NCBI GenBank assembly: GCA_026398935.1
Contig: JAPLRW010000270.1
Location: 1 to 38,033 of the forward strand
DNA from: Methylococcales bacterium
GTDB lineage: Bacteria > Pseudomonadota > Gammaproteobacteria > Methylococcales > Methylomonadaceae
Direction of reading: 5' to 3'
Length of the DNA stretch: 38,033 bases
Shown here: positions 1-38,033 of the stretch, one piece after another
How the letters are laid out: each line of letters opens with the position of its first letter
Position numbering within the stretch: the first letter of the stretch is position 1
The notes under the pieces: model-generated
Told to the model about the DNA's origin: nothing
Databases searched by the model: none
What the model saw: the letters and a program-made list of their open reading frames with translations, nothing else
Made by a program: the position numbers and the translations under genes

Positions 1-73
1 AAATACCGATGATCGCAACAACGATCATTAATTCGATTAAAGTAAAACCAGCTTGTGCTTTTTGAGTGTTCAT
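1..73 (-). CDS. pilA: Type IV pilin (PilA-like) precursor, N-terminal fragment
   Basis: Only the first 24 codons lie in the window; the gene runs off the left edge. The translation shows a short basic leader ending in Gly, followed by FTLIELMIVVAIIGI, the class III prepilin signal cut by PilD before Phe and N-methylated. The conserved Glu at +5 (FTLIE) is present. Type IV pilins polymerise into pili for twitching, adhesion and DNA uptake; comEC in this window would serve the same competence pathway. The ATG is preceded by AAGGAA at 82-87, which supports the start. A sigma-54 promoter lies about 66 bases upstream. The specific symbol is inferred from leader and promoter; another major or minor pilin is possible. 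Confidence 0.85.
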   Translation of the reverse strand, partial: MNTQKAQAGFTLIELMIVVAIIGI

Positions 74-138
74 GAGTGTGTTTCCTTGTGGTGGTACGTT
101 AAAGTTTATTGTCTATCACTATCTGACGAAATAATAAA

Positions 139-155
139 TGCAAGTGCTGTGCCAA
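139..155 (-). promoter_or_regulatory. Sigma-54 (-24/-12) promoter of the pilin gene
   Basis: The minus strand reads TTGGCACAGCACTTGCA, matching the RpoN consensus YTGGCACN5TTGCW with the invariant GG and GC elements separated by 10 bases. Transcription would start near 128, giving a leader of about 55 bases before the ATG at 73. In Pseudomonas and relatives pilA is driven by RpoN with PilS/PilR; applying that here is inference. Confidence 0.85.
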
Positions 156-363
156 GCTAGAGGGGCAGGTATGTTACATAAAGAGTTGTTTGATAGGAGT
201 GTTAATTTAATTATAATTATCAATGAGTTGTATTTTTATCATGGCGTAAAAATAATCACTTCACGGATCATTAAGGATGCTATTGGGCTACGATAGAGAA
301 TATGGGCGTACGGATAATGTAAGAAAAAAATGACATTTTTGACGGATTTTAGGCTAAAAGTGA

Positions 364-407
364 CGTTTTTTGTCAATGTGACGCGTAGTGACAAAAGACA
401 AAAAACG
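364..407. promoter_or_regulatory. Inverted repeat with GTGAC repeats upstream of lipoprotein gene
   Basis: CGTTTTTTGTC at 364-374 is repeated inverted as GACAAAAAACG at 397-407. GTGAC occurs three times on the plus strand, at 360-364, 378-382 and 388-392. The cluster sits just upstream of the -10-like TATAAT at 419-424. It could be a regulator binding region or simply a hairpin. No known operator was recognised. Confidence 0.4.
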
Positions 408-424
408 CGTGATAGCGATATAAT
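395..424 (+). promoter_or_regulatory. Putative sigma-70 promoter of the lipoprotein gene
   Basis: A perfect TATAAT lies at 419-424. The best -35 match with 18-base spacing is AAGACA at 395-400, which is weak. The start codon is about 45 bases downstream. Visual prediction only. Confidence 0.45.
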
Positions 425-467
425 AGGCTTTTAGTGCCTTTACAAATAAACCTCATCAGGTAATGCA

Positions 468-998
468 ATGAATAAAACCCCCGCGCTCTTACTGCTTGCT
501 TCGGCAACGTTATTATTATCCGCCTGTACTGAAAAAAAACAGTACGAGCAAACTGTTTTAGCCCAGCTGCAAAATGAGCCAGATATTAAAGATTATAAAT
601 TAGACCCCGCGCTCATGACGGATTGCGTGGTACAAACCACATCGCATAAAATGCCTGGGCTGTTTTCGTTTGATCCTGACCGTATTAAGGCCTATGTCGC
701 GTATACAAAAATGCTAACCTTATCGAAAGCAAAAGATCCGCAGCAGGTGATGACTGAATTACGCACTGATTTTGGCTCAGCGCAAGGTCTGTTAGAGGCG
801 CGCAATAACTACGCTGAAAGCCTGGTGGAATGTCAAACAGGTTTTATAACCGACGCGGAATCGGATGATGCCGAAAAAATAGTCCCTGAGGCGGTAACGA
901 GTGCTCCGGTAGTGGAAAGTACGCCGCCAGCTGTTGTTCCTGCGCCAACCGCAGCCGCGCCTGTTGCGCCAACGACCGAGCCAAGTCCTGCTCCGTAA
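468..998 (+). CDS. Hypothetical lipoprotein
   Basis: The 176-residue protein begins with a basic residue and a hydrophobic run ending in LLSAC, a clear lipobox, so lipidation at Cys20 and an outer-membrane or periplasmic location are expected. The residue after Cys is Thr, not Asp, which favours outer-membrane sorting by the Lol rule. The middle (about 22-135) looks folded and has two further cysteines; the last 40 residues are a Pro/Ala/Val-rich, probably disordered tail. I do not recognise the family. It is a single-gene unit with its own TATAAT-type promoter, followed by a hairpin and then the convergent moeA. An AGG lies a few bases before the ATG. Confidence 0.75.
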   Translation: MNKTPALLLLASATLLLSACTEKKQYEQTVLAQLQNEPDIKDYKLDPALMTDCVVQTTSHKMPGLFSFDPDRIKAYVAYTKMLTLSKAKDPQQVMTELRTDFGSAQGLLEARNNYAESLVECQTGFITDAESDDAEKIVPEAVTSAPVVESTPPAVVPAPTAAAPVAPTTEPSPAP

Positions 999-1049
999 AA
1001 TAAATAGTTACGCCAATACTGTTTGTTTCGGCACGTATCTTTAATGCCT

Positions 1050-1076
1050 TTAGTTCGGCTGGAATTGCCGAACTAA
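1050..1076. terminator. Hairpin between convergent genes
   Basis: TTAGTTCGGC (1050-1059) pairs perfectly with GCCGAACTAA (1067-1076) around a 7-base loop. It lies between the converging lipoprotein and moeA genes, where a shared terminator is expected. Neither strand has a clear U-tract, so efficient intrinsic termination is uncertain. Confidence 0.5.
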
Positions 1077-1091
1077 GGTTATGGGTGTGTA

Positions 1092-2327
1092 CTAAAAGGG
1101 CTCTACTGTGACGATTTCGCCAGCACACACGCCCTGACACTCTGCGTTTAGCACAATGACGCAATTTGCGTGGCTACACGAGCTTAATCGGTGTGATCCC
1201 TGCTCGCCTGTGGTGTGTACTTCAAAATCCCCCGCTGCATTTTGGCTGACTATGCCGCGTTGAAACTCTAAACGTCCGGGTGCTTTTTTGATGGCGTGTA
1301 AACAGGTCGCCTTGATTCGCCATGCGCGCGTCGGTTGCATGCCACATAAGTGTTGTAATGCGGGTGTTACGACTTGTTGAAATGTGGTTATGACAGCGGC
1401 GGGATTGCCGGGTAAGCCAAAAAAATAACAGTCGCCGATTTGACCAAACGCTAATGGCTTGCCCGGTTTAATGGCGATTTTCCAAAAATTAACCTCACCA
1501 CAACGGTCTAACACCTGCTTAATGTAATCGGCATCGCCAACCGATGCTCCGCCCGTACTGATAATGACATCGTAGTGTGGCGCATTGCGGGTCAGTAAGT
1601 TTTCCAGCAGGTCGGGATTGTCGCGAACCACACCTAAATCAGTGCTGGCAATGCGGGCGTTCTGTAGTAACGCCTGTAAGGTGTAACGATTACTGTCATA
1701 CAATTGGCCACTGGACAGCGGTTGACCAATCGCGACCAATTCATCACCGGTTGAAAAAAAAGCGACTCTTAGCGGGCGAATAACGGGTACATCAGACAGC
1801 CCCACCGCTGCTAATAGGCCAATATCAGCGGCATTGAGCTTTTTCCCCGCGGTCAATAGCTTTTCGCCACTGCAAACATCCTCGCCCGCTTCTCTAACAT
1901 GGCGCTTAGCACTTGCCGTGGCAGGCAGGTGGATAGATGAGCCATTCACCTGCACCTGTTCTTGCATAATCACGCTGTCAGTCCCTTCAGGCAAAACAGC
2001 GCCCGTAAAAATTCTGACACATTCACCTTGCTTTACAAGCGTATTAAAGGGCTTTCCTGCCCAAGAGATACCTACTTCGAAAAGACTACACGGCTCGCCT
2101 TGCTTAAGATCGGCACTACGAAATGCGTAACCATCCATAGCGGAATTACGCTCGCGTGGCAAACTGATCGGACTCAGGAGATCAATGGCCAGAATACGCT
2201 CTAACGCGGCTTTTATGCCGACTCGTTCATGACCGTCTACTGGCGTAATGGCGGCATAAATAGTATTTAAAGCCTCATCGAGGCTTAACAAGCGCTGTGC
2301 GTCCACGCTACAAGGGTCAATAGTCAT
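1092..2327 (-). CDS. moeA: Molybdopterin molybdotransferase MoeA
   Basis: The 411-residue protein has the usual MoeA length. MoeA inserts molybdate into adenylylated molybdopterin in the cytoplasm, the last step of molybdenum cofactor synthesis. Visible family features are the N-terminal substrate-handling region with RERNSAMDGYAF (about residues 58-70), the central MPT-binding segment ISTGGASVGDADY (about 255-267), and GLPGNPAAV (about 304-312), followed by the C-terminal beta domain. The ATG lies 13 bases after the mobB stop, so the two genes form a cofactor operon. No good Shine-Dalgarno is visible, suggesting coupling to mobB translation. Likely clients such as formate dehydrogenase are not encoded here. 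Confidence 0.95.
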   Translation of the reverse strand: MTIDPCSVDAQRLLSLDEALNTIYAAITPVDGHERVGIKAALERILAIDLLSPISLPRERNSAMDGYAFRSADLKQGEPCSLFEVGISWAGKPFNTLVKQGECVRIFTGAVLPEGTDSVIMQEQVQVNGSSIHLPATASAKRHVREAGEDVCSGEKLLTAGKKLNAADIGLLAAVGLSDVPVIRPLRVAFFSTGDELVAIGQPLSSGQLYDSNRYTLQALLQNARIASTDLGVVRDNPDLLENLLTRNAPHYDVIISTGGASVGDADYIKQVLDRCGEVNFWKIAIKPGKPLAFGQIGDCYFFGLPGNPAAVITTFQQVVTPALQHLCGMQPTRAWRIKATCLHAIKKAPGRLEFQRGIVSQNAAGDFEVHTTGEQGSHRLSSCSHANCVIVLNAECQGVCAGEIVTVEPF

Positions 2328-2340
2328 AATAGAGGCGGCA

Positions 2341-2889
2341 TTAGTCTGGCGTTGATGTTAAGTACGCGTCTGCTGTACGTATAAAGTTAAGGATAAAGCG
2401 GGTAATCTCTAACGGCTGATTAATATCCAATACCGGTAAATACGCGGGGGTGAGCAATGGGGCGTCCGTGGCAATGGCGATAATATTGGCATCCGTTGGG
2501 TAAAGAAGCGGATGATTAAGCACGGGGCGATACAGTTCTATTTTGGGAAACGCGGCTTGCTTGAAGCCTTCCACTAAAATAATATCCAATTGACTTTGGT
2601 TAAGCGCGCTTAACTGCTCATCCAAATCAGGATCGCTAGCTTGAGCAAACTCGGTCATAATTGCGCGGCGGCGGCTAGAAACCAACATAACCGTTGCTGC
2701 ACCTGCTTCCCGTAAACGGAAGCTATCTTTACCGGGGTGGTCAATATCAAACGAATGATGGCTGTGCTTGATTAATCCCACCCGCAAGCCTTGCTGGTTA
2801 AGTTGAGGAATTAGCTGGGTTAATAGCGTGGTCTTGCCTGTACCGCTATAAGCAGCAAAGCCAATGATAGGGACTTGCGCATGACGCAT
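2341..2889 (-). CDS. mobB: Molybdopterin-guanine dinucleotide biosynthesis protein MobB
   Basis: This GTP-binding adaptor helps MobA form molybdopterin guanine dinucleotide. The N-terminal P-loop GFAAYSGTGKTTLL, the LIKHSHHSFDIDHPGKDS segment and the VEGFK motif are typical of MobB. I chose the ATG at 2889 (182 aa) because the homologous region starts there (MRHAQVPIIGF). The frame stays open upstream to a TTG at 2958, which would add 23 residues without family resemblance. Neither start has a convincing ribosome-binding site. It is the first gene of the mobB-moeA pair and is divergent from the J-domain gene, about 110 bases away. Confidence 0.9.
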   Translation of the reverse strand: MRHAQVPIIGFAAYSGTGKTTLLTQLIPQLNQQGLRVGLIKHSHHSFDIDHPGKDSFRLREAGAATVMLVSSRRRAIMTEFAQASDPDLDEQLSALNQSQLDIILVEGFKQAAFPKIELYRPVLNHPLLYPTDANIIAIATDAPLLTPAYLPVLDINQPLEITRFILNFIRTADAYLTSTPD

Positions 2890-2998
2890 AAGGTTAATTT
2901 TCGCTACTGGTTGTCGTGAGATAAGGCATTCTAAGGTATTATAGGGCGTTATGCTCAAAAATGGGTGGCATTAAAGAATTGTAATGGGAGGCTGTATA

Positions 2999-3469
2999 GT
3001 GGTGCAGATTGTGTTGATTGGCATCGGTTTTGTGTTGGTGCTTACATATAGTGCTATGCAGCCATTTACCAGAAAAACAACCCTGCTGCTGGGCGCATGT
3101 GTGTTGGTGAGCCTATTGGCATTAACCAAGGGATTTGCTGGACTGGCCGCGATGATCGGTATTTTGTTGACATTTATGGTGAGAAATTTACCGTTACTGC
3201 TACGTTATGCGCCACAGCTACATCGCTTCTGGCAGTTCTTTAAAACCAGCGGGCAGCGTAAATACTCTGCTAACGACAATGCACCCGCACACGGTAAAAT
3301 GACGGCTGCTGATGCGTATAAGATTTTGGATTTAAAACCACCCGCAACAAAACAAGAAATTATTTTAGCCCATAAAAGATTGATGCAGAAAATGCATCCT
3401 GATCGGGGTGGGTCGGCTTATTTGGCAAGCCAAATCAATTTGGCGAAAGATTGTTTATTAAAAAATTAA
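2999..3469 (+). CDS. Membrane-anchored J-domain protein
   Basis: Two or three hydrophobic segments at about residues 2-18, 28-45 and 46-65 precede a linker and a C-terminal J domain (about 100-156) carrying the HPD signature in MHPDRGGS. The layout resembles Pam18/Tim14-type J proteins, with the domain at the end rather than the start. It would stimulate the ATPase of DnaK at the inner membrane; the client is unknown. Start choice: an upstream ATG at 2984 overlaps GGGAGG (2986-2991), whereas GTG at 2999 lies 7 bases after that strong Shine-Dalgarno, with a second GTG at 3002. I therefore prefer 2999 (156 aa). It ends 7 bases before nlpD, so probably the same operon. Confidence 0.8.
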   Translation: MVQIVLIGIGFVLVLTYSAMQPFTRKTTLLLGACVLVSLLALTKGFAGLAAMIGILLTFMVRNLPLLLRYAPQLHRFWQFFKTSGQRKYSANDNAPAHGKMTAADAYKILDLKPPATKQEIILAHKRLMQKMHPDRGGSAYLASQINLAKDCLLKN

Positions 3470-3476
3470 GAGTCTT

Positions 3477-4367
3477 ATGGTTAATGTAAAATTAAAATTA
3501 TTACTGATTTTACTATTTTTTCTGTTGGGGTGCGCAGAAGAGCCTACGTTTAAAATAAACAACCCTAGCGTTATCCCGACCATACCAACACAGCAAGTAC
3601 CGCCGATTACAAAACCTCAGCCTAAAGTAGATTCCAAGCGGCGAAGCAGTGTGCGTGTTAAAAAAGGCGATACGCTTTACTCCATTGGTGTGGACTCAGG
3701 ACTGGGTTATGAATTGCTGTCAAAATGGAATCACATTTCTAAACCATACAGCGTGCGAATGGGTCAGCAGATAAAATTATACGATCCAAATATAGAGGGC
3801 TCTGAATCGGCAGCATTACCGCCTGCTGACAAATCCAATACAGCGGATTCTGTACCTATGCCACAACAACAATTGGTTACTCCGGCGGCAGATACTGCCG
3901 TTGATAGTTCAGCGAAATTACCCGCAACATCACGCCAGAAAACGCCCTTGCTACCAGAAGAAACATTAATGGTTTCAAAAGATAAGCAAAAGATGTTAAA
4001 GTTATACTGGAAATGGCCGATTAAAGGTAAGCTACTAAAAAGCTTTGCACAAACCAGTAATAAAGGCATCGATATTGCGGGAAAAGATAGCGAGGCATCG
4101 GTACTTGCCGCCGCTAACGGTGAGGTTGTTTACAGCGGCAATGGTTTAATTGGCTATGGTAATTTATTAATTATCAAACACGATGATATGTATTTAAGCG
4201 CCTATGCAAACACGACATCCTTACAAGTCAATGAAGGTCAAAAAGTGACTCAAGGACAAGTTATCGCTCGTTGCGGCACGTCTGCATCAGGCACACCTTC
4301 TCTACATTTTGAGATCAGAAAAAATGGTAAAGCAGTTAACCCTTTGCTTTATTTACCAACACAGTAA
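3477..4367 (+). CDS. nlpD: NlpD-type lipoprotein: LysM plus degenerate LytM/M23 domain
   Basis: A signal peptide with lipobox LLGC (Cys19) is followed by a Pro-rich linker, a LysM peptidoglycan-binding domain (about 57-102, beginning VRVKKGDTLYSIG), a second linker and a C-terminal M23/LytM domain (about 180-296). The zinc ligands of active M23 peptidases are missing: HxGxD reads NKGID and the HxH motif reads SLHFEI. This matches E. coli NlpD, which activates the amidase AmiC at the septum rather than cutting itself. The position directly before rpoS is a conserved gammaproteobacterial arrangement; in E. coli the main rpoS promoter lies within nlpD, so the same could hold here (inference). 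Confidence 0.93.
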   Translation: MVNVKLKLLLILLFFLLGCAEEPTFKINNPSVIPTIPTQQVPPITKPQPKVDSKRRSSVRVKKGDTLYSIGVDSGLGYELLSKWNHISKPYSVRMGQQIKLYDPNIEGSESAALPPADKSNTADSVPMPQQQLVTPAADTAVDSSAKLPATSRQKTPLLPEETLMVSKDKQKMLKLYWKWPIKGKLLKSFAQTSNKGIDIAGKDSEASVLAAANGEVVYSGNGLIGYGNLLIIKHDDMYLSAYANTTSLQVNEGQKVTQGQVIARCGTSASGTPSLHFEIRKNGKAVNPLLYLPTQ

Positions 4368-4373
4368 CCTATT

Positions 4374-5399
4374 ATGACGGTAGATAGCGACGAGTCGGAG
4401 ACGGATATGCAGGAAGAATTGATTGAATTAAACAGCACTGAAATAAATGGCGCGCTCACCGATGTGGTAGAGCTGGATGATATGGATATCAATGACGGTA
4501 CTGATCAGGAATTATTAGACGCGTCTAAACTGGATGAAATAACTGCCGCCGATTCTGCCAATGACTATCAGTTTGATGCAACACGGGTATATCTAAATGC
4601 CCTGAGCAAGTCAAAATTATTAACCGCAGACGAAGAGAAGCTGTATGGCACGCAAGCATTAAAAGGCGATGCCAACGCGCGCAAAATTATGATTGAAAGT
4701 AATTTGCGCTTGGTGGTTAAAATATCTCGACGCTATTTGAATCGCGGCTTGCCACTGCTTGACTTAATCGAAGAGGGCAATCTTGGTCTAATTCGAGCCG
4801 TTGAAAAATTTGATCCCGAACGAGGCTTTCGATTTTCAACCTATGCCACTTGGTGGATCAGGCAAACCATCGAACGCGCAATTATGAATCAAACCCGCAC
4901 CATTCGGTTGCCGATTCATATTGTGAAAGAGATGAATACCTACTTAAAAGCGCAACGGCATTTATCTCAGAAGCTTGAGCATGATCCTACGCCAGCAGAC
5001 ATTGCAGCCTATTTAGAAAAACCAATCAGTACGGTTGAAAAAATGCTCCGACTCAACGAGCGTGTGGTTTCAGTTGACGTTCCGTACGGCATTGATTTTG
5101 AAAAACCCTTGGTTGACACCTTAAGCGATGACTCAACCTTGTCGGCCAGCGATAGCATTCAAGAAGATTCGCTAAAACAAAACCTATCTACATGGATCAT
5201 GCAATTACCTGAAAAACAAAGGGAAGTTGTTTGTCGTCGCTATGGTTTGTGTGGTTATGATGCGGCCACATTGGAAGACGTTGCGCAAGAGATCGGCGTG
5301 ACCCGCGAGCGCGTGCGACAAATCCAAATGGATGGCTTAAAGAAATTGAAAGAAATCTTACTGGACAGCGGCTATTCATTTGAAGCTATTTTTCATTAA
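4374..5399 (+). CDS. rpoS: RNA polymerase sigma factor RpoS
   Basis: The 341-residue sigma-70 family protein controls the stationary-phase and general stress response. An acidic N-terminus is followed by region 1.2 (about 67-100), region 2 with [26 protein letters not shown]-type core and the -10 recognition stretch [11 protein letters not shown] (about 155-170), region 3, and region 4 with the helix-turn-helix ending [10 protein letters not shown] (about 305-315). Length and sequence fit RpoS rather than RpoD, as there is no large region 1.1 or non-conserved insert. An in-frame ATG at 4407, six bases after GGAG (4397-4400), is an alternative and perhaps better start. The gene follows nlpD by 6 bases. 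Confidence 0.95.
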
Positions 5400-5473
5400 T
5401 CGCTGGGGAAAAGTCCCCCTCTGAATACTTGCTACCATGCTAGCCGCAACCATTTATAACAACTATAAGCGGC

Positions 5474-6754
5474 TTAGCCAGTCATTAAATAACTGTCCGT
5501 TGCCGCAACGATACGCACAGACGTAATCTGATTGCTAATGGCCGTTTGCGTTTTGGTGTCACTCGCAACCCGTAAATAGTTGGGTGTATACCCAAATAAT
5601 AGCGCGGGCTGTTCTGTTTCCGCATTTGTCGATCCTTCCCACAGCACGGCGACCTCTTGCCCCAGTTGCTGTTCAAAAAAAGTCTGTTTTAGTGTATTTG
5701 CCAATTGATGTAACTGCTGACTACGCTGTTTCTTAATAGTTTCAGGCACTTGATCTGGGAGTTCGGCGGCTTTCGTTCCTTCGCGTTTGGAATAGCTGAA
5801 AATATGCAACTGCCCAAAACCGGTTTGCTTAATAAAGTCATAGCTATCTTGCCATTCTTGCTCAGTTTCACCTGGAAAGCCGACGATAATATCCGTGGTG
5901 ATATTAATATTGGGTAATTGTTGCCGCAGCTTAGTCACAATAGCGGTGAACTCTTCGGTTTTACAACGCCTCGCCATCCGACGTAATACACTGTCTGAAC
6001 CACTTTGTAACGGTAAGTGTAAATGCGGCATTAAGCGTGGATTTTTAAATAACTCGAAGAATGTCGGTGATAATTCCCATGGCTCTAATGAGCCGAGTCG
6101 TAACCGTGGAATAGCCGTATTATCCAAAACACTGCTGATTAAATCCGCCAAATTACTGGCCACATCGTCCCCGTAGCCGCCTAGATGCACGCCCGTTAAC
6201 ACCACTTCTTGAATGCCTTGCGCATGCAGCACATTAATTTCAGCAATAATTTCTTGGACAGGACGACTTCGTTCTTCGCCCCGCGCGATCGTTACGATAC
6301 AGAACGTACAGCGGTAACGACAGCCATCTTGTACTTTGATAAATGCCCGTTGCCGTCCTCGACTGAATAAGGCCACGGCGCCCGGTTCGGTAGACATGGC
6401 GGGCATACTGTCCATATTAAGTTCGGTTAACGCGGTAGCGACCAATTGCTGTTTGTCTTGATTAGCAACGACTAAATCAACCCCCATTAACTCCGCCGCT
6501 TCCGTTGGGTTTAAGGTTGCATAACAGCCACTGACGACCAATTTAGCGCGGGGATTATCACGATGAACGCGGCGTATCAGTTGCCGTGATTTACGCGCGG
6601 CATCCTGTGTGACGGCACACGAATTAATCACGACTAAATGCGCCGAATCGACTTCCTGAGTGATTTGATGGCCCGCACTTTGAAAGGCTTGCGCCCACGT
6701 TTCCAGTTCTGCCTCATTGAGTCGGCAGCCGAGCGTTTTAAGATGAACTAACAT
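5474..6754 (-). CDS. mtaB: tRNA t6A37 methylthiotransferase MtaB
   Basis: This radical-SAM methylthiotransferase converts t6A to ms2t6A at position 37 of ANN-decoding tRNAs. The N-terminal domain has the three cluster-binding cysteines (Cys10, Cys46, Cys77). The radical-SAM motif is CRYRCTFC (Cys145, 149, 152), and a TRAM-like region ends the protein. The sequence KTLGCRLNEAE fits MtaB better than MiaB or RimO. The frame extends to 6769, but the ATG at 6754 overlaps the stop of the upstream gene in TAATG, a classic coupling arrangement, and matches the family N-terminus, giving 426 aa. It converges with rpoS. Confidence 0.92.
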   Translation of the reverse strand: MLVHLKTLGCRLNEAELETWAQAFQSAGHQITQEVDSAHLVVINSCAVTQDAARKSRQLIRRVHRDNPRAKLVVSGCYATLNPTEAAELMGVDLVVANQDKQQLVATALTELNMDSMPAMSTEPGAVALFSRGRQRAFIKVQDGCRYRCTFCIVTIARGEERSRPVQEIIAEINVLHAQGIQEVVLTGVHLGGYGDDVASNLADLISSVLDNTAIPRLRLGSLEPWELSPTFFELFKNPRLMPHLHLPLQSGSDSVLRRMARRCKTEEFTAIVTKLRQQLPNINITTDIIVGFPGETEQEWQDSYDFIKQTGFGQLHIFSYSKREGTKAAELPDQVPETIKKQRSQQLHQLANTLKQTFFEQQLGQEVAVLWEGSTNAETEQPALLFGYTPNYLRVASDTKTQTAISNQITSVRIVAATDSYLMTG

Positions 6755-7983
6755 TATCCAAAGAACCAATAACTAACAAAAATGGCGGCGAGAACGCCGA
6801 AAAAGTCCGCTATTATCCCACAGGCAGCGGTATGGCGAATATTTTTGATCTTAACCGCACCGAAGTACACGGCAATAACATAAAAAGTCGTTTCAGTGCT
6901 GCCCTGAATAATACAGGCAAGGTGTCCGGCAAAAGAATCGACGCCAAAGGTTTGCATGGTATCAACCATCATCGCGCGAGCACCACTGCCACTAAACGGC
7001 TTAATCAGTGCGGTAGGCAAGGCATCAATAAACCGGTCATCAATCGCCGCCGCATGTGCAATAGCACGAATCGCATCGGTAATTAAAGACAGCGCCCCAC
7101 TGGCACGGAATACCCCAATGGCGCTCAACATGGCAACCAGATAGGGAATGATGGTAATAGCCGTTTGAAAGCCTTCTCGCGCACCGTCTACAAAGGCCGC
7201 GTAAGCATCAACCCGTTTATAAATAGCCGCTACGATAAAGCCGATAATCAGCGTAAACAGAATGCTATTGCTGACCAGCGCCGACTGTTGCAACATTTGC
7301 GTCTGAGTCAATGTTGAAAAATAAGCCACAATACCCGCCACTAACAGGGTAAAGCCGCCAAGATACGCCACGATCACCTTATCTAATAAATTGATCTTTT
7401 GTACAAAGGCAACGGACAAGAGTCCTGCCATGGTCGACATATAGGTGGCAATTAATATGGGAATGAATACATCCGTAGGACTTAGCGCGCCGAGTTGCGC
7501 GCGATAGGTGAAAATACTGATGGGAAATAACGTCACCGATGATGCATTAATGACTAAAAAAAAAATTTGCGCGTTGGTGGCGGTGTCGGGATTGGGATTA
7601 AGGGTTTGCAATTCTTGCATGGCCTTAATGCCCAACGGCGTGGCGGCATTATCCAGTCCTAAGGCATTGGCAGAAATATTCATCACGATAGCCCCTAACG
7701 CAGGGTGATCTCTAGGAACATCAGGCATTAGCCGGCTAAACAACGGCGTTAGCCCTCGCGTTAGTAGCTGCATGCTACCACTGACTTCAGCAATACGCAT
7801 AATCCCCAGCCACAGCGATAACACACCGGTTAAGCCCAGTGCAATTTCAAAGGCACTTTTAGACAGCTCAAACAGCGACGCCATAATTTGACTAAAAATT
7901 TGCTGGTCGCCCAGAATAATACTTTTAAATAAAGCGCAGGCAAACGCGGCGAGAAAAAAGGTAATCCAGATAATATTCAGCAC
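6754..7983 (-). CDS. SpmA-SpmB fusion membrane protein (nucleoside recognition/GATE domain)
   Basis: The 409-residue integral membrane protein has about ten hydrophobic segments. Its N-terminal half (to about 200) resembles SpmA, including the NISANALGLDNAATPLGIKA region. The C-terminal half (about 235-409) resembles SpmB, including GAREGFQTAITIIPYLVAML and the KPFSGSGARAMMV region. In Bacillus the two halves are separate spore maturation proteins; in proteobacteria they are commonly fused and have no known sporulation role. Transport of a small solute is plausible but unproven. The stop codon overlaps the mtaB start, so the two are translationally coupled. Confidence 0.85.
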   Translation of the reverse strand: MLNIIWITFFLAAFACALFKSIILGDQQIFSQIMASLFELSKSAFEIALGLTGVLSLWLGIMRIAEVSGSMQLLTRGLTPLFSRLMPDVPRDHPALGAIVMNISANALGLDNAATPLGIKAMQELQTLNPNPDTATNAQIFFLVINASSVTLFPISIFTYRAQLGALSPTDVFIPILIATYMSTMAGLLSVAFVQKINLLDKVIVAYLGGFTLLVAGIVAYFSTLTQTQMLQQSALVSNSILFTLIIGFIVAAIYKRVDAYAAFVDGAREGFQTAITIIPYLVAMLSAIGVFRASGALSLITDAIRAIAHAAAIDDRFIDALPTALIKPFSGSGARAMMVDTMQTFGVDSFAGHLACIIQGSTETTFYVIAVYFGAVKIKNIRHTAACGIIADFFGVLAAIFVSYWFFG

Positions 7984-7997
7984 AAGCGATACGCGGG

Positions 7998-8141
7998 TCA
8001 GGTTGAAAGGAGATTTATTATTAGAAGGTAAGCATCGAAAATAAGCGAATAACGATCCACACCCTTTTGAAGCCAGCAGTCTTTATTAGTCAGCGAAAGA
8101 AAAGCCTTACGATTTTTAATATCGAACGCTGTCATTTTCAT
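7998..8141 (-). pseudogene. Possible remnant of a globin-coupled sensor N-terminus
   Basis: A 47-codon frame (ATG at 8141, TGA at 7998-8000) reads KMTAFDIKNRKAFLSLTNKD, then CWLQKGVDRYSLIFDAY. This resembles the opening helices of protoglobin or globin-coupled sensor domains (pattern: xDIxxRKxFLxxTxxD, later a DxxYxxIFDAFY-like stretch). The globin core, heme-binding histidine and any output domain are absent, so it would be a decayed fragment. The frame stays open a few codons upstream of the ATG. The resemblance is from memory and needs a profile search; chance coding is possible. Confidence 0.3.
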
Positions 8142-8223
8142 TTGCTCAAGTAAAGTCTGTTCTGTTGGTTTCGCTATTAATCTATTAACTTATGGCTCGT
8201 TTAACAGCGTACAGGATTAGTCT

Positions 8224-8832
8224 TTATCGCATAGGGTGACGAATAATGGTTTTCCATTTTTTAGGATCCGCTCGACGAATATCACTAAGGTAAATTTCGT
8301 GATGCTTACCCGCTCGAACAGCGCAAGATGTGATGAAATCATGCACGCGTGCAATTGTCGGCCCTTCTTCGGAAAATGGCCCTATATGCAGAACTTGAAC
8401 ACAGCGCCCTTCCGTGAAGGATTCTAAGCGCAGCTTGGAGATTGCAACGATATTTTTCTTTTTCCGAACCGCCACGATAGCGCTTTCGATCACTTCGTTT
8501 TCTACGAAGGATGGCTGCAAAATCATCATCGTCCATTTCCAACGTGCTTTGTCATTGGAAATAAAAGCCGCCATGTCATCTGCCCACCAAAGCCCTTCCA
8601 ACGGCATGACTGCATAGTCGAGGGCTTGAATCCCTTTTTTGACCATAAATTTTGCTGTATAGGACACCGAAAATAGCGCCTCTACAGCCTGTGCGTATTC
8701 TTGTGAGGCGTTCGGATCACCTTCATCGTCAACCATCAGATAGTTGAATGTAGGTATGTCGACTTCTACGACTGCTTTCGCAGATGGTTTGTAGAGGTGT
8801 TTAAACTCTTTTTTCAAATCAACTTTTGCCAT
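8224..8832 (-). CDS. GyrI-like small-molecule-binding domain protein
   Basis: The 202-residue soluble protein resembles the GyrI-like (SOUL/AraC effector-binding fold) group of stand-alone proteins. Cues are the early VDIPTFNYLMVDDEGDPN segment, the WKWTMMILQPSFV strand, and VLHIGPFSEEGPTIARVHDFI followed by KHHEIYLSDIRRADPKKWKTIIRHP at the end, a layout seen in these conserved proteins of about 200 aa. No DNA-binding domain is fused. Ligand and function are unknown. AGGAC lies 7 bases before the ATG. It appears monocistronic, with about 56 bases to the permease gene downstream. Confidence 0.75.
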   Translation of the reverse strand: MAKVDLKKEFKHLYKPSAKAVVEVDIPTFNYLMVDDEGDPNASQEYAQAVEALFSVSYTAKFMVKKGIQALDYAVMPLEGLWWADDMAAFISNDKARWKWTMMILQPSFVENEVIESAIVAVRKKKNIVAISKLRLESFTEGRCVQVLHIGPFSEEGPTIARVHDFITSCAVRAGKHHEIYLSDIRRADPKKWKTIIRHPMR

Positions 8833-8888
8833 GTAATGTCCTGATGATTAAGCTATAGCAACTATTCCAGTTAACAGCAACCGTTACC

Positions 8889-9986
8889 TCAAACGGCCTT
8901 CTTCACCACGTCGCCCAGTCTTGGCCAAGCACTTAACAGCGCTTTAACTACCGTTGCCAATGGGATAGCAAAAAACACCCCCCAAAAACCCCATAATCCG
9001 CCAAATAACAAAATAGCGATAATAATGGCAATCGGGTGGAGATTAACGGCTTCTGAAAATAATAACGGCACTAAAACCACGCCGTCGATTGCTTGAATAA
9101 TGGCATACGCGATCATGATGTAGGTAAATTGATCACCATCGAGTCCCCACTGGACGTACGCCACCGCGACGACAGGGAACGTGACCAGTGTTGCGCCCAC
9201 ATAAGGAATGATGACCGATAAACCCATTAATACCGATAATAACATGGCGTAATTTAAGTCCATTGCGGAGAAGGTGACAAAGCTGGCAAACCATAACACC
9301 AAAATTTCGGCAAATTTACCACGAACATAATTGCCGAGTTGCATATCGACTTCAATCCATACGCGTTTGGTTAAATGCCGATCACGGGGCATAAACTGCA
9401 CAAACCAGTCGAGTAATACCTGTTTATCTTTTAAGATAAAAAACACCATCATCGGCACTAAGAACAAGTAAATGATGGCGCTTACCAAGCCTACAACCGA
9501 GGCGGCAGACAGCGACAATACATCTTGCACATAGGTTAATAATTCTTGCTGAACCGCCATGACTACGCCTTGAATACCTGACTCAGAGAAAAATTTGGGG
9601 TACAGTTCTGGCAAACGCAAGACTTCAATTTGTAGCTTTTGGAAAATAGCCGGAAAGCGTTGCACTAACTGGATGGCTTGCTCGGTAATCATCGGCAGCA
9701 GGACAAATAGAAAGAAGCCTAAGCAGGTCATGAATCCTGCAAAAACCAGATACACGGCGGGCAATCGCGGTACTCGCCAGCGGCGCGCCTTGGCAACCAA
9801 CCCATCCAGCAGGTAAGCCAGCACGATTGAGGCAAAAACCGGCGTTAATAGATCGGCCAAACAATAAATCAGTAACGAAATAACCAGTACGATAATGGCT
9901 AAAGCAATGGCTTGTGAATTGGGTAAAACACGCTTAAGGCCATCTCTTGTTATTTGTAACATAGAGGGTTCGACGGTATTGTGCAT
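8889..9986 (-). CDS. AI-2E family transporter (PerM-like permease)
   Basis: The 365-residue inner-membrane protein has about seven or eight hydrophobic segments: paired helices near residues 28-55 and 75-105, then a long amphipathic region (about 110-160), and several helices in the second half. The C-terminal GGLWGFWGVFFAIPLATVVKALL stretch is characteristic of the AI-2E exporter/PerM family (formerly UPF0118). Members export autoinducer-2 or act as Na+/H+ antiporters; the substrate here cannot be told. The gene begins 55 bases after comEC ends on the same strand. The first Met has no obvious ribosome-binding site. Confidence 0.88.
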   Translation of the reverse strand: MHNTVEPSMLQITRDGLKRVLPNSQAIALAIIVLVISLLIYCLADLLTPVFASIVLAYLLDGLVAKARRWRVPRLPAVYLVFAGFMTCLGFFLFVLLPMITEQAIQLVQRFPAIFQKLQIEVLRLPELYPKFFSESGIQGVVMAVQQELLTYVQDVLSLSAASVVGLVSAIIYLFLVPMMVFFILKDKQVLLDWFVQFMPRDRHLTKRVWIEVDMQLGNYVRGKFAEILVLWFASFVTFSAMDLNYAMLLSVLMGLSVIIPYVGATLVTFPVVAVAYVQWGLDGDQFTYIMIAYAIIQAIDGVVLVPLLFSEAVNLHPIAIIIAILLFGGLWGFWGVFFAIPLATVVKALLSAWPRLGDVVKKAV

Positions 9987-10041
9987 AAGGATTAAGGATT
10001 GTTTTTATTATTATTTCTGCATTTTACCGCAACCCTTGATT

Positions 10042-12345
10042 TTACCCTGCAATAACTTTCAAAAACGGATACGGATACAGTCTGGGCGTGTGCCAATACT
10101 TACCCGCTTTGGCACGAAAAGGCGTTATTTTGGTTTCGGTAGCGTTAATATCCACTTGTAAGGCACCTTGTTCAGCCGTATTAAGCCAGGTCGCTTGTTG
10201 TGCCTGATACCGTTCTAAAACCGCCGGATGGGGGAAATGAAAGGGATTAAGGTAGCCGCTGGGAATCAAAACCACAGACGGATCAACGTACTGTAAAAAA
10301 GGCTCGGTTGATGAGGTGTTGCTACCATGGTGCGGTGCGACCAATATGTCTGATTTTAACTGTTCGGCGTAAGTGTCTACCAGCCACGCTTCTGCTGATT
10401 TTTCAATATCACCCGTTAATAAAATTGAGTCAGTCGGTGTCTTAATCTGCAACACGCAGGAATTATCATTTTCAGCCATAAGCCCTTCGTGGGAGGGGCT
10501 TAATATGATAAACTCTACTGCATCCCATGTCCAGCGCTGCCCTTGCTCACACGCTTGTCCGTTGTAATCCACTAGCTGTGCTGGCACGCTGGTATATAAC
10601 CACGTTGGCGTATAGTCGGCTAATAAGGAATCCACCCCGCCAATGTGATCATTATCACCATGACTGATGATGACCCCATCAATATGCCGAATGCCTTGTT
10701 GTGCTAAAAAAGGCAACAAGACACTTTGCCCACTGTCGGCGTCTGCCGAAAATTTTATGCCAGTATCGAAAATTAAGACGTGTTCTGTGGTTTGAATCAC
10801 GGTTGCTAGTCCTTGCCCGACATCTAGCAGCGTCATGCGAACGCTGCCTTGTGGCAGTGGCGTTGGCGCATTAAAAAACAGCGGCAAGCATAAAAAACCG
10901 CCTAACCAACGCCCTGGCAGACCGCTAGGCATGCACAGTACCAATACGCCGATACTTGCTAGCCACATTGCAGGTACGGAGGTGGAGATACCGGTTACGG
11001 CCGAAAAAGGCCATTCTGCTAATGCGTCTAAAAACCCCCATAGCTGTGCCAGACAGAAATCAACAGCTATTAATAATACTTTTGCCAGTGAGGGTACTAT
11101 ACCTAACAACAGTACGGCAACCAACGCAATGGGTACGATTAACATACCGATCACCGGTACGGCGATTAGATTGGCAAGCGGTGAAATCAACGCTATTTGC
11201 TGAAAAAAACACAACAATATTGGCATTAAGCCTAACGCCATGATGCCATGTACTTTAAAAATACTTATCCAATAGCCGGGTTGAGACAAGCGTCCTGAGA
11301 GCATAAAAAAAATGAGCGCTACCGCGAAAAAAGAGAGCCAAAAGCCTGCCGACAAAACGGCTAACGGATCGCACAATACAATTAACAGCATCGCCAGTGC
11401 TAAGGTTTGGATGGGTCGTACATGCCGCTGCCAAATAATACCAATCATGGCAACACTTAACATGATCAATGCACGCTGAGTTGGCACAGAAAAACCTGCC
11501 AGTAAGGCATAGAATATCGCCACCAGAATGGCGGCGACGGCAGCAACACCTTGCGGTGAATAACGCAAGGTTCCTACGCGCGCCCATAGGCGGCGAGTGA
11601 GCCAATACACTAAACCAGCCACTAAGCTAATGTGCGAGCCGGAAATGGCTATCAAATGTAACGTACCGGTATTACGCAAGACCTGCCATTGTTCGGTAGA
11701 AATAGCATCGGTACTGCCAATTGTCAGTGCCGTGATAAAGGCGGGATAGCGTAATTCACTTATGCTGGCAACCCGCTCGGCAATACTTTGGCGCAATACG
11801 GTGATATTTTGCCACGCTGCCGCCTGACTCAGTAATTGAGCCGCTTCCGGGTGTCGAATATAACCCGTTGCACCAACACCTTGCGTAAATAACCAGCGTT
11901 CATAATCAAAACCACCGGGATTTAATAAGCCATGCGGTTTTTTGAGCTTGACCTTAAACGACCAGCGCTGTCCGGCGCTGAGAGTCTGTTTGGGATAATA
12001 CCAACTGAGTTTTAAAATAGCGGGAACACCCGAGGAGGCTTGCGTAACCGTAAAATCAAAACGTGTTTTACGTTCATCATGTTGCGGTAGGCTGCTGATA
12101 ATACCTTGTATGGGTAAGTCTTGACCTTCGAAAGCCGTAGGTAATTGCGCGTGTGCTAAGTGCCAGAATGCAAATAAGCACGTCCATAACCAGCCCGCAA
12201 AAAAAGCCCCCAAAAGCCACTCACGTCGATAACCCAGCCAAACCGTGAACAGAGAAAAGCTACTGACGGTGATAAGCTCAGGTAAACAGGATAATTGCTG
12301 AAACAAGCCAATGCCGAGCACGAACGCTAACACCAGCAGAGGCAT
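10042..12345 (-). CDS. comEC: ComEC/Rec2 competence DNA channel
   Basis: The 767-residue protein forms the inner-membrane channel that brings single-stranded DNA into the cytoplasm during natural transformation. In order it has N-terminal membrane helices and an OB-like soluble domain (about 70-190), the polytopic competence domain (about 200-490) with the NTGTLHLIAISGSHISLVAG signature, and a C-terminal metallo-beta-lactamase-like domain (about 505-750) with SHGDNDHIGG and a later APHHGSNTSS metal-ligand motif. AAGGA lies 8 bases before the ATG. A type IV pilin gene at the left edge supplies part of the uptake machinery, suggesting transformation competence (inference). Confidence 0.95.
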   Translation of the reverse strand: MPLLVLAFVLGIGLFQQLSCLPELITVSSFSLFTVWLGYRREWLLGAFFAGWLWTCLFAFWHLAHAQLPTAFEGQDLPIQGIISSLPQHDERKTRFDFTVTQASSGVPAILKLSWYYPKQTLSAGQRWSFKVKLKKPHGLLNPGGFDYERWLFTQGVGATGYIRHPEAAQLLSQAAAWQNITVLRQSIAERVASISELRYPAFITALTIGSTDAISTEQWQVLRNTGTLHLIAISGSHISLVAGLVYWLTRRLWARVGTLRYSPQGVAAVAAILVAIFYALLAGFSVPTQRALIMLSVAMIGIIWQRHVRPIQTLALAMLLIVLCDPLAVLSAGFWLSFFAVALIFFMLSGRLSQPGYWISIFKVHGIMALGLMPILLCFFQQIALISPLANLIAVPVIGMLIVPIALVAVLLLGIVPSLAKVLLIAVDFCLAQLWGFLDALAEWPFSAVTGISTSVPAMWLASIGVLVLCMPSGLPGRWLGGFLCLPLFFNAPTPLPQGSVRMTLLDVGQGLATVIQTTEHVLIFDTGIKFSADADSGQSVLLPFLAQQGIRHIDGVIISHGDNDHIGGVDSLLADYTPTWLYTSVPAQLVDYNGQACEQGQRWTWDAVEFIILSPSHEGLMAENDNSCVLQIKTPTDSILLTGDIEKSAEAWLVDTYAEQLKSDILVAPHHGSNTSSTEPFLQYVDPSVVLIPSGYLNPFHFPHPAVLERYQAQQATWLNTAEQGALQVDINATETKITPFRAKAGKYWHTPRLYPYPFLKVIAG

Positions 12346-12404
12346 AGGTTAAATCCTTATGTGAACCTTCATCGCACGGGGCTAGTTACGCCAGGTTTTA
12401 AATA

Positions 12405-12785
12405 CTACGCAAAAACATCTAAACGACTACCTATCGGTGTGAAAATAGGCTCTGAAACAGGTGTCGGCGTATTTTTAATCATAGCGGTAGCAAGCTCTTT
12501 GTTCGGTGGAGTCGTTACCGAATGCGTATTGATCCGCTCACTGGCTACAATACGCGGACTTGCTGTCTTAGCATTTGAGGCTTGTTCAACTTGTGAGGTG
12601 AGCGCATTAATTTTGGCCGATAAAGCTTGAATATGGGCTTTACCTTTAGTGGTCTTGGATGACTCACAGGTGACACAATCCATCAGCTCTTTTTTATACT
12701 GGAGGATTTGAGCGTCAAGCCCGGCTATGGGTTTAACGGTCAAGGCAAGGCTGCTGCCTACGGATGATCCGATTGAAGTTACCAT
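12405..12785 (-). CDS. Small FlxA-like coiled-coil protein
   Basis: The frame opens at 12806, but the ATG at 12785 is directly preceded by GGAGGGGGT, one of the strongest Shine-Dalgarno sites in the window, so the product is 126 aa. A Ser/Gly-rich start leads to a predicted helical region (about 22-65) with LMDCVTCESSKTTKGKAHIQ and SAKINALTSQVEQA. This resembles small FlxA-like proteins with a W/C-x-T/S-C-P-S-x-K-T-x-x-G-K-A pattern between two helices, common in beta- and gammaproteobacteria. The tail is Thr/Pro-rich. Function unknown. No secretion signal is seen. Confidence 0.7.
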   Translation of the reverse strand: MVTSIGSSVGSSLALTVKPIAGLDAQILQYKKELMDCVTCESSKTTKGKAHIQALSAKINALTSQVEQASNAKTASPRIVASERINTHSVTTPPNKELATAMIKNTPTPVSEPIFTPIGSRLDVFA

Positions 12786-13045
12786 ACCCCCTCCAAATAA
12801 ATGCACGCTTTATTGTAAATTCATTAACGTATCAAATAGCTACGTACAGCAAGGATAGCTATCATAGAGCATTTTTCAATGAGGGGCATTCCTTTATCAA
12901 TAGATTGTTCTACTGAAAAACGGCTATGGCATGGCATGAACAACGCTTAGATACGGATAGGCCGACACTTATAGCTGTACAGTTAACGCAGTAATACTGT
13001 GACCGTGCTCACGTTAAATAATGACGGATACGTAGAAATTAGTGG
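12786..13045. other. Intergenic region without a recognised gene
   Basis: This 260-base stretch between the FlxA-like and PfkB-like genes, both minus strand, holds the GGAGGGGGT ribosome-binding site of the former. A -10-like TACAAT is visible on the minus strand near 12815. I see no ORF, RNA gene or clear terminator in it. Confidence 0.4.
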
Positions 13046-14059
13046 CTATTGCGCAAGCGGTAATTCGGCACGGCTTAACAAGGCCGCATGATCTGCCTGT
13101 GAAGGGAGGCCTTGGCGAGCACCCATTTTAGTACAACACAATGCCCCAGCTGCGCTGGCATAACGTAGCATCTCCAACCAAGGCAGCTCGTCAGCAATCG
13201 CCGCCGCTAATGCGCCGTGAAAAGCATCCCCTGCCCCCGTGGTATCCAGCGCGGTTACAGTGAAAGCAGGCAACGTGCCGCGCTCTATTCCGCGCTGCCA
13301 AATCAAGCCCTTTTCACCTAAGGTAATGATGACGTTGGGGGCAAGCTTTGCCAAACGCTTTAATGCCGTATCGACATCGCCTGCATAGTGTTGCGCAAAT
13401 TTTTCGGAACACGCTAAATAATCGACACAGGTCATTAACGCTAATGTTCCTTCATGCACGGAGCCCGCATCCAATACCGTTGGAATTGAATCGCGGCGCG
13501 CTCGCTCTACTAGCGATAAAGAGATGTACGGTTCGTGGCCATCAAACAGCAGCACTTTCGGGTGCATGTCTGAAAAATCAAGCGTACCAGCCGCTAACGC
13601 ACGGGTTTCGCCCTTATAATTAATTAACGCGCGTTTGCCATCGGGCTTAACGATGATCGTCGAGAGTGGCGTAGGGGATGTGCCGCGTAGAATCAGCTGT
13701 GTATTAACGCCCGCCTGAATAAATTCGTGCAGGTGTTTTTCACCATAAATATCCTTGCCTAAAAAACCGGCAAACGCTGCTCTGTAACCCAATTTAGCGA
13801 CACACATAGCCGCATTGGCCGCAGGGCCACCACCGCATGCACTAAAATCATCCGCAAGCATTTTTTCATCGGCATCGGGATGTTGCGCAACAGCAAAAAT
13901 TAAATCATAAGCGGCATGGCCAACACAAAGGACATCAACGGCAGTGCTTGGTGGTTCTATGGACGAGAGGGTTGTTTTCAATGAGATTCCTAGCATAACG
14001 TTACGGTAATAAGCATTAAAATAACCTGCGACCTGATGAAGCGCACCGATTGATGTCAT
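13046..14059 (-). CDS. PfkB/ribokinase-family sugar kinase
   Basis: This cytoplasmic ATP-dependent kinase phosphorylates a sugar or nucleoside. The first signature is GGGPAANAAMCVAKLG (about residues 75-90). The second is DTTGAGDAFHGALAAAI near residue 280, which includes the catalytic Asp and anion hole. The family domain begins around VDVLCVGHAAYDL. The start is uncertain: TTG at 14062 and ATG at 14059 follow AAAGG, but ATG at 13996 would give a length closer to the family norm and leave the Pho-box-like repeats outside the gene. The substrate cannot be assigned; the nearest relatives I can think of are ribokinase and fructokinase-like enzymes. It is divergent from the small membrane-protein unit. 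Confidence 0.88.
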   Translation of the reverse strand: MTSIGALHQVAGYFNAYYRNVMLGISLKTTLSSIEPPSTAVDVLCVGHAAYDLIFAVAQHPDADEKMLADDFSACGGGPAANAAMCVAKLGYRAAFAGFLGKDIYGEKHLHEFIQAGVNTQLILRGTSPTPLSTIIVKPDGKRALINYKGETRALAAGTLDFSDMHPKVLLFDGHEPYISLSLVERARRDSIPTVLDAGSVHEGTLALMTCVDYLACSEKFAQHYAGDVDTALKRLAKLAPNVIITLGEKGLIWQRGIERGTLPAFTVTALDTTGAGDAFHGALAAAIADELPWLEMLRYASAAGALCCTKMGARQGLPSQADHAALLSRAELPLAQ

Positions 14060-14097
14060 CAAGCCTTTACCGTAATGTCATCAAAATGTCATGTTTA
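14054..14097 (+). promoter_or_regulatory. Pho-box-like array of 11-base direct repeats
   Basis: TGTCAT occurs at 14054-14059, 14076-14081 and 14087-14092. These positions are spaced 22 and 11 bases apart, so they fall on one 11-base lattice; the fourth unit, at 14065, is a weak CTTTAC. PhoB boxes are tandem 11-base units of CTGTCAT-type sequence, so the match is in both motif and phase. A -10-like GATAAA lies at about 14106. The start codon of the first small ORF is 50 bases downstream. PhoB control is inferred from the pattern only. Confidence 0.6.
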
Positions 14098-14141
14098 TTC
14101 GGCATGATAAAGCCTTATTTAATCAGTGACCAGGTATAAAA

Positions 14142-14276
14142 ATGAATACAAATGTATTGAAATATGTGGGTATAGATAAAAATTTAGGGGCTATTTTATT
14201 GATGGGCGTGGCGTTGAGCTTATTGGGTAGTTGGGGGGTAGAAGTATTGCTAGCGTCTCTGTTTAGCGTGAGTTAA
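14142..14276 (+). CDS. Small single-pass membrane protein (44 aa)
   Basis: A 44-codon ORF starts with ATG seven bases after AGGT and ends at TAA. The product has a short polar N-terminus with two Lys, then one hydrophobic segment LGAILLMGVALSLLGSWGV (about residues 15-33) continuing into a second apolar stretch. It would be an inner-membrane peptide. I recognise no family. Support comes from the ribosome-binding site, the tight spacing to a second small membrane ORF (4 bases), the upstream Pho-box-like array and the downstream terminator, which together define a compact transcription unit. Confidence 0.6.
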   Translation: MNTNVLKYVGIDKNLGAILLMGVALSLLGSWGVEVLLASLFSVS

Positions 14277-14280
14277 CCGA

Positions 14281-14424
14281 ATGAACTTTACAAAAGATGT
14301 CGTCAATGGCTGCATTATTATTGTTGGTCTTTGGGCGTTTATTTCTGGCGAGTATATTTCCGCGTCAACGCTGTTTGCCAGTGCAACATTGATCAATACG
14401 TGGGGAAAGTATTCCCCTGATTAG
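14281..14424 (+). CDS. Small membrane protein (47 aa)
   Basis: A 47-codon ORF begins 4 bases after the stop of the preceding small gene and ends inside the hairpin of the following terminator. The hydrophobic segment GCIIIVGLWAFISGEYI spans about residues 10-26, followed by a Ser/Ala/Thr-rich stretch that could be a second weak helix, and a polar end WGKYSPD. No family is recognised. Close coupling suggests a two-peptide unit, perhaps a hetero-oligomer or regulator of a membrane protein (inference). Confidence 0.6.
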   Translation: MNFTKDVVNGCIIIVGLWAFISGEYISASTLFASATLINTWGKYSPD

Positions 14425-14441
14425 ATCAGGGGCGTTTTTCT
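14414..14441 (+). terminator. Intrinsic terminator of the small membrane-protein unit
   Basis: CCCCTGAT (14414-14421) pairs perfectly with ATCAGGGG (14425-14432) around a 3-base loop and is followed by CGTTTTTCT. This is a good plus-strand rho-independent terminator. It overlaps the stop codon of the 47-aa ORF, supporting that the short unit is transcribed. Confidence 0.8.
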
Positions 14442-14449
14442 ATCTTTCC

Positions 14450-14476
14450 GCTCGGTTGGAAACGTATCTTCCGAGC
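14450..14476. terminator. Hairpin just after the SulP-carbonic anhydrase gene
   Basis: GCTCGG (14450-14455) and CCGAGC (14471-14476) form an inverted repeat 8 bases beyond the stop of the minus-strand transporter gene. No U-run follows on the minus strand, so it may be a weak or rho-assisted terminator. Confidence 0.35.
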
Positions 14477-14483
14477 CTTAAGC

Positions 14484-16694
14484 TCAGGTAAAGAACCTTA
14501 CCTTTCCGGTTTCAACATCATACATTCCCCCCACAATAGCAATTTCGGCGCTGGCCGCCATTGTCGCTAAAAGCGGACTTTGCTGCCGAATATGCTCAAC
14601 GGTGAGCTGCACATTTCTATCAGCCACTTTCTGAATTAATACCACGCTATCGCCACTCATGTCCAAGGACTCCTCTCTGCTGATGGCCTCTACTGCCGGT
14701 TTAATTTTAGCCAGCAAGCCAGTTAAATGCTCCAGTTGCACGTTAGCACACGCCCCTTTGATTGCACCACAATGCGAATGCCCCAAGACCACGATTAACT
14801 TCGACCCGGCTATTTTACACGCGTATTCCATACTCCCTAAAATATCATCATTAATGATATTGCCCGCAATCCGGGTGCTAAAGACATCGCCTAAGCCTTG
14901 GTCAAAAATTAATTCTACCGAGGTGCGCGAATCCATACAGCTAAGAATAATGGCAATCGGGAATTGTCCTTGCCGGGTATCATTAACTTGCTCCAGAAAG
15001 TTTCGATTGGCCTCTAGGTTGTTCACAAATCGCGCATTCCCTTCTTGCAGAAGTGCGAGTACATCTGCGGGAGTTAAGGCTTGTTGGCTGTCATAAGTTT
15101 GTGCGCGTGCGTACTCAAGTGCTGGCAACTCACCGTAACCGCGTAAATTTTCAACGGTTAATTTTATTTTCTTTAGCGCCGCTTCCAGTTTGAAATTTTG
15201 CACAATCTCGAAAACATCGTAATCAATGTACTTAGAGCGGCTCGCATCAATCACGACTTCGCTGTCATTGGGAATGCGTTTAAGCATTTGCAGAATATTG
15301 GCTTTATTCAAAAAAGAAACGTGTTCAGAAAATTTAATAATAATTTTATTGCCTTGTCGCGCTTCTTTAAAATAAAAGGCATTTTTATAGTTACCCAGTA
15401 CTATTGAAAACAATGCTGTACCTAATCCAATAGCGATGCCCGTCAGCATATCAGTCAAGACCAACCCCAAGACCGTTGCGCAGAAGGGAATGAAGTTATT
15501 AATTCCGGCGTGGTACATGGATTTAAATACGCTGGGTCTCGCCAACTTATAGCCTGCCACCATTAACACACTGGCTAAACTGGCTAAGGGAATTTTATTC
15601 AGCAAGGAGGGTATTAACAGTACTGCAGAAAGAAACAATACGCCGTGAATAAAGCTGGCTACTTTCGTTTTAGCGCCAGAAGATATATTAATGGAGCTGC
15701 GGATAATAACTTGTGTTAAGGGTAATCCACCCAACAGACCTGAACAGATATTACCCACACCTTGCGCCATTAACTCCTGATTAGCCGACGTTACCCGTTT
15801 ATACGGGTCAAGTTTATCAACGGCATCAATAGACAAGAGTGTTTCCAGGCTGGCGACTAGCGCCAGTGTTAACGCGGTTAGATAAATAGCCGGATTAGTA
15901 AGCTGTGAAAAATCAGGAAAGGTCATGGATTTAAGCACATCAGCGCTATTATCGAGTAAGGGTAAATTAACCAGATGTTCATTTTGCAAGGCAAGGGCGG
16001 GATAAACGCTTTGCAATAGATAATTAACGCCGATACCGGTAATAATCGCCAGTAAGACGCCCTGAAACAAATGTAAAAGCGGAAGGTTTTTTATAAATGG
16101 CTGCTCCCAAAGTATCAAAATAAGTAGCGATACGGATGAAATTAATAATGCTCCGGGGGTAATGAAAGCTAGCATATTAGCCAGTGCTGAAAACGAGGAC
16201 GAATGATCCGCTTGCACAAAGGCCATATCACCTTCATAGTCACGGTCATAGCCTAATGCATGTGGAATCTGTTTGAGAAAAATAATTAGCCCGATGCCGG
16301 ATAACATGCCATTAGTGACCGAGGACGGAAAGTAATACGCGATAACGCCCGCTTTTGCCAAGCCCAAGCTAATCTGGATGCAACCTGCTAATACTACCGC
16401 TAATAAAAAAGCAGCAAAGCCTAATTGTTGAATATCTGTAAAGGCAATCACCGCCAAACCTGCCGCCGCACCACTAATACCCAATGCCGAGCTGCCTAAG
16501 GGTGCCACCACTAAGCCACCAATAATGCCGGTAATAAGCCCGGAAAACAACGGCGCACCAGAGGCCAATGCGATGCCTAAGGATAGCGGGATAGATATTA
16601 AAAATACCGCAATGCCGGCGGGCAGGTCGTGTTTTAGATGCATGAATGTGCTGATAGTTAACGAGTGAAACTTGAGTGAGCGGTTAGTGATCAT
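14484..16694 (-). CDS. SulP anion transporter fused to a beta-carbonic anhydrase
   Basis: The 736-residue protein has three parts: a polytopic SulP/SLC26 transport domain (about 18-420) with DLPAGIAVFLISIPLSLGIA and the GGLPLTQVIIRSS region; a shortened STAS-like domain (about 430-515); and a C-terminal beta-carbonic anhydrase (about 545-736). The anhydrase keeps its zinc ligands in CMDSR (near 583) and GHSHCGA (near 638). SulP members carry sulfate or bicarbonate; fusion to carbonic anhydrase points to bicarbonate/CO2 handling at the inner membrane. It follows another SulP gene by 21 bases, the two forming an operon. AAGGA lies 10 bases before the ATG; ATG at 16643 is an alternative. Confidence 0.93.
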   Translation of the reverse strand: MITNRSLKFHSLTISTFMHLKHDLPAGIAVFLISIPLSLGIALASGAPLFSGLITGIIGGLVVAPLGSSALGISGAAAGLAVIAFTDIQQLGFAAFLLAVVLAGCIQISLGLAKAGVIAYYFPSSVTNGMLSGIGLIIFLKQIPHALGYDRDYEGDMAFVQADHSSSFSALANMLAFITPGALLISSVSLLILILWEQPFIKNLPLLHLFQGVLLAIITGIGVNYLLQSVYPALALQNEHLVNLPLLDNSADVLKSMTFPDFSQLTNPAIYLTALTLALVASLETLLSIDAVDKLDPYKRVTSANQELMAQGVGNICSGLLGGLPLTQVIIRSSINISSGAKTKVASFIHGVLFLSAVLLIPSLLNKIPLASLASVLMVAGYKLARPSVFKSMYHAGINNFIPFCATVLGLVLTDMLTGIAIGLGTALFSIVLGNYKNAFYFKEARQGNKIIIKFSEHVSFLNKANILQMLKRIPNDSEVVIDASRSKYIDYDVFEIVQNFKLEAALKKIKLTVENLRGYGELPALEYARAQTYDSQQALTPADVLALLQEGNARFVNNLEANRNFLEQVNDTRQGQFPIAIILSCMDSRTSVELIFDQGLGDVFSTRIAGNIINDDILGSMEYACKIAGSKLIVVLGHSHCGAIKGACANVQLEHLTGLLAKIKPAVEAISREESLDMSGDSVVLIQKVADRNVQLTVEHIRQQSPLLATMAASAEIAIVGGMYDVETGKVRFFT

Positions 16695-16715
16695 CGATGT
16701 GAAATCCTTTAAGCC

Positions 16716-18263
16716 TTAAATAACGTATTTAAAATAAACATCAATCAACTCTACCTTGATATTGTCATCCGGCGCAGTGGCGACAAAATCTTCCAGCGTT
16801 TCTAAAATATCATGATCAATAAATTGCGCCTTTCTGGCATCAATGGTAACAGTACTGTTTGCTTTAATGCTTAAAATCAACTTCCTGAGTAGGGCTTTAT
16901 TTAAAAAAGAGACATCTTTGTGCATCACGATTTGATAATGCGTAGCGTCTTGAGTCATGGTCATTGCCGCATTGAAATTGGATTTAATCACAAAAAACAA
17001 CCCTATAATTACGCCAATCAACATGCCTTTTAATAAATCCGTCATTAATATGGCAATGATGGTTATCAAGAAAGGTAAAAATTGACTCATACCTTTATGA
17101 TAAAAATCCATAAATAAGCTGGGTTTTGCCAACTTATACCCAGTGTGTAATAAAATCGCCGCTAAACACGCTAACGGCATGGTATTCAGGTAATGTGAAA
17201 AAAACAGCACACTAACCAGTAAACACAAACCATGAATAAAGCAGGACATACTGGTTTTACCGCCCGCATTAATATTAGCGGAGCTTCTGACAATCACCGC
17301 GGTAAGTGGCAAGCCGCCTAGCATGCCACTGATAATGTTTCCCACGCCTTGCGCTTTCAGCTCACGATTAGTCGGTGCAATACGCCTTAACGGATCAAGC
17401 TTATCCACGGCTTCAAGGCTTAATAGGGTTTCCAGACTGGCAATAATCGCAATGGTAACAGCGACACTGTAAATCGCTGGGTTGGTCAAATAACTAAAAT
17501 CTGGAAAGATGAAGCTATTAAAAAAATCAGCAGGGTGTTCAAAAATAGGCAAACTCACTAAATGCTGCGGACTCACTGCCCAAGCAGGTGCAAAGGTTGT
17601 TGCTAAGCCGTTAAAACCAATGCCCCAGCTAACCGCGATTAACGGGCCTGGAATCAGTTTAAAAAACCGTTGCTGTTTGAACCACGGCAGTTCCCATAAA
17701 AACAATATCACCAACGCCACACTGCTGATGAGCACAGCCCCTAGTGAAACCCCATTAAAAGCAGCGAATAATTCATGAAAACTGGAGCTCGCGGTTTCTG
17801 TCATATAGCTTTCATCACCTTCATAACTGGCATCAAAGCCTGTAGCGTGAGGAATTTGTTTAATGATCAAGATTAAACCGATGGCCGCCAACATGCCTTT
17901 AATGACCGCTGAAGGAAAAAATGCACCGATAATACCCGCACGAAGAAACCCCAGTGACAATTGTAAAAAACCCGCTAACACACAGGCAACCAAGAAACCT
18001 TGAAAACTGCCTAGTTGTGCAATGGCATTAAATACAATAGCGGTTAAACCCGCTGCGGGGCCTGATACACTGAGTTGCGAGCCGCTGAGCCACGCAACAA
18101 TCAAACCACCCACCATTCCTGAGATCAAACCGGAAGAGAGCGGCGCACCAGAAGCCAAGGCAACGCCTAAACACAGCGGCAATGCGACCAAAAAAACCAC
18201 CACACCTGCGGGGAAGTCATCTTTAACATGGCGTAAATAATAATAGGCTTGCTTATGAATCAT
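16716..18263 (-). CDS. SulP family anion (probably bicarbonate) transporter
   Basis: The frame opens at 18326, but ATG at 18263 has AAGGA 8 bases upstream and matches the N-terminus of the paired transporter, giving 515 aa. The SulP transport domain begins DDFPAGVVVFLVALPLCLG and contains GGLPLTAVIVRSSANINAG (about 330-350). A short STAS domain (about 430-510) ends the protein. It is clearly paralogous to the downstream fused protein but lacks the carbonic anhydrase. The operon is divergent from a two-component system, with about 147 bases between start codons. Bicarbonate is inferred from the neighbour; sulfate cannot be excluded. Confidence 0.9.
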   Translation of the reverse strand: MIHKQAYYYLRHVKDDFPAGVVVFLVALPLCLGVALASGAPLSSGLISGMVGGLIVAWLSGSQLSVSGPAAGLTAIVFNAIAQLGSFQGFLVACVLAGFLQLSLGFLRAGIIGAFFPSAVIKGMLAAIGLILIIKQIPHATGFDASYEGDESYMTETASSSFHELFAAFNGVSLGAVLISSVALVILFLWELPWFKQQRFFKLIPGPLIAVSWGIGFNGLATTFAPAWAVSPQHLVSLPIFEHPADFFNSFIFPDFSYLTNPAIYSVAVTIAIIASLETLLSLEAVDKLDPLRRIAPTNRELKAQGVGNIISGMLGGLPLTAVIVRSSANINAGGKTSMSCFIHGLCLLVSVLFFSHYLNTMPLACLAAILLHTGYKLAKPSLFMDFYHKGMSQFLPFLITIIAILMTDLLKGMLIGVIIGLFFVIKSNFNAAMTMTQDATHYQIVMHKDVSFLNKALLRKLILSIKANSTVTIDARKAQFIDHDILETLEDFVATAPDDNIKVELIDVYFKYVI

Positions 18264-18369
18264 GGTATTAGTCCTTGATTGAGCGGCTGTATGGGTGTTG
18301 TTCCGTGTCAGTAACGTTACAAACAAACTGTATTAAGTAGCATTAAACGCTTATCATCTTAGCAAACGA

Positions 18370-18388
18370 ACCTTTCAGAAACCTTTCA
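18370..18388 (+). promoter_or_regulatory. 11-base-phased direct repeat, candidate response-regulator site
   Basis: ACCTTTCA occurs at 18370-18377 and again at 18381-18388, exactly 11 bases apart, the usual half-site spacing of OmpR-family dimers. The site lies 23 bases before the response-regulator start codon and in the divergent spacer to the SulP operon. It could serve autoregulation or control of the transporters. No experimental motif was matched. Confidence 0.45.
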
Positions 18389-18410
18389 ATAAAATAGCGA
18401 TTCGATACCT

Positions 18411-19085
18411 ATGCGGCTTTTATTAATTGAGGACGATGCCATTTTAGCCGATGGGTTAATGCACACCCTCAGCAACAGTGGCTATTCGATAACCTCCGCA
18501 ACCTCTGGATGTTACGCAGAACAACTGCTTCTGGCGCAAGATTTTGATTTAATTATTTTGGATTTAGGTCTGCCGGATATGGATGGTTTGGCGTTATTAC
18601 GCCGTATCCGGCATCGAAAATCACCGTTGCCAATTTTGATTTTAACGGCACGGGATGGTGTAAATGATCGTATTGAAGGCATTGAACAGGGCGCAGATGA
18701 TTACTTGACTAAACCTTTTGAATTGAGAGAGCTAGAAGCTAGGCTGCACGCCTTAGTACGCCGTTGCTATGGCGGCTTTAGCAATACTATTAGCAATGGA
18801 CGTCTGGTTTTAGATACCCAGAATCATCAGGTGCTCAGTGATGGCAACGTATTGGTATTGACGGCGCGTGAATATGGTCTGTTAGAAATATTATTATTGC
18901 AAGCGGGTAAAGTAGTGGCTAAAGAACGTATTGCGCAACGATTATCATTGGATGGCGAGGCATTAACGGATAACGCGATTGACATCTATATTTATCGACT
19001 GCGGAAGCGCATTGAACCCTATGGCGCAGTAATCCGCACCGTGCGTGGACTCGGCTATTTATTGGAAAAAACAACCGATGATTAA
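18411..19085 (+). CDS. OmpR-family response regulator (TctD/QseB-like)
   Basis: The 224-residue protein has an N-terminal receiver domain (1-115) with the acidic pocket EDD (7-9), phospho-acceptor Asp51 in LDLGLPDMDG, the Thr of LILTARD, and the conserved Lys in LTKPF. A C-terminal winged helix (about 125-220) ends RTVRGLGYLLEK. The sequence falls in the QseB/PmrA/TctD group. It overlaps the kinase gene by 8 bases, so the two are translationally coupled. Divergence from the SulP/SulP-carbonic anhydrase operon suggests that this operon is a target (inference). Confidence 0.92.
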   Translation: MRLLLIEDDAILADGLMHTLSNSGYSITSATSGCYAEQLLLAQDFDLIILDLGLPDMDGLALLRRIRHRKSPLPILILTARDGVNDRIEGIEQGADDYLTKPFELRELEARLHALVRRCYGGFSNTISNGRLVLDTQNHQVLSDGNVLVLTAREYGLLEILLLQAGKVVAKERIAQRLSLDGEALTDNAIDIYIYRLRKRIEPYGAVIRTVRGLGYLLEKTTDD

Positions 19086-20445
19086 CTATCGTAGTCTTAA
19101 AACGAGAATGCTGTTAAAGCTCGCCATCCCGTTGATTTTTTTTATGACAACAGAATCGGTATTATCCTATTTTGTGACACTGCACTATGTAAACAGTGCC
19201 TATGATCGCTGGCTATTTGACTCTGCAAAATCGTTAACACAAGAAATTAAAGTGCAGAAAGGCATCGTGGTTGTTGAGTTGCCGCCCGCTGCACTGGAAG
19301 TGTTCAAATGGGATGACATGGACAACACTTTTTTTAAAATCATCTCCAGCAAACAGGGATTATTAGCGGGTGATCCATTCGTACCAGAGTATATGGCAAG
19401 CAGTATTGACTGGTCACAACCGGTCTATTTTTACGCAAAAATACATGACGAACGGGTTAGAGTCGTCTCTATGTTAGTGACAGAACCCAACAGTTCGGAA
19501 TTAATCTTTGTGCATGTCGCGGAGACGTTGAATAAACGCTTCAACATGATGCAGGATATTTTATTGGCGGATCTTGTTCCGCAAAGTGTTTTACTGCTGT
19601 TAACCGGGTTCTATTTATTCGTCGGTGTAAAGCGTGGTTTACAGCCATTGCAGACCTTAAGCGATGAAATTGCACAGCGCTCATCATATGATCTGCGACC
19701 CATACCCGATACGCGGGTGCTTAAGGAAGTTCGCACACTTATTGATACCCTCAATGATTTATTAAGCCGGTTAAACGCGGCGATTGCTACACAGCAACGT
19801 TTTGTATCTAACGCGGCGCATCAATTACGCACCCCGCTGGCCGGTTTAAAATTACAGGCTGAGCGTGCATTACGCGAACAGGATATTGTAGCGATGCAAC
19901 CCGCGTTAATGTACATTCAAGAATCAGCAGATCGTATGGCGCATTTAACGTCACAATTATTACTGTTGGCACGCGCCGAACCGAGTCATGGCAGCATTGA
20001 ACGTGTGTCCATTAATTTAAGCGAATTAGTGCGCGCGAGCTGTTTAGAATGGGCTCCGAAAGCGTGGCAGCGTAAAATAGAATTAAGTTTTGAAAGCCAT
20101 CATGAGCCTGTCATGATCAAAGGTGACGCAGTTTTATTACGTGAGCAGCTGAGTAATTTAATTGATAACGCCATTGCCTATGGACATGCTAACGGCAATG
20201 TTTGGATAAAGCTTCAGCAAGAGTCTGGAGCTCATCTCAGTATCATTGATGATGGGCCAGGTATACCGCTGCCAGACCTTGAAAAAGTATTTGAACGTTT
20301 TTATCGCGTCGCGGGAAGTGCAGGAAATGGATGTGGCTTAGGGCTAGCTATCGCCAAAGAGATTGCTGATTTGCATCAGGCTGAGATTAAACTAAGTCCA
20401 GTCTCAGCTAAAGGCGGGATACGGGTTGATTTGATCTTTGCATAA
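19078..20445 (+). CDS. Sensor histidine kinase (TctE-like)
   Basis: The frame opens at 19045, but ATG at 19078 within the regulator stop (GATGATTAA) is the natural start and matches the TctE-type N-terminus, giving 455 aa. A first membrane helix (about 10-33) is followed by a periplasmic region of the 2CSK_N type (about 35-150), a second helix (about 163-182), HAMP-like linker, HisKA with phospho-acceptor His248 in AAHQLRTPL, and the ATPase domain with DNAIAYGH and DDGPGIP near 380-410, then GCGLGLAI. TctE kinases sense tricarboxylates in other bacteria; here the ligand may be a carboxylate or relate to inorganic carbon (inference). Confidence 0.9.
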   Translation: MINYRSLKTRMLLKLAIPLIFFMTTESVLSYFVTLHYVNSAYDRWLFDSAKSLTQEIKVQKGIVVVELPPAALEVFKWDDMDNTFFKIISSKQGLLAGDPFVPEYMASSIDWSQPVYFYAKIHDERVRVVSMLVTEPNSSELIFVHVAETLNKRFNMMQDILLADLVPQSVLLLLTGFYLFVGVKRGLQPLQTLSDEIAQRSSYDLRPIPDTRVLKEVRTLIDTLNDLLSRLNAAIATQQRFVSNAAHQLRTPLAGLKLQAERALREQDIVAMQPALMYIQESADRMAHLTSQLLLLARAEPSHGSIERVSINLSELVRASCLEWAPKAWQRKIELSFESHHEPVMIKGDAVLLREQLSNLIDNAIAYGHANGNVWIKLQQESGAHLSIIDDGPGIPLPDLEKVFERFYRVAGSAGNGCGLGLAIAKEIADLHQAEIKLSPVSAKGGIRVDLIFA

Positions 20446-20472
20446 GGCAGGTATTTAAACAATGTTAGTTGA

Positions 20473-20865
20473 TATTTTAATGTTAGCAACCAAAATACCC
20501 GCTCACCGTTAGCTCAATTTAATCCAAGTTTCGTAGAATTAACGGTGAAGGTTAAGTTTGACGGCGACATGAATCAAACGTTCAAGTCTGGGTTCACACT
20601 ATCACTTTAATGTTTCTCCAAGGATCAGCAATTAGATAAGATAGTTCAAGATAATGCCAACAAAACACCTTGGGAAGTATTTTGTAAAATGGGCTTTGCT
20701 CAATATCAATAATTTCGCAGGTGTTGCATTTATGCAATACCAAGCTCCGAAGCTACAGACCCAGCTGTTAATCCTTTGTCACAATATCTTCTTGATGCGT
20801 TTTTGCCTATAGCTGATTATAGGGTGCAAAAAAATTATTCGGCGTTACTGTGCTCGTCAAAATGA
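20473..20865 (+). pseudogene. Possible decayed coding sequence with two in-frame stops
   Basis: One frame runs for 130 codons with only two internal stops, TAA at 20608 and TAA at 20710. The three segments have protein-like composition: FVELTVKVKFDGDMNQTFKS, then DKIVQDNANKTPWEVFCKMG, then DPAVNPLSQYLLDAFLPIAD. Both stops could derive from CAA. No family is recognised, no intact start is seen, and a chance run of low stop density is possible. The 426-base stretch between the kinase and the exported protein has nothing else I can identify apart from a TTGCAT-TT-ATGCAA palindrome at 20724-20737. Confidence 0.3.
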
Positions 20866-20871
20866 ATAGGG

Positions 20872-21273
20872 TTATTTAACCTTAATCAGTTCTTTTCCAT
20901 CCGAGTTGAAATGACACAGACCTGCCGCAAAATAACTGCAATCTTTTGATTGTTCAACTATAGCGCCAGTGGGGCTTAATTGAACCTTGATTGTACAGTA
21001 ATGCGCTTCGCCTTCCATTTGACGCTTCATTACCAGAACATTTTCACCTTCATTTTTAGCTTCGCCAGCAATATCTGCTGAGCAAGCGCGCTTGCCTATT
21101 TCAGCGGCAGTAGGCTCAAAATCGACATCGGTGCTGATATTGATGTCTTCAGCTAATTTAGTGATTTTTAAATGATGAACATGCGCGCCATCACGCAATA
21201 CATAATGATCAGTAGAAGCAAAAGCAGTGCTGCTTATCAACAGCATGAGTGTTAAAAATAAGTTATTTTTCAT
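20872..21273 (-). CDS. Small exported protein of unknown function
   Basis: The 133-residue product has a Sec signal peptide with an AFA cleavage site near residue 19, so it is periplasmic or secreted. The mature part has four cysteines arranged ACSAD, HYCTI, KDCSYF, GLCHF, probably two disulfides. Alternating hydrophobic strands and the C-x(n)-C-x-I-x-V then C-x-x-F-x-A-G-x-C pattern suggest a small beta-barrel of the lysozyme-inhibitor kind, but this is only a shape resemblance. It sits between the two-component genes and the pmo terminator, on its own. Confidence 0.65.
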   Translation of the reverse strand: MKNNLFLTLMLLISSTAFASTDHYVLRDGAHVHHLKITKLAEDINISTDVDFEPTAAEIGKRACSADIAGEAKNEGENVLVMKRQMEGEAHYCTIKVQLSPTGAIVEQSKDCSYFAAGLCHFNSDGKELIKVK

Positions 21274-21527
21274 AATGTTTTTATTTTAAATGTAATTAAT
21301 TAGCAATGGCTGTGCTGAGCATAAAATTAATTTTCACTCCACATTACCTGATACGTTACGGCACTTTATTATACTTGTTAACAATGTTTTCTATAAATAA
21401 CTTCGCAAATTACATACTTATATGACGTTAAGGTCAAGCGTTAAAAAGAAAATTTGTTTGCCTGATCCTGTTGTTGAATTTATAGTCAATAAGGTGAAAG
21501 AGCGTTGAAAATCATTTATACCATTGC

Positions 21528-21565
21528 AAAAAAAAAGCCCCCCTTGCCTTAGCGGCAAGGGGGGC
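21528..21565 (-). terminator. Strong intrinsic terminator of the pmoCAB operon
   Basis: GCCCCCCTTGCC (21537-21548) pairs perfectly with GGCAAGGGGGGC (21554-21565) around a 5-base loop. On the minus strand the stem is followed by nine Ts (A-run 21528-21536). It begins 44 bases after the pmoB stop. The rest of the 335-base gap (21274-21527) holds no gene I can see. Confidence 0.95.
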
Positions 21566-21608
21566 TTTCAAATTCCAAAACTAATGACTTACGCCATTAA
21601 TTTATCAA

Positions 21609-22853
21609 TTAAATGAATGATGGAATTAATGGAGCGTCAACTGTTACCATTTGACGTTTACCAGCTTCGTTAGCGAAGAACAACAAACCAGCAAAACGGC
21701 TATCTGGATCGTAAATTAAATCAGCTAAACGATATACTTCCCATGCAGCATCAGACGCAGTAACTTCAACAGTTCTTTTTTCGCCTGGAGCTAATGGGCT
21801 GTTATCACTAACAGTCAAACCTTCAGCAGCTAACATATCATCTGGATAGTTAGTTTCGTCTTCCCAAACTTTAGGATCTAAGAAACGAACGCCAGCTGTG
21901 TTGAACTCTGCTAAACGAACTGGCTCATCACCATTATTGGTGATAACCAATGTCATTTGCATTGCACGACCAGGTACACGATAAGTAGCATCTTCAACTT
22001 TTACATTGATAGTTTGAGCAGGCATTTCCAGAGGAATCATGCCGCGTAACAAACCAGCTTGTAATGGAGTTGTAACAGGGTATTTTGCGTTTGTTGAAGC
22101 CATTGACATAGCAACAATTGCAATAGTACCTACAGCGAACGCCATACCAACAAGTTTATCAGTAGAGCTGATTAAAGAGTCAGCTTTACCTGCTTCAACA
22201 GCGATGTGACGTGGAACGAACATTGGTTTACGCATCCAATATACCATCCAAGCCAAACCAATACCGAACCATAATGCATGCCAGAAGTAAGTATTTTCCA
22301 AGTTATACTTTTCCAAATCAACAGTGTCACCGGTTAAGGTTGTGATTGGATCAGTAAAGCTTTTCATTGAACCAGTAATGGTTGTCCATTTACCTGGGCC
22401 AATAATTGGACCACCGCCTTCAACGTTCATCATAGTGTGAACGTGCCAGTCACCTGGACGACGAGCTTTTAACAAAACTTTAAATTCATAAGTTTCGCCA
22501 AGTTCTAAGCTCACTGAACGAGGAACTAATTTACCGCCGATCCATGAACCTGCACGAATGAATACAGGACCTGGAGTACCAATGTTTAAGAATGCAGATT
22601 CTGGTTTATCAACAGTTTCTGGCCATCCTGCAAACACGTGGAATTTTCCACTTACAGTCATTGTTTCATTAACAGGAACTGTATCTTTTGACCAGTTAAG
22701 GTCAAACCAATGAATAGTCCGCATACGCATGAACGCTGCTTGTGACTTTTCACCATGTGCAGATGCAGTTGGTGTATATAACATCGCTGCTGTAACAGTC
22801 ATCAGCAGTGCGACAAAGGATAATTTAGCAACTTTGTCTTTTATTAATTTCAT
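21609..22853 (-). CDS. pmoB: Particulate methane monooxygenase subunit B
   Basis: The 414-residue precursor carries a signal peptide cut after SA, leaving the N-terminal His33. Soluble cupredoxin-like domains (about 33-170 and 265-414) flank two membrane helices (near 187-207 and 232-252). The copper ligands His33, His137 and His139 and the bis-His residues His48 and His72 are all present at the canonical numbers. PmoB is the periplasmic copper subunit of the trimeric membrane enzyme that oxidises methane to methanol. It is the last gene of pmoCAB, 115 bases after pmoA, with GAGGAGGAT before the ATG. AT-rich, biased codon use distinguishes the operon from its neighbours, consistent with very high expression. 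Confidence 0.98.
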   Translation of the reverse strand: MKLIKDKVAKLSFVALLMTVTAAMLYTPTASAHGEKSQAAFMRMRTIHWFDLNWSKDTVPVNETMTVSGKFHVFAGWPETVDKPESAFLNIGTPGPVFIRAGSWIGGKLVPRSVSLELGETYEFKVLLKARRPGDWHVHTMMNVEGGGPIIGPGKWTTITGSMKSFTDPITTLTGDTVDLEKYNLENTYFWHALWFGIGLAWMVYWMRKPMFVPRHIAVEAGKADSLISSTDKLVGMAFAVGTIAIVAMSMASTNAKYPVTTPLQAGLLRGMIPLEMPAQTINVKVEDATYRVPGRAMQMTLVITNNGDEPVRLAEFNTAGVRFLDPKVWEDETNYPDDMLAAEGLTVSDNSPLAPGEKRTVEVTASDAAWEVYRLADLIYDPDSRFAGLLFFANEAGKRQMVTVDAPLIPSFI

Positions 22854-22935
22854 ATATATATCCTCCTCTATAATTAGAGAATCTATAGCTTTGAGAGTAT
22901 CTAGTGACTTACCACGTTATGTGTGTAGCCACTAG

Positions 22936-22954
22936 TATTTTTTATGTTTATCTT
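22936..22954 (-). repeat. 19-base repeat, copy in the pmoA-pmoB spacer
   Basis: TATTTTTTATGTTTATCTT (plus strand) is identical to the copy at 23740-23758 in the pmoC-pmoA spacer. This copy begins 15 bases after the pmoA stop. It may mark a duplicated spacer or a shared RNA-processing signal. Confidence 0.75.
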
Positions 22955-22968
22955 TCTTAAAACAATTC

Positions 22969-23712
22969 TTAGATTGATTTAATAAATGAAGTTCCACCGA
23001 ACCATTTACCAAAGAAATGCCACAAGAAGTATATTAAGATACTCACGAAACCAGAGAAGAACGCTGATACTGGAGCAACGTCTTTACCGAAGGTTCTCAA
23101 TGTACCTTTTTCTACCATACGAATGTACTCAGGAGTACCAGTTCTTACGTAGTGGTAACCTTGTAAGTCAGCTAATGTCATTACCATACCGTTATATTCT
23201 ACTGGTACGTGTAATGGAGCAATTACTGGCCAGTTACCTGGGTAGAAGATCAAACCAAACGCAAGACCACCTACTACTGCTGTTAATGTCATGCTGTTTG
23301 AAAGCAACAAGATAACATCAAGCAGGATAGCACCTGGAATTAATTGAGAAGGGAAACAGAAGTTTACTGGGAAATAAGTCCAACCCCAGAAGTTAAAATA
23401 TCTGTTGATCCACTCGCCTAACAATAAACCTAAAACAGCGATAACCGCACCAAATGGTAGACGGTATCTCCACCATAGTTGTGATTGTACTGCAGCTGGG
23501 AACGTAATAGCAACGATTGGAGCTACTGTTACCCAAAGACGTCTATCTTTCCAGTCAGTCCAGAAATCCCAGTCACCACCGGTTAACATATAGTGAATGT
23601 GATATCCGCCTAGAACAACAAAGAAAAGAGTGAAACAAATCATCCAGTCAAATGTACGTGAAACTTTAATAGCTTCTGCACGAGACCTAACAGCTGATTG
23701 AGATGCGCTCAT
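22969..23712 (-). CDS. pmoA: Particulate methane monooxygenase subunit A
   Basis: The 247-residue inner-membrane subunit has about seven membrane helices. Family landmarks include GGDWDFWTDWKDRRLWVTV (about 45-63), the segment used as phylogenetic marker, NFWGWTYFPVNFCFPSQ (about 111-127), and GYHYVRTGTPEYIRMVEKGTLR (about 184-205). The sequence is typical of type Ia gammaproteobacterial methanotrophs and not of ammonia monooxygenase AmoA. AGGAGGT lies upstream of the ATG. The gene stands between pmoC (119-base spacer) and pmoB (115-base spacer). The exact genus cannot be fixed by eye. Confidence 0.98.
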   Translation of the reverse strand: MSASQSAVRSRAEAIKVSRTFDWMICFTLFFVVLGGYHIHYMLTGGDWDFWTDWKDRRLWVTVAPIVAITFPAAVQSQLWWRYRLPFGAVIAVLGLLLGEWINRYFNFWGWTYFPVNFCFPSQLIPGAILLDVILLLSNSMTLTAVVGGLAFGLIFYPGNWPVIAPLHVPVEYNGMVMTLADLQGYHYVRTGTPEYIRMVEKGTLRTFGKDVAPVSAFFSGFVSILIYFLWHFFGKWFGGTSFIKSI

Positions 23713-23739
23713 TAGCTTACCTCCTAAAAATTAAAATTA

Positions 23740-23758
23740 TATTTTTTATGTTTATCTT
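23740..23758 (-). repeat. 19-base repeat, copy in the pmoC-pmoA spacer
   Basis: This is an exact copy of the element at 22936-22954. Here it lies 28 bases before the pmoA start codon and 10 bases from a hairpin, so its position relative to the flanking genes differs from the other copy. Confidence 0.75.
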
Positions 23759-23767
23759 CTCAGATCA

Positions 23768-23790
23768 CCTGGCTTTATAAAAAAACCAGG
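23768..23790 (-). other. Hairpin in the pmoC-pmoA spacer
   Basis: CCTGG (23768-23772) and CCAGG (23786-23790) form a stem that can extend through A-T pairs into an A/T-rich loop. On the minus strand the loop is T-rich. Spacer hairpins in polycistronic mRNAs often protect upstream RNA or cause partial termination, which would let pmoC transcripts outnumber pmoAB; that role is inference. Confidence 0.5.
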
Positions 23791-23831
23791 CAATCTTTAG
23801 GAGATAGTTCTTCTTGAATATTACTTAGCGA

Positions 23832-24584
23832 TTAAGCTAAGTCTTTTTTCAATAATTTAGAAATTGCTTGTATTTCAAGATTTACTACGCCCATTACACC
23901 TAAAGCAGCCCATCCGAAGAATACGAAGCCGTAGTGTAAAGGAGCAACAAATAATTCTTCCATAAACCAGAAAGTATGACCCCATTCATTCAAGCCAACG
24001 TTTGGCAGAATCATGAAAGGACCAATAACAGCAACCATATACATCAAAGGAATCCCTTCTTGGTAAGTTGGCAGTCTAGTTTTAGCATAGAAGAATGAAG
24101 CGCCACCAGTAATGATGTAGATTGGGTAGCTCAAGTAAAATTCAATGATGTGACTTGGTGTAAAGTCAGTATCACGAACGATAGTTTGATGCCAAGTTCC
24201 ATCTTGCTCAGTAAAGTAGCTAGCGCCAAAATAAATAGCCCAACCGTACATTACTAACCATGTCCAATGAGTAAAATGTCTTCTTAACTCTTCACGTGGA
24301 GTAATTGACATTACTTTACGGTCACGAGTTTTCCAGATATAACCCCATAATACTGATGCAGTCAATACTTCCATAACGATTTCGATATATAGGAAGTTCA
24401 TCCAATATGTTTCGAACTCTGGAGCGAATGAATCTAAGCCAGCTGACCAGCCGTAGATTCCTTCATACCAACGAACCCATGCATAAAACACTAGGTAAAC
24501 TAATGATCCTAGGATCATATTTTTTACATTTAACAGCGGAGCTTCCGCAGCATCAGCTTTCACCGATTCAGTTGTAGCAGCCAT
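23832..24584 (-). CDS. pmoC: Particulate methane monooxygenase subunit C
   Basis: The 250-residue membrane subunit starts the operon. It has about five or six helices. Landmarks include YWMNFLYIEIVMEVLTASVLWGYIW-type helix (about 60-84), HFTHWTWLVMYGWAIYFGASYF (about 103-124), and the conserved polar DTDFTPSHIIEFY segment (138-150), which carries carboxylate and histidine metal-site residues in the family. PmoC helps form the membrane copper site of methane monooxygenase. AGGAGAT precedes the ATG, and a sigma-70 promoter is seen about 130 bases upstream. Only one pmo copy is in the window; extra pmoC copies elsewhere cannot be excluded. Confidence 0.98.
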   Translation of the reverse strand: MAATTESVKADAAEAPLLNVKNMILGSLVYLVFYAWVRWYEGIYGWSAGLDSFAPEFETYWMNFLYIEIVMEVLTASVLWGYIWKTRDRKVMSITPREELRRHFTHWTWLVMYGWAIYFGASYFTEQDGTWHQTIVRDTDFTPSHIIEFYLSYPIYIITGGASFFYAKTRLPTYQEGIPLMYMVAVIGPFMILPNVGLNEWGHTFWFMEELFVAPLHYGFVFFGWAALGVMGVVNLEIQAISKLLKKDLA

Positions 24585-24612
24585 TTCTATCTCCTAATTA
24601 AATTTCTAAAAA

Positions 24613-24639
24613 TCTAGTCCAACGATTAATTGAGCTAGA
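24613..24639 (-). promoter_or_regulatory. Attenuator-like hairpin in the pmoC leader
   Basis: TCTAGTCCAA (24613-24622) and TTGAGCTAGA (24630-24639) pair except for a 2-base internal mismatch. On the minus (mRNA) strand the stem is followed by ATTTTTAG. It lies in the untranslated leader between the predicted promoter and the pmoC ribosome-binding site. It may be a weak attenuator or just a stabilising hairpin. Confidence 0.35.
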
Positions 24640-24718
24640 CCCGTTTTTTATTTGAAAATCCTTCTTCTCTGATCGGAAGCTTTCGCCACAATCACAACCA
24701 ACTCTTTTGGCTGTTTTT

Positions 24719-24746
24719 AGTTTAACATCTGACATGTTCATGTCAA
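24719..24746 (-). promoter_or_regulatory. Sigma-70 promoter of pmoCAB
   Basis: On the minus strand a perfect -35 TTGACA (24741-24746) is separated by 16 bases from TAAACT (24719-24724), a 4/6 match to TATAAT. Transcription would begin near 24712, giving a leader of about 128 bases. The 330-base divergent gap (24585-24914) also holds the operator-like palindrome, the leader hairpin and the promoter of the opposite gene. Confidence 0.65.
24730..24745. promoter_or_regulatory. Palindrome overlapping the pmo -35 box
   Basis: TGACATGTTCATGTCA is a perfect inverted repeat with 7-base arms and a 2-base centre. It covers five of the six bases of the predicted -35 hexamer, the position expected of a repressor operator. 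No matching regulator motif is recognised; the copper-responsive control of pmo in methanotrophs makes it interesting. Confidence 0.6.
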
Positions 24747-24825
24747 GTTAATTTCCTCGTTTCGTTATTTTTAATGTTTTACGTTATGAAATAATCTGCT
24801 CTAAGCGGATAGTCACGCTACTTTG

Positions 24826-24855
24826 TTACATTTTAAATAAGTTTTCTGGTAGAAT
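24826..24855 (+). promoter_or_regulatory. Extended -10 promoter of the gene divergent from pmo
   Basis: TGGTAGAAT (24847-24855) is an extended -10 element (TGN plus TAGAAT). A weak -35, TTACAT, lies at 24826-24831 with 18-base spacing. The GTG start codon is about 60 bases downstream. Confidence 0.5.
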
Positions 24856-24914
24856 TTGGTGTTAATAGAAATCGTTCTTCGATTATTTTTTAATTCTACA
24901 GTAGGACTTTCTGC

Positions 24915-25355
24915 GTGAATGCTAAATACAAATATCCTTTATTAATCGGCGGACTTATCGTGTTGGGTTTAATTCAATATAAAGGCTTCATTCCGTTAGC
25001 TTATAAAGCAGCGCAATCAGACCTATTCTTGATTAAAAACGATGATCAGGGGTCACTTGAGGCAACAACTAATGAACACACAGATATTGCCTTTAAGCAA
25101 TGCAATGCCTACATTAAAGAAGAGCTGGATCAAAAGCTAAACGTTACTTTTAGCGATGCTCCCATTAATTCATGGGGGCTGGGGAATTATGAATACCTCA
25201 TTAACGCAGATGTAAGTATTAGTGATGGCACTAATCCACCAAAAACACAGCGCTATGCTTGTCGGATTCAGTACGATAAGGGTAGCGATGCGAGTGATTT
25301 AGCCAACAAAGATAGCTGGTCTATTTTAGGCATTTCTGGTATTGATGAGCTGTAA
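24915..25355 (+). CDS. Membrane-anchored protein of unknown function, divergent from pmo
   Basis: GTG start with AGGA 8 bases upstream. The 146-residue product has one N-terminal hydrophobic segment (about 8-28: YPLLIGGLIVLGLIQYKG), which may be an uncleaved anchor. A periplasmic domain of about 115 residues follows, with two cysteines (NEHTDIAFKQCNAYI and YACRIQYD), likely a disulfide. Aromatic and acidic residues are frequent. I recognise no family. It has its own promoter and shares the regulatory region with pmoCAB, so a link to methane oxidation is possible but not shown. It ends convergent with the PA3496-like gene. Confidence 0.7.
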   Translation: MNAKYKYPLLIGGLIVLGLIQYKGFIPLAYKAAQSDLFLIKNDDQGSLEATTNEHTDIAFKQCNAYIKEELDQKLNVTFSDAPINSWGLGNYEYLINADVSISDGTNPPKTQRYACRIQYDKGSDASDLANKDSWSILGISGIDEL

Positions 25356-25367
25356 TATTTAAGTCGA

Positions 25368-25394
25368 GAAAGGCGTTATTAACACATGCCTTTC
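25368..25394. terminator. Hairpin after the pmo-divergent gene
   Basis: GAAAGGC (25368-25374) and GCCTTTC (25388-25394) form a 7-base stem 13 bases after the stop codon. No U-tract follows, so termination is uncertain. Confidence 0.4.
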
Positions 25395-25460
25395 ATAAGC
25401 CATACCTCACGACACTGCAATCTCTCGGGGCATTAGATATGTCGCTATACAGGTTCAGCC

Positions 25461-25487
25461 ATGCAAGTATTTTTCCAATGCTTGCAT
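25461..25487. other. Second hairpin in the convergent gap
   Basis: ATGCAAG (25461-25467) and CTTGCAT (25481-25487) form a perfect 7-base stem with a 13-base loop, between the two converging genes. It may terminate the minus-strand gene, but it has no U-tract on either strand. Confidence 0.35.
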
Positions 25488-25540
25488 AGGCGCATTACCA
25501 TACGATCGTGCAATATCATCGCTAAAATAGCCGCTCAACA

Positions 25541-25771
25541 CTAAAAGTCAAATTCAGAGTCTTCAAAGTCGTCGAATTGATCCTTTAATCTTTTTTTCTC
25601 CCAGTAAATCTCTATCTTTCTGCGTGCGACCATTTTTTTGAGTTCTTTTTCAGCGTCATCAGAAAGTGACACGTACTCAGGTGAGTCGAAGTCTTCATCG
25701 GCATCGACTTCTTTCTCGCCACTTGTTTTTTCTATTGGTTTTTCAACCGATTTTAAGGGTGGTCTTGCCAT
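25541..25771 (-). CDS. PA3496-like small protein
   Basis: The frame opens with a TTG at 25783, but ATG at 25771 (MARPPLKSVEK) is the natural start with a short GAG upstream, giving 76 aa. The acidic middle leads to a C-terminal helix VARRKIEIYWEKKRLKDQFDDFED. This resembles the small gammaproteobacterial family described as PA3496-type putative envelope integrity proteins, whose hallmark is an RRxIExYxExKRLxxxxxD helix. Function is not established. No signal peptide is seen. It stands alone, convergent with the preceding gene. Confidence 0.6.
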   Translation of the reverse strand: MARPPLKSVEKPIEKTSGEKEVDADEDFDSPEYVSLSDDAEKELKKMVARRKIEIYWEKKRLKDQFDDFEDSEFDF

Positions 25772-25935
25772 TGTAAAACTCAAATTAAATTACGTGCGGC
25801 CAATGCTTTTTAGCTAATGGCTATTGCACAAAAAAATAAGCGACACAGCGCGTCAATCAAATTTTAGTATCGCTACGGTAATTTGCAATGCGTATTGATC
25901 ATACGCAATGAAATAACCTAATAAAGGAACGAATA

Positions 25936-25977
25936 CCGTATGGACGGGGCGGTGCTACCACCTAATCATCCATACGG
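25936..25977. repeat. Two-tier inverted repeat downstream of ctpA
   Basis: CCGTATGGA (25936-25944) pairs perfectly with TCCATACGG (25969-25977). The intervening 24 bases contain a smaller GGTG/CACC hairpin. It lies 20 bases after the ctpA stop. The nested GC-rich structure could be a REP-like mRNA-stabilising element or a terminator without a clear U-tract. Confidence 0.5.
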
Positions 25978-25997
25978 CACGCGCTTAAGTCAAGAAG

Positions 25998-27365
25998 TTA
26001 TTTCTTAAAAATACTCACGCCTTTTAGCAATGTTAGCGCCTCTTGCATAGGGTAATCCATTACATCCGCTTTCGGCTGAGCATTCTTCTCTGTCTTTTCT
26101 TCGCCCGTTTCGTTTTCGATCATTTTAGCTTTTTGGTCAGGCTTTGCTTGCTTTTCATTGCCGTTAGCATTTTCTAAATGTCGTGACAAATCAGATTCTT
26201 TAACGGGTTTAAAGTTTTCAGCATCAATTGATGCCAGTTTAACCCTTGCCAATGGCACATCAGGTTCGATGCCCTCCGCTTGAATTGACCTGCCTGATGG
26301 CGTGTAATAACGTGCTGTAGTTAGCTTAATTGCACCACCATTGCTTGTTGGCAATACCGTTTGTACAGATCCCTTGCCAAATGATTTTTCGCCCATAATG
26401 ATAGCGCGATGATGGTCTTGTAATGCACCAGCAACAATTTCAGATGCTGAAGCGGAGCCGGCATTAATTAATACAACAATCGGAGCGCCCGCAATTAAAT
26501 CATCGGGAGCGGCATTGAAACGCATTTCTGAGTTTTTAATGCGGCCTTCAGTATATACAATCAAGCCTTCTTTTAAAAATGCATCACTCACTGCAACTGC
26601 AGCGTCAAGCACGCCACCCGGATTGTTGCGCAAATCCAATACAAGTCCCTTTAGCAACAGTTTATTATTTTGGGTTAATTCTTTTATTGCGTCAGTAAGT
26701 CCTTGTCCGGTCTTAGACTGAAAGCTACTGATTCTAACATAGCCGTAACCAGGCTCTAATAAACGACTTTTAACACTTTTAACATTAATAATCGCACGTA
26801 ATAGTGTAATTTTGATCGGGGCATCCGCACCTTCTCGAATGATGGTCAGTACAATTTTACTGTCGGGTTCGCCGCGCATAAACTTGACTGCGTCCACTAA
26901 GCTCATACCTTTTACTGGCTTCTCATCCAGCTTGATGATTAAGTCGCCTGCTTGCACGCCCGCTTTACTCGCTGGCGTATCGTCAATCGGCGAAACAACC
27001 TTAACATAGCCATCTTCCATGCTGACTTCTATACCTAAGCCACCAAACTGCCCCGTTGTTCCCTCTTTAAGCTCCTTGTATTCCTCTTCACCTAAATAAG
27101 TTGAGTGCGGATCTAGCCCGGTGAGCATGCCTCGCACAGCATCTTCAAGCAGTTTTTTATCTGAAACAGGCTCAACATAATCACGTTTTATCCGACCAAA
27201 AATTTCTGTAAAATTACGCAGCTCATCATACGGCAACGCCTCTAATTCAGATTGTTGTTGTGAGCCGGTTTTGTCAAATTCGGCTAAAACACTGCCACAA
27301 ATACCAATAAAGGCACCTAAAACAATACCCAGGATTAAAATTACAATATTCTTCTTTTTGAGCAT
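25998..27365 (-). CDS. ctpA: Carboxy-terminal processing protease CtpA (S41)
   Basis: The 455-residue protein has an N-terminal signal or anchor (about 7-28), a PDZ domain (about 95-180) beginning around GGLGIEVSMEDGYVKV, and the S41 catalytic core. The nucleophile lies in GSASASEIVAGAL (Ser near 303) and the general-base Lys in GEKSFGKGSVQ (near 326). The tail (about 385-455) is Lys/Glu-rich and probably disordered. Such proteases trim or degrade periplasmic proteins, including peptidoglycan hydrolases. The gene is the third of gpmI-envC-ctpA, 122 bases after envC, an order seen across gammaproteobacteria. Confidence 0.95.
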   Translation of the reverse strand: MLKKKNIVILILGIVLGAFIGICGSVLAEFDKTGSQQQSELEALPYDELRNFTEIFGRIKRDYVEPVSDKKLLEDAVRGMLTGLDPHSTYLGEEEYKELKEGTTGQFGGLGIEVSMEDGYVKVVSPIDDTPASKAGVQAGDLIIKLDEKPVKGMSLVDAVKFMRGEPDSKIVLTIIREGADAPIKITLLRAIINVKSVKSRLLEPGYGYVRISSFQSKTGQGLTDAIKELTQNNKLLLKGLVLDLRNNPGGVLDAAVAVSDAFLKEGLIVYTEGRIKNSEMRFNAAPDDLIAGAPIVVLINAGSASASEIVAGALQDHHRAIIMGEKSFGKGSVQTVLPTSNGGAIKLTTARYYTPSGRSIQAEGIEPDVPLARVKLASIDAENFKPVKESDLSRHLENANGNEKQAKPDQKAKMIENETGEEKTEKNAQPKADVMDYPMQEALTLLKGVSIFKK

Positions 27366-27487
27366 GTGCTTTAAGTCTCCAAAACCTTTTTGCCAACATT
27401 ACAATCTATTTGAATTTTTCGCAAGTCACGTACCTGCTACCGCCCTTAATTCTATCGCTAAATAGCTTATCAAGATTTATACGCCAC

Positions 27488-28717
27488 CTATTTTTCACAC
27501 CATGACTCAGGATTAAGAGGGAGACCCCGCCTACGAATCTCAAAATATAGCCCTGCTTTTCTTTGCCCGCCACTTTGCCCAACGCTTGCAATAACCTCGC
27601 CCGCTTTTACAGCGGCTCCTGCTTTTTTATACAGGCTTTGATTAAATGCGTAAATTGTCATATAACCATCGTCATGCTCGACAATCGTAAGCATGCCATA
27701 ACCCCGTAGCCAGCCAGCGTAGGCAACGCGTCCCTTAGCAACTGTTCGCACGGCATTGCCCTCAGGCGCCACAATTAAAACGCCGCCGCGCACATTTTCA
27801 GGTTGTTCGCTGGCTAGTTGTCGATTAATTTTTCCTGCAACCGGCCAAGATAAGTGTCCTTTTAATTGGCCAAAGCTTTTGCCAGAAATCACTTGAGCGG
27901 CAACCGTCTTGGTTTTCTTCTGTGTTGTGACTAACTCTGTTTCTACACTCGTCACTTGTAAATCAGTCGTTGGCGTTTCTTCTTCAAGCCGTTTACGTGG
28001 CGTTTTTTGTTGCAACCCGCCAATGAGCGCCCTCAGTTCTTGCTCATCGCTTTTTAGCTGACTTAAAAGATTCTTATCAACTAATAGTTCGGTATGTAGC
28101 TGTTGTAAAACAAGCGCTCTCGATTGCTTTGTTTCAGTTAAGAGCGCTTGCTCAGCCTGCTTTCGCTGTAATGCCTGTGTTAAGACGTCAAGCGCCTGAC
28201 TCTGTTTGTGCTGTAACGCCCCCAATTGAACAACGTCCGATTCAATTTGTGCAACATCATGCAGGCGTACTTTATTTAGATAATCATAATAAACCAGCAT
28301 CCGCCCGGATACGGCAGGATCTTGCTGATTAAGCACTAATTTAAGGCGATCATGCCGGCCAGCTTCATACGCCGCCAAAATTTGATCTTTTAATACTTTT
28401 TTCTGGCGATCAATACGGCCTTTTTGAGTGCGAATGCTTTTTTCTGTTGCGGTCATTTCCTGGTTTTTCTGATCAACCTGATTCTGCAACGCTTTTAAAA
28501 CGATAGCATGCTGTCCTATTTTTTCTTCAAGCTCAGCAAGCTTATTTTGCATGACTTGCTGTTGCGCCTGTAAATGATCAATATTACCATCGACCCGCAA
28601 CATTTTTGACTGCACGCTTTTTAACTCGGCATGATCAGCCTGTGTCGAATTAATGGCATAAGCAGGAGCCACTCCAATACTGAAGAGAATTCCTGCTAAT
28701 GTTAAGCATTTAGACAT
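27488..28717 (-). CDS. envC: EnvC-type murein hydrolase activator
   Basis: The 409-residue periplasmic protein has a signal peptide (cleavage after AYA), a long coiled coil (about 25-245) and a C-terminal LytM/M23 domain (about 290-405). Active-site ligands are missing: the HxGxD region reads RGGVLIVAP and the final HxH reads GLYFEIR. This fits EnvC, which is recruited by FtsEX and activates AmiA/AmiB at the septum. Its ATG overlaps the gpmI stop in TAATG, so translation is coupled. Together with nlpD elsewhere in the window, both main amidase activators are present. Confidence 0.93.
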   Translation of the reverse strand: MSKCLTLAGILFSIGVAPAYAINSTQADHAELKSVQSKMLRVDGNIDHLQAQQQVMQNKLAELEEKIGQHAIVLKALQNQVDQKNQEMTATEKSIRTQKGRIDRQKKVLKDQILAAYEAGRHDRLKLVLNQQDPAVSGRMLVYYDYLNKVRLHDVAQIESDVVQLGALQHKQSQALDVLTQALQRKQAEQALLTETKQSRALVLQQLHTELLVDKNLLSQLKSDEQELRALIGGLQQKTPRKRLEEETPTTDLQVTSVETELVTTQKKTKTVAAQVISGKSFGQLKGHLSWPVAGKINRQLASEQPENVRGGVLIVAPEGNAVRTVAKGRVAYAGWLRGYGMLTIVEHDDGYMTIYAFNQSLYKKAGAAVKAGEVIASVGQSGGQRKAGLYFEIRRRGLPLNPESWCEK

Positions 28718-30255
28718 TAAGGACTAACGAGTAAAGACTGGCTAGTCATTTCCGGCGGCTGTTGTAAGCCCAATATTGCCAATAATGTTGGCGTTATATC
28801 CGACAAAGAACCGCCTGACTTTAAACTGTCTCCTGGCTTGCCGCCAATATATAGCAACGGTACAAGATTGGTCGTATGTGCGGTATGTAGCTGTCCGCTC
28901 GTATCATCAACCATGAGTTCGATATTGCCGTGATCGGCCGTCAATAATAGCTGACCCTTTACGCTTAAAATGGCATCCAAAACCTGCTGTAAGGCATGAT
29001 CAATCGCTTCTACCGCATGAATGGCAGCATCCATTACGCCCGTGTGCCCAACCATGTCACAATTGGCATAATTGCAGATAATGACATCAAACTCACCCCC
29101 AGTTATTGCCTTAACCAGATTATCTGTTACCTCTGGCGCACTCATTTCAGGCTGTAAATCATAGGTACGGACTTTAGGGGATGGCACCATAATACGCGTT
29201 TCGCCGGGAAACGGTTCATCCCGCCCGCCATTAAGGAAAAAGGTAACGTGCGCATATTTTTCAGTTTCTGCTAAACGCAATTGCGTCAAACCAGCATTGC
29301 TTAATACCTCGCCTAAGCCATTTTTAACATCGAGAGGCAGGTAGGCTACGGGGTATTTAAAATCAGGGTGATACTCGGTTAAGGTCGCAAAATAACCGGC
29401 ATGCAACGGGGCGTTGCGCTCAAATCCATTGAAGTCACTGACGGTCAACGCATCGCATAGTTCGCGCGCCCGATCCGCTCTAAAATTCATAAATACAATA
29501 GAATCTTCTGGATCTAATGCTACCCGCTGCCCAATAGCAGTAGGTAACACAAACTCATCCGATTCGCCGCGCACGTAAGCATTGTCTAATGCTTGCAGCG
29601 CAGAATCCGCCTGATGCTCGCTGTCGCCTTTAACGATTAAATTGTAAGCTTGTTGCACACGATCCCAACGTTTATCACGATCCATTGCATAGAAACGCCC
29701 TGTTACGGTGAGTACGCGGCCAGCACCAACGCGGGCAAAAGTAGCGTCCATTTTTTGCAATGACGATAATGCACTTTTTGGTGGCACATCACGGCCATCA
29801 AGAAAGGCGTGCAGATAAATGTGTTTAAGGCCTTTTTTTGCCGCCAACTCAATCATTGCAGCAATTTGATCTTCATGGCTATGTACGCCACCGGGCGACA
29901 CCAACCCAAATACATGCAATGCTTTACCTTTTTCAATAGCAGTATCAACCGCTTTGCACAGCACAGCATTTTGGAAAAAACTGCCATCCACGACCGCTTT
30001 TGTAACGCGTGATAAATCTTGCGGCACCCACCGGCCACTGCCAATATGGGTATGACCCACTTCAGAATTACCCATTTGATCGTCTGGTAAACCAACCACA
30101 TCGCCCGAACACTCCAGCAACGTCATTGGGTAGTCTTTTTGCAACTTATCCCAACAGGGCGTATTTGCCTGAGCGATTGCATTGTATTGGGTTTCTTGAC
30201 GATAGCCGAATCCATCCAAGATCAGCAAAACTAAAGGTTTAGGCCTGTGTGACAT
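28717..30255 (-). CDS. gpmI: 2,3-bisphosphoglycerate-independent phosphoglycerate mutase
   Basis: The 512-residue cytoplasmic enzyme interconverts 3- and 2-phosphoglycerate using two Mn ions. It has the metal-binding LILDGFG near Asp14, the phospho-acceptor Ser64 in MGNSEVGHTHIG, the AFLDGRDVPPKSA substrate region (near 130), and the C-terminal LTADHGNIE metal motif (about 440). Length is as expected. GAGGAG precedes the ATG by about 10 bases. It heads the gpmI-envC-ctpA operon and is divergent from the ArsR-rhodanese-secB-gpsA unit, across about 285 bases, the same pairing as gpmM-envC and yibN-grxC-secB-gpsA in enterics. Confidence 0.97.
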   Translation of the reverse strand: MSHRPKPLVLLILDGFGYRQETQYNAIAQANTPCWDKLQKDYPMTLLECSGDVVGLPDDQMGNSEVGHTHIGSGRWVPQDLSRVTKAVVDGSFFQNAVLCKAVDTAIEKGKALHVFGLVSPGGVHSHEDQIAAMIELAAKKGLKHIYLHAFLDGRDVPPKSALSSLQKMDATFARVGAGRVLTVTGRFYAMDRDKRWDRVQQAYNLIVKGDSEHQADSALQALDNAYVRGESDEFVLPTAIGQRVALDPEDSIVFMNFRADRARELCDALTVSDFNGFERNAPLHAGYFATLTEYHPDFKYPVAYLPLDVKNGLGEVLSNAGLTQLRLAETEKYAHVTFFLNGGRDEPFPGETRIMVPSPKVRTYDLQPEMSAPEVTDNLVKAITGGEFDVIICNYANCDMVGHTGVMDAAIHAVEAIDHALQQVLDAILSVKGQLLLTADHGNIELMVDDTSGQLHTAHTTNLVPLLYIGGKPGDSLKSGGSLSDITPTLLAILGLQQPPEMTSQSLLVSP

Positions 30256-30391
30256 TATTATCTAGCTCCTCAGCACGAACACTCATGAAAAAAAACATCA
30301 TTCAATTGGCTATGTTATCATTAAATAGTGCTCTTTGGCAGGACTTGTAACGCAGAAATAGGCGTTTTTAGCCTTGTAAAAATACGCTTTC

Positions 30392-30429
30392 TTTACTAAA
30401 TTTAACCGATTCCATTGCAATTTAGTAAA
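30392..30429. promoter_or_regulatory. Inverted repeat across the arsR-rhodanese promoter, candidate operator
   Basis: TTTACTAAATT (30392-30402) is perfectly inverted as AATTTAGTAAA (30419-30429). Each arm contains a near palindrome of its own, TTTAsTAAA. The right arm overlaps the -35 and spacer of the promoter upstream of the ArsR-family gene. ArsR repressors bind AT-rich dyads at their own promoters, so autoregulation is likely (inference). Nothing else is recognised in the 284-base gap 30256-30539. Confidence 0.6.
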
Positions 30430-30444
30430 ATACAACTCTATAAT
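30415..30444 (+). promoter_or_regulatory. Sigma-70 promoter of the arsR-rhodanese unit
   Basis: A perfect TATAAT (30439-30444) follows TTGCAA (30415-30420) with 18-base spacing. The start codon of the regulator is about 90 bases downstream of the expected transcription start. Confidence 0.65.
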
Positions 30445-30539
30445 TGCGAGCTGTGCATTATTTTTATGCGACTGTTTGTAAGATACATACTCGTACAACG
30501 CTTAATGGCATCAATAAATTCTATGGAGTCGACAATTTA

Positions 30540-30854
30540 ATGGAAAATCCTACCGGGCAGCCATCCCCGAATGATGCCGAAATAGCGTGGGCTGCGCGCT
30601 GTTTGAAAGCCATGTCAAATCCGTTACGCTTAAAAATACTTTGTGTGCTTGGCAGCACTGCTATTAGTGTGCAAGATATCGTTGAACAAGTCGGCTCCAG
30701 TCAAAGCAATATTTCTCAGCACTTAGCCATTTTACGAGAAAAAAACATCATCAATTTCAAAAAAGAAGCCAATCGTGTGTATTATTTCATTGATGACCAT
30801 CGCATGCTGAAACTTATGGAAATGATGCATGAAGTTTTTTGCAATACTCGTTAA
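30540..30854 (+). CDS. ArsR-family regulator with SqrR/BigR-like cysteine pair
   Basis: The frame opens at 30444, but ATG at 30540 (GGAG 11 bases upstream) begins the conserved region and gives 104 aa. It is a winged helix-turn-helix protein: AMSNPLRLKILCVLG (helix 2), ISVQDIVEQVGSSQSNISQHLAILRE (recognition helices), then the wing and a C-terminal dimer helix. The metal motif ELCVCDL of ArsR/SmtB is absent. Cys35 and Cys101 lie 66 residues apart, the same separation I recall for the persulfide-sensing cysteines of SqrR (41/107) and BigR (42/108). A rhodanese follows directly. It is therefore probably a reactive-sulfur-responsive repressor; Cys21 is an extra cysteine. Confidence 0.82.
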   Translation: MENPTGQPSPNDAEIAWAARCLKAMSNPLRLKILCVLGSTAISVQDIVEQVGSSQSNISQHLAILREKNIINFKKEANRVYYFIDDHRMLKLMEMMHEVFCNTR

Positions 30855-30887
30855 TATTTTCCCTTATCACTCAACCTACGCTAAGCA

Positions 30888-31352
30888 ATGGAACGTTATT
30901 TAGAATTTATCCTGAACCACTACCTATTATCATTAGGTCTTGCTGTTGTCACTTTCTTACTTATTCAAGAGCTCATTGAGACGGCATTGAGAAAGTTTGA
31001 ACTTATTTCTCCGGTGATGGCGGTTGCAAAAATGAATGTCGCCGACACGGTGATTATCGATGTCCGTGATCCACAAGAATTTATTAAAAGCTATATTGAA
31101 GGCGCTATTAATATGCCGCTGGATAAACTAGAAGAGCAGCTGGCTGCAGCGGCTTTTGCTAAAGACAAGCCTATTATTGTCGCTTGCCAAACGGGAACAC
31201 GCTCCACACCTGCCTGTAAACTACTCACTAAAAATGGCTTTACGCAGGTATTTAGCTTAACGGGTGGTATGCAGGCGTGGGAAGAAGCCAATTTGCCCAT
31301 CAAAAGCACCAGTAAAGCTAAAACTAAAGCAGACTTAACCAAACGACCTTAG
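30888..31352 (+). CDS. yibN: Membrane-anchored rhodanese (YibN-like)
   Basis: The 154-residue protein has an N-terminal membrane helix (about 12-31) and a rhodanese domain (about 45-140) with the entry motif IIDVRDPQEF and the catalytic Cys100 in IVACQTGTRS. A basic tail follows. Rhodaneses transfer sulfane sulfur via a Cys persulfide. In enterics yibN precedes grxC-secB-gpsA; here grxC is missing and an ArsR-family gene is added upstream, 33 bases away. A terminator-like hairpin overlaps its stop codon. The pairing with a possible persulfide sensor supports a sulfur role (inference). Confidence 0.88.
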   Translation: MERYLEFILNHYLLSLGLAVVTFLLIQELIETALRKFELISPVMAVAKMNVADTVIIDVRDPQEFIKSYIEGAINMPLDKLEEQLAAAAFAKDKPIIVACQTGTRSTPACKLLTKNGFTQVFSLTGGMQAWEEANLPIKSTSKAKTKADLTKRP

Positions 31353-31394
31353 CCCATACCGTTTACTTGGTAGGTCTAAGGTTATTTTTATTTA
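31346..31394 (+). terminator. Terminator-like hairpin between rhodanese and secB
   Basis: ACCTTAG (31346-31352) pairs with CTAAGGT (31376-31382), extended inward by ATACC/GGTA-type pairs, and is followed by TATTTTTATTTA. The left arm includes the rhodanese stop codon. It may separate the sulfur pair from secB-gpsA or partly attenuate read-through. Confidence 0.6.
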
Positions 31395-31442
31395 TGCCCC
31401 ATAAAAGGGGGCGCACTTTTAAACCCTAACTTAATTACACTC

Positions 31443-31913
31443 ATGGCTGAACAAACGACTGCTCCTGAAAAACAATTTGCTATCCAAAAAATCTATACCA
31501 AAGACGTTTCGTTTGAAACGCCTAATTCTCCAAAAGTCTTTACGCATAAATGGGAGCCTGCAGTCGAATTTAATTTAGGCACCAATGTTGAAACATTGGA
31601 AGGAAACAGTCTGTTTGAAGTGTCCTTAACGGTGACGGCTACTGTAAAATGCGGTGATACCGTTGCTTACTTGGCCGAAGTTTGTCAAGCGGGCATCTTT
31701 GCCTTAGAAGGGTTTGACGAAAATGAAATGGGGCCTATGATGGGTAGTTTTTGCCCTAACATATTATTCCCTTATGCCAGAGAAGCTATATCGGACTTAG
31801 TCACTAAAGGCGGCTTTCCGCAATTATTGCTTGCACCGGTTAACTTTGATGCACTTTATGCGCAGCATATGCAACAGTTGCAACAAGCGCCTAGCTCAGA
31901 AAGCATTAATTAA
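31443..31913 (+). CDS. secB: Protein-export chaperone SecB
   Basis: The 156-residue acidic cytoplasmic chaperone keeps preproteins unfolded and delivers them to SecA. Typical segments are FAIQKIYTKDVSFETPNSPKVF (about 12-33), the EVSLTVTATVKCGDTVAYLAEVCQAGIF core, and FPYAREAISDLVTKGGFPQLLLAPVNFDALY near the end. Length matches the family. No clear Shine-Dalgarno is seen before the ATG. It lies 90 bases after the rhodanese and 6 bases before gpsA. Confidence 0.97.
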   Translation: MAEQTTAPEKQFAIQKIYTKDVSFETPNSPKVFTHKWEPAVEFNLGTNVETLEGNSLFEVSLTVTATVKCGDTVAYLAEVCQAGIFALEGFDENEMGPMMGSFCPNILFPYAREAISDLVTKGGFPQLLLAPVNFDALYAQHMQQLQQAPSSESIN

Positions 31914-31919
31914 TTACTG

Positions 31920-32927
31920 ATGAAAGCCACCATTAGCGTGTTTGGCGCAGGCTCATGGGGAACGGCATTGGCACTCCTGACAGCCAGAAATGGCTGTCAG
32001 ACACTGATGTGGGGGCATGATGTAGAACACCTCCAGCACCTCGCCCGCGATCGGCAAAACCACCGTTATTTGCCAGGCTTCACTTTTCCTGAAACCCTCC
32101 ATGTTACGGATAACCTCCAACAAGCCGCTGCTTTTAGCAACTTATGGTTAATTACTGTACCCAGTCACGCCTTTAAGGAAACACTGGTTAAATTAAACCC
32201 CTATATAAGCAAAGGCACACGCATTGTCTGGGCGACTAAAGGCTTTAATCCTGAAGACGGCGCTTTATTAAGCCAAGTCATCAGCCAAGTTATCTCACCT
32301 GATATCGCTATGGCGACACTATCAGGCCCCAGTTTCGCGCTAGAAGTTGCCTCTAATTTACCCACTGCGATTACTATCGCCTCACCTGATGCGGTATTTG
32401 CCGAACAGCTCGCGAGTCTCTTTCATAATTCTCGTTTTCGAGCGTATACCAGTAGCGACATCATTGGTGTGCAAGTCGGTGGCGCGGTTAAAAATGTCAT
32501 GGCTATAGCTGCAGGGATTGCCGATGGGCTAGGCTTTGGTGCCAACACCCGTTCTGCGTTAATTACACGCGGCCTAACCGAAATTATTCGCTTAGGACTA
32601 ACGCTTGGCGGTAAGCAAGAAACCTTTATGGGACTGGCTGGTTTAGGGGATTTAATTTTAACCTGCACTGATAATCAGTCGCGCAATCGGCGTTATGGAT
32701 TGGCTTTGGGTGCTGGAAAAGATCGTGAGGCCGTCATTAAAGACATTGGCCAAGAAGTTGAAGGTATTTTTGCCGCCAAAGAAACTTTTTTGCTCGCACA
32801 GAAACTGGGTATCGATATGCCGATCACCGAACAAACCTATAAAGTGTTATACGAAAACACCCCTCCGTTAGAAGCGGTTCAAAATCTGCTTAATCGTGAT
32901 AAAAAATCTGAAGCGTTTCTGTTATAA
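31920..32927 (+). CDS. gpsA: NAD(P)H-dependent glycerol-3-phosphate dehydrogenase
   Basis: The 335-residue cytoplasmic enzyme reduces dihydroxyacetone phosphate to glycerol-3-phosphate for phospholipid synthesis. It has the N-terminal Rossmann motif GAGSWGTA (8-15), the TLSGPSFALEVA segment (about 139), the catalytic Lys in GGAVKNVMAIAAGI (about 190) and FMGLAGLGDLILTCT (about 240-255). It follows secB by 6 bases, the conserved secB-gpsA pair. No strong ribosome-binding site; translational coupling is likely. Confidence 0.97.
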   Translation: MKATISVFGAGSWGTALALLTARNGCQTLMWGHDVEHLQHLARDRQNHRYLPGFTFPETLHVTDNLQQAAAFSNLWLITVPSHAFKETLVKLNPYISKGTRIVWATKGFNPEDGALLSQVISQVISPDIAMATLSGPSFALEVASNLPTAITIASPDAVFAEQLASLFHNSRFRAYTSSDIIGVQVGGAVKNVMAIAAGIADGLGFGANTRSALITRGLTEIIRLGLTLGGKQETFMGLAGLGDLILTCTDNQSRNRRYGLALGAGKDREAVIKDIGQEVEGIFAAKETFLLAQKLGIDMPITEQTYKVLYENTPPLEAVQNLLNRDKKSEAFLL

Positions 32928-33000
32928 AACCAGTGCTAATACCGCCAGTAATCATGTTAGGCAATTAATGGCTTTAGTGAAACGATCTTTTAGAGGATAA

Positions 33001-33026
33001 TTGCGCTAACAGTTAAGCTGGCGCAA
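33001..33026. other. Hairpin between gpsA and the large kinase gene
   Basis: TTGCGC (33001-33006) pairs with GCGCAA (33021-33026), with inner CAG/CTG pairs and a 3-base bulge. No U-tract follows. It could be a gpsA terminator or a leader structure of the kinase gene. Confidence 0.35.
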
Positions 33027-33069
33027 CGCATGTTACGAACTGTTTGCGACAGAATCAAAAAGCGGATTT

Positions 33070-36000
33070 ATGACATTAAAAGCATCCAAGCCATCTGCTA
33101 CACAGGCAAAGATTTCTATCCTGAAACCAGTGCTGATTTACGCCGTATTCGCTGCGCTCTGGATACTCTTTTCCGACCAACTGGTTGTGCGACTATTCAG
33201 CGACCCCGCCAAAATTGCCTTTGCCAGTACGTCAAAGGGCTGGCTGTTTGTCGCCGTCACTGATGGATTATTATATGTGCTGCTTAAGCATTGGCGCGAA
33301 ACGCTAAGCGTCGTAAACACGCCGCAAGACATTGAGCCTTCGCCGCCACAAAAAACACACCTGCCTGTCATCTTGATGGCCTTGACGTTGGTTGTGCCAT
33401 TGATTGGTGTTGCTTTTGTTAAGGTTTACACACCACAACTCGAATACGATGCCTACAATAACCTGCAAGGTGTGGCGCGACTTAAAGCGGAGCAAATCGA
33501 AAACTGGTTAACTGAGCGGCGTAGGGATGCGCAATTTTTACAAGCATCCAGTGATTTAGCGGCACAAATACACGCACTCACGCTGCATCAAGCAGACCAC
33601 TCAGTTAGCAATGCTATAGCCAATCACATGCATGCGCTATTTGACGACAGTGGCTATAGCAGCATTTTATTAATGGATAATGATGGCACGCTACTGTTTA
33701 GTCAGGGCGAGCACCTGGATATGCAGCCTGCCGAGCATGATCTGATCAGCGAGGCAATCACCAGCAAACGCATACAACGCACTGACCTGTTTCGGGATGA
33801 CACGGGCGATGTGCATATGGATTGGATTGTACCCATACTTATTTCAGACGCACAAGGCGAGCGAGTGGTTGCGGCTACTGTATTGCGTATCGTGGCGGAG
33901 CAATTTTTATACCCACTCATTCAAACGTGGCCGACTGACAGTGCCAGCGCTGAAACCTTACTCATTCGTCGTGATGGCGATGTGGTGATTTTTCTCAATG
34001 ATCTGCGGCATAGGGATGATGCTGCCTTGCGCTTGACACTAGACGCGACTGATCTCCACTTAACGGCGGCTATTGCGGTAAATGCACTGGCGCCTGGTAA
34101 AGCTCAGGGTAAAGATTACCGTGGCATAGATGTACTAGCCTCTTATCGCACCATAACGGGAACTGACTGGCATATTGTCGCTAAAATTGACCGTGACGAG
34201 GCATTGAGACCCTTATGGTACGCACTGTATTGGATAGGCTTGATTGCATTTTTTGCCATCGCGAGCATCATGCTGGGGTTATTGTTAGTGTGGCAGCAAC
34301 AGCAGCGCTTACAGCAACTGGCATTACGCACGCAAAAGAACAAAGCCGACCACTTGATTGTCACGCTCGTCAATAACTCGACGGATGCCATCTTCGTTAA
34401 AGACTTAGAGGGTCGTTATTTATTAATGAATAGCGAAACGGCAAAAGTTATGGGCAAGACGGTGGAGCAATGCTTGGGACGCAATGATGTCGATCTATTT
34501 CCGTTAGAGCAAGCCAATATAATCCGAACCAATGACCAGCGGGTTATGACGAATAACCTCATTGGGACTTACGAGGAAATTCTCTCAACCGAAAATGGGC
34601 TGCGCACCTATCTCGCGACCAAAGGCCCTATGCATGATGCAGAAGGGCAACTCATCGGCGTATTTGGCATTGCTCGCGACATCAGTGAGCGTAAACAAGC
34701 CGAAGCGAGAATTCAACGCCTGACACAGCTCTATGCGGCGCTGAGTCAGTGTAATCAAGCCATCGTCCACTGTGACAACGAAGCAGCTTTATTCTCGCAA
34801 CTCTGCCTAGATGCGGTGTATTTTGGCGGGATGAAAATGGCGTGGATAGGGATTGTTGATGAAGCTATTCTGCAAGTCAAGCCAATAGTGTCCTTTGGTG
34901 ATGATGATGGCTATCTAACCGATATTTTGATTTCAATAGATACCGAACATCCCTTTGGGCAAGGCCCCACCGCCATCGCTATCCGCGAAAATCAGCCGTT
35001 CTGGTGTCAGGATTTTCTTAATGACCCGTGTACTGAGGCTTGGCATGATCGTGGCGTACGCTCAGGTTGGGGGGCATCCGCCTCATTGCCCTTACGCCGT
35101 AATGGTGTAACGGTTGGTGTGCTTAATTTATACTCTAGTAAAGTGAACGCTTTCGATGACGAAGCGCGCTTGCTGCTCAGTGAAATGGCGACGGACATCA
35201 GCTTTGCATTGGACAGCTTTGCACGTGAGGAGGCACGTAAGCTTGCCGAAGCATCCTTGCGCGAGAGCGAACTCCGTTGGAAGTTTGCCATTGAAGGATC
35301 GGGTGATGGGGTCTGGGATTGGAATATCCAGACGGATGAGGTGCAGTATTCCAAACAATGGAAAGAAATGTTGGGGTATGCTGAACACGAGATAATGCCC
35401 ACCAATCAAGAATGGGTAACGCGCATACACCCTGATGACCAGCGGTATGTTGCCGCCAGCATGCAAGCTTATCTGGACGGCAAGAGCGCTATTTATGTTG
35501 TTGAGTACCGTTTAAGATGTAAAGATGAGCATTATAAGTGGATTCTTGGGCGCGGCATGGTCGTCGCACGTAACGAAGACGGTGCGCCGCTACGCATGAT
35601 TGGCACGCACACTGACATTTCCGAACGCAAAGACATGGAAGATAAGTTGCTCCGACGCGACAGTTACCAGCGCGCCTTACTCGATAATTTCCCCTTCTTA
35701 GTCTGGCTTAAAGATAAAGATGGTCGTTTCCTTGCCCTTAATCAGCCGTTTGCGGAAGCTTGCGGGCATGCATCTGCAAAGGCATTGCTCGGCAAAACTG
35801 ATTTGGATATTTGGCCGCAGGCGTTGGCAGAGGCCTATCGCGAAGATGACTTAGTCGTATTGGACAGCGGTAAGCCAAAAAATACCGAAGAGATTATTAC
35901 CATTAATGACCAAGAGGTTTGGTGTGAAACCTACAAATCGCCGGTGATGATCGGTGACAAGGTCATTGGTACGGTCGGCTTTTCTCGTGACATCAGTCAG

Positions 36001-38033
36001 CGTAAGGCATCGGAAGCGGCGATACATAATTCGCGAAATCTGCTCCGAACCATCATTGATACTGCGCCTATGCGGGTTTTCTGGAAAGATCTTAATTTAG
36101 CGTATATTGGCTGTAATATTGCGTTTGCTAAGGATGCGGGCATGCAGCACCCTAAAGAAATGATTGGTAAAGATGATTATCAGATGAACTGGGCTGCTCA
36201 GGCAGAGCTGTATCGTACGGATGACCGCGCAGTCATTACATCGGGTGTCGGTATGTTTTCTTATGATGAGTTGCAGACAACGCCAGATGGACAGTCAATG
36301 TGGATTCGAACTTCCAAGGTAGCGCTGAGAAATTATGATGACGAAATCATTGGCTTATTGGGGGTCTATGAGGATATCACCGAATATAAGCAAACCGAGC
36401 AAGCCTTACAGGAAAGTGAGTTTCGTTGGAAATTTGCCATAGAAGGCGCTGGTGATGGGCTTTGGGATTGGAATATAGTAGACAGCAGTGTATTTTTTTC
36501 CAAAACATGGAAGGAAATGCTCGGCTATTCTGAAGCAGAGGTCAGTAATAGCATGGGAAAATGGGATAAACGCGTTCATCCTGATGACAAGGTGGCCACC
36601 TTTGCCGCCGTGCAAGCGCATCTCGATGGAGAAACAGCCATTTATGCCAATGAACATCGCATTCGCGGCAAGGATGGCAGCTATAAGTGGATACTAGATC
36701 GGGGCATGGTGGTTAATCGCAGCCCTGACGGAAAACCCCTGCGCATGATCGGTACCCATACCGATATTACGGAACGCAAAGCCAATGAAAATCAGCTACG
36801 CAAGCTTTCATTGGCGGTAGAGCAAAGCCCGGAAAGCATCATCATTACTGACATCAATGCGCACATTGAATATGTAAACGATACTTTCGTTCGTTTAACG
36901 GGGTACTCGCGCGAGGAGATTATCGGCAAATCCCCGCGCTTTCTGCAATCTGGTAGAACACCGCCAAGAACTTACGCGTCGCTATGGAATACCCTGAACC
37001 AAGGGCAGGTCTGGAAAGGCATACTTCACAATCGCTGCAAGGACGGCAGAGAACTGATTCAATTTGCCATTATCTCACCGCTACGTCAGGCGGATGGGCG
37101 TATTAGCCATTTCGTGGCCGTACAAGAAGACGTTACCGAGAAAACCCACAACAACGCAGAACTTGAGCGCTACCGGCATAATCTGGAAGAGTTGGTTGAA
37201 CAGCGCACCATCGAATTGAACAACGCACTGCAACAAGCGGACGCTGCCAATCAGGCCAAAAGTGCCTTTTTAGCCAATATGAGTCACGAGATTCGTACGC
37301 CCATGAACGCCATTATTGGTATGAACCATCTGTTACGCCGTGCAGGAGCGACCCCGGAACAAGTTGAGCGACTGGACAAGATCGATAATGCCAGTCAACA
37401 TTTATTAGCGATCATCAATGACATTCTGGATCTGTCCAAAATCGAAGCGGGCAAGTTGCAACTGGAAAATACCAATTTTCACCTATCGGCAGTGCTGGAT
37501 AATGTTTCCTCTCTCATCGGTGCTTCAGCGCAGCATAAAGGCATCCTTATTAGCATTGATACCGATTCTGTGCCGTTATGGTTACGCGGCGACCCCACAC
37601 GGTTGCGCCAGGCCTTGCTTAACTATGCCGGTAATGCCGTTAAGTTCACCGAGTCCGGCAGCATCGCCTTGTCCGCTATCTTACTGGAAGATCGGGGTGA
37701 TAGCTTATTCGTACGCTTCGAGGTCACGGACACTGGCATGGGCATTAGCCCCAGCCAGCAGACACATTTGTTTCAGGCTTTCGAGCAGGCAGATAGCTCA
37801 ACCACCCGCAAGCACGGTGGCACAGGGCTAGGACTTACCATTACCCGCAGACTGGCGCAGCTCATGGGCGGTAACGTCGGCGTTGATAGTACACCGGGCG
37901 TAGGCAGCACCTTCTGGTTCACCGCCTACCTACAGCACGGTGTGGGCATCATGCCTACCGCGATAACGATCCTTACTGAGCATGCAGAAACACAGTTGCG
38001 CTTACAGCACAGCGGTGCGCGCATCCTGTTGGT
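33070..38033 (+). CDS. Large multi-PAS hybrid-type sensor histidine kinase (3' end outside window)
   Basis: An open frame of 1654 codons reaches the window edge without a stop. Predicted order: membrane helices at about 18-36, 57-72 and 98-118; a periplasmic Cache-like sensor region (about 120-380); a helix at 382-408; PAS (430-545); GAF (550-715); five more PAS domains (about 734-860, 865-985, 990-1110, 1117-1240, 1245-1365); a short coiled coil; HisKA with [13 protein letters not shown] (His near 1406); and HATPase with [19 protein letters not shown] (near 1590). The text after it looks like the start of a linker to receiver domains, which would lie outside. Several hydrophobic residues and TG/GA starts upstream were not preferred; GGA lies just before the ATG. 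PAS 734-860 and 1117-1240 are near duplicates. The signal is unknown. Confidence 0.9.

Follow-up and report, generated by a model that had tools for sequence, protein, structure and literature searches.

In a ChIP study of Escherichia coli, PhoB sites were assigned to phoA (TGTCATAAAGTTGTCACG) and pstS (TGTCATAAAACTGTCATA) (PMC10294691). YoaI of the same species, a small membrane protein of 34 aa, is PhoB-regulated and activates EnvZ (PMC10294691, PMC11853020). Lipid remodelling by methanotrophs at limiting phosphate has been described only recently, and that work reports PlcP to be ubiquitous in proteobacterial methanotrophs and OlsB/A to be present in some of them (PMC9239053).

The locus presented here is quite probably a PhoB-controlled pair of small membrane proteins. 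The window, i.e. the whole stretch of 38,033 nucleotides that was analysed, comes from a methane-oxidising bacterium and encodes two predicted membrane microproteins (44 and 47 aa) that carry no annotation. A box array, a −10-like element, two ORFs and a terminator follow one another on the + strand between positions 14054 and 14439:

14054..14092, + strand: Pho box array on an 11-base lattice, with TGTCAT at 14054, degenerate CTTTAC at 14065, TGTCAT at 14076 and TGTCAT at 14087
14103..14108, + strand: predicted −10 element CATGAT, 10 bases past the last TGTCAT unit
14142..14276, + strand: ORF1, 44 aa, predicted small membrane protein, one long helix
14281..14424, + strand: ORF2, 47 aa, predicted small membrane protein, helical hairpin around an SGE turn
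14414..14439, + strand: intrinsic terminator, stem CCCCTGAT-TAG-ATCAGGGG at 14414-14432, then CGTTTTT

The sequence-only reading of this DNA had reported three TGTCAT motifs locked to an 11-base lattice, a 44-codon and a 47-codon ORF with four bases between them, a hydrophobic segment in each and an intrinsic terminator overlapping the last stop, and these observations proved correct throughout. The TGTCAT units are separated by steps of 22 (14054 to 14076) and 11 bases (14076 to 14087), the degenerate CTTTAC filling the lattice slot at 14065, and the exact pair TGTCAT-N5-TGTCAT occurs once in the window. The terminator stem comprises 8 pairs followed by a T tail and encloses the ORF2 stop codon (14422-14424); the fold of 14405-14445 has a z of −3.8. 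By sequence alone the frequency of terminator-like sites was unremarkable (1 found vs 1.3 expected), so that chance is ruled out for the unit because of its conservation and not by the terminator-like site alone.

On one side of the unit lies a PfkB-type kinase gene in divergent orientation, on the other, in convergent orientation, a gene for a SulP transporter-carbonic anhydrase fusion (assigned by eye); neither has an evident phosphate role. Two adjoining SulP-type transporter genes occupy 14484-18326, the carbonic anhydrase domain being fused to the first. The OmpR-family response regulator encoded after them (18411-19085) is not PhoB (154 bits vs a cut-off of 296). In a genome of the same genus that lacks ORF1 (G002, locus L029), an ORF2 paralogue adjoins a kinase gene homologous to the PfkB-type one of the window, at its 3' end and not at the 5' end as in the window, which hints at a rearrangement there.

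A single-sequence search with ORF1 returned one relative only, in the sister species. A two-row profile built from these two sequences found 20 further loci, all but one of them ORFs of 40-49 residues, whose products end in a motif like SLLVSWGVELLMKELFRLG. Since the relatives beyond the sister species were reached only with the two-row profile, a genus-specific reading of ORF1 drawn from the single-sequence search would be wrong. With a 21-row profile matches were obtained in 51 of the 237 genomes of the family, or about 46 once weak matches had been set aside; those in G129, G090, G100, G005 and G217, which were weak, lay in long frames or contained stops, were discarded. A sample of 369 genomes from the whole class yielded no match that was accepted, the weak ones being partial, mostly inside unrelated frames and in one case with stops. 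The distribution within the family is patchy. Methylobacter tundripaludum SV96 and Candidatus Methylobacter oryzae are among the carriers; of the four genomes that represent the genus of the window, two lack ORF1 (G002, ~73 % complete, and G003, ~100 % complete).

The ORF1 family can be defined as proteins of 40-49 aa with W..E followed by L-x-K/R-E-L-F-R-L, encoded behind a Pho box ~67 bases before the ATG. The window ORF1 falls within this definition, keeping W31, E34, L40 and F41 and missing the K-E pair. Start and stop positions are stable across the family, and most close pairs have a pN/pS of 0.03-0.33; less clear are two close pairs at ~0.7, with few changes, and one at 0.46. The AlphaFold2 model consists of one helix (residues 4-43, pLDDT 80), in which the conserved W31 and E34 form the C-terminal limit of the hydrophobic core and an amphipathic tail follows. 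No model in Pfam or NCBIfam accounts for the family. These patterns of substitution mark ORF1 as a real gene, conserved and under purifying selection.

Every one of the 25 genomes that represented its family in the first sample contained relatives of ORF2, with up to six copies per genome, nearly all as free-standing ORFs of 44-58 residues; the other families of the order yielded no credible relatives in that sample. The window ORF2 has the length, the hairpin and the pattern D-x3-G-x5-G-x3-F-x-S-G-E of this family, and its AlphaFold2 model is a two-helix hairpin (residues 3-21 and 25-44) around the SGE turn, with a pLDDT of 88. Weak Pfam matches to DUF6949 (5 members, E ~1e-3) and YrhK were not accepted, nor were the NCBIfam matches to QoxC and UgtL. 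Close pairs have a pN/pS of 0.11-0.28, which marks ORF2, too, as a real gene belonging to a conserved multicopy family under purifying selection. Between the window and the sister species the values are moderate, 0.50 for each of the two ORFs. As far as searched, neither family occurs outside a single family of methanotrophs, that of Methylobacter and its relatives. A search of solved structures gave nothing significant.

Conservation in relatives and selection on the frames had been named beforehand as checks on the sequence-only reading. Both frames belong to conserved families, the mostly low pN/pS values point to purifying selection on each, and the repeats are kept, contrary to the decay of frames and repeats specified as the opposing outcome. 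The same data bear on the proposal that the ORFs are untranslated and that the locus produces a PhoB-driven small regulatory RNA or leader. Such an RNA would suit a promoter-to-terminator unit of ~300 bases, and an Rfam scan gave no match, as expected of an undescribed RNA; the frames, however, are kept across genera with mostly synonymous changes and stable start and stop positions, and both belong to families that occur elsewhere as separate genes. This proposal is extremely improbable, and we infer from the conserved frames that both ORFs are translated.

The promoter was assessed with a box score, defined as the best match to TGTCAT-N5-TGTCAT (maximum 12) within 130 bases 5' of the gene. 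The ORF1 family reached a mean of 10.1, with 30 of 45 members at 10 or more, whereas shuffled upstream sequences averaged 7.5 and reached at least 10 in 1.5 % of cases. Most members share the layout TGTCAT-N5-TTTAAC/TGTCAT-N10-CAnnAT, then an ATG ~34 bases on, and the likeness to TATAAT is highest at offset 10 after the box. The second unit TTTAAC resembles the E. coli phoE box. In the window the ATG of ORF1 lies 33 bases past the end of the −10 element (32-36 bases in most members), and the sister species has an identical CATGAT at the corresponding place. Tandem 11-base TGTCAT-like units thus precede the ORF1-ORF2 unit, standing in place of a −35 with N10 to CATGAT in both species, and the arrangement is conserved in about a dozen genera. 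Judged by its sequence, the array at 14054-14092 is the promoter element that the ORF1 family conserves, a Pho box.

The exact motif TGTCAT-N5-TGTCA was found at only 8 positions (7 loci) in the 3.6 Mb window genome, and apart from the unit these include sites 5' of the genes for a PhoD-type phosphatase, a phosphate-selective porin (PF07396, Porin_O_P) and PhoA (PF00245), as classified with Pfam. A one-mismatch box (TGTAATATTCCTGTCATATAGATTTAAT) precedes pstS. The genome encodes PhoB (328.7 bits vs a curated cut-off of 296.2), its gene being followed by one for a PhoR-like kinase on the same contig as the PstS gene, and it applies the box to known phosphate genes. An exact box was also seen 5' of genes for a cold-shock/DUF1294-like protein (L081) and a GNAT-nitrilase-like fusion protein (L085), which are possibly further regulon members or possibly have the box by chance. 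In the sister genome the exact box occurs at four loci, namely the ORF1-ORF2 operon, phoA, the porin gene and a fourth site, palindromic, that has no clear phosphate target; the exact sites common to the two genomes are therefore the ORF1-ORF2 operon and two classical phosphate genes.

When one mismatch was allowed, 59 sites were counted in the window genome against 50 for the reversed control, which is no clear enrichment; the box is unspecific at this level, so weak boxes carry no evidential weight. The abundance of one-mismatch sites is what could be said for a chance resemblance of the TGTCAT repeats to a Pho box, with some other regulator in control. Chance is highly improbable as an explanation, since the motif is conserved at fixed spacing throughout the family and its exact form is shared with phoA, phoD and the porin gene, and nearly so with pstS. 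The phosphate control that had been suggested as a possibility is supported by the sequence, the box being kept across the ORF1 family and marking phosphate genes in the genome, and the unit is very likely under PhoB control.

The same does not apply to ORF2 in general. The upstream regions of its paralogues (n = 59) had a mean box score of 7.4 and none reached 10, and ORF2 was rejected as a general phosphate gene. These regions (L021-L079) share an inverted repeat, AACAAT-N18-ATTGTNNAC (AACAAT-N18-ATTGT), that overlaps the −35, and their −10 is often TATAGT-like. Exact AACAAT-N18-ATTGT sites in eight genomes (L236-L246) lay just 5' of an ORF2 paralogue in 10 of 11 cases. One of the sites reads as follows:

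G000:C221:7894-7926: example of an AACAAT-N18-ATTGT site

The repeat looks like the operator of a dedicated regulator. No exact site accompanies the window's ORF2 copy, in its genome (G000) or in the sister genome (G001), and the Pho box and ORF1 occupy the operator's place 5' of it. Because the other copies have this putative private operator, the recruitment of ORF2 is notable: in the operon an ancestral Pho gene is combined with a gene of a differently regulated family. The pairing under a Pho box was found in two species only, the window's and its sister, where the ORFs are ~50 bases apart and no obvious terminator follows; elsewhere ORF1 is solo, without ORF2. The dedicated two-microprotein unit proposed at the outset is present here, and as a pair it is local to these two species.

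The neighbourhoods of ORF1 point to phosphate and lipid metabolism. At ~12 loci it lies directly 3' of an alkaline phosphatase gene (phoA) and at ~14 directly 3' of a gene for a protein of 430-600 residues with no Pfam or NCBIfam match, which ends like LYLASIMPNTGKAMIEAYRIE and is probably another unnamed phosphate-starvation protein. The latter loci are:

L111, L114, L116-L118, L122, L125, L152, L154, L165, L166, L172, L180, L181: gene for the 430-600-residue protein 5' of ORF1

At L221 (G123) ORF1 adjoins a glycosyltransferase gene and one for a PlcP-like phosphoesterase; phoB-phoR lies at a distance of 2-4 kb, and phoB itself is preceded by a perfect box. OlsB- and OlsA-like acyltransferases were encountered near ORF1 in several extended regions, as best matches below the equivalog cut-offs. 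Over the whole family, OlsB was present in 31 of the 46 genomes with ORF1 and in 59 of the 191 without it (Fisher p 8e-6, in counts that ignore shared ancestry). In 9 genomes, which represent 5 genera, no more than 6 kb separated it from ORF1, vs 0.1 expected. OlsF was a neighbour at L225; in G011, which is without OlsB, it lies ~4 kb from ORF1. OlsB was not found in the window genome or the sister genome; the window genome has OlsF, together with PlcP-like and glycosyltransferase genes, on another contig than the unit. The best-supported candidate process is the remodelling of phospholipid to ornithine/glyco-lipid by PlcP and OlsB/OlsA or OlsF, in which we tentatively propose that the unit acts.

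Alternatively, ORF1 and ORF2 could tune signalling, by feedback or cross-talk, through binding a sensor kinase (PhoR, EnvZ) or the Pst transporter. The precedents are YoaI, the PhoB-controlled activator of EnvZ (PMC11853020), and the small PhoR-binding proteins with a DUF1127 domain (PMC12501420); the phoBR genes close to ORF1 at L221 and its single-helix form would fit as well. On the other hand, phoBR adjacency was seen in 1 of 10 extended regions, no member of either family matches DUF1127 in Pfam or NCBIfam, and lipid genes are far commoner as neighbours of ORF1, which leaves signalling a possible but rather doubtful role. The size and hydrophobicity of the predicted proteins are also like those of type I toxin-like or holin-like peptides, and a membrane toxin or stress peptide might have come under a starvation-induced promoter by happenstance. 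A Pho promoter kept in about a dozen genera, the recurrent association with phosphate genes, the conserved polar residues W31 and E34 and the lack of a toxin family match make this very improbable.

For a PhoB-controlled pair of membrane proteins, the following course of events can be proposed. When phosphate is scarce, PhoR would phosphorylate PhoB, and PhoB dimers, bound to the tandem TGTCAT units, would bring RNA polymerase to the −10 element that starts at 14103; occupancy and recruitment are proposed because the site architecture matches known Pho promoters. Both microproteins would then be made at phosphate starvation and inserted in the inner membrane, a membrane location being very probable from their hydrophobicity. 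The ancestral role of ORF1 in the Methylobacter-type family of methanotrophs would be that of a phosphate-starvation gene, and ORF2 would be a hairpin protein that the operon gained from a multicopy family controlled by a separate operator. Once inserted, both would probably modulate a membrane-embedded partner in the phosphate-starvation envelope response, the choice of partner being speculative. A bolder version, which we consider unlikely in this specific form, is that ORF1 is a dedicated phosphate-starvation switch that binds and steers the enzymes exchanging phospholipid for ornithine/glyco-lipid (or shields the methane-oxidising membranes meanwhile), and that ORF2 links a second family of membrane proteins, under separate regulation, to that signal.

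The analysis brings to light two conserved families without a Pfam or NCBIfam match, one of which (ORF1) would be a promoter-tagged phosphate-starvation member in a large group of methane oxidisers. A small protein encoded beside ornithine-lipid and phospholipase genes may offer a handle on the control of the methanotroph lipid switch. No description of the proteins was found in the literature searched, which excluded preprints and most subscription journals. A small membrane protein in a stress regulon is a known kind of gene product; neither the two families nor their membership of the regulon nor the two-gene unit appears to have been described before.

With respect to known systems, the ORF1-family promoters have the same box spacing as E. 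coli phoA and share with phoA/phoE-type promoters a like unit, the 11-base repeat and the 10 bases from the last unit to the −10, but the methanotroph boxes often consist of three or four units. The lipid remodelling of methanotrophs at phosphate limitation is the pathway to which neighbours of ORF1 belong, and it operates under the condition in which the unit is predicted to be expressed, whereas the parts of it named in the accessible portion of the source are conventional enzymes and include no such microprotein (PMC9239053). The PhoR-binding DUF1127 proteins, a further functional analogue to which homology is likewise not claimed, resemble ORF1 and ORF2 in having fewer than 50 aa and in being tied to phosphate control (PMC12501420). 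YoaI may be regarded as the closest functional analogue of the unit, with no claim of homology: like ORF1 it is a membrane protein of very small size whose gene follows a Pho box (TGTCATCAAACTGCCATT) and is not a classical phosphate gene, but ORF1, in contrast to YoaI, was detected in methanotrophs only, has phoA or lipid genes beside it and is here joined to a second microprotein.
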